DNA of 64,000 nucleotides from Clavibacter tessellarius (GTDB lineage Bacteria > Actinomycetota > Actinomycetes > Actinomycetales > Microbacteriaceae), in assembly GCF_001618005.1 (NCBI RefSeq), contig NZ_LQXA01000008.1, positions 1 through 64,000 of the forward strand, read 5' to 3'. A program made the translations under genes and the position numbers. The notes under the pieces are model-generated. The model searched no databases. It was not told the origin of the DNA and worked only from the letters and a program-made list of their open reading frames with translations. Shown here piece after piece: positions 1-64,000 of the stretch (position 1 is its first letter; the number at the start of each line of letters is the position of its first letter).

Positions 1-3
1 GGG

Positions 4-411
4 TCAGCGCTTCTTCAGCGCCCCCGTCGACCACAGCGCGACCGCGATGAGCACCGGCTGGAAGAACAGGCGGCGGAAGCGCTTGGCGTCGGTGTCGAGG
101 CCGAACGCGTCGCGCTTGTGGACGTACTGCGCGATGTTGCCCGGGAAGATCGCCGTGAAGAACGCGGCGGCCGCCCAGCCCGCGAGGCCGCGGCGCGAGC
201 GCGCGAACAGCAGGGCCGAGCCGAGCGTGATCTCGGCCACGCCGGATCCGATGACGGTCACGTCCTCGGGTACCGGCAGCGACTTCGGGACCTGCGCGCG
301 GAACTCCTCCCGCGCGACGGTGAGGTGCGAGACGCCGGCGAACGCGAGGAACGAGCCGAGCACCACGCGGGCGGCGGTGCGCGGGAAGGACGTGCGGGTG
401 AGGCCGGCCAT
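4..411 (-). CDS. DoxX-like small membrane protein
   Basis: Predicted integral membrane protein of 135 aa with about four hydrophobic segments, resembling the DoxX family (small membrane proteins often linked to redox or oxidative-stress functions). The start is the ATG whose A is also the last base of the upstream ohr stop (TGATG), so it is translationally coupled to ohr and is probably the third gene of an ohrR-ohr-doxX operon. Much longer same-frame readings run into ohr and are not credible. The family assignment rests on overall pattern (hydrophobic N-terminal half, PGNIAQYVHKRDAFG segment between membrane spans). No substrate can be given. Confidence 0.8.
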   Translation of the reverse strand: MAGLTRTSFPRTAARVVLGSFLAFAGVSHLTVAREEFRAQVPKSLPVPEDVTVIGSGVAEITLGSALLFARSRRGLAGWAAAAFFTAIFPGNIAQYVHKRDAFGLDTDAKRFRRLFFQPVLIAVALWSTGALKKR

Positions 412-833
412 CAGTCGTCCGAGACGGTGACGACGACCTCGATGTTGCCGCGGGTCGCGTTCGAGTAGGGGCAGACCTGGTGGGCCTGGTCGGCGAGCTC
501 CTGCGCGAGGTCGTGCTCGACCCCGGGGATGACGACCTCGAGGTGCACGGCGAGCTGGTAGCCGCCCTGCCCGTTGGATCCGATGCTCACGCGGCTGCCC
601 ACGCTCGAGTCGGCGATCGAGACCTTGCGGCCGCGCGCGACGCCCTGGAGCGCCGAGTGGAAGCACGCGGCGTAGCCAGCGGCGAAGAGCTGCTCGGGGT
701 TCGCGCCCTCGCCGGATCCGCCCATGGCCTTGGGGATGGAGAGGTCGAGGGCGAGGTCGCTGTCGCTGACGGCGACGCGGCCGTTGCGGCCGGCTCCCGT
801 GGCGAGTGCCTCCGCGGTGTACAGGGCGTCCAT
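411..833 (-). CDS. ohr: Organic hydroperoxide resistance protein Ohr (OsmC family)
   Basis: Thiol peroxidase that reduces organic hydroperoxides in the cytoplasm. The 140 aa length is typical. Both redox cysteines are visible: C57 in the AAGYAACFHSAL segment (peroxidatic) and C121 in the VCPYSNATRGN signature (resolving), which separates Ohr from OsmC proper. The start has a GGAAGGA ribosome site 6 bases upstream of ATG. It lies 61 bp downstream of an OhrR-type MarR regulator on the same strand and is coupled to the DoxX-like gene after it, the classical ohrR-ohr arrangement. Expression is probably induced by organic peroxides through OhrR. Confidence 0.95.
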   Translation of the reverse strand: MDALYTAEALATGAGRNGRVAVSDSDLALDLSIPKAMGGSGEGANPEQLFAAGYAACFHSALQGVARGRKVSIADSSVGSRVSIGSNGQGGYQLAVHLEVVIPGVEHDLAQELADQAHQVCPYSNATRGNIEVVVTVSDD

Positions 834-894
834 GTCGGTTCCTTCCGTTCGTGGCCGCGCGCGGCGGCCGGGATTCTGAGGTGGGTGGTGCGGA

Positions 895-1425
895 TCAGGG
901 GGTGCGGGCCGATGCCTCGGCGGGCCGAGTCCACGGCTGCGCGAGCGCCTCGGTCGTGGTCTCCTGCATGCCCGCGGTGAGCAGGTGCAGGGTGGCGAGC
1001 AGCTGACGGGCGCGCTCGAGGTCGAGGCCCATGCCGCGGATGATCGCCGCGGGCACGTGCGCGAGATCGACCCGCACGGTGCGCCCGCGCTCGGCGAGCG
1101 ACACCGTGACGACGCGCTGGTCGGCGGAGATCCGGCGGCGGACGATGAAGCCGGCCTCCTCCATCCGCGCGAGCAGCGGCGACAGCGTGCCCGAGTCGAG
1201 ATCGAGCTGCTGCCCGAGCTCGGTGACCGTGCGGTCGTCGCCCGACCACAGCAGCACCAGCACGAGGTACTGCGGGTAGGTGAGGCCCCACGGCGCGAGG
1301 AGCGCGCGGTAGGCCTGCGTGGTCGACCGCGACGCCGTGTAGAGCGAGAAGCAGACCAGCTCGTCGGCGATGCGCGCGGGCGGCGCGGTCTCGTCGGCGG
1401 GGGCGCAGGAGTCGGTCGGGGTCAT
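895..1425 (-). CDS. ohrR: OhrR-type MarR family peroxide-sensing repressor
   Basis: Winged-helix MarR regulator of 176 aa. The N-terminal segment LVCFSLYTASR carries C25, equivalent to the reactive cysteine of OhrR that is oxidised by organic hydroperoxides to release DNA. The winged HTH spans about residues 60-110 (TVTELGQQLDLDSGTLSPLLARME, then a wing with RRRISADQR). The N-terminal extension before the conserved core is short. It is the first gene of the probable ohrR-ohr-DoxX operon and sits just downstream of an imperfect 24-bp palindrome, probably its own operator. The ATG at 1425 is preferred because upstream in-frame starts would read through the promoter region. Confidence 0.9.
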   Translation of the reverse strand: MTPTDSCAPADETAPPARIADELVCFSLYTASRSTTQAYRALLAPWGLTYPQYLVLVLLWSGDDRTVTELGQQLDLDSGTLSPLLARMEEAGFIVRRRISADQRVVTVSLAERGRTVRVDLAHVPAAIIRGMGLDLERARQLLATLHLLTAGMQETTTEALAQPWTRPAEASARTP

Positions 1426-1443
1426 GCTCCGACCCTGCCACGA

Positions 1444-1467
1444 AACTAGGTTGTGCGCAATCCAGTT
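1444..1467. promoter_or_regulatory. Putative OhrR operator palindrome
   Basis: An imperfect 24-bp dyad lies 18 bp upstream of the ohrR start. Left arm AACT.G.TTG.GC pairs with right arm GC.CAA.C.AGTT; 9 of 12 position pairs are symmetric. On the minus strand TAGTTT (1443-1448) could be the -10 hexamer, so the dyad would overlap the core promoter, as expected for autoregulation. It also lies about 35-50 bp upstream of the -10 of the divergent gene at 1514. Its role is inferred from position and from the TTG...CAA core common to OhrR sites. Confidence 0.5.
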
Positions 1468-1499
1468 CGGCCGATGCTCAGGCGAGGGGCCTCGCCGCG

Positions 1500-1505
1500 T
1501 ACCCT
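1500..1505 (+). promoter_or_regulatory. -10 element of a leaderless transcript
   Basis: TACCCT ends 8 bases before the ATG at 1514, with no Shine-Dalgarno sequence between. A start of transcription at or next to the start codon is expected. Confidence 0.4.
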
Positions 1506-1513
1506 GGACCGAC

Positions 1514-1876
1514 ATGATCACGAGACGAGAGGCCGCGCTGCGGCTGGGCATCCCGCTGGAGATGGCCACGCGCCACGGCATCCCGGGGCGCGTCCCGGAG
1601 TCCGAGATCGCCGCGATGGACCAGGATCCGCCCGCCTGGCTCGCGCAGTCCCGCGCCAACGCCACCGGCAAGCGGCCCGTCTGGGTGCAGCTCACGTGCG
1701 AGGTGTGCGGCTTCACGGAGGCCGTGCGCCCGAAGAAGTGGTGGCCGGAGTTCAGCTACCTCTCCTGCGAGCGGCACTCCCCCGACGAGCTCCCCGAGCC
1801 CGCGCTGGGCCTCGCGCGCCGCGAGGTCGACGGGATCGGCAGCCGGTTCGTGGGCGTGGTGGACGAGCGGCCATAG
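1514..1876 (+). CDS. Conserved hypothetical protein with possible zinc-binding cysteines
   Basis: Unrecognised 120-aa protein. The N-terminal 35 residues look like a small helical, possibly MerR-like element (RREAALRLGIPLEMATRHGIPGRVPESEIAAM). The C-terminal half has CEVCGF, then SYLSCERH, a CxxC...C...H pattern compatible with a small zinc ribbon or knuckle. ATG at 1514 is chosen because a -10-like TACCCT ends 8 bases upstream, consistent with leaderless translation; an upstream in-frame extension back to 1370 would overlap ohrR. It is divergent from ohrR and followed by a strong hairpin terminator. A DNA- or nucleic-acid-binding role is possible but not shown. Confidence 0.7.
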   Translation: MITRREAALRLGIPLEMATRHGIPGRVPESEIAAMDQDPPAWLAQSRANATGKRPVWVQLTCEVCGFTEAVRPKKWWPEFSYLSCERHSPDELPEPALGLARREVDGIGSRFVGVVDERP

Positions 1877-1933
1877 GGGCGCCATCGGTCCCGAACCGTC
1901 GCATGCGACGTTCCGGCCAGCGTGTCCGCCACG

Positions 1934-1971
1934 ACGAGAGGGACCCCGCCGTGCGGCGGGGTCCCTCTCGT
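1934..1971. terminator. Bidirectional hairpin terminator between convergent genes
   Basis: A perfect 17-bp stem (ACGAGAGGGACCCCGCC and its complement) closes a 4-base loop, GTGC. It lies between the stop codons of the converging genes at 1876 (+) and 1984 (-), so it can serve both. There is no U-run, which is usual in high-GC actinobacteria. Confidence 0.85.
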
Positions 1972-1983
1972 GTCGATCGCGAG

Positions 1984-2163
1984 CTACGCGCTCGTGGCCA
2001 GCTTCTTGATCCAGTCCTCGGTCTTCCGGCCGCGCTTCTTGTCGACCACGATCCGGATCCGGGCGGCCGATGCCCGTTCTGCGTCGCTGATGGGGTCGGC
2101 CTCACCGGCCTGGATGCGCTTCTCGAGTGCGCTCGGGCTTGGGTTCCTCTGCTCCATCGTCAC
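1984..2163 (-). CDS. Small basic hypothetical protein
   Basis: Unrecognised 59-aa soluble protein rich in basic residues, especially near the C terminus (RIRIVVDKKRGRKTEDWIKKLATSA). The start is set by a near-perfect Shine-Dalgarno AAGGAGGT (2170-2177), 6 bases upstream of GTG at 2163. The in-frame ATG at 2184, used by a naive call, lies upstream of that site. The ribosome site overlaps the stop of the preceding membrane-protein gene, so the two are probably co-translated. The charge pattern could suit nucleic-acid binding, but I see no known motif. Confidence 0.6.
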   Translation of the reverse strand: MTMEQRNPSPSALEKRIQAGEADPISDAERASAARIRIVVDKKRGRKTEDWIKKLATSA

Positions 2164-2176
2164 GGCGGTACCTCCT

Positions 2177-2653
2177 TCATCCATTGTCAGCGCGTGTGGG
2201 GATGGTGTCCACCTCAGGTGGATGGGCGCCGGACGCAGATACCACGCTGCCCCTCCGCTCCTCGTCCAACCGAGACGACGACGTCACGGCGTCGATCATC
2301 TCCGCCTCGGTGGTCGTCGCCTCCGCTACGAGCACCTCGATCGCGGCGAGCCCCACTTCACGATCCGCCTCGTCCGACGACATGACGAGGTCGAGAGCCC
2401 ACTTCGCGCGATCCCACCACTCCTGGCGCTCCGCCGACCGTCGCGACACCCGCGCCGCCACCGTCGCGGCCCCATAGGCGAAGCCGGCTCCGATCAGGGT
2501 GAAGATGCCCGCAGCAGGAGGCCCCGTCCAGAAGTCCCGCACGAACGCCTCGTCTACGATGCGGCGCACGAAGAGCCCCACGATCACAGCCGCCAGTGCT
2601 CCGCAGACGACAGCCACAGCCGCGACCGCACCGAGCCGCTTGATCAACAGCAC
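2177..2653 (-). CDS. Hypothetical membrane protein with two N-terminal spans
   Basis: Unrecognised protein of about 156-158 aa. Two hydrophobic segments occupy roughly residues 7-30 and 47-67, followed by a hydrophilic cytoplasmic or external tail of about 90 residues. The listed GTG start directly abuts a GGGAGGG sequence. The TTG two codons later (2647) has better spacing, 6 bases from GGAGGG, and may be the true start. It overlaps or abuts the small basic gene downstream. Base composition is slightly lower in GC than its neighbours, which could mean recent acquisition, but the evidence is weak. Confidence 0.55.
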   Translation of the reverse strand: MLLIKRLGAVAAVAVVCGALAAVIVGLFVRRIVDEAFVRDFWTGPPAAGIFTLIGAGFAYGAATVAARVSRRSAERQEWWDRAKWALDLVMSSDEADREVGLAAIEVLVAEATTTEAEMIDAVTSSSRLDEERRGSVVSASGAHPPEVDTIPTRADNG

Positions 2654-2698
2654 CCCTCCCCACCATGTCCCAGCGGCAGACCATATGCCTGACCACCG

Positions 2699-3244
2699 TC
2701 ATCGCCGGATCCAGCTGACTGCTGCCCGACTCGCCGCACACGGCAGCGGAGCAGAACCGGGGACGGGCCCCCTCACCGGTGGACGCATGGCGAGCGTTCT
2801 GCCATCACCCTCGGGGCCGGGATGGCCCCACCTCCGTGAGGCCGCCACGACCTCCGCGTGCGCCGCCCCGCCCTCGCGCAGCGCCGGGCAGTGCTCGGGC
2901 GTCGGGTGCAGGCAGATGTCGATGACGCGGGTGAGCTCCTCGCGGGCGCGCTCGAGCTCGGCGATGGCCGCGGTGATCCGGTCGCGCTCGGAGCGCAGGA
3001 GCGCGAGGGACTCGGGCGCCGCGACGCCGCTGTCGACGCTCGGGAGCAGCTGGCGGATCGTGCGGCTCGGGAGGCCCGCGGCGAACAGTCGCTGGATGAG
3101 CTGCACGCGCTCCACCGCCGCCTCGGGGTAGACGCGCTGGCCGCTCGTGGTGCGCTCGGCCGGCAGCAGGCCCTGCTCCTCGTAGTACCGGAGCGCCCGG
3201 GTGCTCACGCCCGCTCGTCCCGCCACGTCGCCGATCCGCAGCAT
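2699..3244 (-). CDS. MerR family transcriptional regulator
   Basis: MerR-type activator of 181 aa. Residues 1-70 form the winged HTH (MLRIGDVAGRAGVSTRALRYYEEQGLLPAER, then QRVYPEAAVERVQLI). Residues 80-112 give the antiparallel coiled coil used for dimerisation (SERDRITAAIAELERAREELTRVIDIC). A CLHPTPEHCPAL segment follows, with two cysteines that might be a redox or metal contact. The C-terminal 50 residues are low-complexity and may be a species-specific tail. It is divergent from an SDR oxidoreductase across 134 bp that carries a MerR-style promoter (see separate entry), so the SDR gene is the likely target. The inducer is unknown. Confidence 0.85.
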   Translation of the reverse strand: MLRIGDVAGRAGVSTRALRYYEEQGLLPAERTTSGQRVYPEAAVERVQLIQRLFAAGLPSRTIRQLLPSVDSGVAAPESLALLRSERDRITAAIAELERAREELTRVIDICLHPTPEHCPALREGGAAHAEVVAASRRWGHPGPEGDGRTLAMRPPVRGPVPGSAPLPCAASRAAVSWIRR

Positions 3245-3295
3245 GCCGCCCTCTTCCCTCGTGATCCGTCGGAGACGTCGATCTCGCGGGCGGAC

Positions 3296-3327
3296 TTGCC
3301 CTTCACGTCGACGTCAACTCCTAGCGT
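3296..3327 (+). promoter_or_regulatory. MerR-type promoter with long spacer and central dyad
   Basis: Reading toward the SDR gene, TTGCCC (3296-3301) and TAGCGT (3322-3327) are separated by 20 bases, longer than the usual 17. The spacer contains TTCACGTCGACGTCAA (3302-3317), a 16-bp palindrome with one mismatched pair. This is the layout of MerR-activated promoters, in which the activator twists an over-long spacer. The hexamers themselves are only moderate matches. Confidence 0.5.
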
Positions 3328-3378
3328 AGGCCGCGCCGCACTCCGCGAACGACGCGGGCGGCAGGAGGAAGAGCACGC

Positions 3379-4092
3379 ATGGACATCCAGGATCAGGTCG
3401 CCCTCGTCACCGGCGCCAACCGCGGCATCGGCCGCACGTTCGTCGAGGAGCTCCTCGAGCGCGGCGCCCGCAAGGTCTACGCGACCGCGCGCCGGCCCGA
3501 GGCGATCGACATCCCCGGCGTCGAGGTGCTGCGCCTCGACCTCGCCGACCCCGCGTCGGTGACCGCCGCCGCCGAGGCCGCGTCGGACGTGTCGCTCGTG
3601 ATCAACAACGCGGGCATCTCCACGGGCGCCGCGCTCATCACGGGCGACATGGCGGAGATCCGCCGCGAGATGGACACCCACTTCTACGGGACGCTCGGCG
3701 TGATCCGCGCCTTCGCACCCGTGCTCGCCGCGAACGGCGGGGGCGGGATCGTCAACATCCTGTCGGCGCTCTCGTGGTTCTCGACCTCCGCCAACGGCGG
3801 CTACGCGGCGGCGAAGGCGGCCGAGTGGAACATGACGAACGCGGTGCGGCTGGAGCTCGCCGGGCAGGGCACCCTCGTGCAGGGCGTGCACCTCGGCGCG
3901 GCGGACACCGACATCATGGCCGGCTACGACGGCCCGATGATCGCCCCGCGGGACGTGGCCCGGGCCGCACTCGACGGCGTGGCCGCGGGATCCGTCGAGG
4001 TGGTCGTCGACGACTGGAGCCGCATGGTGAAGGACTCGCTGGCCGGCGACCCCGCCCCGTTCTACGAGCGGATGCGCGCGATCCTCGGCTGA
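3379..4092 (+). CDS. Short-chain dehydrogenase/reductase (SDR)
   Basis: Classical SDR of 237 aa. The cofactor motif TGANRGIG is at residues 11-18, NNAG at 76-79, and the active-site triad is S129/S132, Y142 and K146 (YAAAK). The N-terminal region lacks an acidic residue after strand 2 and has basic residues (ATARRP), which favours NADP(H). The ATG has a good AGGAGGAAG ribosome site. It is divergent from a MerR regulator that probably controls it. The substrate cannot be inferred; stress-inducible carbonyl or quinone reduction is one plausible role. Confidence 0.9.
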   Translation: MDIQDQVALVTGANRGIGRTFVEELLERGARKVYATARRPEAIDIPGVEVLRLDLADPASVTAAAEAASDVSLVINNAGISTGAALITGDMAEIRREMDTHFYGTLGVIRAFAPVLAANGGGGIVNILSALSWFSTSANGGYAAAKAAEWNMTNAVRLELAGQGTLVQGVHLGAADTDIMAGYDGPMIAPRDVARAALDGVAAGSVEVVVDDWSRMVKDSLAGDPAPFYERMRAILG

Positions 4093-4101
4093 CCGCCCGC
4101 C

Positions 4102-5298
4102 TCAGAGGGACTCGAGCACCTCGACCGCCTGATGCACCCCGCGGTCCTGCCGCATGAGCGCGCCCACCTCGGAAGCCCGCTCCCGCCGGCTGAGGGCCTC
4201 GCCCATCGCGGGCACGAGCGCGTCGACCGACAGGCGGCGCAGCGGGATCGGGGCGGCCGCCACCCCCCGACGGTGCAGCAGGGCGCCCCAGAACGGCTGG
4301 TCGGCCATGAAGGGGACGACGACGGCGGGCACCCCGGCCCGGGCGACGGCGTGCGAGGTCCCGGCCCCGCCGTGGTGCACGGCGAGCGCCGCGCCCGGCA
4401 GCACCCGGTCGAACGGCGCCGACCGCGTCACCAGCACGTCGGGGCCGCGGCACTCCGTCGGCAGCGCGAGCCCGCCCCACCCGGTGAGGACCAGCACGCG
4501 CAGGCCGTGGGAGCGGGCGGCCGTGACGATCGCGCGCCCGCGGGCCTCCGCGTGCCCCTTCGCCATGGAGCCGAAGGACGCGACGACGACGGGCCCGCCG
4601 GCCAGGAACTCCTCGACGGCCGGGTCGAGCGACGCCGTCGGCGCCTCCGCGTACCAGGCCCCCGTCTGATGCACGCGCTCCGGCCAGTCGTCGGGCCGGG
4701 GCAGCAGCGCGGGGCTCGCGGCCATGAGCGTGGCGCGCGACGGCGAGCGCCGGGCAGGGCGGCGACCGCCCGGAAGCTCGGCCGCGGCGCGCGCCACGTC
4801 GCCGTCGAAGAAGCGGGCGATGGCGCGCGGCACGGCGTACGTGGACCGGTTGTGCGCGCCGAGGTCGCGGGTGGCCGTGGGACCGCCGGCCGCGGGGAAG
4901 CGGGCGCTGGCGGTGGCGACCGGCGCGAACTCCACGACCACGCGGGGGACGCCGAGCGCATCCGCCACCATCGGCGCGCTGAGGATCAGGGGGTGGTGGA
5001 CCACCACATCGGGCTCGAAGGCGACCGTCTCACGGACCGCGGCGACGATCGTCCGCTGCATCGCGGGCCGCACCTCCGTGCGCAGGTGGTGCGCGATGGC
5101 CCAGGGGGTGCGGCTCGCCGGGGTCAGCACGCGCTGCACGTCCAGGTCGAGGCGCACGCAGTCGACGCCCTCGGGCGCGACCCCGTCGTCGGGCAGGGCC
5201 AGCCGCACCTCGTGACCGCGGGATGCGGCGTGTCGGGCGAGGGCCGCGAAGGGCTCCACGTCTCCTCGGGTGCCGGCGGTGAGCAGCATCAGGCGCAT
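4102..5298 (-). CDS. GT1 family UDP-glycosyltransferase, CrtX/MGT-like
   Basis: Soluble 398-aa glycosyltransferase with the GT-B fold. The N-terminal acceptor domain begins MRLMLLTAGTRGDVEP, and the C-terminal sugar-nucleotide domain contains VVASFGSM (about 238-245) and HHGGAGT (308-314) followed by ADQPFWG (332-338), the donor-binding signature of macrolide, sterol and carotenoid glycosyltransferases. The ATG at 5298 is supported by a -10-like CAGACT 6 bases upstream. It is divergent, with only 64 bp between starts, from a UbiA prenyltransferase and a CrtI-like oxidase. I therefore infer a lipid or carotenoid acceptor, as for CrtX zeaxanthin glucosyltransferase. A macrolide or other hydrophobic acceptor remains possible. 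Confidence 0.85.
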   Translation of the reverse strand: MRLMLLTAGTRGDVEPFAALARHAASRGHEVRLALPDDGVAPEGVDCVRLDLDVQRVLTPASRTPWAIAHHLRTEVRPAMQRTIVAAVRETVAFEPDVVVHHPLILSAPMVADALGVPRVVVEFAPVATASARFPAAGGPTATRDLGAHNRSTYAVPRAIARFFDGDVARAAAELPGGRRPARRSPSRATLMAASPALLPRPDDWPERVHQTGAWYAEAPTASLDPAVEEFLAGGPVVVASFGSMAKGHAEARGRAIVTAARSHGLRVLVLTGWGGLALPTECRGPDVLVTRSAPFDRVLPGAALAVHHGGAGTSHAVARAGVPAVVVPFMADQPFWGALLHRRGVAAAPIPLRRLSVDALVPAMGEALSRRERASEVGALMRQDRGVHQAVEVLESL

Positions 5299-5362
5299 CC
5301 GCCCAGTCTGGGCCCGGAAGCCGTAAGGCCGTCGCCCACGTCCACGGCGTACGGTCGATGTC
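5299..5362. promoter_or_regulatory. Compact divergent promoter region, leaderless in both directions
   Basis: CAGACT on the minus strand (5305-5310) ends 6 bases before the glycosyltransferase ATG. TACGGT on the plus strand (5350-5355) ends 7 bases before the prenyltransferase GTG. Neither gene has a Shine-Dalgarno sequence. Both core promoters share about 64 bp, so a single regulator could control the whole set. Confidence 0.45.
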
Positions 5363-6259
5363 GTGACCGATGGCAGTGAGCGCATGCCGCGCACCGCGCC
5401 CGCCGAGATCGCCGTGGCCGTGCGCCGCCTCGTGCTCATCTCGCGGCCGGTGCTCTGGATCAACACCATCGGGTCGGGTCTCGTGGCCGTCTGGCTCACG
5501 GGCGCTCTCTTCGACCTGCGGGCCCTGCCGCTCATCCTGTGGCTCACGCTCCCGTTCAACCTGCTCATCTACGGCGTCAACGACGTCTACGACCAGGACA
5601 CGGATGCGACCAACCCCCGCAAGGGCTCCCTCGAGGGCGCCCGGATCCGGCCGTCCGAGGTGCGGCTCATCGCCGGGGGTGTCGCCGTCCTCAACATCCC
5701 GTTCCTCGTCTACTTCCTCCTGGTGCTGCCGCCGCTCGCGAACGCGGCGATCCTGCTCTACGCGGGCGTGTTCGTCTTCTACTCGGCGCCGCCGCTGCGC
5801 TTCAAGGCCCGGCCCTTCCTCGACTCGCTGAGCAACGCCGCCTACGCGCTGCCGCTGGTGATCGTGCCGGCCGCCCTCGGGGTGGCGCCGGTCTGGCCCG
5901 CCGCCCTCGGCCTCATGGCGTGGAGCGTGGCCAAGCACGCGTTCGACGCGGTGCAGGACATCGTGGAGGACCGCGACGCGGGCATCACCACCACCGCGGT
6001 GCGGCTCGGCCCGCGCGGGACGGCCCTGTGGAGCGGGGCCTGGTGGATCGCCTCGACGGCGCTGTTCGCCGTGGTGAGCGTGCCCGTGGCGGCGCTCGAC
6101 CTGCTGATCGCCGGCATCCTGGTGGTGTCCCTGCTGCGCGACCCGACGCCGCAGACCGGCCACCGCCTCTACCGCCTGTCGGTCGCCTTCCCGTACATCG
6201 CGGGGACGCTGGCCGGGGTGCTGCTCCTGGTCGCGATCGTGTTCGGAGGCTACCCGTGA
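5363..6259 (+). CDS. UbiA family prenyltransferase (lycopene-elongase-like)
   Basis: Polytopic membrane enzyme of 298 aa with about eight or nine hydrophobic segments. It transfers a prenyl diphosphate to an acceptor. The first Asp-rich motif NDVYDQDTD is at 73-81, followed by NPRKG, and the second acidic motif is in the FDAVQDIVEDRDAG region (about 196-209). The combination is typical of the UbiA branch that includes lycopene elongase/CrtEb and related actinobacterial enzymes. The GTG start sits 7 bases after a -10-like TACGGT. Its stop overlaps the start of the CrtI-like gene (GTGA), so the two are co-translated. The acceptor is inferred to be a carotenoid from this neighbour, but quinone or other lipid acceptors are not excluded. 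Confidence 0.85.
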   Translation: MTDGSERMPRTAPAEIAVAVRRLVLISRPVLWINTIGSGLVAVWLTGALFDLRALPLILWLTLPFNLLIYGVNDVYDQDTDATNPRKGSLEGARIRPSEVRLIAGGVAVLNIPFLVYFLLVLPPLANAAILLYAGVFVFYSAPPLRFKARPFLDSLSNAAYALPLVIVPAALGVAPVWPAALGLMAWSVAKHAFDAVQDIVEDRDAGITTTAVRLGPRGTALWSGAWWIASTALFAVVSVPVAALDLLIAGILVVSLLRDPTPQTGHRLYRLSVAFPYIAGTLAGVLLLVAIVFGGYP

Positions 6260-7689
6260 GCCGCATCGTCGTGGTCGGCGGCGGGATGGGCGGGCTCACC
6301 GCCTCCGCGCTGCTCGCGCACGCAGGCCACCGCGTGACCCTGCTCGAGGCCTCCGCCGAGCTCGGCGGCAAGAGCCGTCGCATCCAGCTGGGCGAGGACC
6401 GCGTCGACACGGGACCGTCGCTGGTGACGTTCCCGGCGGTGTGGGATGAGCTGCTGCGACGCCTCGGCGACGACGGGCACGCGTCCGATCGGATCCGCGG
6501 CGACGGCGCGCTCGACCTGGTGCGGATGCCCGAGGTGGGCCGCTACTACTTCGACGGCGACGAGACCTCGCTGCCGGTGGCGCCCGATCACCCCTGGTAC
6601 CCCGCCTGGCGACGGTTCTCCGAGATCCACGCGCCCCTCGCCGACGACGTGACCGCCTTGCTGCTCGCCGACCCCACGGACCGGGCAGCCCTCCCGGCCG
6701 TACGTCGGCTGCTGGGCGTCTACGGCTCGCGCCTCACGACGCGGGCGTACCTCGACAGCCTGACCTGGCTGCCCGACGGGCTGCGCGAGATCATCGCGAT
6801 CCACACCCTCAACGCGGGCGTCTCGCCCTCGCGCACGCCGGCCCTCTACGCGAGCATGCCGGCGATCATGGCGGAGACCGGCGCGTGGGTGCCCCGCGGC
6901 GGGGTCTTCGAGATCGTGCTCGCGCTGGGGCGGCTGGCCGAGGCGGCCGGGGTCGAGGTCCGTGTCGGCGAGGCCGTGACCCGCATCGAGCCCGGGTGGG
7001 TCACCACCGCGGCCGGGCGCCACCCCGCCGACCTCGTCGTCAGCGCCCTGGACGCCGACCGGCTCGCCGCGCTGATGGGCCCGTCGCGGATCCCCGCCCT
7101 CCCCCGCCGGCGTCCGCGCATCCTCTCCTGCTCGGCCGTCGCCGTGTACGGCGTGCTGCGCGAGGAGCTGCCGGCGCGCATCGCGACGCACAGCGTGGTG
7201 CTGCCGACGAAGCCGGCCGCGCTGCACCGCAGCCTGGAGGCGGGCGACGAGCCGGCGGACACCATGGTGTTCGTCAACCAGTACCGCGCCGGGGAGGTGT
7301 ACCCGAACCCGCGCAGCACCGTCGGGATCCTGCTCACCGCGCCCGCCGACGGCGGTCGCTACACGGCCGAGCACCCCTTCGTGCGGCGCGAGGTCGACCG
7401 CGTCTCGGCGGCGATGGGGCTCGACGGGCCGCTCACCGACCTGCTCGACGAGACCACGATCCTCGATCCGCGCTACTACGGCGTCGGCGGCGAGCCGCAC
7501 GGTGCCCTCTACGGAGCGGCGCGCCCGCCGTGGCTGAGCGGTCCGTTCCACCGCCCCTCCTACAACGACCCCTGGAAGCCCTGGCTGTGGCGCGTCGGCG
7601 CATCGGTGCACCCCGGCGGCGGCATCCCGGCGGTGGTGGGCGGCGCGATGATCGCGGTGACCCGGCTGCTGAAGTCGAGCCCGGCCTGA
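6256..7689 (+). CDS. CrtI-like FAD-dependent carotenoid desaturase/oxidase
   Basis: Flavoprotein of 477 aa of the phytoene-desaturase family. The N-terminal dinucleotide fold is IVVVGGGMGGLTASALLAHAG followed by the VTLLEAS strand, with ELGGKS and DTGPSLVTFP next, the characteristic CrtI sequence. The C-terminal FAD/substrate segment is WRVGASVHPGGGIPAVVGGAMIA. It starts at GTG inside the prenyltransferase stop codon. Function is inferred as desaturation or oxidation of a carotenoid or other isoprenoid. No phytoene synthase or cyclase genes are present, so this looks like a satellite modification cluster rather than the main carotenoid locus. The adjacent divergent glycosyltransferase fits the same pathway. 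Confidence 0.85.
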   Translation: MSRIVVVGGGMGGLTASALLAHAGHRVTLLEASAELGGKSRRIQLGEDRVDTGPSLVTFPAVWDELLRRLGDDGHASDRIRGDGALDLVRMPEVGRYYFDGDETSLPVAPDHPWYPAWRRFSEIHAPLADDVTALLLADPTDRAALPAVRRLLGVYGSRLTTRAYLDSLTWLPDGLREIIAIHTLNAGVSPSRTPALYASMPAIMAETGAWVPRGGVFEIVLALGRLAEAAGVEVRVGEAVTRIEPGWVTTAAGRHPADLVVSALDADRLAALMGPSRIPALPRRRPRILSCSAVAVYGVLREELPARIATHSVVLPTKPAALHRSLEAGDEPADTMVFVNQYRAGEVYPNPRSTVGILLTAPADGGRYTAEHPFVRREVDRVSAAMGLDGPLTDLLDETTILDPRYYGVGGEPHGALYGAARPPWLSGPFHRPSYNDPWKPWLWRVGASVHPGGGIPAVVGGAMIAVTRLLKSSPA

Positions 7690-7691
7690 CG

Positions 7692-8516
7692 CTACCTCGG
7701 CGTGCGGGTCGGCGACGGCACGCGCCCCGAGTCGTCGACCCGCACGTGGACGGCGTCGCCGCGCAGGTCGAAGAGGAGGGCCGTGCCCACCGGGTACTCG
7801 TCGCGCAGCTCCTCGGGCGCGCCGATGCCGACGACGAACTGCGCGGACGCGCCGAACGCGCCCGCCGCGCATCCGCCGCCCTCGGTGGAGCCGAGCGCGG
7901 CGCGCGACGGCTGCACCGAGAGGCACTCCGCGCGGACCTGCGGGTACGCCGACCGGTCGTTCTCGAGGCGCACGAGCGTGAGGCCGTGGAAGCGGGCGGA
8001 TCCCGTCTCCGCGCCGCCGAAGTAGTCGCGCATGTAGACGGGCAGCTCCTGGTCCGGGTCGAAGCGCACCACCGCGACCTCGCGCCCGACGGGAGCGGTG
8101 ACCGTCGCGACGATCACCGCGGTGACGGCGACGGCCGCGGCGACGGAGGCGGCCCAGAGGATCGCGAGGCGGAGGGCGGCGCGCGGGCGGGATCGGGCGG
8201 AGGGCGCGTCGGCGTCGTCGTCGGCTGAGCCGCCCGCGGTGTTGGTGTCGGCGGGGGCGGCGTAGGCGACAGCTCGTCGCGCATCGGCATCCGCGACGCC
8301 CGCGCCGACGCCGCGTCCGGGTGCGGATGCCGCCGCGTCCGTCCGTGTCACGACCGGGGCATCCGCCGTGCGCGCCTCGAGCACGCGCAGCCGCGCGAGG
8401 TCCGCCGGATCTGCGTCGCTCCCCGGCCCGTACACCCGGCGTCGCAGCTCGGCCAGCTCCGCGCGCTCGGCCCGCCGGGTCCGGGCATCCGGGTCCGCGC
8501 GCTCGTGGGGCTCCAT
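7692..8516 (-). CDS. Hypothetical membrane-anchored protein with long disordered N terminus
   Basis: Unrecognised 274-aa protein. About 105 N-terminal residues are charged and Ala/Asp-rich and probably cytoplasmic. One transmembrane helix (about 112-135, LAILWAASVAAAVAVTAVIVATV) follows, and a roughly 135-residue C-terminal domain would lie outside the cell. Two cysteines in that domain (AECLSVQ and GGGCAAG) could form a disulfide. The ATG has no Shine-Dalgarno, but CAGGAT (8523-8528) ends 6 bases upstream, suggesting leaderless expression. The gene converges on the CrtI-like gene with 2 bp between stops. No function can be assigned. Confidence 0.65.
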   Translation of the reverse strand: MEPHERADPDARTRRAERAELAELRRRVYGPGSDADPADLARLRVLEARTADAPVVTRTDAAASAPGRGVGAGVADADARRAVAYAAPADTNTAGGSADDDADAPSARSRPRAALRLAILWAASVAAAVAVTAVIVATVTAPVGREVAVVRFDPDQELPVYMRDYFGGAETGSARFHGLTLVRLENDRSAYPQVRAECLSVQPSRAALGSTEGGGCAAGAFGASAQFVVGIGAPEELRDEYPVGTALLFDLRGDAVHVRVDDSGRVPSPTRTPR

Positions 8517-8563
8517 CTCCCGATCCTGTCACCGCGAGCGGTCGGCGACCGGGCTGTCGACCC

Positions 8564-8690
8564 CGCTGGCTCGCCGACCGCGTGCCGGGCGCCGAGCTCG
8601 TGATCCGCCCGGACGACGGCCACATCTCCGTGCTGCGCGGCGCCGAGGACGCGCTCGGGCGGCTGCGGGAGCGGATCCGCAGCGCCGCAT
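8564..8690 (+). pseudogene. Remnant of an alpha/beta hydrolase C terminus
   Basis: In this frame the DNA reads WLADRVPGAELVIRPDDG followed by HISVLRGAEDALGRLRERI, which closely resembles the last 40 residues of alpha/beta-hydrolase proteins, including the catalytic-His segment (DDGHISVL). Nothing upstream in any frame continues the fold, and no start codon or ribosome site is present. The upstream 5' part has been replaced by the divergently placed membrane-protein gene. I read it as a deletion scar of a former hydrolase gene. Confidence 0.6.
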
Positions 8691-8718
8691 GGAAAGAGGT
8701 ACGCACCCGCGGAGACGG

Positions 8719-8754
8719 CTCTCGCCGACCCGGACGGATCCGGATCGGCGAGAG
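8719..8754. terminator. Hairpin terminator downstream of the DHA2 exporter
   Basis: CTCTCGCCGA (8719-8728) pairs perfectly with TCGGCGAGAG (8745-8754), and CCGGA/TCCGG can extend the stem inside. It lies 18 bp beyond the exporter stop codon on the minus strand. Confidence 0.7.
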
Positions 8755-8771
8755 GGTCGAGCGGCGCGGGG

Positions 8772-10358
8772 TCAGTGCCCGCGCGACACCCGCCGCGGCA
8801 GGGCGAACACGAGCGCGAACGCGACGACCGCGAAGATCGCGCTGACGCCCATGGCGGACGCCGACGCGTCGGTGAACGCCTGCGGCACCATCTGCGGGCC
8901 GCGGATCCCGGCGCCGGCCACGCCCGCGAACAGCACGCTGCCGATGACCGCGATGCCGACCGCCGAGCCCACGCGCTGCACGGTGCCGATCACGCCGGAG
9001 GCCGCGCCCGCCTCGGCGGGGTCGACCGTCGCGACGATGAACTGCGCGTTCGGGGCGATGAAGAGGCCGTTGCCGATGCCCGCGAGCAGCAGCGGGACGA
9101 GCAGCATCCAGCTGTTGAGATCGGCCGCGGCCGTGTTGAGCAGCACGAGCCAGAGCCAGATCAGGCCGACGCTGACGAGCGCGGTGCCGATCACGAGCAC
9201 GGTGCGGCCGAGGCGGTTCGTGAGCCGGTTGCTCTGCGAGGAGCCGACGATGCTGCCGATGGCGAACGGGATGGAGACCAGGCCGGACTCGAGCGCGGAG
9301 TTGCCGAGGCCCGACTGCCACAGGATCGAGATGGTGAAGAAGATGCTCGTGAAGGCCGCGAAGTAGACCATCGCGAGGATCACTCCGCCCGTGAAGGCGG
9401 GGTGCGTGAACAGGTGCGGCGGCACGAGGACGCCCTTCGAGCGCTTCGTCTGGAGGACCTCCCACGCCCCGAAGAGCGCGAGGAGCACGACGCCGCCCGC
9501 GAGGGAGAGGTAGGTCCAGAGCGGCCAGCCCTGGTCCTGGCCGTCGATGAGCGGCACGAGCAGGGCCACGAGGCCGGCGCTCACGAGCAGGATGCCGACG
9601 AGGTCGACGCCCGACGCGGCGGGCTTCGCGGCGGCCGTCCCGCTCTGCTGCGCACCCGCGCGCTGGCCGGACTGCGCGCGCACGTCGCCCGCGACCTCCT
9701 CGGCCACGCGGCGGCTCGGGAGCAGGAAGATCGCGGCGATGACGGTGGCGATGCCGACGGGCAGGTTCACGAAGAAGACCAGGCGCCAGCCCGACTCCTC
9801 CCCCGCGGCCTGGATGATCAGGCCTCCCACGATCGGGCCGAGCGCGGACGAGACGCCGATGACGGCGCCCATGATGGCGAACGCCTTGCCGCGCGCCTGC
9901 GGCGGGAACAGCAGCTGGATGAAGGCGGTCACCGCGGGCACGAACAGGCCGCCGGCGAGCCCCTGCACCACGCGCGCGATCACGAGCTGGAGGTCGTCCT
10001 GAGCCACACCGCACGCGAGGCTGGCGAGCGTGAAGAGCGCGATGCCGGTCACGAACACCCACTTGTGCCCGTAGCGGTCGCCGAGGCGGCCCGCGGGGAT
10101 CAGCGCGAGGCCGAACGCGAGCGCGTAGCCGGAGATGATCCAGCTCAGCGTCGACTCGGAGGCGTCGAGGCTCGTGCGGATGGTCGGCAGCGCCACGTTC
10201 ACGATGGTCGTGTCGAGCAGCGCGATGAACATGCCCGCGAGCAGCACGATGAGCGCCTGCCAGGCACGGCGGGAGACCACGGGGGCGGACGGACGACCGG
10301 CGTCGGGCGCGCCGGTGCCGCGCGCCGCGGGACGAGCGGATGCGGTGGTGTCGGACAT
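8772..10358 (-). CDS. DHA2 family (14-TM) MFS drug exporter
   Basis: Proton-coupled efflux protein of 528 aa. The N-terminal motif LLDTTIVNVALPTI (about residues 45-60) is the DHA2 motif D1, GRLGDRYGHKWVF is motif A, and the GPIVGG region is motif C. About 14 hydrophobic segments are interrupted by a central hydrophilic loop rich in Gln/Ala. EmrB/QacA-type exporters expel lipophilic cations, antibiotics or antiseptics. The ATG at 10358 has an AAAGGA ribosome site; longer readings extend into the 405-bp intergenic region. A CCAGTG/CACTGG dyad about 180 bp upstream may bind an unlinked regulator. No TetR or MarR gene is adjacent. Confidence 0.9.
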   Translation of the reverse strand: MSDTTASARPAARGTGAPDAGRPSAPVVSRRAWQALIVLLAGMFIALLDTTIVNVALPTIRTSLDASESTLSWIISGYALAFGLALIPAGRLGDRYGHKWVFVTGIALFTLASLACGVAQDDLQLVIARVVQGLAGGLFVPAVTAFIQLLFPPQARGKAFAIMGAVIGVSSALGPIVGGLIIQAAGEESGWRLVFFVNLPVGIATVIAAIFLLPSRRVAEEVAGDVRAQSGQRAGAQQSGTAAAKPAASGVDLVGILLVSAGLVALLVPLIDGQDQGWPLWTYLSLAGGVVLLALFGAWEVLQTKRSKGVLVPPHLFTHPAFTGGVILAMVYFAAFTSIFFTISILWQSGLGNSALESGLVSIPFAIGSIVGSSQSNRLTNRLGRTVLVIGTALVSVGLIWLWLVLLNTAAADLNSWMLLVPLLLAGIGNGLFIAPNAQFIVATVDPAEAGAASGVIGTVQRVGSAVGIAVIGSVLFAGVAGAGIRGPQMVPQAFTDASASAMGVSAIFAVVAFALVFALPRRVSRGH

Positions 10359-10763
10359 GGGGTCCTTTCGTTCCGACGCGGGCGTCGGCGGTGGTGCAGG
10401 CGGGATCCGGCTCGGCGGACGCAGCAGACGGGGGCCGCAAGACCGGGCGGTCACGCGGCTCGACGCGGGGCGGGCGCTCGAGGACGGATCCGCGTCGGTG
10501 CGGGAGGACGGCCGGGCGATTGGACCCGTCCCCCCAGTGTGTCACTGGTTGACGGATGCGGCCCATCCGGATGTCCGCGGGAGCACGGTCCGAGCGGCCG
10601 TCCGCGCGACGTGCCCGGCTTGGGGACGGCCTTCCCGACCGGCACGCGCGCGGCCGTACCCTGACGACCTCGACCGGATCCTGGATCCGTCGACCTCCCG
10701 CGCGACGCGCGCGACCCGCCCCGCTGCACGACGCCCGTCCGTCCCCACCTGCCCGGAGGCACC
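10359..10763. other. 405-bp divergent intergenic region
   Basis: It separates the DHA2 exporter from the PL11 lyase. The one notable structure is CCAGTGTGTCACTGG (10534-10548), a 6-bp inverted repeat with a 3-base spacer, followed on the plus strand by GTTGAC, a possible -35 element. This may be an operator for the exporter or the lyase. I see no credible gene here; the ORFs across it are GC-driven shadows. Confidence 0.5.
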
Positions 10764-12734
10764 ATGTCCCGCCCCCGCACCGCCCTCCGCTCAGCCCTGC
10801 TCGCCGCGCTCGTCGCCGGTGCCGTCGGGATCGCCCAGCTGCCCGCCGCCGCGCCCGCGAGCGCCGCGGCCTCGGGAACCGACGCCGTCGCCGCGTCCCA
10901 CGGCCCGCGCCAGATGGAGCGCCTCGACCGCGCTCCCGAGGCCGCCGCGGTGCCCGGTGGCGTCCACCTGTCGTGGCGGATGCTCGGCACCGACCCCGAC
11001 GCCATCGCGTTCGTCGTCGATCGCGACGGCACGCGGATCACGCCGTCGCCCCTCACGCACGCGACCGACATGACCGACCCGGGCGGCGGCGCCGGCTCGC
11101 ACTACGTCGTCTCGAGCGTGCTCCACGGGGTCGAGACGCCCGTCACCGCATCGTTCGGCGTGCGCACGAGCCCCTACACATCGGTGCCGCTCGACCGGCC
11201 TGCCGACGGCGTCACCCCCGCCGGCGAGACCTACAGCTACAGCGCGAACGACACGAGCGTCGGCGACGCCGACGGCGACGGGCAGTACGAGCTGTTCGTG
11301 AAGTGGGATCCGAGTGACTCCAAGGACAACAGCCAGGGCGGCTACACGGGCCCCGTGCTCCTCGACGCCTACCGGCTCGACGGCACGCGGCTGTGGCGCA
11401 TCGATCTCGGCCCCGACATCCGCGCCGGTGCCCACTACACGCAGTTCCAGGTCTACGACTACGACGGCGACGGCCGGGCCGAGGTCGCCATGAAGACGGC
11501 CGACGGCTCGGTCGACGGCCAGGGGACGGTCATCGGCGACGGCCAGGTCGATCACCGCGGTTCCGACGGCCGCGACCTGACCGGCCCCGAGTTCCTCACG
11601 GTCTTCGACGGCCTCACGGGTGCCGCCATCGACACCGTCGACTACGACCCGCCGCGCGGCGTCGTCACCTCGTGGGGCGATGCGTACGGCAACCGCTCCG
11701 AGCGCTTCCTCGCCGCCACGGCGTACCTCGACGGCCAGCACCCGAGCCTCGTCGTGGGCCGCGGGTACTACGCGCGCACCGCGGTCACGGCGTACGACCT
11801 GCGTGCCGGCCATCTCGTCGAGCGCTGGAAGCTGGACAGCAGCGCGCCCGGGAACTCGGCGGCGGCCGGCGAGGGCAACCACAACCTCGCGGTGGCCGAC
11901 GTCGACGGCGACGGCCGGGACGAGGTCGTCTACGGATCCATGACGGTCGACGACGACGGGAAGCTGCTCTACAGCACGGGCCTCGGCCACGGCGACGCGC
12001 TCCACGTCGGCGACCTCGTGCCCGGCAACCCGGGCTACGAGGTGTTCGCGGTGCACGAGATCATGTCGCACTCGGGCAACCGGGCCGCCACCATGCGCGA
12101 TGCCCGCACGGGCCGCATCCTGTGGAGCATCCCGGGCGACCACGACACCGGGCGCGGCTCGGCCGCCGACGTGGATCCGCGTCATGCCGGCGCCGAGGCG
12201 TGGGCGTCCGGCGTCGGATCCGACGGCCGCGACCATCCGCAGCTCCGCACGGCCGACGGCCAGCTCATCGCGAACCGCATGCCCGGCACGGACTTCACGG
12301 CCTGGTGGGATGGGGATCCGCTCCGCGAGATCGTGGACGACGACTACGACCCCTCCATCGGCGCCGGCACGCCCACCATCTCCAAGTGGGACTGGAAGAC
12401 GGCCACCGAGAGGCCGCTCCTGCGCGCCGAGGGCGCCCTGTCCGACAACGGCACCAAGGGCAACCCCATGCTCCAGGCCGACCTCATGGGCGACTGGCGC
12501 GAGGAGCTCGTGTGGCGGAGCGCCGACTCGAGCGAGCTGCGCATCTACTCCACCACCGACCAGTCGGACATGCGGCTCCGCACGCTGATGCAGGATCCGG
12601 TCTACCGGTTGGGCGTCGCGTGGCAGAACACGGGCTACGACCAGCCGCCCGAGGCGAGCTACTTCATCGGCCAGGGCATGGGCACGCCGCCGAAGCCGGA
12701 CATCTACCTCACCGGATCGTCCGCGGGGCGATAG
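10764..12734 (+). CDS. Secreted rhamnogalacturonan lyase (PL11 family)
   Basis: Predicted exported enzyme of 656 aa that cleaves the backbone of rhamnogalacturonan I in plant pectin by beta-elimination. Residues 1-36 form a Sec signal peptide (basic SRPRTALRSA, hydrophobic core, cleavage near APASAAA). Several calcium-loop motifs are visible: DADGDG, YDYDGDGRAE and DVDGDGRDEV, as expected for the eight-bladed propeller of PL11. NHNLAVADVDGDGRDEVVYGSM and the C-terminal GVAWQNTGYDQPPEASYFIG are highly characteristic of the family. No carbohydrate-binding module is appended. It is a single gene with its own 405-bp upstream region. It fits a plant-colonising lifestyle. Confidence 0.92.
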   Translation: MSRPRTALRSALLAALVAGAVGIAQLPAAAPASAAASGTDAVAASHGPRQMERLDRAPEAAAVPGGVHLSWRMLGTDPDAIAFVVDRDGTRITPSPLTHATDMTDPGGGAGSHYVVSSVLHGVETPVTASFGVRTSPYTSVPLDRPADGVTPAGETYSYSANDTSVGDADGDGQYELFVKWDPSDSKDNSQGGYTGPVLLDAYRLDGTRLWRIDLGPDIRAGAHYTQFQVYDYDGDGRAEVAMKTADGSVDGQGTVIGDGQVDHRGSDGRDLTGPEFLTVFDGLTGAAIDTVDYDPPRGVVTSWGDAYGNRSERFLAATAYLDGQHPSLVVGRGYYARTAVTAYDLRAGHLVERWKLDSSAPGNSAAAGEGNHNLAVADVDGDGRDEVVYGSMTVDDDGKLLYSTGLGHGDALHVGDLVPGNPGYEVFAVHEIMSHSGNRAATMRDARTGRILWSIPGDHDTGRGSAADVDPRHAGAEAWASGVGSDGRDHPQLRTADGQLIANRMPGTDFTAWWDGDPLREIVDDDYDPSIGAGTPTISKWDWKTATERPLLRAEGALSDNGTKGNPMLQADLMGDWREELVWRSADSSELRIYSTTDQSDMRLRTLMQDPVYRLGVAWQNTGYDQPPEASYFIGQGMGTPPKPDIYLTGSSAGR

Positions 12735-12807
12735 CGCGGATGCGGACGCGGACGCGCTCCCCGGTCGGTTCCCCCGATCGGCGGACGCGCCCTGCCCCGC
12801 CCGCCGA

Positions 12808-12813
12808 TAGCGT
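12808..12813 (+). promoter_or_regulatory. -10 element of the leaderless histidine-kinase operon
   Basis: TAGCGT ends exactly 6 bases before the ATG at 12820, with no Shine-Dalgarno sequence. Confidence 0.45.
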
Positions 12814-12819
12814 GGCCGG

Positions 12820-14346
12820 ATGAGCGCCCCCTCCGCCCACGCCGGCGTCGCCCCGGACGCCGCCCTCGACCCCGTCGACCGGTTCTGGGTGCGCCCGCGA
12901 CCCGAGCGGGCGGGGCTGCGGTTCGACTTGATGCTCGCCGCGGTGATGCTCGTGCTCACCACCTTCAGCGTCATGCAGTACTACGCGCTCGGCATGTACC
13001 CCTCGCGGCCCGCGATGTGGGTCATCGCCGCCTGGATCGTGCTGATGTGCGTCCCGCTCGCCTTCCGCCGCCTCCAGCCGGAGGCGGTGACGCTGGTGCT
13101 CGGCGCGACCTTCGTCATCGGCGCATACCAGTTCGTGCCGGAGGTGCTCTTCTCCAACATCGCCATGTTCATCGCCATGTACTCGCTGGGCGCCTGGGGC
13201 AGGAACCGCCTGCGAGCCAACATCGTGCGCGGCGTCATCGTCGTCGCGATGTTCGCGTGGCTGTTTGGCTCGCTGCTGCAGACCTCGGGCTTCTACTCGC
13301 TCGCCAGGTCGACGTTCGAGCGCGCGCCGGCCGACGCCTGGATCCCCGCGCCCGTCGCCGCCGGCCTCATCTCCATCATCACGAACCTCCTCTACTTCGG
13401 CGGCGCCTGGTACTTCGGCGACCGCGCGTGGGCGTCGGCGCGCGACCGCTGCGCGCTCGAGACGCGCACGGCCGAGCTGGCGACGGAGCGGGAGCGGGTC
13501 GCGGAGCAGGCGGTCACGCTCGAGCGGGTGCGCATCGCGCGGGAGCTGCACGACGTCGTCGCCCACCACGTCTCGGTGATGGGCGTGCACGCGGGCGCCG
13601 CGCGCCGGGTGCTCGCGCGGGACGCCGACAAGGCCGCCGCCTCCCTCGGCATCGTCGAGGACAACGCGCGCAGCGCCATCGAGGAGCTGCACCGCATGCT
13701 CGTCGCGCTCCGGCAAGAGGACGACGGCCAGGGATCCGCCGGGCACGACGACGACGCCGCCGACCCGACCCGCACCGCGTCCACCCGCGGCGTCGGCCAA
13801 CTGCCCGAGCTCGTGGCGGATGCGTCCGGCGCGGGCCTCCAGGTCGCCTTCGACGTCGTCGGCACCCCGCGGCCGCTCACGCCCACGGTCGACCTCATCG
13901 TCTACCGGGTCGCGCAGGAGTCGCTCACGAACGTGCGGAAGCACGCGGGCACGGGCGCGCGCGTCGACCTCCGCCTCCGCTACCTCGCCGACCGCGTGGA
14001 GGTGGAGGTCAGCGACGCCGGGCCCGCGGGGGCCGCGGCCTCGGCGGCGGCGGGTCCCGTGCGGAACGGGCCCGGCGGGCTCGGTCAGCGCGGCATGCGG
14101 GAGCGCGTGGCGGCGGTGGGCGGATCCATCGAGATCGGCCCGAAGGCCCGCGGCGGCTACCTCGTGCGCGCCTCGGTGCCCACGTCGCCGGCCCTGGCCG
14201 TGCCGCCCGTGCCGATGCCCGTCCCCATCGACGTGACCGTCCCCGCGCCCGCTTCCGAGCCGGAGGCCGCATCCGCACCCGCGTCCCTCATCGAGCCCGC
14301 ATCCACACCCGAACCCGCATCCGTCCCCGAGGAGACCCGCGCATGA
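12820..14346 (+). CDS. NarL-type sensor histidine kinase
   Basis: Membrane sensor kinase of 508 aa. Residues about 30-190 carry six hydrophobic segments with short loops, so the signal is probably sensed in or at the membrane. A coiled-coil linker (about 205-235) leads to HisKA_3 with the phosphoacceptor H244 in IARELHDVVAHHVSVMG. The HATPase domain follows (VAQESLTNVRKHA and a GLGQRGMRERV G-box). The last 60 residues are an unusual Pro/Ala/Glu-rich tail (repeats such as EPAS, PASAP) not needed for the kinase fold. It is coupled to the response regulator by an ATGA overlap. The regulon may include neighbouring genes; the signal is unknown. Confidence 0.92.
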   Translation: MSAPSAHAGVAPDAALDPVDRFWVRPRPERAGLRFDLMLAAVMLVLTTFSVMQYYALGMYPSRPAMWVIAAWIVLMCVPLAFRRLQPEAVTLVLGATFVIGAYQFVPEVLFSNIAMFIAMYSLGAWGRNRLRANIVRGVIVVAMFAWLFGSLLQTSGFYSLARSTFERAPADAWIPAPVAAGLISIITNLLYFGGAWYFGDRAWASARDRCALETRTAELATERERVAEQAVTLERVRIARELHDVVAHHVSVMGVHAGAARRVLARDADKAAASLGIVEDNARSAIEELHRMLVALRQEDDGQGSAGHDDDAADPTRTASTRGVGQLPELVADASGAGLQVAFDVVGTPRPLTPTVDLIVYRVAQESLTNVRKHAGTGARVDLRLRYLADRVEVEVSDAGPAGAAASAAAGPVRNGPGGLGQRGMRERVAAVGGSIEIGPKARGGYLVRASVPTSPALAVPPVPMPVPIDVTVPAPASEPEAASAPASLIEPASTPEPASVPEETRA

Positions 14347-15125
14347 CCGCCGATCCGACCGGCCCCACCACCGCCGTATCCGCCGCCGTCCGCGTCCTGC
14401 TCGTCGACGACCAGGCGCTCGTGCGCGCCGGCTTCCGCGTGATCCTCGAGAGCGAGGACGGCATCGAGGTGGTCGGCGAGGCCGCGGACGGCGAGGAGGG
14501 CGTGCGCCTGGCCGCCGCGCTCGCGCCCGATGTGATCTGCATGGACGTGCAGATGCCGCGCGTCGACGGCCTCGAGGCCACGCGGCGCATCGTCGCCGAC
14601 CCGGCGATCCGGGCGGGCGTCCTCATGCTCACCACGTTCGACCGCGAGGACTACCTCTTCACCGCGCTCGACGCGGGCGCGAGCGGGTTCGTGCTGAAGA
14701 GCGCGTCGCCCGAGTCGCTCGTGGAGGCCGTGCACGTGATCGCGCGCGGCGACGCGCTGCTCTCGCCCGACGTCACGCGCCGGGTCATCGAGCGCTTCGG
14801 CCGCGGACCCGCAGCGCCCGGCGGATCCGGCGCATCGGACGGTCCCGGCGCACCCCGCGGATCCGACGAGGGGACCGCCCCCGCCGCGACGCCCGCGATC
14901 CCCACCGACCCGCGCGTCCAGACCCTCACCGACCGCGAGCTCGAGGTGCTCCGCCTCCTCGCCGAGGGCCTCGCCAACGCGGAGATCGCCGAGCGTCTCT
15001 ACCTCGGCGAGGCCACCGTGAAGACCCACGTCTCGCGCCTGCTGCTGAAGCTCGGCGTGCGCGACCGGGTGCAGGCGGTCGTGTTCGCGTACGAGCGCGG
15101 GATCGTGGTGCCGGGCGCGAGCTGA
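14343..15125 (+). CDS. LuxR/NarL-type response regulator
   Basis: DNA-binding response regulator of 260 aa. The receiver domain (about 16-135) has acidic residues in LLVDDQ, phosphoacceptor D68 (VICMDVQMPR), a conserved T in LTTFD and K in FVLKSA. A flexible Gly/Pro/Ala linker of about 40 residues (about 155-195) joins it to the LuxR HTH (LTDRELEVLRLLAEGLANAEIAERL, then KTHVSRLLLKLGVRDR). It overlaps the kinase stop by 4 bases and is its cognate partner. Targets are unknown, although the NatAB-like exporter 630 bp downstream is a common kind of target for such pairs. Confidence 0.93.
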   Translation: MTADPTGPTTAVSAAVRVLLVDDQALVRAGFRVILESEDGIEVVGEAADGEEGVRLAAALAPDVICMDVQMPRVDGLEATRRIVADPAIRAGVLMLTTFDREDYLFTALDAGASGFVLKSASPESLVEAVHVIARGDALLSPDVTRRVIERFGRGPAAPGGSGASDGPGAPRGSDEGTAPAATPAIPTDPRVQTLTDRELEVLRLLAEGLANAEIAERLYLGEATVKTHVSRLLLKLGVRDRVQAVVFAYERGIVVPGAS

Positions 15126-15153
15126 TCCGCCGAGGACGCCGCCGCAGAACCCG

Positions 15154-15576
15154 CTACGCGTAGGCGGTGATCGCGGCCGAGTCCACGAAGCCGGCCGGGC
15201 GTCCGGGCTGCCGCGCGGCTCCCCCGGCGAGCGCGACCGACGCGAGGGCGACCGCGACGCCCGCGAGCACGGCGGCGGCCACGGGGCCGACCGACGAGTG
15301 CGCGAGCACCAGGCCCGCGACGAAGGCGACGGCCTGCACGAGCCAGAGCGCGTGGATCCACCAGCGCCACGCCCCGCGACGCGTGGCCACGCGCTCGAGC
15401 CCGCGGCGCACCTGGATGAGCGCGGCCACCCGCACGACGAGCGACAGCGTCACCAGCGCGAGCCCGCTCAGGGCCAGCGGCGGGGTGCCGATGTCGGTGG
15501 CGATCAGCGCGAAGAGCACGAGGCCGGCCGCGCCGACCCCGTCGGCGACGGCCTGGACGACGGTGGCGATGCGCAT
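15154..15576 (-). CDS. Hypothetical four-span membrane protein
   Basis: Unrecognised 140-aa protein with four hydrophobic segments (about 10-28, 35-52, 72-90, 93-115). Short basic loops contain RRGLERVATRRGAWRWW. The ATG has no Shine-Dalgarno, but TAGGGT (15583-15588) ends 6 bases upstream, so the transcript is probably leaderless. It converges with the response regulator and diverges from the ABC exporter operon. No function is suggested by motifs. Confidence 0.65.
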   Translation of the reverse strand: MRIATVVQAVADGVGAAGLVLFALIATDIGTPPLALSGLALVTLSLVVRVAALIQVRRGLERVATRRGAWRWWIHALWLVQAVAFVAGLVLAHSSVGPVAAAVLAGVAVALASVALAGGAARQPGRPAGFVDSAAITAYA

Positions 15577-15753
15577 GGTCCGACCCTAGGAGCGGCGCCC
15601 GCGTCGAGCCAGGCGCGGCGGCGCCCCAGATCGGGGGTCCACGTGCCCCCGTCCCGTCCCCCTCCGGGTTCCCCCTCATGGCGGACTCCCCGGCGCAGCC
15701 CCGCACCTAGCGTGAGTAGCACGGATCACCCACGCCCACCGAGGAGGCCCTCC

Positions 15754-16635
15754 GTGCTCGAAGTCCACAACGTCACGCGATCGTTCGGGGACCGCCGCGT
15801 CCTCGACGACGTGTCCTTCGCCGTCAGGCCGGGGAGGCTGACCGGCTTCGTCGGCGGCAACGGCGCCGGCAAGACCACCACCATGCGCATCATGCTCGGC
15901 GTGCTCACGCCCGACTCCGGGACGGTGTCGCTCGACGGCACCGACCTCGGCACCTCGAGCCGCCGCACGTTCGGCTACATGCCGGAGGAGCGCGGGCTGT
16001 ACCCGAAGATGAAGCTGCAGGAGCAGATCGTGTACCTCGGCCGCCTGCACGGCATGTCCGCGGCCGATGCGACCACGAGCACCGAGCGCCTGCTCGAGCG
16101 GCTCGGACTCGGCGAGCGCCGGAACGACGCCATCGAGTCGCTGTCGCTCGGCAACCAGCAGCGCGCGCAGATCGCCGCGAGCCTCGTGCACGACCCCGAG
16201 GTGCTCGTGCTCGACGAGCCGTTCTCGGGCCTCGACCCGATCGCGGTCGAGAACGTGCTCGGCGTCCTCACGGAGCGGGCCGCGCAGGGCGTGCCCGTGC
16301 TGTTCTCCTCGCACCAGCTCGACATCGTGGAGCGCCTCTGCGACGACGTGGTCGTCATCGCCGAGGGCCGGATCCGCGCATCGGGCGACCGCGAGCAGCT
16401 GCGCGACGAGCACAGCCGCCCCCTCACGGAGCTGCAGATCGACGGCGACGGCGGATGGGTGCGCGACGTGCCCGGCGTCGAGGTCGTCGAGTTCGACGGC
16501 GGCTACGTGCTCTTCGAGGCCGACGACGCCGCGCGCCAGCGCGTGCTCGCCGAGGCCGTCTCCCGCGGATCCGTCACGAGCTTCACGCGCCGCCGCCCCA
16601 CCCTCAGCGAGATCTTCCAGGAGGTCGTCCAGTGA
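15754..16635 (+). CDS. NatA-like ABC exporter ATPase
   Basis: ATP-binding subunit of 293 aa. Walker A is FVGGNGAGKTTTM (about 33-44), the signature LSLGNQQRAQIA is near residue 130, Walker B plus D-loop is VLVLDEPFSGLDP (about 150-162), and the switch His is in FSSHQL. The C-terminal 80 residues resemble the DUF4162 extension of NatA-like ATPases. GTG at 15754 is chosen because GAGGAGG sits 6 bases upstream. It is coupled to the membrane subunit by a GTGA overlap. The family exports sodium, lipids, peptides or antibiotics; the substrate is unresolved. Confidence 0.92.
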   Translation: MLEVHNVTRSFGDRRVLDDVSFAVRPGRLTGFVGGNGAGKTTTMRIMLGVLTPDSGTVSLDGTDLGTSSRRTFGYMPEERGLYPKMKLQEQIVYLGRLHGMSAADATTSTERLLERLGLGERRNDAIESLSLGNQQRAQIAASLVHDPEVLVLDEPFSGLDPIAVENVLGVLTERAAQGVPVLFSSHQLDIVERLCDDVVVIAEGRIRASGDREQLRDEHSRPLTELQIDGDGGWVRDVPGVEVVEFDGGYVLFEADDAARQRVLAEAVSRGSVTSFTRRRPTLSEIFQEVVQ

Positions 16636-17777
16636 GCACCACGTCCACCGCGCCCAGCACGAGCCGCGGCGACGCCCGGGGCCAGGCCCCCACGTTCGGC
16701 CAGTCGACGATGCTCGTCACCGGCCGGGAGGTGCGCATGCGCCTGCGCAGCAAGTCGTTCCTCATCAGCACGGCGATCCTCCTGATCGGCGTCCTCGCCT
16801 CCATCGTCGTCTCGGGCTTCCTCGCCGGCCGCGAGACCGGGGGCGACACGACGCGCGTGGCCGTGGTCGGCGCGGCGACGCAGGCGGTCGACCGCGCATC
16901 CGGCCTCGAGGGCGTGCCCGCCGACAGCGTCGAGGACGCGCGCCAGATGGTGCGCGACGGCGACGTGGACGCGGCCGTCGTGCCCGACGACGCGGCCCCG
17001 GCCGACGGCGCCGTGCTCGTGATCGGCGACACCTCCGCCCCCGACGGCGTCGTGCAGGCGCTCACGGAGGCGCCGCGCGTCGAGCTGCTCCAGGAGCCGA
17101 CGACCAACCCCGCGATCGGCTACCTGATGGCGGTCGTGTTCGGCGTCGTGTTCTTCATCTCGGCGCTCACGTTCGGGCAGATCATCGCCCAGAGCGTCGT
17201 GGAGGAGAAGCAGACCCGCGTGGTGGAGCTGCTGATGTCGACGATCCCCGTGCGCGCGCTGCTCGCCGGCAAGGTGCTCGGCAACAGCATCCTGGCGTTC
17301 ACGCAGATCGCCCTCATCGCGCTGATGTCCGGCGTCGGCCTGCTCGTGACGGACCAGACGGCGCTCCTCGCGGTCGTCGGACCGTCGGTGCTGTGGTTCG
17401 TCGTGTTCTTCCTGTTCGGCTTCGTGCTGCTGGCCTCGCTGTTCGCGGCGGCCGCCTCGCTCGTGTCGCGCCAGGAGGACGTGGGCGCGGTGACCATGCC
17501 GGTCACCTACCTCGTGATGATCCCGTACTTCGCGGTCATCCTCTTCAACGACAACCCCACGGTGATGACGATCATGTCGTACGTCCCGGTCTCGGCGCCG
17601 GTGGGCATGCCGCTGCGCCTGTTCACCGGCACCGCCGAGTGGTGGGAGCCGCTCGTGTCGCTCGTCGTGCTCATCGCGACGACCGCCGTGGTGGTGGCCC
17701 TCGGATCCCGCATCTACAGCAACTCGCTGCTCCGCACCGGCAGCCGCGTGAAGCTGAAGGACGCGCTGAAGGGCTGA
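16632..17777 (+). CDS. NatB-like ABC-2 permease
   Basis: Membrane partner (381 aa) of the preceding ATPase. There is one N-terminal transmembrane helix (about 45-65), an extracytoplasmic domain of about 120 residues (RVAVVGAATQAVDR through LTEAPRVELLQEP), then five C-terminal helices starting at IGYLMAVVFGVVFFISALTF. The cytoplasmic VVEEKQTRVVELLMSTIP coupling segment is characteristic of the ABC2_membrane_3/NatB group. The GTG start overlaps the ATPase stop. A 17-bp hairpin terminator lies 43 bp downstream, so the operon is two genes. Confidence 0.9.
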   Translation: MSTTSTAPSTSRGDARGQAPTFGQSTMLVTGREVRMRLRSKSFLISTAILLIGVLASIVVSGFLAGRETGGDTTRVAVVGAATQAVDRASGLEGVPADSVEDARQMVRDGDVDAAVVPDDAAPADGAVLVIGDTSAPDGVVQALTEAPRVELLQEPTTNPAIGYLMAVVFGVVFFISALTFGQIIAQSVVEEKQTRVVELLMSTIPVRALLAGKVLGNSILAFTQIALIALMSGVGLLVTDQTALLAVVGPSVLWFVVFFLFGFVLLASLFAAAASLVSRQEDVGAVTMPVTYLVMIPYFAVILFNDNPTVMTIMSYVPVSAPVGMPLRLFTGTAEWWEPLVSLVVLIATTAVVVALGSRIYSNSLLRTGSRVKLKDALKG

Positions 17778-17819
17778 TGCCCGGCTGATCCCCGCGCGTC
17801 CCGGCCGCAGCTCGACGAC

Positions 17820-17859
17820 CGCCCGGTCGCGTCCGCTCCCCCGCGGACGCGGCCGGGCG
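17820..17859 (+). terminator. Hairpin terminator of the ABC exporter operon
   Basis: A 17-bp stem (17820-17836 with 17843-17859) with one G:U pair closes a 6-base loop, TCCCCC. It lies 43 bp after the permease stop. Confidence 0.8.
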
Positions 17860-17986
17860 CGCGTGCGTCCGATCGCGGCCGGCCGGCGCGCGCTTCGGCT
17901 GACGACGCGGGCGTGGCGAGCGTGCACGCGGCGACCCCGTCTCCCGCTACGGTGAACCCGATCCGCTCCACCACCCCGAGGACACC

Positions 17987-18538
17987 ATGGCCACCGCTGC
18001 CCGCCGCACCATCCTGCCCACCGCGCTCGCGGCCGTCCTCGTCGCCGCCGCGCTCAGCGGATGCTCGCCGCAGCAGATCGCCGATCTGCTCCCGCACGAC
18101 GCCCCGCGCGACGAGCAGGGCGCCATCACCGCGAGCGGCTCGACCGACGTGTTCGACCTGCGCCAGGGCGACTGCATCGAGGACCAGTCGCTCGTCGACA
18201 GCCTCTCGAGCGAATCCGGGAACGGGGCCTCGCAGGAGGTGCACGACGTGCGCACTGTGCCGTGCTCCGACCCGCACGACTTCGAGGCGTACCGCGACGT
18301 GCCCCTCACGGGCGGGTCCGACTACCCCGGCGCGGACCCCGTCGACGCGCAGGCCGACGAGGCGTGCGGCAAGGGCTTCGACTCCTTCATCGGCTTCGAC
18401 TACCAGGACTCGGCCTACGAGTACACGTACTACCAGCCCACCGCCGAGGGCTGGATGACCGGCGACCGCACCGTCACATGCCTCGTCGGCGATCCCGCGG
18501 GGAAGACCACCGGCTCGCTGAAGGGCATCGGGCGCTAG
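17987..18538 (+). CDS. Septum_form-like lipoprotein
   Basis: Predicted lipoprotein of 183 aa. The signal peptide ends in the lipobox AALSGC (Cys near residue 27). The mature part has DLRQGDCI, VPCSDPHDFEAY, EACGKGF and VTCLVG, the four-cysteine pattern of the actinobacterial septum-formation domain (Septum_form), which is anchored outside the membrane and linked in some species to cell-division or cell-wall functions. The RBS is GAGGA, about 6 bases from ATG. A possible -10, TACGGT, lies about 36 bases upstream. It is monocistronic, followed by a short tandem repeat and a convergent Asp23-type gene. Confidence 0.8.
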   Translation: MATAARRTILPTALAAVLVAAALSGCSPQQIADLLPHDAPRDEQGAITASGSTDVFDLRQGDCIEDQSLVDSLSSESGNGASQEVHDVRTVPCSDPHDFEAYRDVPLTGGSDYPGADPVDAQADEACGKGFDSFIGFDYQDSAYEYTYYQPTAEGWMTGDRTVTCLVGDPAGKTTGSLKGIGR

Positions 18539-18563
18539 CGGGCTTTCCGCGCCTCGCCGAGGC

Positions 18564-18610
18564 GGCTCGCGCGGGCTGGCTCGCGCGGGCCGGCTCGTGC
18601 AGGCCGGCTC
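18564..18610. repeat. 14-bp tandem repeat between convergent genes
   Basis: GGCTCGCGCGGGCT (18564-18577), GGCTCGCGCGGGCC (18578-18591), GGCTCGTGCAGGCC (18592-18605) and a partial fourth unit fill the gap between the lipoprotein and the Asp23-type gene. The first two units differ by one base. The repeat ends exactly at the Asp23-gene stop codon. It is GC-rich and could act as an RNA structure or vary by slippage. Confidence 0.75.
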
Positions 18611-19468
18611 CTAGGGCCGCTCGACGGCAGCCGGGCCGTCCACCTCGACGCGGGTAGTGCCGTCGGCGCGCTCGTCGACGACCAAGGGGACCTCGGGGTC
18701 GTCCGGGTCATCCGCACCCGCCTCGGCGTAGGTGTCGAAGTCGGCGGCCGTGGAATCGTCCTCGACGGAGCGGTCTCGGGTGGATGCGTCCGCATCGCGC
18801 TCCGCGGCCGCCTCGCGAGTGTCCTCGACATCAGCCTTCGCGGAGTCCGCGAGCACCGCGCCGACGGCCCTCGCGCGGCCGGCGAGCTCGGATCCGACCT
18901 CCCTCGCCGTGTCGCCCGCGCGGTCCCCGGCGTCCCGGGCGCGATCGGCGGCATCGACCGAGGCCTCGTGCACGCGGTCGGCCGCATCGGACCCGGCCGC
19001 CTCCGCCTTCTCGAGCGCGTCGGACCCGGCGTCCTCCGCCCGCTCGAGCGCGGCGCCCGCCGGCGACTGCTCGTCGTCGAACGGGCCGTGCACGTCGGTC
19101 ACGCGGATGTTCACGCGCACCGGACCGGGTGCGATCTGCCGGGCAGCGTGCGCGACCTGCGCGCGGGTCCGGTCCACCACGTCCTGCACGGGCGCGGGGT
19201 ACTCGACCACGAGGTCGATGTCGATCACCGTGCCGCCCTGTTCCTCCGACACGGTGACGCCGGGCCCCGTGCTCGTGCCGCGGATCGCCCGCGATGCGGC
19301 GTCGAGGGCCCGCGCGGCCGATCCGCCGAGGTGGTGCACGCCGGTGACGCCCGCGGCGGTCTCGGCCGCCGCGACGCCGATGCGCTGCGCGGCGGTCTCC
19401 CCCTCGGGGTGCGCGGCCTCGATGCCGGTCAGGTCGACGGGACGGATGGCGGGTGCGGCGTCGTTCAC
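18611..19468 (-). CDS. Asp23/Gls24 envelope-stress protein with LEA-like tail
   Basis: Protein of 285 aa. Residues about 25-130 form the Asp23/Gls24 domain (AAAETAAGVTGVHHLGG, then VSEEQGGTVIDIDLVVEYPAPVQDVVDRTRAQVAHA). The following about 110 residues are a run of Ala/Asp/Arg/Glu repeats (ALERAEDAGSDALEKAEAAG, SDAADRVHEASVDAADRARD, AGDRAGDTAREVG) that should form a long amphipathic helix like LEA-type proteins. The end is acidic. The start is GTG with AAGGAG 7 bases upstream. It is downstream, on the same strand, of an aquaporin and a second Asp23-type gene, which suggests a cell-envelope or osmotic-stress unit. Confidence 0.8.
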   Translation of the reverse strand: MNDAAPAIRPVDLTGIEAAHPEGETAAQRIGVAAAETAAGVTGVHHLGGSAARALDAASRAIRGTSTGPGVTVSEEQGGTVIDIDLVVEYPAPVQDVVDRTRAQVAHAARQIAPGPVRVNIRVTDVHGPFDDEQSPAGAALERAEDAGSDALEKAEAAGSDAADRVHEASVDAADRARDAGDRAGDTAREVGSELAGRARAVGAVLADSAKADVEDTREAAAERDADASTRDRSVEDDSTAADFDTYAEAGADDPDDPEVPLVVDERADGTTRVEVDGPAAVERP

Positions 19469-19562
19469 GGCGGTGCTCCTTCGGTGGGTGCGGATGCGGA
19501 TGCGGGTGCTGCTGGTGCGGGTCAGGCGGCTGGACGTGCGGAGAGGCAGGCGGGCGGGCGGA

Positions 19563-20381
19563 TCAGGCGGGCACGTCGGCCGCGCGGGTCAGCACGCGGT
19601 GCGCGAGCCCGGCGATCGCGGCGCCCACGAGCGGCGCGACGATGAACGCCCACACCTCCCCGAGCGCGACCGGCCCGCCGTAGACGGCGGCCGCGATCGA
19701 GCGGGCCGGGTTCACGGACGTGTTGCTGACCGGGATGCTGATGAGGTGGATCAGGGTGAGCGTGAGCCCGATGACGATCGGCGCCACGGCCGCGTAGGCC
19801 TTCTGGGCGGTGACCGCGAGGATCACGGCGACGAAGACGGCCGTCAGGATCACCTCGATGAGCAGCACCGCGCCGAGGCCGAAGCCGCCGGGCGACGCGT
19901 CGCCGAAGCCGTTGGAGGCGAAGCCCGCGTCCTGGGCCGCGGCGAGGTAGCCCGCCGGGCCGTCGGCGGCGATGAGGGCGAGAGCGCTGGAGGCGAGGAT
20001 CCCGCCGACGAGCTGCGCGACGACGTACCCCGGCACCTCGCGCCAGCCGATGCGGCCGGCGACCGCGAGGCCGGCGGTGACGGCCGGGTTGAAGTGCCCG
20101 CCGGAGATCCCGCCGACCGCGGCGACGCCCGCCATGACGGTGAGGCCGAACGCGAGCGCGACCCCGAGGAAGCCGACGCCGGTGGCGTTGCCCTCGTCGG
20201 GGAAGGCCGACGCGTAGAGCGCCGTGCCGACGCCGCCGAAGACGAGGAGGAAGGTGCCGAACGCCTCGGCGCCCCAGCGGGCGGCGTTGGAGGGGCGGTT
20301 CCCGGCGGCGGCCGCCTTCTGGCCGCGGCCCTGGGCGGGGGTGTCGCGGGGGGCCTTCGCCGGGGTGGTGGACGTGCTCAT
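19563..20381 (-). CDS. Aquaporin (MIP family, AqpZ-like)
   Basis: Water channel of 272 aa with six membrane helices. Both pore motifs are present: GGHFNPAVT in the first half and SVNPARS in the second. The region before the second NPA, about IPVSNTSVNPARS, fits the water-selective AqpZ branch better than glycerol facilitators, which have a larger second half and NPARD-type motifs. The first 45 residues are a hydrophilic extension (TTPAKAPRDTPAQGRGQKAAA). It lies between two Asp23/Gls24 genes on the same strand with about 100 bp on each side. A role in osmotic adaptation is inferred. Confidence 0.9.
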   Translation of the reverse strand: MSTSTTPAKAPRDTPAQGRGQKAAAAGNRPSNAARWGAEAFGTFLLVFGGVGTALYASAFPDEGNATGVGFLGVALAFGLTVMAGVAAVGGISGGHFNPAVTAGLAVAGRIGWREVPGYVVAQLVGGILASSALALIAADGPAGYLAAAQDAGFASNGFGDASPGGFGLGAVLLIEVILTAVFVAVILAVTAQKAYAAVAPIVIGLTLTLIHLISIPVSNTSVNPARSIAAAVYGGPVALGEVWAFIVAPLVGAAIAGLAHRVLTRAADVPA

Positions 20382-20488
20382 CGGATCTGTCCTCGGTGTC
20401 GGAGGGGTGCGGCGGTGGGAGGCGCGGACCGGCTTCGGCCCGCGCGGCGGCGGGGCCGGGTCTCGCCCGGTCCCGCCCGCGGGTGGTG

Positions 20489-20938
20489 CTACTGGACGCG
20501 GCTCTTCGCGGAGTCGTCGTCCTCGTCCGCGTCGTCCGACGGGATGTGCACGTCGGAGACGGTGACGTTGACCTCGGTCACGTCCATGCCGACGACCTCG
20601 GAGATCGCGTCGGTGACGGCCTCACGGATGCGGTCGGCGAGGTCCTGCAGCGCGACGGGGTACTCGGCGACGACGATGACGTCGGCCGCGACCTGCTTCT
20701 CGCCGACCTCGACGGAGATTCCCTGACCGCGGTCCTGCTGGCCGATGACGTTGCGGATCGCGCCGACGGCGCGTGCGGCGCCGTTGCCGAGGTCGTGGAC
20801 GCCGGGCACCTGGCGGGCCGCGATGCCCGCCACCTTCTCCACGACGCCGTCAGCGATCGTGTTCGTGCCCGAGGCGGAGCCCGCGGGGGTGTGCTTCGCG
20901 GCGCTGCGGCTGGTGGTGGCGGGGGTGACGTCGGTCAT
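20489..20938 (-). CDS. Asp23/Gls24 family envelope-stress protein
   Basis: Single-domain Asp23/Gls24 protein of 149 aa. The core begins NTIADGVVEKVAGIAARQVPGVHDLG and continues with VEVGEKQVAADVIVVAEYPVALQDLADRIREAV and VNVTVSDVHIPSDD. The acidic C terminus (DDADEDDDSAK) is typical. The ATG has an AGGAG ribosome site. It is the first of three same-strand genes (Asp23, aquaporin, long Asp23). In Firmicutes such proteins associate with the membrane and respond to cell-wall or alkaline stress; the actinobacterial role is little known. Confidence 0.88.
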   Translation of the reverse strand: MTDVTPATTSRSAAKHTPAGSASGTNTIADGVVEKVAGIAARQVPGVHDLGNGAARAVGAIRNVIGQQDRGQGISVEVGEKQVAADVIVVAEYPVALQDLADRIREAVTDAISEVVGMDVTEVNVTVSDVHIPSDDADEDDDSAKSRVQ

Positions 20939-21194
20939 GGGGTGCTCCTGGTGATCGGTGGCGCGCCCCGGATGCGGGTCGCGGTGCCGACTGGATGACC
21001 GGCACGTCAAGGAGACGGGCAGGGCCACCCGGTCGTCTCGGACGTCCAGGGATCCTCCAGGCAGGAGCGGCCGCGCTTCGCTGCGCGGCCAGCGGGAGGC
21101 GGCGCGCGTGCGCTTTCCGGCCAGGAGCCGGGGCACGGAGGCACGCGGGGCGGACCCGTCCGCCGACGCCCGCACGGATGTCGCAGGTCGGGCC

Positions 21195-21200
21195 TAGGTT
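21195..21200 (+). promoter_or_regulatory. -10 element of a leaderless flavoprotein gene
   Basis: TAGGTT ends 6 bases before the ATG at 21207, with no ribosome site in between. Confidence 0.45.
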
Positions 21201-21206
21201 GAGCCC

Positions 21207-22475
21207 ATGACCGCTGCTCCCGGCACCACCCCGCACCACGACGTCGTCGTCATCGGCGGGGGGAACGCGGGTCTCTCGGTCGCTGGGCGCCTCCGGCGGT
21301 ACGGCGTCGACGACGTGGCGGTCATCGAGCCGCGCGACACCCACTACTACCAGCCGATGTTCTCGCACGTCGCGGGCGGCACCGCGCGCGCGTCGCAGGC
21401 CACGCGGCCGCAGGGGTCCGTCACGCCGAAGGGCGTCACGTGGATCCGGGATCGCGTCGCCGGCATCGACCCGGTCGCGAAGACGGTCGCGCTCGCGTCC
21501 GGCACGCGGGTGTCGTACGGGCAGCTCGTCGTCTGCCCCGGCATCCAGAAGGACTGGGATCGCGTGCCCGGCCTCGTCGAGGCGATGGACTCGCCCGTCG
21601 GCATCTCCAACTACGAGCACCACTACGCCGCCAAGGCGTCGAAGGTGCTGCGGGACGTGCGCTCCGGCACGGTCGTCTTCACGCAGCCGGACGGCCCGGG
21701 CACCTGCTCGGGCGCGTCGCAGAAGCCCATGTACCTCGCCTGCGACCACTGGCGCGCGCTCGGCGTGCTCGACGACATCCGCGTGGTGCTGGTCGTCCCC
21801 ACACCCACCATGTTCGGCATGCCGCTCATCGACGCCGAGCTCGAGCGCAAGGTCGCCGAGTACGGCATCGAGGTGCGGTACGGGCGCGAGCTCGTCGCCG
21901 TGGATCCGGACGCCCGCACCGTGGAGATCGCCGGCGTCGACCGCGCCCGCGCGCTCCTCGGACCGGACCACGCCGCGCAGCAGGGCCTCGACGATCCGTC
22001 GCGCGAGACCGTGTCCTACGACGTGCTGCACGCGGTCCCGCCGCAGTCCGCGCCCGACTGGTTGGCCGACACCGGGCTCGCCGCTCCGGGCGACACGGGC
22101 GGCTTCGTCGAGGTGGATCCGCTCACGCTCCGCCACCCGCGCTTCCCGGACGTGTGGGCGCTCGGCGACGCGGCGGCCACCACGAACTCGAAGTCCGGCG
22201 GCGCGCTCCGCCAGCAGACCACCACGGTCGCGAAGAACCTCGTCGCCGCGCTCAAGAGCGAGCCCCTGCCGCAGGTCTACGACGGGTACTCGGTGTGTCC
22301 CTTCGTCGTCTCGCGCTCGACCGTCGTGTTCGCCGAGTTCGACGACCGCTACCGCCCGAAGCCCACGATCCCCGGCTGGAAGGGCCTCGCGAAGGAGCGC
22401 CGCATCACGTTCCTCGCCGACCGGTACGTGCTGCCGTGGGTGTACTGGAACCTGATCCTCCAGGGGCGCGCCTGA
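21207..22475 (+). CDS. Sulfide:quinone oxidoreductase-like flavoprotein (type II)
   Basis: FAD enzyme of 422 aa, probably oxidising sulfide at the membrane and passing electrons to menaquinone. The N-terminal FAD motif is VVVIGGGNAGLSVAGRL (13-29). C167 in the GTCSGASQKPMYL segment and C364 in YDGYSVCPFVV match the two redox cysteines of type II (mitochondrial-like) SQRs; C110 and C179 are additional. The second FAD-binding stretch is DVWALGDAAATTNSK. C-terminal aromatic and basic residues could contact the membrane. It is monocistronic with a leaderless-type promoter. A rhodanese or persulfide dioxygenase partner is not adjacent. A detoxification role is likely, since no thiotrophic genes are seen. 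Confidence 0.85.
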   Translation: MTAAPGTTPHHDVVVIGGGNAGLSVAGRLRRYGVDDVAVIEPRDTHYYQPMFSHVAGGTARASQATRPQGSVTPKGVTWIRDRVAGIDPVAKTVALASGTRVSYGQLVVCPGIQKDWDRVPGLVEAMDSPVGISNYEHHYAAKASKVLRDVRSGTVVFTQPDGPGTCSGASQKPMYLACDHWRALGVLDDIRVVLVVPTPTMFGMPLIDAELERKVAEYGIEVRYGRELVAVDPDARTVEIAGVDRARALLGPDHAAQQGLDDPSRETVSYDVLHAVPPQSAPDWLADTGLAAPGDTGGFVEVDPLTLRHPRFPDVWALGDAAATTNSKSGGALRQQTTTVAKNLVAALKSEPLPQVYDGYSVCPFVVSRSTVVFAEFDDRYRPKPTIPGWKGLAKERRITFLADRYVLPWVYWNLILQGRA

Positions 22476-22611
22476 GCCGCGGGCGCCGGCCCCTCCGCTG
22501 GTCGCACCGGGCCTGATCCGGGCCCGGTCCCGCCGCCGACCCGCCGTCGCCGCCCGCGGATCCGCCCTCCGGGGGACGCGCCGCGCGCCCCCGCCCCGGG
22601 AGGATCGCCCC

Positions 22612-23268
22612 ATGACGCGCCCCGGTGAGACCGTGCCCGACTCGCGGGGCCGCACCGGCCTCCACCTCCGCGGGACGGACCTCGACCGCAACCCCGACGT
22701 GGTCGTGAAGCGCGTCGAGGTCACCTCCGACGGCTGGCACGTGCTCCGCCGGACGACGCTCGACCTGCGGCTGCGCGACGGATCCTGGCAGGAGCAGCAG
22801 CGCGAGACGTACGACCGCGGGGACGGCGCCACCGTGCTGCTCTACGCGGCCGACACGCACCGGATCCTCCTCACCCGCCAGTTCCGCTTCCCCGCCTACG
22901 TCAACGGCCACCCCGACGGCATGCTGATCGAGGCCGCGGCCGGCCTCCTCGACGAGGACTCCCCGGAGGACGCGATCCGCCGAGAGGCCCGCGAGGAGCT
23001 GGGCGTCGAGGTCGTCGCGCTCACCCACCTGTTCGACCTCTTCATGAGCCCCGGATCCGTGACCGAGCGCGTGCACCACTACCTCGCCGCGTACGCGCCC
23101 GCCGACGTCGTGGGCGCGGGCGGCGGCGTCGCCGAGGAGGGCGAGGACATCGAGCGGATCGAGGTGACGCTCGACGAGGCCCTCGCGATGGTCGCCGACG
23201 GCCGCATCGCCGACGGCAAGACGGTGATCCTGCTGCAGCACGTGGCGCTGCACGGGTTCCCGGCGTAG
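22612..23268 (+). CDS. nudK: NudK-like NUDIX hydrolase (GDP-mannose pyrophosphatase type)
   Basis: NUDIX hydrolase of 218 aa that cleaves nucleoside-diphosphate sugars. The segment RQFRFPAYVNGHPDGMLIEA (90-109) followed by GLLDEDSPEDAIRREAREELG (111-131) has the same spacing as NudK, one residue shorter than the canonical NUDIX box. LFDLFMSPGSVTERVHHYLA further supports NudK over ADP-ribose pyrophosphatases. The N-terminal 60 residues carry the strand-rich dimerisation part. RBS GGGAGG lies ahead of ATG. It sits between an SQR gene and threonine aldolase with no obvious metabolic link. Substrate preference is inferred from family resemblance. Confidence 0.85.
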   Translation: MTRPGETVPDSRGRTGLHLRGTDLDRNPDVVVKRVEVTSDGWHVLRRTTLDLRLRDGSWQEQQRETYDRGDGATVLLYAADTHRILLTRQFRFPAYVNGHPDGMLIEAAAGLLDEDSPEDAIRREAREELGVEVVALTHLFDLFMSPGSVTERVHHYLAAYAPADVVGAGGGVAEEGEDIERIEVTLDEALAMVADGRIADGKTVILLQHVALHGFPA

Positions 23269-23323
23269 TCGCAGCGCAGGCGGACGCGCACGGGCGGCAC
23301 GGCCCGTAGGCGAGGATGGACAC

Positions 23324-24415
23324 GTGACCGACGCCACCGCCGCCTCCCCCCTCCGCCTCCACGACACCGCCGCCCGCGGCTTCGCCTCCGACAACTACTC
23401 CGGGATCCACCCCGAGGTGCTGGAGGCCATCGCGGCCGCGAACGGCGGGCACCAGGTCGCGTACGGCGGCGACGCGTACACGGCCCGCCTCCAGGAGGTC
23501 GTGGGCGAGCACTTCGGCCGCGGCGCCGAGGCGTTCCCCGTCTTCAACGGCACGGGCGCGAACGTCACCGGCCTCCTCTCGATGCTGCCGCGCTGGGGCG
23601 CGGTGGTCTGCGCGACCACCGCGCACATCAACACCGACGAGGGCGGCGCCCCCGAGCGCGTCGCCGGCATCAAGCTGCTCCAGGTGCCCACCGAGGACGG
23701 CAAGCTCACGCCCGAGCTCATCGACCGCGAGGCGTGGGGCTGGGGCGACGAGCACCGCGCGCAGCCGCTGGCCGTGAGCATCACGCAGACCACCGAGCTC
23801 GGCACCGTCTACACGCCGGCCGAGGTGCGGGCGATCGCCGACCACGCCCACGAGCGCGGCATGCGCCTGCACATGGACGGCGCCCGCCTCTCCAACGCGG
23901 CGGCCACGCTGGACGCGCCGTTCCGGGCCTTCACGTCGGACGCCGGCGTCGACGTCGTCAGCTTCGGCGGCACCAAGAACGGCCTGCTCTACGGCGAGGC
24001 GATCGTGGTGCTCGATCCGGAGGCGTCCGAGGGCCTCACCTACCTCCGCAAGCTCAACATGCAGCTCGCCTCGAAGATGCGGTTCGTGAGCGCGCAGCTG
24101 CTAGCGCTCCTCGGATCCGAGGTCGACGGCGTGCCGCTCTACCTCCGCTCCGCCCGCCACGCGAACGGCATGGCCGCGCGCCTCCGCTCCGCGCTCGACG
24201 GCGTGGACGGCGTCGAGTTCACGCAGGAGACGCAGGCGAACGGCCTGTTCGCGATCCTCCCCGAGGGCGTCGCCGACCGCCTCCGCAGCGAGTTCCGCTT
24301 CTACGACTGGGACCCGGCCCGCCGCGAGGTGCGCTGGATGTGCTCCTTCGACACCACCGAGGACGACATCGACCGCTTCGCGGCGGCGATCCGCCGGGAG
24401 GTCGGGGCGGGGTAG
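23324..24415 (+). CDS. Low-specificity threonine aldolase/beta-eliminating lyase
   Basis: PLP enzyme of 363 aa that splits L-threonine or allo-threonine to glycine and acetaldehyde, or a related beta-hydroxy amino acid. Visible features: SDNYSGIHPEV near the N terminus, the H101 stacking region TTAHINTDEGGAPE, DGARLSNAA (185-193), and the PLP lysine K218 in VVSFGGTKNGLLYGE. The start is GTG; a -10-like GAGGAT ends 6 bases before it and there is no good Shine-Dalgarno. The length and motifs match the LtaE group, but tyrosine phenol-lyase-like relatives share the fold, so specificity is not certain. Confidence 0.88.
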   Translation: MTDATAASPLRLHDTAARGFASDNYSGIHPEVLEAIAAANGGHQVAYGGDAYTARLQEVVGEHFGRGAEAFPVFNGTGANVTGLLSMLPRWGAVVCATTAHINTDEGGAPERVAGIKLLQVPTEDGKLTPELIDREAWGWGDEHRAQPLAVSITQTTELGTVYTPAEVRAIADHAHERGMRLHMDGARLSNAAATLDAPFRAFTSDAGVDVVSFGGTKNGLLYGEAIVVLDPEASEGLTYLRKLNMQLASKMRFVSAQLLALLGSEVDGVPLYLRSARHANGMAARLRSALDGVDGVEFTQETQANGLFAILPEGVADRLRSEFRFYDWDPARREVRWMCSFDTTEDDIDRFAAAIRREVGAG

Positions 24416-24439
24416 GCCGCAGCCCCCTGCACGAGCTCG

Positions 24440-24688
24440 TCAGGGACGAGGCCTCCCGGCCCGGAGGCTCCGCCGTCGGATGATCCGGAACCCGACGAAC
24501 GTGACGACGAGCACGACGCCCGCTCCGAGAGCCAGACGCGGTAGCAGCTCCAGGCCCGAGAAGGCCTGGACCCCCGCGGCGAGGAACACGGCGATCACCA
24601 TGAGGGTCATCGACTGCCCGACGGATGCGCGGCCCGATGTCCGCGGTCCTCCTTCGGCTCCCCGGTCGATGTGCACCTCGTCAGCCAT
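24440..24688 (-). CDS. Small two-span membrane protein
   Basis: Unrecognised 82-aa protein with two hydrophobic segments (about 27-46 and 50-68) and a basic C terminus (RIIRRRSLRAGRPRP) predicted to face the cytoplasm. ATG at 24688 is chosen because CAGAGT (24695-24700) ends 6 bases upstream, a leaderless-type promoter; longer starts would include that promoter. It converges with threonine aldolase and diverges from the XRE regulator. Confidence 0.6.
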   Translation of the reverse strand: MADEVHIDRGAEGGPRTSGRASVGQSMTLMVIAVFLAAGVQAFSGLELLPRLALGAGVVLVVTFVGFRIIRRRSLRAGRPRP

Positions 24689-24882
24689 GTGTCGACTCTG
24701 CCAGACGAGCATCGAGACTCGCCGTCGCGTCTCGATCGATCCCTCAGGGGACGCATCTCCCGGGTCGCCGCGCTTCATCGCGCGGGGCGGGCTCGCCCTG
24801 CGCACGCTGTCGGGTGGATGTCGGGCCGTCGTCGGGTCGATGTCGTGGCCGGCGCCGGGGGCCCGTCCCTACTGTGGAGACC

Positions 24883-25386
24883 ATGAACGGGACACGGATC
24901 GTCGACCTCCGCACGCAGCGCGGCTGGACCCAGGAACGCCTCGCTGAGGCCAGCGGCATCACCGTCCGCACGGTGCAGCGCCTCGAAGCCGGCAACGACG
25001 CCAGCCTCGACACGCTCACGCGTGTCGCGAACGCGCTCGACGTGCCGGTGGGCGACCTGTCCGCCACCCTCGACGAGAGCGACCACGGACGCGCCGTCAC
25101 CGCCCCCGACACAAGCGCCGCGCGGCAGCAGGAACGCCGCGACACGATCACCGACGGGCTCGAAGCCCTCTACTACGGCGTCGGCGCGCTGCTCACGATC
25201 GCCGTGATCGTCGGCATCACGACGGACGCGTTCGCGAACCACGCGATCTACATCATCCCCGCCTACTGGATCGCCGGATGGCTGCTCGCGGTGTTCCTGT
25301 TCCTCGTGGTCCTCAGTCCGCGCCTGGATCGCCGGTTCCCGCTCTCGCGCGACCGCACGCAGCGGACGCGTGACGGTCGGGCCTGA
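24883..25386 (+). CDS. Membrane-anchored XRE family regulator
   Basis: Protein of 167 aa with an N-terminal XRE HTH (residues 4-58: IVDLRTQRGWTQERLAEASG, then VRTVQRLEAGNDASLDTLTRVANALD) and two C-terminal transmembrane helices (about 102-122 and 126-150). Between them is a short linker with YYGVGALL. A soluble DNA-binding domain fixed to the membrane suggests direct one-component signalling from the envelope. The ATG follows TACTGT by 7 bases, so it is probably leaderless. A hairpin (TGCTCGCG/CGCGAGCA) begins right after the stop codon. Targets are unknown; the divergent two-span protein is a candidate. Confidence 0.82.
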   Translation: MNGTRIVDLRTQRGWTQERLAEASGITVRTVQRLEAGNDASLDTLTRVANALDVPVGDLSATLDESDHGRAVTAPDTSAARQQERRDTITDGLEALYYGVGALLTIAVIVGITTDAFANHAIYIIPAYWIAGWLLAVFLFLVVLSPRLDRRFPLSRDRTQRTRDGRA

Positions 25387-25404
25387 TGCTCGCGTGCGCG
25401 AGCA
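25387..25404 (+). terminator. Possible short hairpin terminator
   Basis: TGCTCGCG and CGCGAGCA, 8-bp arms with a 2-base loop (or 7 bp and 4), begin immediately after the XRE-regulator stop. Confidence 0.4.
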
Positions 25405-25669
25405 GGTCACGCTCCTGATGGAGCCGCGCTGCACGACTCCATGGGCATGGCTTCGTCCGCCCGACGTCGGCCACGGTGGGATGCCGATGTCACCGGCTCG
25501 CCCCTCCGGCCTCCGAAGATGCGCCTTGCCGACTGCGGGTCGCAGTACGGGCACGTTCCCGACTGGCAGCACTGGCGCTGCGTCCGCCTACGAGGAAGCC
25601 GAGCTTCCCTGCGGCACCAACCCGTGAAATGAGTCGGCGGGCGCCTCACGGCCCCCGCTGACGTCCGGG
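25405..25669. other. 265-bp stretch without a recognisable gene
   Basis: Several short ORFs cross it in both strands. None has a ribosome site, known motif or coding-like third-position GC. One minus-strand reading contains CQSGTCPYC, but it lacks a believable start and is probably chance. Confidence 0.5.
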
Positions 25670-25945
25670 CTAGTCTCCGGCCGGCCCGAACTCCACGTGA
25701 CCCGGCCCGGGGTCATAGCGATAGCCGACTCGGAAGCGCGTGTAGATGACACCCTGCGGGAACCGCGCTTCCACCTCGTCGGCGAACTGCGAAGCCTCGG
25801 GCTCGCGTGCGAAGACACCGAGCACCGTGTTGTGGGGCGACTCATCCTGCAAGACGATCCAGACTTCGCCAGGCGCCGGGGGCGTCCCGCTACCGCTGTT
25901 CTTCCGCGACCTCCACACCAGGCAAGCATGACCCTCGTTCGGCAT
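25670..25945 (-). CDS. Small hypothetical protein
   Basis: Unrecognised 91-aa soluble protein. The body reads like a compact alpha/beta domain (GEVWIVLQDESPHNTVLGVF, then REPEASQFADEVEARFPQG and VIYTRFRVGYRYDPG). The RBS is weak (AGGGG, 2-4 bases from ATG). The same frame continues upstream for 90 codons with low-complexity Arg/Ser content that does not look coding. Third-position GC is somewhat lower than in neighbours. It lies downstream of ppc on the same strand, 169 bp away, and may be independent. Confidence 0.5.
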   Translation of the reverse strand: MPNEGHACLVWRSRKNSGSGTPPAPGEVWIVLQDESPHNTVLGVFAREPEASQFADEVEARFPQGVIYTRFRVGYRYDPGPGHVEFGPAGD

Positions 25946-26114
25946 CCCCTGCAAGCGGGCGCGCGGCCGCTTGGCGCTGCCGGGTGGGCGCCTACCGCAG
26001 GGCAGCGGACGAACGTGCTCGCCATCCCTCCCGGTCCACTGCCAGGTCGGGCAGCGGCCGCGGAATCGCGGGTCCCAGCTCGATGGCCGGCAACCGCTCC
26101 GACGTGATCGCGCG

Positions 26115-28847
26115 TCAGCCCGTGTTCTGCAGCCCCGCCGCGATGCCGTTGACGGTGAGCAGCAGGAGCCGGTGATCCGGATCCGTCGGGTCGGCCTGGC
26201 CGGGAGCGCCCCGGCCCGCCGCATCAGAGGCCGACGTGCGCAGCGCGCGCAGGGCCCGCAGCTGCAGCAGCGAGAGCGCGTCGACGTACGGACTCCGGAG
26301 GCGCACCGCGCGGCGCAGCACCGGCCGGCCCTCGAGGATCTCGCCGCGGCCGGTCGCCTTCCGCACCCACTCGCGCGTGAGCTCCATCTCCTCGGTGACG
26401 AGCGCCGCGAGATCCGGTCGGTCGCCGAGCGCGAGGTAGCGCTCCGCGAGGCGGCCGTCGGTCTTGGCGAGCGACATCTCGACGTTGTCGATCATCGACG
26501 TGAACAGCGGCCACTCGTCGTAGGCCCTGCGGAGCACCGCCTCGTCGCCCACGGCGGCGAGCGCGGAGCCGAGCCCGAACCAGCCCGTGAGGTTGATGCG
26601 CGCCTGCGTCCACGCGAACACCCACGGGATGGCCCGCAGGTCCTCCAGCGACTCGACCGACAGGCCGCGGCGGGCGGGCCGGGAGCCGAGCGCCAGCAGC
26701 CCGATCTCCTCCATGGGCGTGACCTGCGCGAACCACGGCGCGAAGCCGGGCGCCTTCACGAGCTCGAAGAAGCGGGCGCGCGAGGCCTCGTCCATGACGC
26801 GGACCATCTCGGCGGATCCCTCGGCGGCTACCGCGTTGCGCTCCTCGTTCGAGGGCGCGGACGCCAGCAGCGTGGCCGCGGCCATCTGCTCGATGTGGCG
26901 GGCGGCGATGCGCTTGTCGCCGTAGTGGGCGAAGATCACCTCGCCCTGCTCGGTGAGCTTGAAGCGGCCGTCGACGGATCCCGGCGGCTGGGCCCGCACG
27001 GCGCGGTCGGCCGGTCCGCCACCGCGGCCGAGGGCTCCGCCACGGCCGTGGAAGAGCGTGAGCTCGATGTCGTTCTCGCGTGCCCACGCGGCGATGCGCG
27101 CCTGCGCGTCGAACAGCGCGAAGGTCGCCGACACCGGGCCGACGTCCTTGGAGGAGTCGGAGTAGCCGAGCATGACCTCGAGCTTCCGGCCCGTCTGCGC
27201 GAGGCGGGCCGCGACCTGGGGCAGGCGGATCATGCCGTCGAGGATCTCGGTGCTCGCGTTCAGGTCGGCGAACGTCTCGAACAGCGGGATGACGTCGAGG
27301 ACGGGCGCCTCCTCCGCGGAGCCGAGGGCGAGCGCGGCCAGCTCGTGCACCGTGCGGATGTCGTCGGCCGACTGCGTGAACGAGACGATGAAGCGGGAGA
27401 ACGGCGCGACGCCGTGCCGCTCCTGCAGGCGGGCGAGCGTGCGGAAGACGTCGAGCACCTCCACCGTCATGGGCGCGAGCTCGGGCGCCTGGTCGCCGGA
27501 TGCATCGGCCGAGGCCACGGCGAGCACCTCGCGGAGGGCCTCGCGGTGCACCTGCGAGTGCTGGCGCACCTCCATCTCGGCGAGGTGGAAGCCGAAGGTC
27601 TCCGCCTGCCAGACGAGGCCCTGCAGCTCGCCGCCCGCGATGCGGTGCGCGCCGGCGCTGCGGAGCGACGCCTGGAGCACGCGGAGGTCGGCCAGCAGCT
27701 CGGCGGCGGACGGGTAGGCGATGGGATCGTCGTGGCGCTCGCGCGTGGCGGCGAGGCGGCCGGCGATGACGAGGAGCACGCGGCGGTGCAGCTCGGCCGG
27801 CGCGCGCGTGCCGATGCGGGCGGTGAGGTGCGGCGCGAGCGCGTCCTGCGCGGCGGCCAGCTCGCGGAGCTCGGGGCTCGGCGGGGTGTCGGCGTCGCCG
27901 AGCGTGAGTGAGCGGCCGACGCGGAGGGCGACGCGCTCGAGCCCGAGCAGGATGTGCTCGCTGGCGATGCCCGCGGCGTCCTCGGTGACCGCCGCGGTGA
28001 CGTACGGGTTGCCGTCGCGATCCGCGGCGATCCAGTTGCCGAGCCGGAAGAAGGCGGGCGCCACGGCGTCGCGCACGCCGGCCTCCTCGCCGAGCAGCCA
28101 GTCGTCGAGCAGCCGGTAGACGCGCGGCACGACCTCGAACAGCGTCTGGTCGAAGACGCCCATGGCCGTGCGCACCTCGTCGAGCGGGGTGGGCCGGGTG
28201 GTGCGCAGCGGCGACGTGCGCCACAGGCCGTCGATCTCCTCGAGCAGCCGCCGGTCGACGTCCTGGCCCGTGAGCGTGCCGGCCATGGCGCCGTCGCGCT
28301 CGGTGAGGAGGTCGCCGATGCGGCGGATCCCCGTGGCCACCGCCCGACGCCGGGCCTCGGTGGGGTGCGCCGTGAGCACCGGGTGGAACCGCATCTCGCC
28401 GAGGCGGCGCATGGCCTCCTCGCGGCCGAGCTCCGCGGTGAGCTTGCCGACCGCATCCGGGATGGAGTCGGGCACGAAGCCCGACGCCGCCTCGCGCTCG
28501 CGGAGGACGCGCACGCGGTGGTGCTCCTCGGCGAGGTTCGCGAGATGGAAGTAGCAGGTGAACGCGCGGGCGACCTGCTCGGCGCGCTCGGGCGTGAAGG
28601 TGGCGACGAGCCGCTCGGCGTCGTCGATGGACGCGTCGCGCGCGCTCTCGTACGCGTCGATGACCAGCTCGCGGAGCCGCTCCACGTCGTCCAGCAGATC
28701 CTGGCCGCCGGACTCGCGGAGCACCTGGCCGAGGAGGCCGCCGAGGTGGCTGACGTCCGAGCGGAGAGCGGGCTCCACGGCGTCGCGGGTGCCGTCGCGG
28801 GTGGAGTCGTGCTCGAGGGGAAGCGGCTTCTTCGGGGGAGTCGTCAC
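26115..28847 (-). CDS. ppc: Phosphoenolpyruvate carboxylase
   Basis: Anaplerotic enzyme of 910 aa that carboxylates PEP to oxaloacetate. Key segments are present: the catalytic-His motif LTAHPTEARRR (H161), GYSDSSKDVG, and the Gly-rich FHGRGGALGRGGGP with essential Arg/Gly residues, and the C-terminal ending TVNGIAAGLQNTG that completes the active site. Length is normal. GTG at 28847 is preferred because TATCCT (28855-28860) ends 7 bases upstream with no Shine-Dalgarno, a leaderless arrangement. Upstream in-frame sequence runs into the MFS gene and is not coding. Regulation by acetyl-CoA and aspartate is known for the family. Confidence 0.97.
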   Translation of the reverse strand: MTTPPKKPLPLEHDSTRDGTRDAVEPALRSDVSHLGGLLGQVLRESGGQDLLDDVERLRELVIDAYESARDASIDDAERLVATFTPERAEQVARAFTCYFHLANLAEEHHRVRVLREREAASGFVPDSIPDAVGKLTAELGREEAMRRLGEMRFHPVLTAHPTEARRRAVATGIRRIGDLLTERDGAMAGTLTGQDVDRRLLEEIDGLWRTSPLRTTRPTPLDEVRTAMGVFDQTLFEVVPRVYRLLDDWLLGEEAGVRDAVAPAFFRLGNWIAADRDGNPYVTAAVTEDAAGIASEHILLGLERVALRVGRSLTLGDADTPPSPELRELAAAQDALAPHLTARIGTRAPAELHRRVLLVIAGRLAATRERHDDPIAYPSAAELLADLRVLQASLRSAGAHRIAGGELQGLVWQAETFGFHLAEMEVRQHSQVHREALREVLAVASADASGDQAPELAPMTVEVLDVFRTLARLQERHGVAPFSRFIVSFTQSADDIRTVHELAALALGSAEEAPVLDVIPLFETFADLNASTEILDGMIRLPQVAARLAQTGRKLEVMLGYSDSSKDVGPVSATFALFDAQARIAAWARENDIELTLFHGRGGALGRGGGPADRAVRAQPPGSVDGRFKLTEQGEVIFAHYGDKRIAARHIEQMAAATLLASAPSNEERNAVAAEGSAEMVRVMDEASRARFFELVKAPGFAPWFAQVTPMEEIGLLALGSRPARRGLSVESLEDLRAIPWVFAWTQARINLTGWFGLGSALAAVGDEAVLRRAYDEWPLFTSMIDNVEMSLAKTDGRLAERYLALGDRPDLAALVTEEMELTREWVRKATGRGEILEGRPVLRRAVRLRSPYVDALSLLQLRALRALRTSASDAAGRGAPGQADPTDPDHRLLLLTVNGIAAGLQNTG

Positions 28848-28854
28848 GGAGTCG

Positions 28855-28860
28855 AGGATA
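28855..28860 (-). promoter_or_regulatory. -10 element of the leaderless ppc gene
   Basis: TATCCT on the minus strand ends 7 bases before the ppc GTG start. Confidence 0.45.
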
Positions 28861-28946
28861 CGGACAGCGCGCGGCGGATCCTGCGCATGACGTCCGAGGA
28901 CGGGCGCTCCGACCGCGGATCCGCCTGGGGAGGAGCGGCCGGACGA

Positions 28947-29012
28947 CGGATCGGGCGGCCGCGGATCGAAGGGACTCGGATCGCATGGCGGCGGATCGGG
29001 CTGCCGCGGATC
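28947..29012. repeat. 21-bp direct repeat pair
   Basis: CGGATCGGGC.GCCGCGGATC occurs at 28947-28967 and again at 28992-29012 with one mismatch. The second copy overlaps the stop codon of the MFS gene. Both copies belong to a run of CGGATC-rich DNA in the ppc-MFS gap. Confidence 0.6.
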
Positions 29013-30321
29013 AGGCGGCGGCGGGCGCGGCCGTGCGCTCGTCCCGCGGCATGCGCAGCAGCGCGTACGCGGAGGCGGCGAGCAGCAGCACGGCGCCGGT
29101 CGCGAAGGCGACGGGGAACGACACGGCGTCGGCGAGGTAGCCCGCGACGAGCGGGCCGACGATGGCACCGAGGTCCGAGACCATCGAGAAGACAGCGACG
29201 GGACGGCCGCTGCGGCCGCCCGCGGCGTCACCCACCGCGGCCCCCGGTGCCGTGCCCATGAACGACGCGGCCGCGCCGAACAGGCAGAGCAGGATCGTGA
29301 GCACGATGACGTTCGGCGCGAACGGGATGGCGACCATCAACACGCCGGCGACGGCGAACGAGCCGACGATCGCGGGCCGGCGGCCCACCGTGTCGACGAA
29401 GCGCGCGGCCGGCGCGAGCGCGAGGGCCTGCACGACGGCGGCGCACGCGAACGCGATGCCGGTGGAGGCGGCGGGCGCGCGGATCACCTCCACGACGAGC
29501 AGCGGGATCAGCGAGCTGCGGACGCCCATCGACGCCCACCCGTTGCCGAGGTTGGCGAGCAGCGCGCCGCGGTAGCGGGTGTCGCGGAGCACCTCGGCGA
29601 AGGGCCGCGGCGGCTCGGCGGGGCCGGTCGCATCCGCCGGGCCCGTGCGCTTCGACAGCAGCAGGAGGCCGATGACGCTCGCGACCGCGAGGGTCGCCGC
29701 GTAGAAGAAGAAGGGAGCGGTGAGCGAGACGGTCGCGAGCACGGCGCCGAGCGCGGGCCCGGCCATGCCGCCGATGAGGAAGCCGCCCTGGTAGAAGCCG
29801 ATCGCGCGGGCCCGGCGGGTGGGATCCGTCGAGCCGAGCAGCAGCGTCATGGCCGCCACCGAGAACATGGCCGACCCGATGCCGCCCGCGCCGCGGAGGA
29901 GCAGGAGCTGCAGGTAGTCCTGCGCGAGGCCCGCGAGGCCGGAGGAGAGGGCGACGATCGCGAGGCCGATGGCGAGCACGGTGCGCTCGCCCGTCCAGTC
30001 CATGATCCGCGCCACGAACGGGCTCATCACGAGCCGCATGAGCGCGAACGCGGAGATGACCGCGCCGATCTCGAAGCTGCCGACCCCGAAGCTGCGCGCG
30101 TACACGGGCAGCACGGGCACGACCACGCCGAAGCCGACCATCACGAAGAACGCGATGACGCCGAGGACGAGCACGTCGCGCGGCAGCTTCGCGCGGGGAG
30201 CGCGGGGAGCGCGGGGAGCGCGGGGAGCGCGCGGGGCGCGGACTGGGCCGCGCGTGTCGGGCATCCCGCCGTCGCCGGGCTCGGGGGTGCTCGCGGATCC
30301 GCCACGACGGAATCCGCGCAT
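29011..30321 (-). CDS. MFS transporter (12-TM) with variable N-terminal repeat
   Basis: Major facilitator of 436 aa. The first 45 residues are hydrophilic and include five tandem RAP tripeptides just before the first helix. Twelve hydrophobic segments follow, with a motif-A-like RFVDTVGRRPAIVG in the central loop region and FYQGGFLIGGMAGPALG resembling motif C of drug:H+ antiporters. ATG at 30321 follows TATCCT by 6 bases, suggesting a leaderless mRNA. Methionine 20 could be an internal start. Substrate is unknown; DHA1-type efflux is likely. It is upstream of ppc on the same strand but separated by 163 bp and ppc's own promoter. Confidence 0.85.
   Translation of the reverse strand: MRGFRRGGSASTPEPGDGGMPDTRGPVRAPRAPRAPRAPRAPRAKLPRDVLVLGVIAFFVMVGFGVVVPVLPVYARSFGVGSFEIGAVISAFALMRLVMSPFVARIMDWTGERTVLAIGLAIVALSSGLAGLAQDYLQLLLLRGAGGIGSAMFSVAAMTLLLGSTDPTRRARAIGFYQGGFLIGGMAGPALGAVLATVSLTAPFFFYAATLAVASVIGLLLLSKRTGPADATGPAEPPRPFAEVLRDTRYRGALLANLGNGWASMGVRSSLIPLLVVEVIRAPAASTGIAFACAAVVQALALAPAARFVDTVGRRPAIVGSFAVAGVLMVAIPFAPNVIVLTILLCLFGAAASFMGTAPGAAVGDAAGGRSGRPVAVFSMVSDLGAIVGPLVAGYLADAVSFPVAFATGAVLLLAASAYALLRMPRDERTAAPAAA
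30192..30227. repeat. 9-bp tandem repeat within the MFS coding region
   Basis: Four perfect copies of CGCGGGGAG (30192-30227) plus a degenerate fifth encode (RAP)n in the N-terminal tail. As 9 bp is in frame, copy-number change would alter tail length without frameshift. Confidence 0.85.
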
Positions 30322-30360
30322 GCGCTCAGGATACGCGGTGCGCGGCGGCCTCCCCGTCGC

Positions 30361-31098
30361 TTAGGCCCGGCCGTGCTCCACGTCGAGCTCGACGCGATCG
30401 GCCGCGAACCGCGTCACGTTGAGGAGCAGCGGCGTGCCGTCCGGCAGCGTGTTGAGCGCGCGGACCACGAGGACGACCGCGCCGGACGCGAGCCGCAGCT
30501 CCGCGGACTCGGCGGCCGTCGCGAGCCGGCCGGTCACGGTGGTGGTGGCGCGCAGGTAGTCGTCGACGCCGACGGCGCGCAGGGCGTTCGTCATCGACCC
30601 GTCGGGCCCGTAGCGGTCGACGATGCCGGGCACGAGCTCGTCCACGAGCCACGAGGTGCCGCGGACGACCGGGCGGCCCTCGACGAGCCGCAGCGTCTCG
30701 AGGCGGAGGGCGGGGCGACCGGCGAGGGCGAGGCGCTCGGCGACGTCGGCGGGCGGATCCTCCACGGCCCACTCGAGCAGCTCGCCCGTGGACGCGGAGC
30801 CGCGGCCGCCCAGGCTGTCGCTGAGCCGCGTGCGGAGGCCGATGCGGTGGACGATCACGTCGTGCGCGGTCACGAACGTGCCGCTGCCCCGCCGCGAGAC
30901 GACGAGCCCGTCGGCCGCGAGGGCCGCGACGGCCTGCCGCACGGTGTGGCGGTGCACCTCGAAGCGCTCGGCGAGCTCGCTCTCCGACGCGAGCTTCGCG
31001 CCGGCCGGCACCGCGCCCTGCATGATCTCGGCGCGCAGCTCCTCCGCGATGAGCCGCCAGGCGGAGTACCCGCTCGTGGATCTGCTCTGGGTGGCCAT
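30361..31098 (-). CDS. phnF: PhnF-type GntR/HutC regulator of phosphonate genes
   Basis: HutC-subfamily regulator of 245 aa. The N-terminal winged HTH (about 10-75: WRLIAEELRAEIMQGAVPAG, LASESELAERFEVHRHTVRQAVAAL, then GLVVSRRGSGTFV) precedes a UTRA effector domain (about 100-240). It is divergent from the C-P lyase operon with 204 bp between starts, the standard PhnF location. A TCTAGA-centred palindrome in this interval is the likely operator. A phosphonate-derived or phosphate-related ligand is expected. A -10-like TAGCAT lies about 9 bases before ATG, with GAGAGGAC as a possible ribosome site. Confidence 0.9.
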   Translation of the reverse strand: MATQSRSTSGYSAWRLIAEELRAEIMQGAVPAGAKLASESELAERFEVHRHTVRQAVAALAADGLVVSRRGSGTFVTAHDVIVHRIGLRTRLSDSLGGRGSASTGELLEWAVEDPPADVAERLALAGRPALRLETLRLVEGRPVVRGTSWLVDELVPGIVDRYGPDGSMTNALRAVGVDDYLRATTTVTGRLATAAESAELRLASGAVVLVVRALNTLPDGTPLLLNVTRFAADRVELDVEHGRA

Positions 31099-31258
31099 GT
31101 CCTCTCGATGCTAGCGGGGGCGCGTGGCCCCGGATCGGCGCGCCGACGCGGATCCGGACCGCCGGGCTCTCCGCCGCCGCCCGCGTTCCCCACTGTTCAC
31201 CTGCCCGCGACCAGCTCGTCGCGCGGGCGCGCGCTCCCGCTCCCCCTCCGCCGCTAGG

Positions 31259-31282
31259 GTCCACTTATCTAGATGAGCAGAC
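31259..31282. promoter_or_regulatory. Putative PhnF operator
   Basis: A perfect 8-bp core ATCTAGAT (31267-31274) is flanked by CT...AG and GTC...GAC, giving a 24-bp imperfect dyad. It lies 21-44 bp upstream of the phnG start and about 160 bp from phnF. It would overlap the core promoter of the phn operon, consistent with repression. Confidence 0.55.
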
Positions 31283-31302
31283 AACTTGGAGGGATCGCGG
31301 CC

Positions 31303-31794
31303 ATGACGACGACCACGACCAGCACGACCGCACGGGAGGACGCCGCCGCCCGCCAACGCTGGATGCGCGTCCTCTCGGCCGCCGACGTGGGAGCGCTCGA
31401 CGCCGCGTGGACCGCGTGGGAGCCCAAGCCCGAGGTCCAGCACATCCGCGGCCCGGAGGCCGGGCTCGTCATGGTCCGCGGCCGCGTCGACGCCGGGGGC
31501 GCGCGCTTCAACCTCGGCGAGGCCACGGTCACGCGCGCCACCCTGCGGCTGCACGGGCCCGCGATGGCGGCGGATGCCCTCGGCAGCTCCTATGTCCTCG
31601 GATCCGACCTCGAGCACGCCCGCCTCGCCGCCCTCTTCGACGGGATGCTCCTCGACGCCGGGCTGCACGACCGCGTGCTCGCGGAGGTCGTCGCGCCGCT
31701 CGAGCGCGAGCGGGCGGAGGCGGACGCGAGGCGCGCCGCCGAGGCCCGCAGCACGCTCGTGGACTTCTTCACGGTCGCCCGGGAGCACGCGTGA
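31303..31794 (+). CDS. phnG: C-P lyase subunit PhnG
   Basis: Subunit of the cytoplasmic C-P lyase core complex (PhnG2H2I2J2), 163 aa here. Conserved features include RQRWMRVLSAADVGAL near the N terminus and LVMVRGRVDAGGARFNLGEATVTRATLRL in the middle. The first ten residues are Thr-rich. ATG at 31303 follows a GGAGG about 10 bases upstream; an ATG 30 bases earlier lies inside the operator and is less likely. The gene opens a tightly coupled operon; its stop overlaps phnH by 4 bases. Confidence 0.93.
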   Translation: MTTTTTSTTAREDAAARQRWMRVLSAADVGALDAAWTAWEPKPEVQHIRGPEAGLVMVRGRVDAGGARFNLGEATVTRATLRLHGPAMAADALGSSYVLGSDLEHARLAALFDGMLLDAGLHDRVLAEVVAPLERERAEADARRAAEARSTLVDFFTVAREHA

Positions 31795-32453
31795 GCGCCG
31801 TGGCGGGCCGCGCACCCGGGACTGCCGCGCCCGGCATCCCGGCGCCCGGCATCCCCGCTCCGGGCTTCGCCGACGCGACCCGCGGCGCGCAGGCCGCCTT
31901 CCGCGCGCTCCTCGACGCGCTCGCGCACCCGACCAGGATCCACCCGCTCACCGGACCCGCCGAGGCGCCCGCCGGCCTCGGCCCGGGACTCGGTGCCGTC
32001 GCCCTCACCGTGCTCGACGAGGAGTCCGCGCTGTGGCTCGACCCGCGGCGCACGGCCGACGCCGAGGTCACGTCCTGGCTCACGTTCCACACGGGCGTGC
32101 GGATCGTCGCCGACCCCGCCGACGCCGCCTTCGTCCTCGCCGACCCGGCGTCGCTGCCCCCGCTCGCGGAGCTGGCCGCCGGCACCGACGAGGAGCCGCA
32201 CCGCTCCGCGACCGTCCTCCTCGACGTGCGCGGCGCCGCGGGCTCCCTCCGCATCCGCGCCGAGGGCCCCGGGATCGACGGGCACGCCGTCGCCGACGCC
32301 CCCTGGGCCGACGACGCGTTCCTCGACGCCTGGCGGGCGAACGGCGCCTGCTTCCCGCGCGGCATCGACCTGCTCCTCGTCGATGCGGGATCCGTCGCCG
32401 GGCTCCCCCGCACCACCCGCCTCCGGGCGGCCGAGCCCCGATCGGAGGCCTGA
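31791..32453 (+). CDS. phnH: C-P lyase subunit PhnH
   Basis: Structural subunit of the C-P lyase core, 220 aa. The recognisable start of the fold is GFADATRGAQAAFRALLDALAHPTRIHPL, followed by LTVLDEESALWLDP and FHTGVRIV, and a C-terminal FPRGIDLLLVDAGSVAGLPRTTRL. The N terminus has a short Pro/Gly repeat (PGIPAPGIPAPG) not found in all homologues. It starts at GTG inside the phnG stop (GTGA) and ends 1 base before phnI. Confidence 0.93.
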   Translation: MSAVAGRAPGTAAPGIPAPGIPAPGFADATRGAQAAFRALLDALAHPTRIHPLTGPAEAPAGLGPGLGAVALTVLDEESALWLDPRRTADAEVTSWLTFHTGVRIVADPADAAFVLADPASLPPLAELAAGTDEEPHRSATVLLDVRGAAGSLRIRAEGPGIDGHAVADAPWADDAFLDAWRANGACFPRGIDLLLVDAGSVAGLPRTTRLRAAEPRSEA

Positions 32454-32454
32454 C

Positions 32455-33633
32455 ATGTACGTCGCCGTCAAGGGCGGGGAGCGGGCCATCGCCGCCGCGC
32501 ACGCCCTGCTCGCCCAGGAGGGCCGGGGCGCTCCCGGATCCCGTCCGCTCGAGGCTGGGCAGGTCGCCGGCCAGCTCGGCGTCCTCGTCTCCCGCGTGAT
32601 GACCGAGGGCTCGCTGCACGATCCCGAGCTCGCCGCCCGCGCCCTCCTCCAGGCCCAGGGCGACGTGCTGGAGGCGGTCACCCTGCTGCGCTCCTACCGC
32701 ACGACGCTGCCGCGCTTCGGCTACACGCTGCCGGTGGACACCGCCGGTCTCCCGCCGCAGCGCCGCGTGTCCGCCACCTTCAAGGACCTGCCGGGCGGCC
32801 AGCAGCTCGGCGCCACCTTCGACTACACGCACCGCCTGTTCTCGGACGCGGAGCCCGCGGACGTCTCGACGCGCGCGGAGGACGCGGGCGCGGGCGCGGG
32901 CGCCACGATGCCGCGCGTCGCCGACCTGCTCGGCGCCACCTCGCTCATCGAGCCCGACTCCCACCCCGGCCAGGACGACGAGGAGCCCGCCGACATCACG
33001 CGCGAGCCCACCGTGTACCCGATGACGCGCGCCGAGCGCCTGCAGGCCCTGGCCCGCGGCGACGAGGGGTTCCTCCTCGGCCTCGGCTACTCGACCCAGC
33101 GCGGCTTCGGCACGACCCACCCGTTCGCGGGCGAGATCCGCGTGGGCGAGGTGGAGGTGGAGCTCGACGCGCCGGAGCTCGGATTCGCGGTGCCGCTCGG
33201 GCGCATCGAGGTCACGGAGTGCCAGATGGTCAACCAGTTCACGGGCAGCGCCGACCAGCCGGCACGGTTCACGCGCGGCTACGGCCTCGCCTTCGGGCGG
33301 AGCGAGCGGAAGGCCATGTCGATGGCGCTCGTCGACCGGGCGCTCCGGGCCGACGAGCTCGGCGAGCGCGCGACCGCCCCCGCGCAGGACGAGGAGTTCG
33401 TGATCAGCCACTGCGACAACGTGCAGGCGACGGGCTTCGTCGAGCACCTGAAGCTGCCGCACTACGTGGACTTCCAGGCGGAGCTCGTGCTCGTGCGGCG
33501 GCTGGCGCGGGAGTGGGAGGAGCGGCACGCGGACGGCGCGGGTCCTGCGGACGCGGCCTCGGCCGACGCGGACACCGCAACCGCCACCGCCACCGCCGCG
33601 ACCGTCCCGGCCGGACCGGGGGCCCGCGCATGA
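32455..33633 (+). CDS. phnI: C-P lyase subunit PhnI
   Basis: Subunit of 392 aa. PhnI is the nucleosidase that, with PhnG/H/L, attaches the phosphonate to ribose of ATP/GTP with release of the base. Conserved segments: MYVAVKGGERAIAAAHALL at the N terminus, TLPRFGYTLP, AFKDLPGGQ-like ATFKDLPGGQQLG, and the C-terminal VISHCDNVQATGFVEHLKLPHYVDFQAELVLVRRL. The last 35 residues are Ala/Asp/Thr-rich and non-conserved. It is coupled on both sides, by 1 bp to phnH and 4 bp overlap to phnJ. Confidence 0.95.
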   Translation: MYVAVKGGERAIAAAHALLAQEGRGAPGSRPLEAGQVAGQLGVLVSRVMTEGSLHDPELAARALLQAQGDVLEAVTLLRSYRTTLPRFGYTLPVDTAGLPPQRRVSATFKDLPGGQQLGATFDYTHRLFSDAEPADVSTRAEDAGAGAGATMPRVADLLGATSLIEPDSHPGQDDEEPADITREPTVYPMTRAERLQALARGDEGFLLGLGYSTQRGFGTTHPFAGEIRVGEVEVELDAPELGFAVPLGRIEVTECQMVNQFTGSADQPARFTRGYGLAFGRSERKAMSMALVDRALRADELGERATAPAQDEEFVISHCDNVQATGFVEHLKLPHYVDFQAELVLVRRLAREWEERHADGAGPADAASADADTATATATAATVPAGPGARA

Positions 33634-34508
33634 GCTCCTCCCTCATCGGCTACAACCTCGGCTACCTCGACGAGCAGACCAAGCGCATGATCCGCCGCGC
33701 GCTCCTCAAGGCCGTCGCGATCCCCGGGTTCCAGGTGCCGTTCGCGAGCCGCGAGGTCCCGATGCCGCGCGGCTGGGGCACGGGCGGCGTGCAGGTGACG
33801 GCCGCGATCATCGGCGAGGACGACGTGCTGAAGGTGATCGACCAGGGCGCGGACGACACCACGAACGCGGTGTCGATCCGGCAGTTCTTCGCGTCCGTCG
33901 CCGGGATCGCCACGACCACGCGCACCGACGAGGCCACCGTGATCCAGACCCGGCACCGGATCCCCGAGACGCCGCTCGCCGACGGCCAGGTCGTCGTCTA
34001 CCAGGTGCCCATGCCGGAGCCGCTGCGCTTCCTCGAGCCGCGCGAGACGGAGACCCGGCGCCTCCACGCGCTCGAGGAGTACGGGCTGATGTACGTGAAG
34101 CTCTACGAGGACATCGCGCGCTACGGGCACGTCGCCAAGACGTACGACTACCCCGTGATGGTCGACGGCCGGTACCTCATGGCGCCGTCGCCGATCCCGT
34201 CGTTCGACAACCCGAAGATGCACATGAGCCCCGCGCTCCAGCTGTTCGGCGCCGGCCGCGAGAAGCGCATCTACGCCGTGCCGCCGTTCACGCGCGTGGA
34301 GAGCCTCGGCTTCGAGGACCACCCGTTCGAGCCGCAGACGTTCGCCGACCCGTGCGCGATCTGCGGGTCCACCGGCGTGTACCTCGACGAGGTCATCACC
34401 GACGACCGCGGCGCGTCCGTGTACGTCTGCTCCGACACCGACCACTGCGAGCGCACGGCGGCGCCCGCCGACGCGGCCCGCGCCCACGACGAGGAGGCGC
34501 TCGCGTGA
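33630..34508 (+). CDS. phnJ: C-P lyase catalytic subunit PhnJ (radical SAM)
   Basis: Radical-SAM enzyme of 292 aa that cleaves the C-P bond of 5-phosphoribosyl phosphonates. The unusual CX2CX21CX5C cluster motif is intact: C242, C245, C267 for the 4Fe-4S cluster and C273 equivalent to the catalytic Cys272 of E. coli PhnJ. The glycyl-radical position (Gly32 in E. coli) corresponds to G33 in IPGFQVPF. All catalytic residues are therefore present and the numbering is almost the same as in E. coli. ATGA overlap with phnI; GTGA overlap with phnK. Confidence 0.97.
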   Translation: MSSSLIGYNLGYLDEQTKRMIRRALLKAVAIPGFQVPFASREVPMPRGWGTGGVQVTAAIIGEDDVLKVIDQGADDTTNAVSIRQFFASVAGIATTTRTDEATVIQTRHRIPETPLADGQVVVYQVPMPEPLRFLEPRETETRRLHALEEYGLMYVKLYEDIARYGHVAKTYDYPVMVDGRYLMAPSPIPSFDNPKMHMSPALQLFGAGREKRIYAVPPFTRVESLGFEDHPFEPQTFADPCAICGSTGVYLDEVITDDRGASVYVCSDTDHCERTAAPADAARAHDEEALA

Positions 34509-35287
34509 GCGACGACGACCGACCGCTGCTCGAGGTCCGCGGGGCCGCCCACCGCTACGGCGACCGCTACGGCTGCCGCGACGTCGACTTCGACCTCTGG
34601 CCGGGCGAGGTGCTCGCGGTCGTGGGCGAGTCCGGATCCGGGAAGTCGACCCTGCTCGGCACCCTGTCCCAGCGGCTCGCGCTCAGCGAGGGCAGCATCC
34701 GCTACCGCCTGGCCGACGGTGAGACGGTGGAGCTGGCGGACCTGTCCGAGAGCGCGGTGCGCCGGCTCTGGCGGAGCGAGTGGGGCTTCGTGCACCAGGA
34801 TCCGGCCGACGGCCTGCGCATGCACGTGAGCGCGGGCGGCAACGTCGGCGAGCCGCTCATGACGAACGGGTGGCGGAACTACGGGCGGATCCGCGAGACG
34901 GCGGCCGAGTGGCTGCGGCACGTGGAGATCCCCGTCGACCGCATCGACGACCACCCGACGACGTTCTCCGGCGGCATGCGGCAGCGGCTGCAGATCGCCC
35001 GGAACCTCGTCGTCTCGCCGCGGCTCGTCTTCATGGACGAGCCGACGAGCGGCCTCGACGTCTCCGTGCAGGCCCGCCTGCTCGACCTCATCCGCGGCCT
35101 CGTGGCGGAGCTCGGCCTCGCGGTCGTCATCGTCACCCATGACCTCGCGGTCGCCCGCCTCATCTCGCACCGCACGCTCGTGATGAAGGACGGCCGCGTC
35201 ATCGAGTCCGGCCTCACCGACCGGGTGCTCGACGACCCGCAGGCCGCGTACACCCAGCTGCTCGTCTCCTCGATCCTGCAAGGATGA
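34505..35287 (+). CDS. phnK: PhnK, C-P lyase-associated ABC ATPase
   Basis: ATP-binding protein of 260 aa that docks on the C-P lyase core rather than a membrane transporter. Walker A is VGESGSGKST, signature TFSGGMRQRLQIARNL, Walker B LVFMDEPTSGLDV, switch His in IVTHDL. The insertion after the Q-loop (HQDPADGLRMHVSAGGNVGEPL) is typical of PhnK. It starts at GTG within the phnJ stop and its stop overlaps the phnL start. Confidence 0.94.
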   Translation: MSDDDRPLLEVRGAAHRYGDRYGCRDVDFDLWPGEVLAVVGESGSGKSTLLGTLSQRLALSEGSIRYRLADGETVELADLSESAVRRLWRSEWGFVHQDPADGLRMHVSAGGNVGEPLMTNGWRNYGRIRETAAEWLRHVEIPVDRIDDHPTTFSGGMRQRLQIARNLVVSPRLVFMDEPTSGLDVSVQARLLDLIRGLVAELGLAVVIVTHDLAVARLISHRTLVMKDGRVIESGLTDRVLDDPQAAYTQLLVSSILQG

Positions 35288-36090
35288 TCCGCCCCATGAC
35301 CGGAAGCACCGCCGGGAGCACGCCCGGATCCGCGCCCGTCCCCGTCCCCGTCCTCACCGTCGACGGGGTCGCCAAGACCTTCACGATGCACCTGCAGGGC
35401 GGGCAGCGACTCGCCGTCCTCGACGGCCTCTCCTTCGTCGTCGGCCGCGGCGAGAGCGTCGTGCTCGGCGGCCCGTCGGGGGCCGGCAAGAGCACGGTGC
35501 TGAAGCTCGTCTACGGCAACTACCAGGCCGACCGCGGGCGGATCCTCGTGCTCGGGCCCGGGCCCCGCGGCGCGGTGGACATCGTCACGGCCGCGCCGCG
35601 CGCGGTGCTCGCCGCGCGACGCGACGCCGTCGGCTACGTGAGCCAGTTCCTCCGCTGCGTCCCCCGCGTCGGCACGCTCGACGTGGTGGCCGAGCCGCTC
35701 GTGGAGCGCGGCGTCGCGGCGGAGGAGGCCCGCGACCGCGCGGCGCGGATGCTCACGCGCCTCTCCATCCCGGAGCGGCTGTGGTCGCTGCCGCCCGCCA
35801 CCTTCTCCGGCGGCGAGCAGCAGCGCGTGAACGTGGCGCGCGGGTTCCTGCCCGAGCTGCCCCTGCTCCTCCTCGACGAGCCGACCGCGTCCCTCGACGC
35901 GCGGAACCGCGACGTGGTGGTCGAGCTGATCGCCGAGAAGCGCGACGCCGGCGTCGGCATGCTCGGGATCTTCCACGACGCGGAGGTACGGGCGGCGGTC
36001 GCCGACCGGATCGTGGACGTGGAGGCGTTCGTGCCGGCGCTCGCGGAGGCGGCGCTCGAGGCGGGCGCGCTCGCGGAGGCCGCGCGATGA
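35284..36090 (+). CDS. phnL: PhnL, ABC-type ATPase of the C-P lyase pathway
   Basis: Second non-transport ABC ATPase, 268 aa, needed with PhnGHI for phosphonate activation. The order of motifs is typical: FTMHLQGGQRLAVLDG near the N terminus (a PhnL hallmark), Walker A LGGPSGAGKST, Q-loop SQFLRCVPRV, signature TFSGGEQQRVNVARGF, and Walker B LLLLDEPTASLD. The C terminus has an Ala-rich tail. The second methionine (residue 5) could be the start. Four-base overlaps occur at both ends. Confidence 0.94.
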   Translation: MIRPMTGSTAGSTPGSAPVPVPVLTVDGVAKTFTMHLQGGQRLAVLDGLSFVVGRGESVVLGGPSGAGKSTVLKLVYGNYQADRGRILVLGPGPRGAVDIVTAAPRAVLAARRDAVGYVSQFLRCVPRVGTLDVVAEPLVERGVAAEEARDRAARMLTRLSIPERLWSLPPATFSGGEQQRVNVARGFLPELPLLLLDEPTASLDARNRDVVVELIAEKRDAGVGMLGIFHDAEVRAAVADRIVDVEAFVPALAEAALEAGALAEAAR

Positions 36091-36902
36091 CGCGCGTCGC
36101 GGTCTACGCGATCCCGGGCTTCGGCTCGGACGACGCCACCGGGATCCTCCTGCGGGAGCGCGCCGAGGCGTGGCTCGGCCGGTCCGTCGTGGGCGGGTCC
36201 CCGGCCCCGGCCCCGGCCGCGCCCGCCGGGTGGACGCGGGCCGAGGTGGACGCGATCACGGTCGACGCCCGCCGCTACGGCTTCCACGGCACGCTCAAGG
36301 CGCCCTTCCGCCTCGCCGACGGGCGCGACCTCGCGGAGCTCGACGCCGCGGTGGCCGGCCTCGCGGGCGCCCGGGACCGCGTCGCGCTGCCCGGGCTCCG
36401 GGTCGCGTCGCTCGGCGGGTTCCTCGCGCTCGTGCCGACCGGTCCCACGCCGACGCTGGACGCGCTCGCCGCCGACGTCGTCACGGGCCTCGACGCGTTC
36501 CGCGCTCCCCCGACGGATGCGGAGACGGCCCGCCGGGATCCGGCGTCCCTCAGCCCGCGGCAGCGCGAGCTCCTCGCGACCTGGGGCTACCCGCACGTGC
36601 TCGACCGGTTCCGCTTCCACCTGACCCTCACCGACCGGATCCCGGCCGCCGAACGCCCGCTCGTCGAGGCCGCCCTCGCCGCCTGGTTCGCCGACGGCAC
36701 GGACCGGCCGGTCGCGATCGACGCGCTCGCCGTCCTGATCGAGGACGCGCCCGGCGCGCCCTTCCGCCTGCACGCGGTGCACCCGCTCTCCCCATCCACC
36801 CCGCCCCACGTCCACGCCACGCTCCCCGACACCTCGCACGACCCCGACACCCCGCCCCACCCTCGCGCCGCCCCGGCGCCCGACCCCGAAGGACCCCGAT
36901 GA
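36087..36902 (+). CDS. DUF1045 protein, putative 2H phosphoesterase of the phn operon
   Basis: Protein of 271 aa matching the DUF1045 family regularly found in phn operons. Two H-x-T motifs, H67-G-T69 in RYGFHGTLKAPF and H178-L-T180 in RFRFHLTLTDRI, are those of the 2H phosphodiesterase fold. The spacing of about 110 residues is standard. A role opening the cyclic ribosyl phosphate formed after C-P cleavage, as an alternative to PhnP, is plausible, and no phnP gene is seen here. The last 45 residues are Pro/His-rich and poorly conserved. ATGA coupling with phnL and phnM. Confidence 0.85.
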   Translation: MTRVAVYAIPGFGSDDATGILLRERAEAWLGRSVVGGSPAPAPAAPAGWTRAEVDAITVDARRYGFHGTLKAPFRLADGRDLAELDAAVAGLAGARDRVALPGLRVASLGGFLALVPTGPTPTLDALAADVVTGLDAFRAPPTDAETARRDPASLSPRQRELLATWGYPHVLDRFRFHLTLTDRIPAAERPLVEAALAAWFADGTDRPVAIDALAVLIEDAPGAPFRLHAVHPLSPSTPPHVHATLPDTSHDPDTPPHPRAAPAPDPEGPR

Positions 36903-38080
36903 GCCGCGAGACCGTCCTGCGCAACGCCCGCATCGTCCTCGACGACGAGGTGCTGCACGGATCCGTCCTGATCCGCGACGGCCTCGTCGCCGACATCTCC
37001 CCCGGCACCGCCGGCGCGGCCGGCGGCACCGGCGACGACCTCGACGGCGACCTGCTCATCCCCGGCCTCGTCGAGCTGCACACCGACCACCTCGAGTCGC
37101 ACGCGCAGCCCCGGCCGGGCACGCGCTGGGATCCGGTCCCCGCCGTCCTCGCGCACGACGCCCAGCTGAGCGGCGCCGGCGTCACCACGGTCTTCGACGC
37201 GATCCGCATCGGCACGCTCGAGGGCCGTGACGACGCCACGCACCTGTCCCTCTCGCTCGCGGAGGCGATCGAGCACGCGGGGACCGCCGGGCTGCTGCGC
37301 GCGGAGCACCTCATCCACCTGCGCTGCGAGGTCGCGGCGCCGGACACGGCCGCCGAGTTCCGCGAGTTCGACCGCATCGCGTCCGTCCGCCTGGCCTCGC
37401 TCATGGACCACACGCCCGGGCAGCGCCAGTACGCGGACGTCGAGGCGTTCACGAAGTACATGGTGGGCCGGGGACGCGTGTCGGCCGCCGGGATCGGCGC
37501 GCTGATGGAGGAGCTGCAGGCCGTCGCCGCCGAGCACTCGACGCCCAACCGCGTGGCCATCGCCGAGCTCGCCACCGCGCGCGGGGTGACGCTCGCGGCC
37601 CACGACGACGCCACCGTCGCGCACGTCGAGGAGTCCGCGGCGCTCGGCGTGCGCATCTCCGAGTTCCCGACGACCGTGGTCGCCGCCCGCGCCGCGCGGG
37701 AGCACGGGCAGCTGATCGTGATGGGCGCGCCGAACATCGTGCGCGGCGGCAGCCAGTCGGGCAACGTGGCGGCCACCGAGCTGCTCGCGCTCGGGCTGCT
37801 CGACGTGCTGTCCTCCGACTACGTGCCCGCGAGCCCGCTGCAGGCGGTCGTGCAGCTCGACGCCGACGGGATCCTGCCCCTCACGCGCGGCGTCCGGCTC
37901 GTCAGCGGCGACCCGGCGCGGGCCGTCGGCCTCGACGACCGCGGGGCGATCCGCGTGGGCGCGCGCGCCGACCTCGTGCGCGTGCACCGCCACGTCACCC
38001 CCGCGAGCGAGCGGCACCCCGGCGGGCGGACCGTGCCCGTCGTCCGGAGCGTGTTCCTCCGGGGAGCGCGGGTGTCGTGA
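36899..38080 (+). CDS. phnM: PhnM, ribosyl-triphosphonate diphosphatase
   Basis: Amidohydrolase-fold enzyme of 393 aa that removes pyrophosphate from alpha-D-ribose 1-methylphosphonate 5-triphosphate before C-P cleavage. The metal-binding HTDHLESH motif follows LIPGLVELH; the FEFP-like [27 protein letters not shown] and [11 protein letters not shown] segments are PhnM signatures. It lies in the middle of the operon between DUF1045 and phnN with 4-base overlaps at each end. Confidence 0.95.
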
Positions 38081-38724
38081 GCGACGCCTCCGCCCGCATC
38101 CCCCTCGGCCCCGGACCGTTCGTCGCCGTCGTCGGCGCGAGCGGCGTCGGCAAGGACGCGCTGCTCGCCGCCGCCCGCGCGCGGAGCGGACCGGACGCGC
38201 ACTTCCCCCGCCGCGCGATCACCCGCCCGCCCGGGCCCGGCGAGGACTTCGACGCCGTGGGCGTCGAGGAGTTCGCCGCGGCCGCCGCGCGCGGCGAGTA
38301 CGCCGTGACCTGGCGCGCGCACGGCCTCTCCTACGGGATCCCCGCCACGGCCGACGACGCCGTCCGCGCGGGCGCCGCCGTGGTGGCGAACGTCTCCCGC
38401 AGCATGCTCGACGTGCTCCAGGCGCGCTACGCCCGGCTGGTCGTGGTGCGGATCACGGTGGCCGAGGACGTGCGCGCCGCCCGGCTCCGGGAGCGCGGCC
38501 GCGAGCCCGACGACGACATCGCCCGGCGCCTCGCCCGCCGGGATCCCGCGCCCGACCGGGTGGCCGACCACGAGGTGCGGAACCACGGCACGGTCGCCGA
38601 GGGCGGCGAGGCCCTGCTCGACGTGATCCGGGCGGCCCGCGCGTCCGCGCTCGCCGCCTCCCCGCACCCCGCGGGACACCACCCCCACGACCCCGCACCC
38701 CGCGGAGGGACGGAGACCCCATGA
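38077..38724 (+). CDS. phnN: PhnN, ribose 1,5-bisphosphokinase
   Basis: Guanylate-kinase-like enzyme of 215 aa that phosphorylates ribose 1,5-bisphosphate to PRPP, recycling the ribosyl product of the pathway. P-loop [13 protein letters not shown] is at about 17-29, followed by [22 protein letters not shown] and [11 protein letters not shown], typical of PhnN. The C-terminal 30 residues are His/Pro-rich and non-conserved. It starts at GTG within the phnM stop. Confidence 0.92.
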
Positions 38725-39338
38725 CCGCGAAGCTCACCGAGGAGCCCGTGATCGGCCCCGACGTCACGATGAGCGGCAGCGCGCTCGGCCGCTGGACGGA
38801 GATCGGCGCGAGCACGCGCCTGCTCGACACCGTGATCGGCGACTACAGCTACTGCGACCGGCTGTGCGACTTCGCGCACACGGACGTGGGCCGCTTCTCC
38901 AACATCGCCAGCGCGGTGCGCATCGGCGCCACCGACCACCCGCTCGACCGGGCCACGCTGCACCACTTCATGTACCGCAGCACCATGTACTGGGACGACG
39001 TGGAGGACGACGCCGAGTTCTTCGCGCACTGTCGCTCCCGCCGCACCTCCATCGGGCACGACACGTGGATCGGGCACGGCGCCATGATCAAGCCGGGCGT
39101 GCGCGTCGGGGACGGCGCGGTCGTGGCGTCCGGCGCCGTCGTCACGCGCGACGTGCCGGACTACGCCATCGTCGCGGGCGTACCCGCCACGGTGATCCGC
39201 TATCGCCAGCCGCCGGAGATCGCCGCGCGCCTGCAGCGGCTCGCCTGGTGGGACTGGGACCACGCGACCCTCCGCGCCCGGCTCCCCGACTTCCGGGCGC
39301 TGCCGACCGAGGCGTTCCTGGAGCGGTACGAGGGCTGA
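38721..39338 (+). CDS. Phosphonate-operon hexapeptide acetyltransferase
   Basis: Left-handed beta-helix acyltransferase of 205 aa, close to the phosphonate-metabolism transferase-hexapeptide family that ends many phn operons. Repeats include [20 protein letters not shown] and [37 protein letters not shown], the xylulose/chloramphenicol-acetyltransferase-like active-site loop has H in [15 protein letters not shown], and the C terminus [12 protein letters not shown] is typical. It may acetylate aminoalkylphosphonates, analogous to PhnO but in an unrelated fold. It is the last gene, coupled to phnN. Confidence 0.9.
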
Positions 39339-39359
39339 CGCGTCGCGGCGGGCGCGGGC

Positions 39360-40253
39360 TCAGCCGGGCCCGTCGCTCGCCGCCGCCAGCAGCGGCACGA
39401 GCACGGCGCCGATGGGCATCGGCAGGCCGTGCGCCCGGCCCCGTCGGAGGACGACCCCGTTGCGCGCCTGCCACTCGAGCGGTCGTCCGGCGTCCCGGTC
39501 CGCGAGGATCGAGGTGCCCTGGTCGGCGGGCGCCTGGGCGAAGTCGTCGACGATCCGGTCGGCCACCCCGTCGTCGAGGTGGGCGCCCTCCGCGCGCGCG
39601 ACCTCCAGGCACTCCCGCGCGTAGGCCCGGGCGAGCGTCGCGACGTCGTCCCGCCGGAACACGCCGGCCCGCCGTCCGGTGGCGGCCATGATCCCCGCGA
39701 CCGCGTTCTGCACGAGCTTCCGCCAGGCGGCCGTGGTGAAGTCGGCCGCCAGGTCGACCCGGCACCGGCTGCCCGCGAGCGCCTCGACGGCGACGCGGGA
39801 TGCCGGCACGTCGGGCAACGTGAGGCGCGGGGTGCCGCGGAGCAGCACGGATCCGTCCGCCTGCGCCTCCGCGGGGAACCACACCACCGCGGGCACCACC
39901 GGGCAGCCCGGGACGTGCGGCGCGACGTCCGCCACCTGCTCGACCCCGTTCTGCAGCACGACGACCACCGTGCCCGCGTGGCAGAGCGCCCGGAGCCACG
40001 GCGCCGCCGCCTCGATCTGCGTGGCCTTCACCGCGAGGAGCACGAGGTCGACGGGCGCGGTGACGCCGGCCGGATCCGTGCGCACGGGCCCCGGCACCAC
40101 GATGGTCCGGTCGTCCGCGACCAGCTCGAGCCGCTCGCGCGCCGTCCGACCGCCGAGGAGCACGGGCACCCCCGCCTCGTGCAGCGCGGCGGCGACGGAC
40201 GTGCCGATCGCGCCCGGGCCGACCACGGCGACGGCGGGCCGGACGGGCGTCAC
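39360..40253 (-). CDS. Ketopantoate-reductase-like (PanE/ApbA) NADPH oxidoreductase
   Basis: Rossmann protein of 297 aa resembling 2-dehydropantoate 2-reductase. The NADP motif VVGPGAIGTSVAAALHEAG occupies about 9-27, VLLAVKATQ carries the conserved Lys-containing strand, and the C-terminal helical domain has WRKLVQNAVAGIMAATGRRAG typical of PanE/ApbA. It is translated from a GTG within the phnE stop and is the last gene of the phosphonate-transport operon. Because of that coupling, its substrate may be a phosphonate intermediate (for example a keto- or hydroxy-phosphonate) rather than ketopantoate; this is inference. No panB or panC is nearby. Confidence 0.82.
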   Translation of the reverse strand: MTPVRPAVAVVGPGAIGTSVAAALHEAGVPVLLGGRTARERLELVADDRTIVVPGPVRTDPAGVTAPVDLVLLAVKATQIEAAAPWLRALCHAGTVVVVLQNGVEQVADVAPHVPGCPVVPAVVWFPAEAQADGSVLLRGTPRLTLPDVPASRVAVEALAGSRCRVDLAADFTTAAWRKLVQNAVAGIMAATGRRAGVFRRDDVATLARAYARECLEVARAEGAHLDDGVADRIVDDFAQAPADQGTSILADRDAGRPLEWQARNGVVLRRGRAHGLPMPIGAVLVPLLAAASDGPG

Positions 40254-41998
40254 CGGAAGACGCGGCGCAGCCAGGCGGCGAGCGCCTCGACCGCGAGCAC
40301 GCTCACGAACACCATCGCGACGAGCGTCGTCACCTGCCCGTGCAGCGTCATCACGGAGGAGGCGTTCGTCAGGTGGAACCCGATCCCGCTGCCGCCGACG
40401 ATGCCGAGGATCGTGGCCGCCCGGATGTTCGTGTCCACGAGGTAGAGCGAGTTGCCGACGAGCGACGGCAGCCCCTGCGGCCAGGTGGCCGACAAGAAGC
40501 GCTGCCCCCGGGTCGCGCCCACCGCGGTGAGGGCGCGCTCGGGACCGGCGCCCACCTCCTCGAAGGAGTCGGCGATGAGCTTGCCGAGGAGCCCCACGCC
40601 GCCGAACGCCAGCGCCACGACGCCGGCCTGGTTGCCGAGCCCCGTGATCATGATGAGCAGGATCGCGAGCACCAGCTCGGGCACCCCGCGGAACACGACG
40701 AGCACGCCGCGCGCCGCGTTCCGCACGGCGGGGCTCGGCGCCACGTTGCGGGCGGCGAGGGATCCGACGACGAGCGCGAGCACGACCGAGAGCAGCGCCG
40801 CGGCGAACGCCACCTGGATCGTCACCAGCAGCGCCTCGGCGAACTCGCCGAACGTGTGCGATCCGGTGCTCGGCGGCCAGAAGCTCTGGAGGGTGGGGAC
40901 GACGTACTCCCACGTGACCTGGCCGAGGTCGATGTCGGCCATGAGGTAGCCGCCGACCACGACCACCACGGCGAGCGCCGACCACGCCGCCGTGCGCACC
41001 CGGTCGGCCGTCCACGGCCGCCGCTGCATCGACTCGACGGTCACGGCGCGCGCGGTGCCGGCGCTCCCGGCGCGGTCGGGCAGGGCGCGGTCGCGCGTGA
41101 GGCGCCGCACGATCCGGTCGCCCAGCCCGCGCCCGGCGGGCCGCACGCCCAGCGCGCTCCGGCGGATGGACGACGACACGACCTCCAGCAGCACGCACAG
41201 CGCGAAGATGACGAGCGCGATGCCGATCCCGCGGCCGTAGCCCTCCGGGAACTGGCCGAACGCGACCTTCATCGCGTAGCCGAGCCCGCCCACGCCGGCG
41301 TAGCCGAGGATCGCGGAGCCGCGGAGGTTGATGTCGAAGCGGTGCAGCACCGTGGCGATCCACGACGGCAGCACCTGCGGGAACACGCCCGCCCAGAACT
41401 CCTGCGCGCGCGTGCCGCCCGTGGTGCGGATGGCGCGCTGCGGGCCCTCGTCGACCTGCTCGATGGCGTCGGCGAAGAGCTTCGAGATCATGCCGATCGA
41501 GTGGATCCCGATGGCGAGGATGCCGGGCAGCGGGCTCCCCAATGCGAACGCCAGCGCGAACGCGAGCGCGAGCACCACGTCGGGGATCGCGCGCGTCACC
41601 ACGCCGATCGCGCGGCCGACGAGGCGCAGCCACGGCGCCGGGGTGGTGTTGCGCGCCGACGCGTAGGCGACCGGCACGGAGACGAGCGCGGCGACGAGCG
41701 TGCCGAGCACGACGATCCCGAGCGTCAGCCCGATGAGGTACGCGAGGTCCCCTGCCGGCGGGAAGCTGATCGGGTCCATGCGCGAGAAGACCTTGACGGC
41801 GTTGGCGACGCTGCGGAGGACGTTCGACCAGGTGAAGTCGAGCGTCGTCAGCGCGTGGATCGCGAACGCGACCAGGGCGAGCACCACGACCAGCGCGAGC
41901 GCCTTCTGCCGGTCGGGCCGCCGTCGCGGGGCGCGCTCCTCGACGTCCGGGCGGACGCCGGGCGGCGCCTGACCCGGGCGCTCGGCGACCGCGGTCAC
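40250..41998 (-). CDS. phnE: PhnE, phosphonate ABC permease with two fused domains
   Basis: Membrane subunit of 582 aa with two complete permease halves in one chain. Each half has the binding-protein-dependent permease (EAA) region: FADAIEQVDEGPQRAIRTTGGTRAQEFWAGVFPQ in the first (about 195-230) and IADSFEEVGAGPERALTAVGATRGQRFLSATWPQ in the second (about 465-500). PhnE is usually a single domain of about 260 residues that dimerises, or two genes. The fused halves share the G-GPxRA-xxxGxTR motif, so this looks like tandem duplication and fusion. GTG start within the phnC stop; GTGA overlap with the following oxidoreductase. Confidence 0.93.
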   Translation of the reverse strand: MTAVAERPGQAPPGVRPDVEERAPRRRPDRQKALALVVVLALVAFAIHALTTLDFTWSNVLRSVANAVKVFSRMDPISFPPAGDLAYLIGLTLGIVVLGTLVAALVSVPVAYASARNTTPAPWLRLVGRAIGVVTRAIPDVVLALAFALAFALGSPLPGILAIGIHSIGMISKLFADAIEQVDEGPQRAIRTTGGTRAQEFWAGVFPQVLPSWIATVLHRFDINLRGSAILGYAGVGGLGYAMKVAFGQFPEGYGRGIGIALVIFALCVLLEVVSSSIRRSALGVRPAGRGLGDRIVRRLTRDRALPDRAGSAGTARAVTVESMQRRPWTADRVRTAAWSALAVVVVVGGYLMADIDLGQVTWEYVVPTLQSFWPPSTGSHTFGEFAEALLVTIQVAFAAALLSVVLALVVGSLAARNVAPSPAVRNAARGVLVVFRGVPELVLAILLIMITGLGNQAGVVALAFGGVGLLGKLIADSFEEVGAGPERALTAVGATRGQRFLSATWPQGLPSLVGNSLYLVDTNIRAATILGIVGGSGIGFHLTNASSVMTLHGQVTTLVAMVFVSVLAVEALAAWLRRVFR

Positions 41999-42849
41999 CG
42001 GCTGCCGTCCGCGCGCACCCCGACGGGCTCGTCGAGCGGCATCACGTCTCCGAGCTCGGTCGCGATCGCGGCCAGCGCGGAGGTCGTGGACGCCACGCGC
42101 CCGTAGATCTCCATCACCTGCGCCTTGCCGATGCCGCGCGTGGGGGTGTCGAGCACGACCTCGCCGTGGCGGAGCCCGACGATGCGGTCGCCCCAGCCGA
42201 GCGCGAGGTCCACCTGGTGCAGGCTGCACACCACCGTGAGGCCGTCGTCGGCGGCGATCTCGCGGATGAGGCGCATCACCTGCTCGCTGGACTCGGGATC
42301 GAGGCTCGCGACGGGCTCGTCGGCGAGCAGGATCTCGGGCCGCTGCATGAGCGCCCGCGCGATGGCGACGCGCTGCTGCTGCCCGCCGGACAGCCGGTCG
42401 GCCCGCTCGTAGGCCTTCTCGAGCAGGCCCACGCGGTCGAGGTGGCCGAGCGCCTCGGTGCGCGCGGAGCGGGGGTAGGTCCAGATGCCGAGGCGCGGCC
42501 CGCGGAGGCGGCCGAGCGCGCCGGTGAGCACGTTCTCGAGCACCGTGAGCGAGGGCACGAGCTCGAACTGCTGGAAGATCATCGCGACCCGGCCGCGGAG
42601 GGCGCGGAGGTCCTGCCGGCCGAGGGCGGCGACGTCCTGGTCGAAGACGCGGACGCTGCCGGCGGTCGGCAGCTCGAGGCCGTCCAGGTGCCGGAGGAGG
42701 GTCGACTTGCCCGAGCCGGACAGGCCGAGGAGCACGACGACCTCCCCGCGCTCGACCGTCAGGTCGACGTCGTGGAGCGCCCGCGTGCCGCCGAAGTCCT
42801 TGGTGACCGCGGAGACGGAGATGAGCGGGGAGGTCGTCGTGCCGGTCAT
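41995..42849 (-). CDS. phnC: PhnC, phosphonate ABC importer ATPase
   Basis: ATPase of 284 aa. Walker A LLGLSGSGKSTLLRHLDGLE, Q-loop IFQQFELVPSLTVLENVLTGALGRL (a PhnC hallmark), signature LSGGQQQRVAIARAL, Walker B ILLADEPVASLDPESS and switch SLHQVDLA are all visible. The C-terminal 40 residues extend beyond the core. It is 21 bp downstream of phnD and coupled to phnE. It powers high-affinity uptake of phosphonates or phosphite. Confidence 0.95.
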   Translation of the reverse strand: MTGTTTSPLISVSAVTKDFGGTRALHDVDLTVERGEVVVLLGLSGSGKSTLLRHLDGLELPTAGSVRVFDQDVAALGRQDLRALRGRVAMIFQQFELVPSLTVLENVLTGALGRLRGPRLGIWTYPRSARTEALGHLDRVGLLEKAYERADRLSGGQQQRVAIARALMQRPEILLADEPVASLDPESSEQVMRLIREIAADDGLTVVCSLHQVDLALGWGDRIVGLRHGEVVLDTPTRGIGKAQVMEIYGRVASTTSALAAIATELGDVMPLDEPVGVRADGSR

Positions 42850-42870
42850 GGTCGGTTCAGTCCGTCCGCG

Positions 42871-43839
42871 TCACTTCGCGCACTTGGCGGCGGCGATGGA
42901 GTCGCAGAGCTCCGCGATGCCCGAGTAGTACGAGACGTCCTCCGGCTGGGCGCCGAAGTAGCCCTTCGCGAAGCCGTCGGTCATCGGCACGCCGGAGGCC
43001 TTGATCGCGTCGATCGTGGCGCCCTGGAGCGCCGTGGTGAGCTTCGCCTTCACGTCGGCGGGCAGCGCCGAGGAGATGGAGAGCGGCCCGCCGGGCACGT
43101 ACTCCTTGCCGACGACGGTCAGCTTCCCGGCGGCCGCCTCGGGCTCGACGATCGAGTCCTCGGCGAACCCGACGTCGCACTGGCCGGACGCGACCGCCTG
43201 CGCGGACTTGTCGTGGGCACCCGCGAAGTAGGGCGTGAAGTCCGCGAACTGCGGGTTGCCGTTGGCGTCGGCGCCCGTGCTCGTGACGTCGAGGCCGGCC
43301 TTCTGCAGCTGCTTGAGGCCGAAGAGGAAGCCGGAGGTCGAGTTCGGGTCGACGAAGCACACGGTCTTGCCCTTGGCACCCGAGAGATCGGTGATGGAGG
43401 AGCCCTTCGGCACGATCGCCTCGGAGTAGTAGCCGGGGTCCGTGACGCTCTTCGAGGTGAGCATCGCGGCGACCGGCTCGATCTCGGCGCCCTTGTTCGA
43501 GGCCATGACGTACTGCAGGGCGCCCGAGCTCATCATGTCGATCTTGCCGGCGACGGCGGCCGCGATGAGCGCGGTGTAGTCGGCGGTGGGGTAGTACTCG
43601 ACCTTGAGGCCGGTCTCCTTGGCGATGTAGTCCTCGAGCGGCTTGTTGTTCGAGTCGGAGCCGGCCTGGTCGGGCGTGGCGCCGAAGACGAGGGTGCCCT
43701 CGGCCTTGGCCCAGGTGCCCGACGAGTCGGCGGATCCGGACGAGTCGGAGCCGCCGGCGGAGCAGCCGGTGAGCGCGAGGGCGGCGACGAGGGCGGAGGC
43801 CGCGAGGGCTCCGACGCGGGTGCGGGGGGACAGGGACAT
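42871..43839 (-). CDS. phnD: PhnD, phosphonate-binding lipoprotein
   Basis: Substrate-binding lipoprotein of 322 aa. The signal peptide ends in the lipobox LALTGC (Cys 26). Mature sequence begins with a Ser/Gly linker, then LVFGATPDQAGSDSNNKPLEDYIAKETGLKVEYYPTADYTALIAAAVAGKIDMMSSGALQYVMA, the PhnD fold, with the SG and DPNSTSGFLFG segments expected to hold the phosphonate. Two C-terminal cysteines (ELCDSIAAAKCAK) may form a disulfide. It is the first gene of the transport operon. No clear PhnF-like palindrome is in the 156 bp upstream; a TCTAG core occurs near 43901 and might be a weak site. Confidence 0.94.
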   Translation of the reverse strand: MSLSPRTRVGALAASALVAALALTGCSAGGSDSSGSADSSGTWAKAEGTLVFGATPDQAGSDSNNKPLEDYIAKETGLKVEYYPTADYTALIAAAVAGKIDMMSSGALQYVMASNKGAEIEPVAAMLTSKSVTDPGYYSEAIVPKGSSITDLSGAKGKTVCFVDPNSTSGFLFGLKQLQKAGLDVTSTGADANGNPQFADFTPYFAGAHDKSAQAVASGQCDVGFAEDSIVEPEAAAGKLTVVGKEYVPGGPLSISSALPADVKAKLTTALQGATIDAIKASGVPMTDGFAKGYFGAQPEDVSYYSGIAELCDSIAAAKCAK

Positions 43840-43995
43840 GGACGTGCCTCTCGAGTCGGGACCCGCGGGCGGAGATGGGGGAGGCCACGGGTCGGAGCCG
43901 ACTCTAGGAACACGCGAGGGGAGCGGCGTGCCGCTCAGGTGGCGCGACCGTGAACGTGTCCGGAAGAGCAGACATCTCCTCCGGAGCGCGCACCC

Positions 43996-44796
43996 TCAGC
44001 CCATGTCGGAGCCCAGCTCCACCTCCGTGAAGATCGAGCCGAGCAGCACGCCCGCGGGCGGCGTGGTGTCCTCCCCGAGCTCCGGGAAGCGGTGCGCGAA
44101 GACCTCGGCGTCGTCCTCGGGGTGGTAGCCGATCGCCTCGCCCGCGGCGAGAGAGACCCAGCGGCGCGTGTTCCGCGAGACGCCCCACACGATCCGGTGG
44201 CCGGGCTCGTCCCACCGCAGCACGGCCTCCACGAGCCGCACCGCGTCGGCCGCGGAGAGCCAGGTGGAGATGCTGCGTGCCTGCGACGGCTCGGGCTCGG
44301 CCGTCATGATCCGCACGCTCACCACGATGTGCCCGTGCCGGTCGGCGTAGAGGCCGCCGAGCCCCTCGAGCAGCACCTTGCTCAGGCCGTAGAAGGTGTC
44401 GGGTCGGGGCGCGGGCACGTCCTCGCGCGCGGCCTCGGTCGCGGGCAGGAAGCCGACCGCGTGGATGGAGCTGGCCGCGAGGATCCGCGGCACCCCCGCC
44501 CGCACCACCGCCTCGTGCACGGCGTGCGCGCCGTCGTTGTTCACGGCCTGGATCGCCTCCCACGGCCGCTCGGCCGCGTGCGCCGCGAGGTGCACCACGA
44601 GGTCGGATCCGCGGAACGCCTCCGTGCACGCGTCGACGTCGGTCGTGTCGACGATCGCCGACGTCTCCCCGTCGGCGAGCGGCGTCGGCGGCGCCACCAC
44701 GTCGAGCAGCCGCAGCTCGTGCCCGGCCGCGAGGAGGAGCGGGCGGATGCTCGTGGCGATGCGCCCGGATCCTCCCGTGATCGTGATCGTGGCCAT
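43996..44796 (-). CDS. Uronate-dehydrogenase-like NAD-dependent sugar oxidoreductase
   Basis: Extended-SDR protein of 266 aa. GGSGRIATSIRPLL (about 8-21) is the NAD motif, DLVVHLAAHAAERPWEAIQAVNNDGAHAVHEAVVRAGVPRILAASSIHAVGF matches the uronate dehydrogenase/galactonate branch, and YGLSK (about residue 136) holds the catalytic Tyr and Lys. This group oxidises D-galacturonate or D-glucuronate to aldarolactones. The RBS is GAGGGG, 7 bases from ATG. It is 85 bp downstream of the sugar ABC permease on the same strand, so it may act on the sugar imported. Given the pectin lyase elsewhere in the window, a galacturonate role is attractive. UDP-sugar epimerases are more distant. Confidence 0.72.
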   Translation of the reverse strand: MATITITGGSGRIATSIRPLLLAAGHELRLLDVVAPPTPLADGETSAIVDTTDVDACTEAFRGSDLVVHLAAHAAERPWEAIQAVNNDGAHAVHEAVVRAGVPRILAASSIHAVGFLPATEAAREDVPAPRPDTFYGLSKVLLEGLGGLYADRHGHIVVSVRIMTAEPEPSQARSISTWLSAADAVRLVEAVLRWDEPGHRIVWGVSRNTRRWVSLAAGEAIGYHPEDDAEVFAHRFPELGEDTTPPAGVLLGSIFTEVELGSDMG

Positions 44797-44881
44797 GTCG
44801 GATCCCCTCGTCGTCGACGCGTCGGCCGCCGCGGCCGTCCCCCCATCCTGGCGGGAGGCCGGCCGCGCGGGGAGGGCGGCG

Positions 44882-45817
44882 TCACTTCTCCGCGCCGGCC
44901 ACCATCCCCTTGATGAAGAACCGCTGGAGGAAGAGGTACGCCACGAGCACGGGCACCACGGCCATGAGCGAGGCCGCCGCGGCCGCCCCGAGGTCGCTGC
45001 TCTGCTGCCCGAAGAACGCCGCGATGGCGGGCGCGATGGTCCGCACCGCCGGGTCGGTGAGCAGGTAGCCGGAGAGCGCGAACTCGTTCCACACGGCGAC
45101 GCTCGTGAGGATCACCACGGTCGCCGTCACCGGCTTCAGCAGCGGCAGCACCACCCGCAGGAACACCTGCAGCGTGGAGGCCCCGTCGAGCGCGGCGGCC
45201 TCCTCGAGCGACTCCGGGATCGACCGGATGAACGCGCTGTAGAGGAAGATCGCGAGCGGCAGCTGCGTGGTCACCATCACGAGGATCACGCCCCAGTAGG
45301 TGTTCGTCGCGCCGAGCTGCGTGAGGAACGAGTACAGCGGCACGAGGATGCTGAGCGGCGGCACCATGATCAGCGCGACGATGCACGCGAACACCAGCCG
45401 GTTGAGCGCGGTCGCGCGGCGGGCGAGCGGGTAGGCGGCGAGCGCCCCCAGCACGCACGTGATGGCCGTGGACGCCACGGTCACGATCGCGCTGTTGCCG
45501 ATGGCGCGGAGGATGCCGCCGTCGCGGGCCGCCGTGACGAACGCGTCGCCCGTCAGCCGGTCGAGCGGGAGCGCGAGCTGCGCGGCCGGATCCCCGGGCG
45601 AGCGGAGGGCCGTGGTGACGGCGATCCAGAACGGCAGCAGCTGCACCGCGCACATGAGCGCGAGCGCCGTGCCGAGCGCGACCGTCGCGAGGCGCTGGCG
45701 CGGGGTGCGGCTGCCGGCCGTGCGGGAGCGGGCGGCGTCGCGCGGCGCCTCCGCCGCGTCGTCCGGCTCGGGGATCCGGGCGGGTGCGTCCGGCCGGGTG
45801 GTGTCGAGGGCGGTCAT
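44882..45817 (-). CDS. Sugar ABC permease (MalG-like), cluster 1
   Basis: CUT1 permease of 311 aa with six membrane segments after a 45-residue hydrophilic N terminus. The EAA loop SLEEAAALDGASTLQVFLRVVLPLLKP couples to an ATPase. FIKGMVAGAEK is the typical C-terminal end. It begins one base after the stop of the MalF-like gene. With the MalF-like and binding-protein genes it forms a three-gene importer without an ATPase. Confidence 0.92.
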   Translation of the reverse strand: MTALDTTRPDAPARIPEPDDAAEAPRDAARSRTAGSRTPRQRLATVALGTALALMCAVQLLPFWIAVTTALRSPGDPAAQLALPLDRLTGDAFVTAARDGGILRAIGNSAIVTVASTAITCVLGALAAYPLARRATALNRLVFACIVALIMVPPLSILVPLYSFLTQLGATNTYWGVILVMVTTQLPLAIFLYSAFIRSIPESLEEAAALDGASTLQVFLRVVLPLLKPVTATVVILTSVAVWNEFALSGYLLTDPAVRTIAPAIAAFFGQQSSDLGAAAAASLMAVVPVLVAYLFLQRFFIKGMVAGAEK

Positions 45818-45818
45818 G

Positions 45819-46763
45819 TCATGCCTCCAGTCGGCGGCGGTTGAGGACGGTGTTGAGCACCAGCGTGAAGACGACGATCACGGCGAACAGGGCGACGCCC
45901 ATCGCGGACGCGTAGCCCGCGCTCTGGTTGTCGAAGTACGCCTTGCCGATGAGGGTCGACACCGAGTTGGTGGAGTAGCCGGGCCCGCCGCCGGTGAGCA
46001 CCTGGATCACGTCGAAGAGCTTCAGTCCGCCGATGAGGTTGAGCACGATGCTCGTCGCGAACGCGGGCTGCAGCAGCGGCAGCGTCACGTGCACGAAGCG
46101 CTTCCACCCGCCGGCCCCGTCGAGCATCGCGGCCTCGTGGTACATCGCGGGGATGGACTGCAGGCCGGCCAGGTAGATGATCATCGAGACCCCGACGAAC
46201 TGCAGCGAGTTGACGAGCACGACGATGGCGACCGAGGTTCCCGCGTCGGAGAGCCACGCCTGCCGCTCCCCGCCGAACGCGAGGACCACGTCGTTGAGCG
46301 TGCCCTCGTTGTACTGGAAGAGCAGGTAGTACATCGTGCCCACGATCACGGGCGAGACGAGCACGGGCAGGTAGATGATCGCGCGCATCGCCATGCGCCC
46401 CCGGATCGCCTGGTCGAGCGCGAGCGCCAGCCCGAGGCCCAGCACCTGCTGCACGATGGTGGATCCGAACCCGTAGGCGAACGTGTTGAGGAGCGAGCTG
46501 CGGAACACGTCGTCGGTGAGGAGGCGCGCGTAGTTGTCGAGGCCCGTGAAGGTCATGGTCGGCGAGTAGCCGTCCCAGTTCTGGAACGAGAGCATCACGC
46601 CGCGCACGAGCGGGTAGGCGGTGAACGCGCCGAGCAGCACGACCGCGGGCAGGTACATGAGGTTGATGCCCGGACGGGTGGCCGACCCGCCGGCCCGGCG
46701 CCTGCGCACCGGGCCCGCGGGACGCCGACGCCCGAGCGGCGGCACGACGGGGGTGGTCGCCAT
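45819..46763 (-). CDS. Sugar ABC permease (MalF-like), cluster 1
   Basis: CUT1 permease of 314 aa with six helices. The coupling motif is MYHEAAMLDGAGGWKRFVHVTLPLLQP. The N terminus is Pro/Arg-rich. It is 6 bp downstream of the binding-protein stop and directly upstream of the MalG-like gene. Substrate specificity is set by the binding protein; neighbours suggest a plant-derived sugar or sugar acid. Confidence 0.92.
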   Translation of the reverse strand: MATTPVVPPLGRRRPAGPVRRRRAGGSATRPGINLMYLPAVVLLGAFTAYPLVRGVMLSFQNWDGYSPTMTFTGLDNYARLLTDDVFRSSLLNTFAYGFGSTIVQQVLGLGLALALDQAIRGRMAMRAIIYLPVLVSPVIVGTMYYLLFQYNEGTLNDVVLAFGGERQAWLSDAGTSVAIVVLVNSLQFVGVSMIIYLAGLQSIPAMYHEAAMLDGAGGWKRFVHVTLPLLQPAFATSIVLNLIGGLKLFDVIQVLTGGGPGYSTNSVSTLIGKAYFDNQSAGYASAMGVALFAVIVVFTLVLNTVLNRRRLEA

Positions 46764-46769
46764 CGGGCG

Positions 46770-48026
46770 CTACTTCCCCTGGCCGTGGAGGCTGGTGAAG
46801 TCCTGCTCCACCTGCACCACGGCCTTCGGGACGTCGGACTGGCCCGTGATGACGGAGTCCGTCGTGGTCACGAGCGTGTTCCACATGCCGTTGGGCAGGT
46901 GGACGCGGTCGAAGTACGGCACGAGCGGCGTCTTGGCCTGGGTGACCCAGGTGTCGTAGCTGCCCTGGAGCGGGCCGAGGTCGCTGGCGGCGTCGGTGAG
47001 CCCGGGCGCGGATCCGCCCGCGGCCGCGAGCTCGGCGTCGTTCCCCGGCTCGGCGAGGTAGGCGAGGAACGCCTTCGCCTGGTCGAGGTGCGCGCTGGTC
47101 TTGGAGACGCCGAACGCGTTCATCTCGCCGCCGATGAGGTACGGGTCGCCCGTGGAGCTCGGCACCGGCATGAAGCCGAGCGACGCGTCGGGCGAGGTGC
47201 GGAGCGCGTTGTTCGCGACCGAGTTCTGCTGGAAGACGAACGCCGCCCGGCCGGCGCCGAGCGCCTTCGACATGTCGTCCTGCGTGGCGGAGGAGTAGTC
47301 GGGGTTCACGTAGCCGGCGTCGACCCAGCCGGCGATCCGGTCGAGCACCTTCGCGTAGGGGGCGTCGTCGAAGGTGCCGGCCGAGAGGCCCTCGAGCTGG
47401 GCCTCGGTGTACTGGCCGGGCGCGATCCAGTCGACGAGGTTGCCGGCCGGGCCGTTGGCCTTGCCGCTCACCTGCACCACGGTCGTGCCCTTCGCGTGGA
47501 TCCTCGCCGCCGCGGCGTCGAACGCGTCCCAGGTGGTGAGCGAGGCCGGGTCGACGCCCGCGTCGCGGAGCACGTCGGCGTTGTAGAGCACCCCGGCGAT
47601 GTCGGTGTCGACCGGGAGCGCGTAGATGGCCCCCGACCCGTCGCGCATGGCCGCGTCGAGCTGCGGGTTCACCTTCGCGGCCCACGGCTCGTCCTGAAGC
47701 GGCGCGAGGAACTGGGCGTAGCGGTCACGCGACCAGCCGTGCGTCATCCAGATGTCCGGCACGTCGCGGGAGGCGAGCTTCACCTTGAGGTCCTGCTCGT
47801 ACTGCGTGCTCGAGGGGATCAGGTCGATCTTCACCTCCGGGTTCGCCTGCTCGTACGCCTCGGTCAGGGTCGTGAGGGTCTTCAGCTGGTCGGTGCCCTG
47901 GGCGAAGCCGGTCTGCATCTGGATGGCGCCGTCGGAGCCGGCGCCGCCCGCGCATCCGGTGAGCAGGGCGGCGGAGGCGACCACCGTGGTGAGGAGTGCG
48001 CCGGTGCGCAGGATTCGTGACTTCAT
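46770..48026 (-). CDS. Sugar-binding lipoprotein, cluster 1
   Basis: Extracellular CUT1 solute-binding lipoprotein of 418 aa. The signal peptide ends in LLTGC (Cys 25), followed by a short Gly/Ser linker. The fold features LTEAYEQANPEVKIDLIP near the start and IYALPVDTDIAGVLYNADVLRDAGVDP are typical of family 1 binding proteins. It is the first gene of the importer and lies behind a promoter overlapped by a perfect CTACACGTGTAG palindrome. No sugar can be assigned from sequence alone. Confidence 0.92.
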   Translation of the reverse strand: MKSRILRTGALLTTVVASAALLTGCAGGAGSDGAIQMQTGFAQGTDQLKTLTTLTEAYEQANPEVKIDLIPSSTQYEQDLKVKLASRDVPDIWMTHGWSRDRYAQFLAPLQDEPWAAKVNPQLDAAMRDGSGAIYALPVDTDIAGVLYNADVLRDAGVDPASLTTWDAFDAAAARIHAKGTTVVQVSGKANGPAGNLVDWIAPGQYTEAQLEGLSAGTFDDAPYAKVLDRIAGWVDAGYVNPDYSSATQDDMSKALGAGRAAFVFQQNSVANNALRTSPDASLGFMPVPSSTGDPYLIGGEMNAFGVSKTSAHLDQAKAFLAYLAEPGNDAELAAAGGSAPGLTDAASDLGPLQGSYDTWVTQAKTPLVPYFDRVHLPNGMWNTLVTTTDSVITGQSDVPKAVVQVEQDFTSLHGQGK

Positions 48027-48109
48027 CGTCGGCCCTTCGTGGCTGCTGACCGACGGCGCGAGGGGAGCGGCTCGTCGGTGAGCCGCGGCGTCGCCGGTCG
48101 GTGGGCGTG

Positions 48110-48138
48110 AATCTACACGTGTAGCTATCGCAGGGCAA
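48110..48138 (-). promoter_or_regulatory. Sigma-70 promoter with embedded LacI-type operator
   Basis: On the minus strand, TTGCCC (48133-48138) and TAGATT (48110-48115) are exactly 17 bases apart. The perfect 12-bp palindrome CTACACGTGTAG (48113-48124), with the central CG common to LacI-family operators, overlaps the -10 and spacer. The likely ligand is the LacI regulator encoded at 49617, but that is inference. Confidence 0.6.
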
Positions 48139-48312
48139 GGTTTCGCAACGGGTCCGCATTCCGGGCATTCCCGGCGCTCACGCAGAGGGTTGTCACGAGT
48201 AGATCGCGCATGCCAGACTTCCCGGCACAGCGCCGACGACGATGCCCCGGCCTCGTCGCGACGACGCTGCCGCACCCGCTGAGCGATGACGCTCACCATC
48301 GAAAGGCCAGCC

Positions 48313-49563
48313 ATGCTCTCCCTCGGGATCGTCGGCGCCGGACAGTTCGCCGGCCAGTTCGCCGCCCTCTTCAAGATCCACCCCGACGTCGATCGGGTCC
48401 TCGTCACGGACCTGCTCCCCGAGCGCGCGGAGGAGCTCGTCACCCGCGAAGGGCTCGACGGCGCCGTCGACTCCTTCGACGCCCTCCTCGAGACCGACGT
48501 CGACGCGGTCGCGCTGTTCACGCAACGCTGGACGCACGGGCCGCTCGTCGTCCGCGCCCTCCGCGCCGGCAAGCACGTCTACTCGGCCGTGCCGATGGCG
48601 GTCTCCGAGGAGGAGATCGCCGACATCATCGAGGCCGTCCGCGAGACGGGCCTCACCTACATGATGGGCGAGACGAGCTACTACAACCCCGCCACGGTCT
48701 TCGCCCGGAAGAAGGTCGCCGAGGGCGCGTTCGGCCGGATCTTCTACGCCGAGGGCGACTACGTCCACGACATGGACCTCGGCTTCTACGCCGCGTACCA
48801 GTACAGCGGCGGAGAGGACTGGAAGCGCACGGCGAGCTACCCGCCCATGCACTACCCGACGCACTCGATCGGCGGCGTCCTCGGCGCGATCCCCGGCCAC
48901 GCCGTGAGCGTCAGCTGCATCGGCGTGCGCGACGACCGCGGCGACGGGGTGTTCGACCGCGAGGTCAGCCAGTTCGACAACGACTTCTCGAACGCGACCG
49001 CGCTGTTCGAGCTCGACAACGGCGGCATCATGCGCATCAACGAGATGCGCCGCGTCGGCTACCCGTCGCAGATCCGCGAGTCGCGCTTCCGCTACTTCGG
49101 CACGGAGGCGAGCCTCGAGCAGATCGCCACGGTGAGCGTCTGGCAGGACAAGCACGACGTCACCGACATCTCCGAGGAGCTCACGACGCAGCCGAGCATG
49201 TCGCTCGACGACCCGTCGCTCGCGCACGTGGCGCCCGAGCTCCGCGAGGCGTTCGTCTCCGGATACGCGCCCGTGCACGACGAGGACCGGCTGCCCGCGG
49301 TGTTCCACGGCGTCCCGAGCGGGCACGAGGGCAGCCACCACTTCCTCGTGGACGACTTCGTGCGCGCGGTCGTCGACCGCACCCTGCCGCCCGTGAACGC
49401 CTGGGTCGCCGCGCGCTACACGATGCCCGGCATCGTCGCCCATCGCTCCGCGCTGCAGGGCGGCGAGCGTCTCGACGTCCGCGACTTCGGCGACGCCCCG
49501 GCCGACCTGCCGACCACGGCCCCGGCCGGCTCCGCGGATAGGATCGCAGCAGGATCCCGCTGA
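48313..49563 (+). CDS. Gfo/Idh/MocA family oxidoreductase
   Basis: NAD(P)-dependent oxidoreductase of 416 aa. The N-terminal Rossmann fold begins SLGIVGAGQFAGQFAALF, and the cofactor-capping AGKHVYSAVPMAVSEEE matches the EKP-like motif region, here VPMAV. The C-terminal beta-sheet domain has MMGETSYYNPATVFARKK and YPTHSIGGVLGAI, where the catalytic His lies. ATG at 48313 is preferred over the in-frame ATG at 48286 because GAAAGG lies 6 bases upstream. It is divergent from sugar importer cluster 1 across a shared regulatory region and precedes a LacI gene by 53 bp. It probably oxidises or epimerises the imported sugar. Confidence 0.88.
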   Translation: MLSLGIVGAGQFAGQFAALFKIHPDVDRVLVTDLLPERAEELVTREGLDGAVDSFDALLETDVDAVALFTQRWTHGPLVVRALRAGKHVYSAVPMAVSEEEIADIIEAVRETGLTYMMGETSYYNPATVFARKKVAEGAFGRIFYAEGDYVHDMDLGFYAAYQYSGGEDWKRTASYPPMHYPTHSIGGVLGAIPGHAVSVSCIGVRDDRGDGVFDREVSQFDNDFSNATALFELDNGGIMRINEMRRVGYPSQIRESRFRYFGTEASLEQIATVSVWQDKHDVTDISEELTTQPSMSLDDPSLAHVAPELREAFVSGYAPVHDEDRLPAVFHGVPSGHEGSHHFLVDDFVRAVVDRTLPPVNAWVAARYTMPGIVAHRSALQGGERLDVRDFGDAPADLPTTAPAGSADRIAAGSR

Positions 49564-49616
49564 CCGGCGCGACGTCGGGTCGCCGGGACCCGGTCGGGCA
49601 GGGAGGAGCGAGGCGC

Positions 49617-50686
49617 ATGGCGACCTCCGCCCCCCTCCCGCCCGACGGGTCCCGTCCCCGCGGCGCGTCCCTCCCCCGCGGCCAGGTCACCCGATCCGAC
49701 GTCGCCCGGTACGCCGGGGTCTCCACCGCGGTCGTCAGCTACGTCGTCAACAGCGGGCCGCGGCCCGTCGCGGAGGCGACGGCCGAGCGCGTGCGCGACG
49801 CGATCCGCGTGCTCGGCTACCGCCCGAACGCGAGCGCCCGCGCGCTCCGCACGGGCAGCACGCAGATGCTCGGGCTCGTGGTGCCCGAGATCGGCAACCC
49901 GCTCTTCGCCGAGATGGCGATCGCCGTCGAGCAGTGCGCGGCCCGACGCGGCCACGCGGTGCTGCTCGTGAACAGCGAGAGCGATCCGCAGGTCGAGCGC
50001 ACCCTGATCCGCTCGCTGACCGCGCGGCAGGTCGACGGGATCATCATCAGCACCGTGCAGCACGGCAGCGCCGTGGTCGACCTGCCGACGCTCGGCGTGC
50101 CGGTCGTCCTCCTCAACACCTTCTCCGCGCAGGACGGCGTCGAGACCGTGGGCGTCGACGCGCGGGCGGGCGCGCGCCTCGGGGTGGAGCACCTCATCGG
50201 GCACGGGCACACGCGGATCGGCCTCATCATCGGCGGGGCCGAGGTGGAGGCGCGCGAGCACGGCTGGCAGGACGCGACCCGGGCCGCCGGGCTGCCGGAC
50301 GGGCCCCTCGCCCGCGAGTCGTTCACCCGCGAGGGCGGCTACCGCGGCGCGCTCCGGCTCTTCGGCGGATCCGACCGGCCCACCGCGCTCTTCGCGAGCT
50401 CCGACATGCAGGCGATCGGCGCCCTCCGCGCGCTCGGCGAGCTCGGCCTGCGGGTCCCCGAGGACGTCGCCGTGGTCTCCTTCGACGGCACCGACGAGGC
50501 GGAGTACGCGGCGCCGCGGCTCACGGTCGTGCGGCAGCCGGTGGAGGAGATGGCGGAGGAGGCCGTGACGCGCCTCATCGCCCCGGATCCCGAGCGGGCC
50601 CCGCACCACGCGTCGTTCACGCCGACGCTCGTGATCGGACGGTCGTGCGGGTGCGCGGCTCCGGCCGAGGCGACGGCCGAGCCCGC

Positions 50687-50690
<4 letters not shown>
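49617..50690 (+). CDS. LacI family regulator, cluster 1
   Basis: Repressor of 357 aa. The HTH is at about 23-45 (VTRSDVARYAGVSTAVVSYVVNSG) and the hinge helix is NASARALRTGSTQMLGLVVPE. The periplasmic-binding-like effector domain follows, with SSDMQAIGALRALGELGLRVPEDVAVVSFDGTDEAEY. The C terminus carries CGCAAPAEAT, a short cysteine-containing tail. It is probably co-transcribed with the Gfo/Idh/MocA gene and is the natural candidate for the CTACACGTGTAG operator upstream of cluster 1. Its stop codon overlaps the convergent siderophore ATPase stop (CTAG). Confidence 0.92.
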
Positions 50691-51453
<763 letters not shown>

Positions 51454-51457
<4 letters not shown>

Positions 51458-52554
51458 GCGCGACCCCGGTTCCGCATCAGCAGCAGCATGAAGACGGGCA
51501 CGCCCACGAGCGCCGTGCCGACGCCCACCGGCAGCGGCGTCGGCGCGAACGCGAGGCGCGAGAACGCGTCGACCCACACCATGAAGACGGCGCCGAGCAC
51601 GATCGTGGCCGGGACGACGCGCGCGTGCCGCTGGCCGAAGAGCAGGCGCGCGGCGTGCGGCAGCACCAGGCCGACGAAGCCGATGGCGCCGGCGATGCTC
51701 ACGAGCGTCGCCGTGAGGAGGGCCGTGACCACCAGGAGGATCGTGCGGGTGCGGCCCACGTGGATCCCGAGCGACGACGCCACCTCCTCCCCGAACGCGA
51801 AGGCGTCGAGCGAGCGGGCGTAGGCCAGGCAGACGACCGCGCCGATCACGACCACGGAGACGCTGAGCCCGACCTCGTCCCAGCGCATGCCCTCGAGCGA
51901 TCCGAGGAGCCAGAAGGTGATGCCGCGCGTCTCGTCGGAGTCGGCGAACGCGAAGACCACGAGGGAGGTGAGCGCGGAGAACAGCTGCGTGCTCGCGACG
52001 CCCGCGAGGATCACCCCGGCCGTGCCCGCGGACGAGAACCGCGCGAGCAGCAGCACGAACCCGAAGGCCACGAGCGCGCCGATGAAGGCGCCGCCCGACA
52101 TGCCGATCGCGCCGCCGCCGAGGCCGAGCACCCCGATGAGCACCGCGCCCGTGGAGGCGCCGGAGGAGACGCCGAGCACGAACGGATCCGCGAGCGGGTT
52201 CCGCAGCAGCGACTGCAGCACGACGCCGCACAGGCCGAGGCCCGCGCCGCACGCCGCCGCGACGAGCGCGCGCGGGAGGCGCTCCTGCCAGACGATCGCG
52301 TCCTCGGAGACGCGCACCGGGATGCTCGCGAGCCCCGCGTGGTTGAGCAGGATGTCGCGCACGTTGACGAGCGACACGTCGGCCGGCCCGAGCGTGACGG
52401 CGACGCCCACCGAGAGCGCGAGCGCGACGATCCCGAGCACGACCAGCAGCCCGACGCGGAGCGCGTGCGGCAGGGCGCGCACCCGCGCGGCCGCGGCCTG
52501 GAACGGAGCCCGCGGGGCCGCGGCGCTCAGAGCTTCGCCCCGCGCGCGTCCCAC
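51454..52554 (-). CDS. Iron-siderophore ABC permease (FecCD family)
   Basis: Permease of about 366 aa with roughly ten membrane helices. LPRALVAAACGAGLGLCGVVLQSLLRNPLADPFVLGVSSGAS and AGAIGFVGLVLPHAARLLFG are classic FecCD motifs. Only one permease gene is present, so it should work as a homodimer. The start is uncertain: GTG at 52554 overlaps the binding-protein gene by 28 bp, and a second GTG at 52482 would remove 24 residues. Neither has a strong ribosome site; translational coupling is likely. Confidence 0.9.
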
Positions 52555-53582
52555 CAGGCCCGGATCTTCTCGAGCCCGTCCACGAAGCGGATCGACGGGT
52601 TCATCTCGGCGCCGTGCAGCGCCACCATGCGGTCCTCCTTCACGGCCGTGAGGTCGCGCGTGAGCGGGTCGCTCGTCAGGAAGTCGATCTTGTCCTGCAG
52701 CTTGTCGCCGGGGAACCGGTTCCGCTGGAGGTCGCCGAGAACGAGGATGTCCGGATCCCGGTCGACCACGTCCTCCCAGCCCGCGGCGATGAAGTCGTCG
52801 TGCACCTCGGGGTACGCGTCCGTGGCGCCGACCTGGCGCGAGAGCAGCGACGTGGCGCCGAACCCGCCGCCCATGTACGGCGTCTTGGTGTCGGCGAACC
52901 AGTACATGATCTTCGCCCCGCCGAGGTCCATGCCGTCGGTGGCCGCGGCCGCGCGCTGCTGGAGCGACGCGACGAGCGCCTCGCCGCGGTCCTTCACATC
53001 GAAGACCGCGGCCATCTCGCGGATCTCCTGGTACAGCGCGTCGACCGTGAGCGGCGTGGTGCGCTTGCCGCCGCCGTTGATGCTGATGTCGGAGTCGCAG
53101 TCCGTCGGCGAGAGGTAGGAGGGGATGCCCGTCTCGGCGAGCCGGTCGCGCGTGACCACGCCGCCGGTGCCGTAGTGGCGGCCGAAGGAGGCCGTGACGA
53201 AGTCGGGGTCCGCGTTCAGGAGCACCTCGTAGGTGGGCGCGTTGTCGGCGAGGCGCGGCACCTTCGCGTTCGCGTCGGCGAGCGAGTCGAGCACCGGATC
53301 CGTCCACGAGGCCGTGCCGACCATGCGGTCCTGGAGGCCGAGCGAGAGCAGGATCTCGGTGGAGTCCTGGTCGAGCGACACGACGCGCTGCGGCGCCCGG
53401 TCGATCGTGACGTCGTGGCCGCAGTTCGACAGCGTGAGCGGGTAGGTCGTCGTCCCCTGGCCCGTCTCGGCGACGGACGCGGCGGGCACCACCTCGGAGG
53501 CGCCGCATCCGGTGAGGGCGACGAGCACGAGGCCCGTCACGGCGGTGGCGGTGAGGCGGGCGAGGGCGCGAGCGCGGGGCAT
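52527..53582 (-). CDS. Iron-siderophore binding lipoprotein
   Basis: Type III (helical backbone) binding lipoprotein of 351 aa. The signal peptide ends in VALTGC (Cys 26). Core segments are APQRVVSLDQDSTEILLSLGLQDRMVG and YEVLLNADPDFVTASFG, the metal-chelate binding pattern, and a C-terminal FVDGLEKI helix. ATG at 53582 has AGGAGA 3 bases upstream. The upstream DNA carries a DtxR-type iron box, so it should be expressed under iron limitation. It is the first gene of the operon. Confidence 0.9.
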   Translation of the reverse strand: MPRARALARLTATAVTGLVLVALTGCGASEVVPAASVAETGQGTTTYPLTLSNCGHDVTIDRAPQRVVSLDQDSTEILLSLGLQDRMVGTASWTDPVLDSLADANAKVPRLADNAPTYEVLLNADPDFVTASFGRHYGTGGVVTRDRLAETGIPSYLSPTDCDSDISINGGGKRTTPLTVDALYQEIREMAAVFDVKDRGEALVASLQQRAAAATDGMDLGGAKIMYWFADTKTPYMGGGFGATSLLSRQVGATDAYPEVHDDFIAAGWEDVVDRDPDILVLGDLQRNRFPGDKLQDKIDFLTSDPLTRDLTAVKEDRMVALHGAEMNPSIRFVDGLEKIRAWWDARGAKL

Positions 53583-53633
53583 GGGTCTCCTGGGGTCGAG
53601 GCCGTCGGGCGGCCCGCGGGGAGCCGGGCCGCC

Positions 53634-53651
53634 GGTAAGCATAGCCTTACC
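53634..53651 (-). promoter_or_regulatory. Iron box (DtxR/IdeR-type operator)
   Basis: GGTAAGGCTATGCTTACC (minus strand) has perfect 6-bp arms GGTAAG/CTTACC around a 6-base centre and matches the actinobacterial iron-box consensus (AGGTTAGGCTAACC-like). It lies about 52 bp upstream of the siderophore binding-protein start. Confidence 0.75.
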
Positions 53652-53689
53652 TCACTGGCGGTTCGACCGCTCGCGCACAGCGGGCCGCC

Positions 53690-53857
53690 CTAGCGCCGCG
53701 GTCGCCGCGACACGACGCGGTAGACCACGGCGATGCCCAGCGTGAGGATGGCGAAGAGCACGAGCGACCACTCGGACCTGACGAGCGCGAAGCAGATCAC
53801 CTCGCAGACGCCGAGGACGAGGACGGCGATCCAGGTGGGGACGGGCTTGCGGTCCAT
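53690..53857 (-). CDS. Small two-span membrane protein
   Basis: Unrecognised protein of about 55 aa with two hydrophobic stretches (WIAVLVLGVCEVICFALV and WSLVLFAILTLGIAVVYRVV) and a basic tail. ATG at 53857 is chosen for its GGAG about 8 bases upstream; an in-frame ATG at 53905 would add 16 hydrophilic residues but lacks a ribosome site. The stop lies about 40 bp from the iron-box region of the upstream operon. No function is suggested. Confidence 0.5.
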   Translation of the reverse strand: MDRKPVPTWIAVLVLGVCEVICFALVRSEWSLVLFAILTLGIAVVYRVVSRRPRR

Positions 53858-54007
53858 GTCGGGGCTCCAGTCGTGACTGCGGCGACGATCGGGGGTGAGC
53901 GCCATCGGCAGCGCGGCGCTCTCGCGCTCCGACCCTAGGCGGGAGTCGTGGGCGCATGTCAACCGATCCACACCCGTCGAACGCCGACGAGAGATCGGGC
54001 CCCCGCG

Positions 54008-55027
54008 TCAGCGCCCGCGCGCCACCGTCGACCCGCGCACGATCAGCTCGAAGCCCATCGTCTCGGAGCGGAAGGCTCCCGCGTCCGCACCGCGCTCGAT
54101 CCGCTCCGCCAGCATCGCGACCGCACGGCGGGCGATGGCGCGACGGCCGGGCGACACCGTGGTGAGCGGCGGCTGCGCGAAGCGGGAGTCCTCCGTGTCG
54201 TCGAGCCCCGCGACCGCCACGTCCTCGGGCACGCGGAGGCCGCGCTCCTGGAGCATCCACTGGGCGCCGAGCGCGAGGGAGTCGTTGAAGCCGAACACGG
54301 CGTCGAGCTCGACCCCGTCGTCGAGGAGGCGGGCCATCGCGGCGGCGCCGGATTCGCGGCGCCAGGGGCCGGGATCCGCCCGCAGGCGCGGATCGAGCGG
54401 GATGCCGGCCGCGGTGAGGGCGTCCTCGGCGCCGCGCTGCCGGAGCGCGGCGCCCGACGGCTCGCCCGCGTCCCGCACGCCGATGAGCGCGATGCGTCGC
54501 CGACCGGTCTCGACGAGGTGCGCGACCGCGGCGCGCGCGGCGTCCCGGTCGGCGATGAGCACCTGGTCGGCGAGGCCCTCGAGGAAGCGCTGGCCGATCA
54601 TCACGAGCGGCACGTCCAGGTCGATGAGGCCCGCGTCCTCCTGGTGCAGGGCGAGCGGCTCGTAGATCACGCCGTCGAGCACCTGGCGGTGGAGGCCCGA
54701 GAGCGCGCCGATCTCGCGGTCGCGCCGCCCCGCCGTCGTCTCGACGAGCACGCTGAGGCCGAGCTCGTCGGCCGCGTCGATCACGTCCTGCGCGAGCGGC
54801 GCGAGGTACGCGCTGTCGAGCTCGGGGATCACGAGCGCGATCATGCGCGACCGGCCGGAGCGCAGGTTCCGCGCCGAGACGTTCATCCGGTAGCCGAGCT
54901 CGGCGACGGCCGCCTCGATCCGCGCCCGCGTCCCGTCGCGCATGTAGGGGTAGCCGTTGAAGTAGTTGCTGACGGTCTTGATGGAGACGCCCGCGGCGCG
55001 CGCGACGTCGCTCATGGTCGCCGCCAT
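54008..55027 (-). CDS. LacI family regulator, cluster 2
   Basis: Repressor of 339 aa. The HTH is at the very N terminus (MSDVARAAGVSIKTVSNYFNGYPYM), the hinge NVSARNLRSGRSRMIALVIPELD follows, and the effector domain includes FGFNDSLALGAQWMLQERGLRVPEDVAVAGLDDTEDSRF. It lies 77 bp after the last permease of sugar importer cluster 2 and is probably the fourth gene of that operon. It is the likely binder of the two TACATCG-type sites at 58327-58360, giving autoregulation and control of GH127. Confidence 0.92.
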   Translation of the reverse strand: MAATMSDVARAAGVSIKTVSNYFNGYPYMRDGTRARIEAAVAELGYRMNVSARNLRSGRSRMIALVIPELDSAYLAPLAQDVIDAADELGLSVLVETTAGRRDREIGALSGLHRQVLDGVIYEPLALHQEDAGLIDLDVPLVMIGQRFLEGLADQVLIADRDAARAAVAHLVETGRRRIALIGVRDAGEPSGAALRQRGAEDALTAAGIPLDPRLRADPGPWRRESGAAAMARLLDDGVELDAVFGFNDSLALGAQWMLQERGLRVPEDVAVAGLDDTEDSRFAQPPLTTVSPGRRAIARRAVAMLAERIERGADAGAFRSETMGFELIVRGSTVARGR

Positions 55028-55104
55028 GCGCTCCCCCTCGTGTCCGTGCGCGGTCCGGGTCGCCGCGCGCCGCCCCAGCCTCGCACGCGGGTCGGGCGTC
55101 GGCC

Positions 55105-56019
55105 CTACTTCACCGCGCCGCTGATGAGGCCGGCCACGTAGTACCGCTGCAGCAGCAGGTAGAGCACGACGCACGGGATCACCGTGACGGCGACGCCCGT
55201 CTGCATCAGCCCCCAGTCGACCGTGTTGTTCTGCCCGGCCGACAGGATGTTGAGGCTCACCGGCAGCGTGTACAGGCTCTGGTCCGTGATGAGGATGAGC
55301 GTCGCGAAGAAGTCGTTCCACGCCGAGAAGAAGGTGAGGAGCGCGGTCGAGACGACGCCGGGGATCGCGATGGGCAGCATCACTCGCCGCATCGCCTGCA
55401 GCGGCGTGTTCCCGTCGATGAGCGCGGCCTCCTCGAGGCTCGCCGGCACCGCCGCGAACGAGTTCCGCATCAGGAAGATCCCGAACGGCAGGTTGAAGGT
55501 CGCGAGCACGAGCGAGAGGCCGACGAGGCTGTTGTCGAGGTCGAGCTCGATGAGCGTCAGGAACAGCGGCGTGATGATCGCCTGGAACGGGATCATGAAC
55601 GTGATGAGCACCAGGAAGAACACGAGGTCGCTCCCCCGGAACGGCAGCCGCGCGAACGCGTAGCCGGCGAGCGTCGACACCACGACCGTGAGCGCCGTCA
55701 CCAGCAGCGACACGAAGACGCTGTTGCGGAGGCTCGTCACGAGGTCGAGGCCGCCGGTCGGCGTGAGCAGCCGCTGCAGGTTCCCGAGCCCGATCGACCC
55801 GTCCTGCGCGGTGAGCGCGGTGCCGAGCATGATCCCGAGCGGGTAGAGGAAGAGGAGCGCGACGCAGCCGCACGCGACGTACCAGGCGAGCCGCGGCATC
55901 GAGGCGCGGACGGCGCCGAGGCCGCGGGCGTCGCGGGTGCGTCCGGCGCGATCCGGGGACGGGCCGGCGGAGGGCGCGTCGGCGGCGGAAGCGGGGCGGG
56001 CGGGCGCGGAGGTGCTCAT
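55105..56019 (-). CDS. Sugar ABC permease (MalG-like), cluster 2
   Basis: CUT1 permease of 304 aa with an about 45-residue Ala/Pro/Ser-rich N terminus and six membrane segments. The coupling motif is SLEEAALIDGNTPLQAMRRVMLPIAIP, and it ends in YVAGLISGAVK. Its ATG overlaps the MalF-like stop (ATGA). No ATPase gene follows. Confidence 0.92.
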   Translation of the reverse strand: MSTSAPARPASAADAPSAGPSPDRAGRTRDARGLGAVRASMPRLAWYVACGCVALLFLYPLGIMLGTALTAQDGSIGLGNLQRLLTPTGGLDLVTSLRNSVFVSLLVTALTVVVSTLAGYAFARLPFRGSDLVFFLVLITFMIPFQAIITPLFLTLIELDLDNSLVGLSLVLATFNLPFGIFLMRNSFAAVPASLEEAALIDGNTPLQAMRRVMLPIAIPGVVSTALLTFFSAWNDFFATLILITDQSLYTLPVSLNILSAGQNNTVDWGLMQTGVAVTVIPCVVLYLLLQRYYVAGLISGAVK

Positions 56020-56966
56020 GAGTGGTCCGAGTTCCGGAGGAGCAGCATCTGGGCTGCGCTGACGAGGCCGAGGACGACCATGAGGATGATGGAGAGCGCG
56101 GCCCCGTAGCCGAGGTCGAGCCGGATGAACGAGGAGCGGTAGATCTCGTAGACCGCCGTGATGGTGCCGTTGTCCGGCCCGCCCGCGGTCATGATGTAGA
56201 ACTGGTCGAACGCCAGCAGCGACCCGGCCACGCTGAACACCAGCACGAGCGCCAGGGTCGGCCGGAGCAGCGGCAGGGTGATGTAGACGAACCGCTGCCA
56301 GCGCGTGGATCCGTCCACCTCGGCCGCCTCGTTCACCTCCTGCGGGATCGACTGGAAGCCCGAGAGCAGCAGCAGCATCTGCAGCCCCGCCGACTTCCAC
56401 GCGACCATGCTCACCACCACGAGGAACGCGGTCACCGGCCCGCCGAACATGTTCGTCGAGACGTCGACGAGGCCGAGGCCCGCGAGCGCCGTCATGGTCG
56501 GCCCGATCACCGGCTGCCACATGAAGAGGAAGAGGTAGCTCGCGGAGGCGAGGCCCACCACGACCGGCAGGAAGAAGATCGACTGGAAGACGCGGGCGGT
56601 GCGGGTGCGGCGCTGGATGAGGAGCACGAGCGCGAACCCGATCACGAGGAGCACCGGGGTCACGACCGCCGTGTAGACGAGAGTGAAGCCCACGGCCTTG
56701 AGGAACGCGGCGTCCTGGAACGCCTCGACGTAGTTCGCGAGGCCCGTGAAGGCGCGGTTGCCGAGGAGCGGCCACGTGTAGGTCGACATGGCGACGGTGC
56801 GCATCAGCGGCCAGATGAAGAAGGTGACGAGCATCACGACGGCCGGCAGCACCAGGAGGATCCCGGTGCGGCGCCGCCTCCGCGCCATGCCGCCGCGGTC
56901 GCGCACCGCGCTGCGGGCCGGGGACGCGACGGCGCCCTCCAGCCGGGTGATCACGGGTGCGGTCAC
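56016..56966 (-). CDS. Sugar ABC permease (MalF-like), cluster 2
   Basis: CUT1 permease of 316 aa with six membrane segments. The coupling motif is EVNEAAEVDGSTRWQRFVYITLPLLRP. It starts at a GTG that overlaps the binding-protein stop (GTGA). It forms the translocation channel with the MalG-like partner; an ATPase must be supplied from elsewhere in the genome. Confidence 0.92.
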   Translation of the reverse strand: MTAPVITRLEGAVASPARSAVRDRGGMARRRRRTGILLVLPAVVMLVTFFIWPLMRTVAMSTYTWPLLGNRAFTGLANYVEAFQDAAFLKAVGFTLVYTAVVTPVLLVIGFALVLLIQRRTRTARVFQSIFFLPVVVGLASASYLFLFMWQPVIGPTMTALAGLGLVDVSTNMFGGPVTAFLVVVSMVAWKSAGLQMLLLLSGFQSIPQEVNEAAEVDGSTRWQRFVYITLPLLRPTLALVLVFSVAGSLLAFDQFYIMTAGGPDNGTITAVYEIYRSSFIRLDLGYGAALSIILMVVLGLVSAAQMLLLRNSDHS

Positions 56967-58249
56967 TTCTCGTCCTCCTCGACGTAGACGACGGAGTCGA
57001 GGATGCGCTGCGCGTCGGCCTGGGCCTCGCGCTGCGCGTCGTCGATGCCGCCGCCGAACACGGACTGCGAGATCAGGTTCACCCAGACCCCGTTGTTGTC
57101 GTTGAACAGCTCGTTCTCGACCGGGCTGAAGGGCACGTGGCCGACGCGGAGGGCGTCCGCGAACACGGCATACCGCGGATCCTGCGGCACGTAGACCTCG
57201 TCGAGCAGGTCGGTGCGGATGGGCACGACCGACTGCTCGGCGAGGATCGTCTGCGCCTCGTCGCCCGTCGCCCACCGCACGAACTCCCACGCGGCGTCGA
57301 CGTCGTCGGACCCCTTGAGGATGGTGAGCGTGTCGCCGCCGCCGAAGGACGCGGAACCGCCGTCCTTCCCCGGCAGCGGGGTGACGCCGAAGTCGACCTG
57401 TCCGCCCGCGACGAGCGCGCCCATGGTGGCGGTGCCGTCGGCGATCATGCCGACGTTGCCCTGCTGGAACGCGGTGGCGGTGTTCGGGCCGGCGTCGGTG
57501 CGGGCCAGGGACGGCATGCTGCCGTCGGTCCACATGCCGCGCATCAGCTCGAGCGCCTCCGTCACCTCGGGGCTGTCGAGCGTGGCGGTGCGGCCGTCGG
57601 CGGTGAGCACGTCGCCGCCGCTCCCCCAGATCAGCGGCGTGAAGCCGAAGATGAGGCAGCCGCCGCACGCGCCGGGGATGGAGTAGCCGTAGGTGCGGTC
57701 GCCGAGCGCGGTGATGGCCTTCGCGGCCGCGCGGATCTCGGCGTGCGTCGTCGGCGGGCGCTCGGGATCCAGCCCGGCCTCGGCGAAGAGCGTCTTGTTG
57801 TAGAAGAGCACGGAGGCGTCGCCCGTGAAGGGGACCGCGTAGGTGCGGCCCTCGAAGGACGAGACGGACGCGTGCGCCGGGCTGAAGGCGTCGGCGTATC
57901 CGAGCGCGTCGACCCGGTCGGTGATGTCGACGAGGGCGCCCGCCTGCGCGAAGTACGGCGTGAACACCAGGTCGAGCGCGGCCACGTCGGGCGGGTCGCC
58001 GCCCGCGATGGAGGTCGCCAGCTTCTGCACGTAGCTCGGCGACGGCACGAGCGTGATCTCGACCTGCGTCTCGTGCGTGGCGTTGTAGGCCTCGGCGAGC
58101 GGCTCGACGAGCGCCTTCTCGTAGTCGCGGATCCAGAGCTGCACGGTGCCGTCGCCCGCGTCGCCGGATCCGGCGGAGCAGCCCGAGAGCGCGAGGCCCG
58201 TGATCATGAGGGTCGCCGCGGCGGCCAGCCTCGTCGTGGTCCGCTTCAT
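56963..58249 (-). CDS. Sugar-binding lipoprotein, cluster 2
   Basis: CUT1 solute-binding lipoprotein of 428 aa. The signal peptide ends in LALSGC (Cys 24). VQLWIRDYEKALVEPLAEAYNATHETQVEITLVP is the typical family 1 beginning, and YAVPFTGDASVLFYNKTLFAEAGLDPERPP follows. A CGGC motif (SIPGACGGCLIFG) in the middle is uncommon and could form a disulfide. GAGGAG lies upstream of ATG. It is divergent from a GH127 gene, so the imported sugar is probably an arabinofuranose oligomer or other arabinose-containing glycan. This is inference. Confidence 0.92.
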   Translation of the reverse strand: MKRTTTRLAAAATLMITGLALSGCSAGSGDAGDGTVQLWIRDYEKALVEPLAEAYNATHETQVEITLVPSPSYVQKLATSIAGGDPPDVAALDLVFTPYFAQAGALVDITDRVDALGYADAFSPAHASVSSFEGRTYAVPFTGDASVLFYNKTLFAEAGLDPERPPTTHAEIRAAAKAITALGDRTYGYSIPGACGGCLIFGFTPLIWGSGGDVLTADGRTATLDSPEVTEALELMRGMWTDGSMPSLARTDAGPNTATAFQQGNVGMIADGTATMGALVAGGQVDFGVTPLPGKDGGSASFGGGDTLTILKGSDDVDAAWEFVRWATGDEAQTILAEQSVVPIRTDLLDEVYVPQDPRYAVFADALRVGHVPFSPVENELFNDNNGVWVNLISQSVFGGGIDDAQREAQADAQRILDSVVYVEEDEK

Positions 58250-58326
58250 CGCGCTCCTCGTGTCCGTGATGCGTCGGCCCGTCGGGGCTCGGCCGCGAGG
58301 CCGCACGCACCGCCCTGGTGCCCTTC

Positions 58327-58371
58327 TACATCGTTGTACTAGATTATGTGCATCGATGTACAGCCCGTCAA
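58327..58371 (-). promoter_or_regulatory. Promoter of cluster 2 with two LacI-type operators
   Basis: Toward the importer, TTGACG (58366-58371) and CATAAT (58343-58348) are exactly 17 bases apart, a strong actinobacterial housekeeping promoter. Operator 1, TACATCGTTGTA (58327-58338), lies downstream of the -10 near the start of transcription. Operator 2, TGCATCGATGTA (58349-58360), fills the spacer. Their centres are 22 bp apart, about two helical turns. The region is shared with the divergent GH127 gene. Confidence 0.65.
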
Positions 58372-58381
58372 GAGGACCCCG

Positions 58382-60757
58382 ATGACCATCGCCCCCGCCG
58401 CCCCGCGCCCCGCCGCCGCCAGCCCGGGCGCCGCCCGGTCGTTCCCGCTCCAGGCCGTGCGGTTGGGCGACGGCCCGCTCCGGCACGCGCAGCTGACCGA
58501 TGTCGAGCACGTCCTCCGCATGGATCCCGACCGGCTGCTCGCGCCGTACCTCCGCGAGGCCGGGCTCGACTCCCCCGTTCCGAGCTACGGCAGCTGGGAG
58601 GCGATCGGCCTCGACGGTCACATCGGCGGCCACCTGCTCTCCGCGCTCGCGCAGCTGCACGCCGCCACCGGCGACCCGCGGCTCCTCCCCCGGCTCGAGC
58701 ACATGCTCGACGTGCTCGAGCGCTGCCAGGAGGCGGCCGGCGACGGCTGGCTCGGCGGCGTGCCCGACGGCCGCGCGTTCGGCCGCACCATCGCCGAGGG
58801 CCGGATCGAGGCGGACACCTTCGACCTCGAGGGCCGGTGGGTGCCGCTCTACAACCTGCACAAGACCCTCCGCGGGCTGCTCCACGCGCACGAGCACGCC
58901 GGATCCGCCCGCGCTCTGCGCATGGCCGAGGGCCTCGCCGGCTGGTGGCTCGGCGTCTCCGCGCACCTCGACGACGACGCGTTCGAGGGCATGCTCGCGA
59001 CCGAGCACGGCGGCATGTGCGACGCGTTCGCGACCCTCGCGGGGATCACCGGCCGCGCCGACCTGCTCGCGGAGGCGCGGCGGTTCGCGCAGCGCGCGCT
59101 GGTGGATCCGCTCGCCGCCGGCCGCGACGAGCTCGACGGGCTGCACGCCAACACCCAGATCCCCAAGGTGATCGGCGTCGAGCGGCTCGGGCGGATGACG
59201 GGCGACGCGCGCCTGCTCGCCGCCTCCGACGCGTTCTGGGACTCGGTGGCCCACCGGCGGAGCGTCGTGATCGGCGGCAACAGCGTGCGCGAGCACTTCC
59301 ACCCGGCGCGCGACTTCGCGCCCATGGTGCTCGACGAGCAGGGGCCGGAGACCTGCAACAGCTACAACATGCTGGAGCTCGGGCGGCTGCGGTTCGAGCG
59401 CACGGGCGACCCGGCGATCCTCGACCAGGTCGAGCGCACGATGCTCGACCACGTGCTCTCCACGCAGCACCCCGAGCACGGCGGCCTCGTCTACTTCACG
59501 TCGCTCAGACCCGCGCACCACCGCGTGTACTCGGTCGCCGGCGAGTCGATGTGGTGCTGCGTCGGCACGGGCATGGAGAACCACGCGCGCTACGGCGAGC
59601 AGGTGTTCGCGCGGACGGACGACGCGCTGCTCGTGGACCTCTACGTGCCGGCCGAGCTGGACTGGGCCGCGCGCGGGATCCGGGCGCGCATCGCGGGCGA
59701 AGTGGCGCGCGCGGGCTCCGCGACGGTCACGATCACGGCGGACGCGCCCGCCGACCTGGAGCTGCGGCTCCGGCGGCCGGGGTGGGCGACGTCGATGGAG
59801 GTGCGGGTGGGGGACGACCCGGTGGCCGTGGTGCCCGGTGCCGCCTGGGTGCCGATCCGCCGCACCTGGTCGAGCGAGGCCGTCGTGACCGTCCGCTTCG
59901 GCATGGAGGTGCGGGCCGAGGGCCTGCCCGACGGATCCGCGTGGACGTCGTTCCGCTACGGCCCGGTCGCGCTCGCCTCGCGTGACGGCCGGGACGGGAT
60001 CGCGACGTCGCTCGCCGAGGACTCCCGCATGGGGCACGTGTCGCCCGCGCCCAAGGTGCCGCTCGAGCGGACGCCCGTGGTGACCGCGGTCGACCCGGCC
60101 GACGCCGTGACGCTGGTCGACCGCGGCGCGCTCGCCTTCCGTCTCGACGCGTGGCGGGGCGGCGAGCGGGTGGAGGTCGCGCTCGAGCCGTTCGCCGGGA
60201 TCCACGACGAGCGGCACACGCTCGTCTGGCCCACGGGCGCCGACCCGGTGGCGCGCGCCGCCGAGCTCGCCGCGATGGACGCGGCCGGCACCGACGCGGC
60301 CGTGGTCGACGAGGTGGTCGCGGGCGAGCAGCAGCCCGAGGTCGACCACGCGTTCCGCGGCGAGGGCACGCGAGCGGGCGGCGCCGACGGCCGGCACTGG
60401 CGCAGCGCGACGGGCTGGTTCGGGTACGAGCTGCGCGATCCTGCGGGCACGGCGACCGTGGTGCGGGTGCTGCTGCGGCGGGAGGCGGTGGGCGGCGACG
60501 CCGCACCCGGCCCCGCGGCCGATGCCGCTCCCGTCGGCCAGGCCGCCCGCGTCGGCCAGGCCGTCCGCGTCGGCGGCGTCGAGGCGGAGCACGTCGCCGA
60601 GGTGGATCTCGGCGGCGAGGTCGGCGACGACGCCCTCGATGTGCGGATCACCGACGCCATGCGCGCCGGATCCCCCGCGGGCGCGCTCGCGGTGTCGGTG
60701 CACGCGGCTCCGGGCGGGCGCACGCGCGACGTGCTCGGGATCCAGCTGCGCCGCTGA
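58382..60757 (+). CDS. GH127 family enzyme, probable beta-L-arabinofuranosidase
   Basis: Glycoside hydrolase of 791 aa with no signal peptide, so cytoplasmic. Conserved GH127 landmarks: PSYGSWEAIGLDGHIGGHLLSALA near residue 70, HGGMCDAFATLAGITG, GPETCNSYNMLELGRL and SMWCCVGTGMENHARYGEQVF. The Glu and three Cys in the last two match the zinc-binding and catalytic-cysteine cluster of HypBA1 (E338, C340, C417, C418). The C terminus adds beta-sandwich domains. ATG at 58382 has AGAGGA 5 bases upstream; an ATG at 58346 lies in the operator. It is divergent from sugar importer 2, so imported arabinose-containing oligosaccharides are likely substrates. GH146-type arabinanase activity is an alternative. 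Confidence 0.85.
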   Translation: MTIAPAAPRPAAASPGAARSFPLQAVRLGDGPLRHAQLTDVEHVLRMDPDRLLAPYLREAGLDSPVPSYGSWEAIGLDGHIGGHLLSALAQLHAATGDPRLLPRLEHMLDVLERCQEAAGDGWLGGVPDGRAFGRTIAEGRIEADTFDLEGRWVPLYNLHKTLRGLLHAHEHAGSARALRMAEGLAGWWLGVSAHLDDDAFEGMLATEHGGMCDAFATLAGITGRADLLAEARRFAQRALVDPLAAGRDELDGLHANTQIPKVIGVERLGRMTGDARLLAASDAFWDSVAHRRSVVIGGNSVREHFHPARDFAPMVLDEQGPETCNSYNMLELGRLRFERTGDPAILDQVERTMLDHVLSTQHPEHGGLVYFTSLRPAHHRVYSVAGESMWCCVGTGMENHARYGEQVFARTDDALLVDLYVPAELDWAARGIRARIAGEVARAGSATVTITADAPADLELRLRRPGWATSMEVRVGDDPVAVVPGAAWVPIRRTWSSEAVVTVRFGMEVRAEGLPDGSAWTSFRYGPVALASRDGRDGIATSLAEDSRMGHVSPAPKVPLERTPVVTAVDPADAVTLVDRGALAFRLDAWRGGERVEVALEPFAGIHDERHTLVWPTGADPVARAAELAAMDAAGTDAAVVDEVVAGEQQPEVDHAFRGEGTRAGGADGRHWRSATGWFGYELRDPAGTATVVRVLLRREAVGGDAAPGPAADAAPVGQAARVGQAVRVGGVEAEHVAEVDLGGEVGDDALDVRITDAMRAGSPAGALAVSVHAAPGGRTRDVLGIQLRR

Positions 60758-60804
60758 CCGCGGCGGCGGACCGTCGGCGCCGCGCCGACCCGCCGGAGCG
60801 CGCA

Positions 60805-60837
60805 CGAGGGGCCCGGACGATCCGCCCGGGCCCCTCG
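60805..60837. terminator. Bidirectional hairpin terminator
   Basis: CGAGGGGCCCGG (60805-60816) pairs perfectly with CCGGGCCCCTCG (60826-60837) across a 9-base loop, between the convergent GH127 and FMN-reductase genes. Confidence 0.85.
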
Positions 60838-60853
60838 CGTCGTGCGTCGCCGA

Positions 60854-61426
60854 CTACGCGGAGACGGCCTGCAGGTTCTTCTCGATGTGCGCGTGGAACG
60901 CCTGCAGCCAGGAGAGGAGGAACTCCTCCGTGCCGGCGTTCGAGATCGTGCCCTCGGGCGAGATGAGGCCCTCGGTGGTCTGGATGTACGCCTCGGGCTG
61001 CGACAGCTCCGGCGACGCGAGGAACGACAGGATGCTGCGGAGGTGCTGCTGCGCGACGGCCGTGCCGACCGCGCCGATGGACGTGCCGATGACCGCGCTG
61101 GGCTTGCCCTGGAACGCGTTCTCGCCGTAGGGGCGGCTCGCGAAGTCGAGCGCGTTCTTGAGCACGCCGGGCACCGAGCGGTTGTACTCGGGCGTGACGA
61201 TGAGGACGGCGTCGGCGTCGGCGATCCGCGCCTTGAACGCGTTCGCGACCTCGGGGTAGTCCCCGTCCATGTCGGCGCTGTAGAAGGGCAGCGGCGCGAT
61301 GGGGATCTCGGTGAGCTCGAGGCCGGCCTGGGCGCCGAGGCGCTTGAGCGCGAGCGACAGGGCCCGGTTGATGGAGGTGGACGACAGGCTGCCGACGAGG
61401 TAGCCGACGCGATAGGTGGTGCTCAT
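60854..61426 (-). CDS. NADPH-dependent FMN reductase family protein
   Basis: Flavodoxin-fold reductase of 190 aa. The phosphate-binding loop is GSLSSTSINRAL (11-22), and VTPEYNRSVPGVLKNALDFASRP (about 78-100) is the signature of the NADPH-dependent FMN/quinone reductase family. ATG at 61426 has AAGGAG 6 bases upstream. It is monocistronic, between the terminator and a YhcG-like gene. Azo, quinone or chromate reduction are known for relatives; the natural substrate is unknown. Confidence 0.9.
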   Translation of the reverse strand: MSTTYRVGYLVGSLSSTSINRALSLALKRLGAQAGLELTEIPIAPLPFYSADMDGDYPEVANAFKARIADADAVLIVTPEYNRSVPGVLKNALDFASRPYGENAFQGKPSAVIGTSIGAVGTAVAQQHLRSILSFLASPELSQPEAYIQTTEGLISPEGTISNAGTEEFLLSWLQAFHAHIEKNLQAVSA

Positions 61427-61493
61427 GGGGTGCTCCTTCCCGCACGGATCATTTCCATGCGCGCGCATGGAGCCTAGCGGCGGCGCATGCGTG

Positions 61494-62534
61494 TCACCCG
61501 GGCGTCCGGGGCTCGCGCGGATCCCGGACAGCCCGGGCGAGCACCGCCTCCGATGGCAGGGCGGCGCGCTCGGCCTCGGGCAGGAGGTCGTAGCTGGACA
61601 CGGCGACCGGTGCCCGCTGCCCGGCCAGCGAGTACCGCACCACCGCATCCGTCTTGCCCGCCACGAGCAGAAGGCCCACGGTGTCCGCGTGGTGTGCCCG
61701 GCGCAGCCGATCGTCGACCAGCGCGACGTAGAAGCCGAGCTGCCCGAGCTGCTCCGGACGGAAGCGGCCCGTCTTCAGCTCGATGACGACGTAGCGCAGC
61801 TGCTCGACGTGGAAGAACAGGAGGTCCACGAAGAAGTCGTCGCCGTCGACGTCGAAGTGGACCTGACGTCCGACGAACGAGAACCCCTCGCCGAGCTCGC
61901 GCAGGGTGTCGATGATCCGGTCGACGAGCGCCCGCTCGAGCTCGCGTTCCGCCGCGTCGCCGTCGACGGCCAGGAAGTCGAGCACGTACGGGTCCTTCGT
62001 GAGCTGACGGGCGAGGTCCGACTGCTCGGCGTCCAGGGCCCGGTCGAAGTTCGTCGGAGCGCTCGCCGACCTCTCGTGGAGGCGCGTGCGGATGTGGTGC
62101 TCGAGGACGTTGCGCGACCAGCCGTGGGAGACGCTGCGGGAGGCGTACCAGTCTCGATCCGCTTGCGCATCCACTCTGCTCAACAGCACCGTCACGTGTC
62201 CCCAGGGCAATTGCGCAACAGGCCGTTGCGCGATTGCCGGGTCGGGCCAGGCCCGCGCAAACGAGCGCATGTAGATCAGGTTCCGAGGCGAGAAGCCCTT
62301 CATCTCGGGGAACTCAGCTCGCAGGTCGGCTGCGAGACGTGAGATGACCCCGCTTCCCCACGCCTGCTCATCCGATTGCCGCGCGAGCGTGGCACCGATG
62401 CGCCAGTAGAGGATGACCAGCTCGGTGTTCACCCGCCGCTGCGCGGCGTGACGCGCGGCGTGCACGCGACCCTTCAGCTCGGCGAGCACGTCCTCGTAGG
62501 GAGGGGTGGGAGTGGGGGTCGAATGGAGGTCCAT
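61494..62534 (-). CDS. YhcG/DUF1016 family PD-(D/E)XK nuclease-like protein
   Basis: Protein of 346 aa with the two parts of the YhcG family. The N-terminal helical domain (about 15-170) contains VNTELVILYWRIGATLA, LAADLRAEFPEMKGFSPRNLIYMRSFA and QLPWGHVTVLL. The C-terminal nuclease domain (about 175-330) has VGRQVHFDVDGDDFFVDLLFFHVEQLRYVVIELKTGRF, whose D and E-x-K form the PD-(D/E)XK site. Such proteins occur near restriction or recombination genes, but no methyltransferase or restriction gene is adjacent. A defence or DNA-repair function is possible. Both catalytic residues are intact. Confidence 0.88.
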   Translation of the reverse strand: MDLHSTPTPTPPYEDVLAELKGRVHAARHAAQRRVNTELVILYWRIGATLARQSDEQAWGSGVISRLAADLRAEFPEMKGFSPRNLIYMRSFARAWPDPAIAQRPVAQLPWGHVTVLLSRVDAQADRDWYASRSVSHGWSRNVLEHHIRTRLHERSASAPTNFDRALDAEQSDLARQLTKDPYVLDFLAVDGDAAERELERALVDRIIDTLRELGEGFSFVGRQVHFDVDGDDFFVDLLFFHVEQLRYVVIELKTGRFRPEQLGQLGFYVALVDDRLRRAHHADTVGLLLVAGKTDAVVRYSLAGQRAPVAVSSYDLLPEAERAALPSEAVLARAVRDPREPRTPG

Positions 62535-62573
62535 GCGCGCAGTGAAGCGCCCACCACCGACATCGGCCGCCGG

Positions 62574-64000
62574 CTACCCCAGCAGCACCTCCCACGTGCG
62601 CAGCGACGGCCAGAGCGCGTGGCGCGGGAGCACGTCGGGGCCGCACGCGCGGGATCCGAGGCCGTGCTGGGCGTCGTCGAGGAAGAGGTGCAGGCCGTCG
62701 GGGGCGGGGAGCTCGTGCGGGTGGCCGACGTCGGTCATCTGCTGCGGGGTCCAGCGTGAGAGCTGGAACCCGGCGCGGTGGCCGGAGGCGTCAGGCATGG
62801 TCGTCACGGTGAGGGGCGTCGCGCATCCGTCGCCGATCACGAGCGACCGCAGCTCCGGCCGGTGGCCCGTCTCCTGCGGGCGCGCGTAGGCCACCGCGAG
62901 GCCGTCGACGCTCGAGGCGAAGCGGCCGACGCGCACGGCCGTGCGGCTGTCGGCGTACGACTCCCCCGGCCCCGTGCCGTGCCACGCGACCGGGTGCTCG
63001 GCGAGCGCGGCCGGCAGGTCGATGCGCACGGCGACGCGCGGCCACGTGCAGTCCCACACGCCGAACGGCACGACCTCGGTCGCGAGCAGGAGGCCGCGGT
63101 CGGTCGCGGCCCAGCGGAAGGCGACGTCGACGCCCGCGCCGGAGTGCGCGGCCTGCACGCGCATCCGCGTCTCGAGGCCGTCCGTCGTGCGGGTGGATCC
63201 GAGCAGCCGGTGCGTGAGCCGGTGCAGTCCGCGCTCGCGCCAGCGGTCGGCCGACGGCGGGGTCTCCTCGGCGCCGCGTCCGCCGGTCAGCTCGGGCTCC
63301 GCCAGCTCGTACGATCCCTGGCCGGCGCCGCGGTCGTTCTCGGTGGGCGCGCGCCACAGCTCGAGGCGCGGGCCGCGCACGGGCACGCCGCTCCACGCGA
63401 CGAGGTCGCCGCGCGGGTCGAATGCGCCGACGCCGAGCGCGTCGCCGTGCCAGCGCCCGACCGGCCGGGGTCGCGGCGCGGGCCGGTCGCGCACGAGCGC
63501 CTGGTGCTGCGCGACGACGTGGCCGGCCTCCGCCCAGGGCGCGTCGTAGCGGGTGACGACCTGCACGGTCACGTGCGCCTCCTCCGCGTGGCCGGCGACG
63601 CGCGCCTCCTCGGGGAGCGGGATCGTGACGGCGTCGCCGGCCGCGAGGGGTGCGTGCTCGAGGATCCCGCGGGCGACCCGGCGGCCGTCGTGGTCGAGGA
63701 TCCAGACCAGGTCGACGTCAGCCGTGGACGCGCTGTGCCGCCGGTTCTCGACCCGCACGGAGGATCCGTCGGCCGCCACCCGCACGCGCACCGGCGCGAT
63801 GACCGCCGCGAGCTCGGCGAGGCCCGGGGTGGGCGTGCCGTCGGAGAGCAGCAGGCCGTCCATCACGAAGGGCCCGTCGTGCACGGGCTCGCCGAAGTCG
63901 CCGCCGTACGCGTGGAAGGGGCGCCCGTCGGCGGTCCGCGCGAGCAGGCCGTGGTCGCGCCACTCCCAGACGAAGCCGCCGTGCAGGCGCGGCCAGCGGT
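62574..64000 (-). CDS. GH2 beta-galactosidase, C-terminal part (runs off the window)
   Basis: The 3' 475 codons of a large glycoside hydrolase family 2 enzyme. The 5' part lies beyond the window end. The visible sequence starts near the end of the TIM barrel (HGGFVWEWRDHGLLAR, then FHAYGGDFGEP), continues through a beta-sandwich, and ends with the LacZ-type small-chain domain (VAWHGTGPGESYADSRTAVRVGRF, then RPQETGHRPELRSLVI). The nucleophile and acid/base region is not included. Homology is to LacZ-like beta-galactosidases of the five-domain type; the true substrate may be a plant galactan or arabinogalactan. It ends 39 bp from the YhcG-like gene. Confidence 0.88.
   Translation of the reverse strand, partial: RWPRLHGGFVWEWRDHGLLARTADGRPFHAYGGDFGEPVHDGPFVMDGLLLSDGTPTPGLAELAAVIAPVRVRVAADGSSVRVENRRHSASTADVDLVWILDHDGRRVARGILEHAPLAAGDAVTIPLPEEARVAGHAEEAHVTVQVVTRYDAPWAEAGHVVAQHQALVRDRPAPRPRPVGRWHGDALGVGAFDPRGDLVAWSGVPVRGPRLELWRAPTENDRGAGQGSYELAEPELTGGRGAEETPPSADRWRERGLHRLTHRLLGSTRTTDGLETRMRVQAAHSGAGVDVAFRWAATDRGLLLATEVVPFGVWDCTWPRVAVRIDLPAALAEHPVAWHGTGPGESYADSRTAVRVGRFASSVDGLAVAYARPQETGHRPELRSLVIGDGCATPLTVTTMPDASGHRAGFQLSRWTPQQMTDVGHPHELPAPDGLHLFLDDAQHGLGSRACGPDVLPRHALWPSLRTWEVLLG

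What the first reader, a model, noticed from the sequence alone, without database searches (positions are those of the whole stretch)
58327..58371. Two helically phased operators controlling importer and GH127
Sites centred 22 bp apart, one in the promoter spacer and one near the transcription start, give a two-operator switch for cluster 2, and the same sites lie upstream of GH127. The autoregulated LacI at 54008 would couple uptake to hydrolysis. I saw no other copies of this motif in the window.
Basis: partly seen in the sequence, partly recalled or inferred. Interest (0 to 1): 0.52.

Follow-up and report, generated by a model that had tools for sequence, protein, structure and literature searches.

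The report
Paired repressor sites for arabinose-sugar genes
Two short mirror-image DNA sites between a sugar-importer operon and a sugar-cutting enzyme gene are very likely the landing sites of the repressor made by that same operon; this is a well-kept but ordinary kind of bacterial sugar switch.

Summary
The two sites exist as described: TACATCGTTGTA (58327-58338) and TGCATCGATGTA (58349-58360), 22 bp apart, the only matches in the window at up to 2 mismatches. In the 11 of 18 same-genus genomes that hold the divergon, the pair sits in a 40-bp invariant block; the next longest invariant run is 15. The motif follows the LacI type: exact TACANCGNTGTA lies within 4 kb of 84 of 110 LacI genes with a K-TVS-N helix (58 of 74 after thinning at 80% identity), against 0 of 17 other LacI genes and 0-9 of 110 for rearranged half-sites. 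So these are, very probably, operators of the LacI at 54008-55027, last gene of the importer operon. The enzyme is closer to GH146 than GH127; the binding protein is closest to the beta-L-arabinobiose-binding protein of Bifidobacterium. "Helically phased" is weak: related pairs are 22-26 bp apart, some with 13-bp steps. A second LacI, universal in the genus, has the identical 12-bp core beside it in 17 of 18 genomes, so cross-talk is possible. Close to known LacI biology (BauR1 regulon; published 13/22/32-bp spacings). No binding was tested.

The parts
58327..58338 (.). Operator 1, TACATCGTTGTA: over the predicted importer transcription start, and upstream of the possible hydrolase -10
   Evidence: inside the 40-bp block invariant in 11 of 11 genomes
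58349..58360 (.). Operator 2, TGCATCGATGTA: in the -35/-10 spacer of the importer promoter, and over the inferred hydrolase transcription start
   Evidence: inside the same invariant block
58322..58361 (.). 40-bp block identical in the 11 same-genus genomes that hold the divergon; next longest invariant run in that alignment is 15
58343..58371 (-). Importer promoter: -35 TTGACG (58371-58366), 17-bp spacer, -10 CATAAT (58348-58343)
   Evidence: -10 invariant in 11 of 11; -35 TTGACG in 10 of 11, TTAACG in one (L243)
58340..58345 (+). Possible -10 (TAGATT) of the hydrolase promoter, overlapping the importer -10; no good -35 seen
   Evidence: read from the sequence, inferred; lies in the only long invariant stretch between the two genes
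56963..58249 (-). Solute-binding protein of an ABC sugar importer
   Evidence: Pfam PF01547 2.5e-46; best solved relative 6lce, 5.3e-54
56016..56969 (-). ABC permease 1
   Evidence: Pfam PF00528 2.7e-13
55105..56019 (-). ABC permease 2
   Evidence: Pfam PF00528 4e-16
54008..55027 (-). LacI-family regulator, 339 aa, recognition helix VSIKTVSN, hinge YRMNVSARNLR; last gene of the importer run, 77 bp after permease 2
   Evidence: Pfam PF00356 3.4e-15 and PF13377 4.4e-32; helix and hinge compared
58382..60757 (+). Beta-L-arabinofuranosidase-type hydrolase, 791 aa, no signal peptide seen by eye, GH146-like; RBS AGAGGA at 58371-58376
   Evidence: Pfam PF07944 1.6e-102; 5opj 2e-165; GAGGA-C/T-CCCGATGACC start kept in 11 of 11

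Best explanation
The element is a divergent control region with two LacI-family operators. The LacI encoded at 54008-55027 binds both when its sugar is absent. Operator 2 blocks the spacer of the importer promoter and operator 1 its start point; because the hydrolase promoter seems to share the same AT-rich core, both directions are shut together. When beta-L-arabinofuranosyl oligosaccharides (or a product of their cleavage) enter through the importer, LacI lets go, and importer, LacI and hydrolase are made together. LacI is the last gene of the importer run, so it is autoregulated from these sites. Shown by comparison: motif, conservation, coupling to the LacI type, gene make-up. Inferred: binding, repression, co-transcription, the inducer, the hydrolase promoter, cooperation between the two sites.
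For: Invariant 40-bp block carrying both sites and the -10 in 11 of 11 genomes, next-best run 15. LacI at 91% identity or more is in the same 11 of 18 genus genomes; the 7 without it lack the pair (cluster and sites come and go together). LacI orthologs in other genera (56-62% identical) keep a doublet: by a GH51 followed by lacI and an epimerase in 6 of 6 checked (L049, L086, L087, L090-L092), or by a GH127 in L088 and L089. Exact TACANCGNTGTA within 4 kb of 84 of 110 K-TVS-N LacI genes, 0 of 17 others, 0-9 of 110 for the 11 rearranged half-sites; 58 of 74 after thinning at 80% identity. Importer homologs (48-54%) in other families: 6 of 7 loci lack the motif, and the LacI helix read in 5 of those 6 is another type; the seventh has a KKTVSN LacI and TACACCGATGTA. 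Promoter. Substrate.
Against: No binding or expression data. LacI and its sites form one cluster, so their joint presence within the genus is not independent evidence. Both sites are imperfect palindromes. 26 of 110 K-TVS-N loci have no exact site within 4 kb. No -35 was found for the hydrolase. In 9 of 11 genomes 51-110 bp more lie between operator 2 and the hydrolase start than here (72-131 against 21). The inducer is inferred from homology only.
Confidence: 0.9

Rival explanations
1. One operator per promoter: operator 1 serves mainly the importer start and operator 2 the hydrolase start, with no cooperation between them.
For: Each site covers the start predicted for one direction. Spacing varies from 22 to 26 bp in related loci, which argues against strict face-to-face contact. 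The LacI is 339 aa against 360 for intact E. coli LacI; that the extra tail holds the tetramer helix is recalled.
Against: Doublets also occur by a one-way GH51 gene, with the upstream neighbour in the same direction, in L049, L086, L087, L090, L091 and L092. Published LacI site pairs peak at 22 bp, read there as cooperative binding (PMC4052901 section 9).
Confidence: 0.3
2. The sites answer to two repressors: the local LacI and the C28 LacI, whose own operator has the same 12-bp core as operator 1.
For: TACATCGTTGTA/TACAACGATGTA lies beside the C28-type LacI in 17 of 18 genus genomes and is operator 1 here; both LacI share K16 and N20.
Against: AA-15 (I against P) and AA-47 (M against P) differ. 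Flanks differ. The pair is absent from the 7 genomes with the C28 type alone, as expected if it only comes with its own cluster.
Confidence: 0.25
3. Chance palindromes in an AT-rich promoter of a GC-rich genome.
For: Two-mismatch copies do occur by chance (reversed control 12 strand-matches in the genome), and one rearranged half-site reached 9 of 110 loci.
Against: Rarity at up to 1 mismatch with control 0, invariance in 11 genomes and coupling to the LacI type.
Confidence: 0.02

Closest known systems
BauR1 regulon of Bifidobacterium (LacI; hypBA1, hypBA2, bauABC), PMC5928203 (passages seen)
   Same: A LacI gene is assigned a beta-arabinooligosaccharide ABC importer and beta-L-arabinofuranosidase genes; the binding protein here is closest to the solved beta-arabinobiose-binding protein of B. 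longum (6lce).
   Different: The hydrolase here is GH146-like; a GH121 was not looked for; BauR1's sequence and motif letters were not seen, so orthology and operator were not compared.
LacI-family tandem operators, PMC4052901 (section 9 read, other passages seen)
   Same: Even palindromes with central CG; intersite peaks at 13, 22 and 32 bp, of which 22 and 13 occur here.
   Different: Its main text gave no hit for 'arabin' or 'Micrococc' (supplements not seen); the related pairs here spread over 22-26 bp.
LacI recognition code, PMC2978694 (part 2 of 7 read)
   Same: AA-20 linked to NT-6; AA-15/AA-16 to NT-5/NT-4; NT-2 to AA-55, AA-15 and AA-5.
   Different: That code is worked out for TVS-R proteins; all 110 here are TVS-N. 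With AA-55 fixed (R in 22 of 22 aliphatic and 77 of 78 proline rows), NT-2 still differs with AA-47. In the K-15 and E-15 rows AA-55 changes too (S, G), as that paper would allow.
BT0349 (BtGH146, PDB 5opj)
   Same: 555.6 bits over residues 20-691; GPETCN and SMWCCVG stretches aligned; named BtGH146 with a cysteine nucleophile in PMC10728902 (passages).
   Different: Different phylum; activity not tested here.

Membership tests
LacI-family repressor/operator pair | LacI HTH and sugar-binding domain | tested here: met
   PF00356 3.4e-15, PF13377 4.4e-32
LacI-family repressor/operator pair | Even palindromic operator with central CG | tested here: met
   Both sites, imperfect palindromes; feature from PMC4052901
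LacI-family repressor/operator pair | Motif goes with the LacI recognition residues | tested here: met
   84 of 110 against 0 of 17; NT-2 classes
LacI-family repressor/operator pair | The protein binds the sites and releases on a sugar | not testable with these tools
   needs a binding assay
Helically phased operator pair | Conserved spacing near whole helical turns | tested here: not met
   22 bp in 11 of 11 genus genomes, but 23, 24, 25 and 26 in other genera
BauR1-type beta-arabinooligosaccharide regulon | LacI + beta-arabinoside-type importer + beta-L-arabinofuranosidase-type enzyme at one control region | tested here: met
   by homology only
BauR1-type beta-arabinooligosaccharide regulon | LacI orthologous to BauR1, same operator | not tested
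   no BauR1 sequence or motif letters were fetched
GH127 | Closest to characterised GH127 enzymes | tested here: not met
   5opj (GH146) 555.6 bits against 4qjy (GH127) 48.8 bits; Pfam PF07944, named GH127 catalytic domain, is met
GH146 | Closest to a characterised GH146 enzyme, cysteine site kept | tested here: met
   alignment; 5opj named BtGH146 in PMC10728902; no CAZy assignment was run

The most novel reading that the evidence does not exclude
Two paralogous repressors, one for alpha-arabinosides (C28 type, 18 of 18 genus genomes, near GH51 genes) and one for beta-arabinosides (this one, 11 of 18), share a near-identical operator language (TACA-N-CG-N-TGTA). What separates them is base NT-2, read by recognition residue AA-15 and hinge residue AA-47 (proline with A; M, V, I or L with T), and the start-site operator can be read by both. 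The doublet would then be an alpha/beta arabinoside logic gate.
Probability: 0.2. Interest if true: 0.5.

Novelty: new member of a known kind. Interest (0 to 1): 0.3.

Why it matters
It gives a well-supported regulatory annotation for a beta-arabinoside import and cleavage system in plant-associated actinobacteria, and a large natural series (110 TVS-N LacI genes, 100 with a site at up to 1 mismatch within 4 kb) in a class that the published LacI recognition code left aside. That series makes the role of hinge residue 47 and recognition residue 15 in reading operator base 2 directly testable.

Tried and rejected
Rejected: (1) C44:28686 (TACAACGTTGTA, upstream of GH51) as a member of this LacI's regulon alone. 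The site is kept in 18 of 18 genus genomes, including the 7 without this LacI, so the universal C28-type LacI is the likelier owner (inferred). (2) The ATG at 58346, in frame with the hydrolase, as its start: the distance from operator 2 to the hydrolase start varies (21 to 131 bp), while the start at 58382 with its RBS is kept. (3) AA-47/NT-2 as a proven rule: 72 of 72 proline rows have T in under half of their half-sites and 18 of 19 aliphatic rows have T in half or more, but only 1-2 phylogenetically independent contrasts exist, so it stays a lead. That count used 91 of 127 rows: rows without sites, with K, E or P at AA-15, or without K16 and N20 were dropped. In the K-15 (3) and E-15 (1) rows AA-55 changes as well, so those cannot be put down to AA-15 alone.

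In print: a search for three motif strings found 62 papers; none of the 20 listed bears on LacI operators by title, and the other 42 were not seen. Clavibacter + LacI + arabinofuranosidase gave 2 papers, neither on this by title. Most subscription journals are not in that library.

Against the reading: 26 of 110 K-TVS-N LacI loci have no exact site within 4 kb (L050 and L089 have theirs about 5 kb away); one control half-site (ACATNC) reached 9 of 110. The 127 loci hold near-copies; thinned at 80% identity the figure is 58 of 74. One locus (L052, 23% identical) was left out.

Full report
What was checked. The window is contig 8 of a 3.30-Mb genome in 61 contigs. The nearest named relatives of its LacI are Clavibacter (91-96% identical, 3 loci), then Frondihabitans (62%) and Rathayibacter (49%), so the genus is inferred to be Clavibacter. 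The two sites are at 58327-58338 and 58349-58360, centres 22 bp apart, and are the only places in the window matching TACATCGWTGTA at up to 2 mismatches. In the genome 5 places match at up to 1 mismatch and none match the reversed control; at 2 mismatches the control matches too (12 strand-matches against 34).

Anatomy. On the minus strand run a solute-binding protein, two permeases and a LacI gene; on the plus strand a hydrolase of Pfam family PF07944. The minus promoter is TTGACG-17-CATAAT, 58371-58343. Operator 2 is in its spacer, operator 1 over the predicted start. LacI starts 77 bp after permease 2, so control of the importer promoter is probably also control of LacI (co-transcription is inferred). 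On the plus side TAGATT at 58340-58345 is a possible -10, but I found no good -35 (inferred).

Conservation. A 181-base query around the divergon matches over its upstream part in 11 of 18 genus genomes; 2 more have only weak hits of about 30 bp and 5 have none. The 11 are the ones that carry the LacI at 91% identity or more. In those 11, 40 columns (58322-58361) are invariant; the next longest invariant run is 15. The -35 is TTGACG in 10 and TTAACG in 1. From operator 2 to the hydrolase start are 21 bp in this genome and G309, and 72-131 bp in the other 9.

The motif follows the repressor. I used 127 loci around LacI homologs: the window, the own-genome C28 copy, 5 named loci and 120 from unnamed family genomes; the 120 were picked from the rows that one search printed, which cover 160 of 299 genomes with a match. 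Of these, 110 have K at AA-16 and N at AA-20. Exact TACANCGNTGTA within 4 kb: 84 of 110, against 0 of 17 loci with other residues; the 11 rearranged half-sites gave 0-9 of 110. Thinned at 80% identity: 58 of 74. Importer homologs at 48-54% identity in other families lack the motif in 6 of 7 loci (the LacI helix was read in 5 of the 6 and is of another type); in the seventh the LacI is KKTVSN and a TACACCGATGTA lies just after it; two more distant importer loci also lack it. This is the strongest evidence that the local LacI, not some other factor, reads these sites.

Regulon content. In 6 of 6 non-Clavibacter orthologs checked (L049, L086, L087, L090-L092; LacI 56-62% identical) the doublet lies at the start of a GH51 gene (59-62% identical to the C44 GH51), followed by lacI and then an aldose 1-epimerase; Pfam was run on the L049 GH51 and on the L049 and L086 epimerases only. 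In L088 and L089 the gene is a GH127. So this LacI group is tied to arabinosaccharides.

Substrate. The hydrolase's best solved relative is 5opj (2e-165), which PMC10728902 calls BtGH146 (passages); GH127 4qjy scores 48.8 bits. The binding protein's best is 6lce (5.3e-54), the beta-arabinobiose-binding protein of B. longum (PMC8106489, passages). I therefore expect import and then cytosolic cleavage of beta-linked arabinofuranosides; the activity is untested.

Spacing. Pairs are 22 bp apart in all 11 genus genomes, 23 in L049 and L086, 24 in L087, L091 and L092, 25 in L090, 26 in L102 (a more distant relative, 51%), and 24/13/13 and 13/23 in the arrays of L088 and L089. From 22 to 26 bp the helical offset moves by nearly 140 degrees (at 10.5 bp a turn), so phasing is not a fixed requirement, though a doublet recurs. 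Published LacI site pairs peak at 13, 22 and 32 bp (PMC4052901 section 9), so the arrangement is of a known kind.

A second regulator. The C28-type LacI (VSPKTVSN here) is in 18 of 18 genus genomes, with an exact TACAACGATGTA beside it in 17 of 18 by coordinates (neighbours read in 6 such loci). A GH51 gene with TACAACGTTGTA about 60-95 bp upstream is in 18 of 18. A second GH51 within about 5 kb of the C28-type LacI is in 16 of 18, not in this genome or G309. The C28 operator has the same 12-bp core as operator 1 here, which leaves cross-talk open.

Recognition residues. Counting sites at up to 1 mismatch and leaving out K, E and P at AA-15, NT-2 half-sites are A in 262 of 274 with proline at AA-47, and T in 53 of 74 (A in 21) with M, V, I or L. 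With K at AA-15 they are C in 11 of 12 (3 LacI), with E, G in 4 of 4 (1 LacI); with P at AA-15 and AA-47, T in 6 of 10. AA-55 is R in 22 of 22 aliphatic and 77 of 78 proline rows but S or G in the K-15 and E-15 rows. The link of NT-2 with AA-55 and AA-15 is in print (PMC2978694, part 2 of 7 read); AA-47 was not named in the part I read. The tree needs 7 changes of the AA-47 label, at least 3 forced, but only 1-2 independent contrasts where both traits are known.

Verdict. It is a new member of a known kind, of modest interest.

Noticed in passing
window 54008-55027 and loci L021, L047-L051, L083-L202: Operator base NT-2 goes with LacI residues AA-15 and AA-47 across 110 TVS-N LacI genes; few independent contrasts.
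   Followed up: partly
L051:7001-7930, L127, L136, L187: Variant operators: TACACCGGTGTA beside KKTVSN LacI and TACAGCGCTGTA beside an EKTVSN LacI.
   Followed up: partly
L021:6616-9075 (genome C28): A second LacI with an importer whose operator shares the 12-bp core of operator 1; this genome and G309 lack the GH51 that 16 other genus members have near it.
   Followed up: partly
L022:8648-10639 and L030 around 1400: Another PF07944 hydrolase and importer on C44, with a divergent LacI (VATASK helix) and a different palindrome, ACCGAAACCGGTTTCGGT.
   Followed up: no
genome C47:112293-112304 (L005): One-mismatch copy TAGATCGTTGTA near another LacI gene.
   Followed up: no
L219 (G166:C1:126812) and G166:C1:1769512: Two extra exact TACAACGTTGTA copies in one genus genome; the first has none of the genes I compared within 1.5 kb, the second was not read.
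   Followed up: no
58361-58381: From operator 2 to the hydrolase start are 21 bp here and in G309 but 72-131 bp in the other 9 genus genomes.
   Followed up: partly
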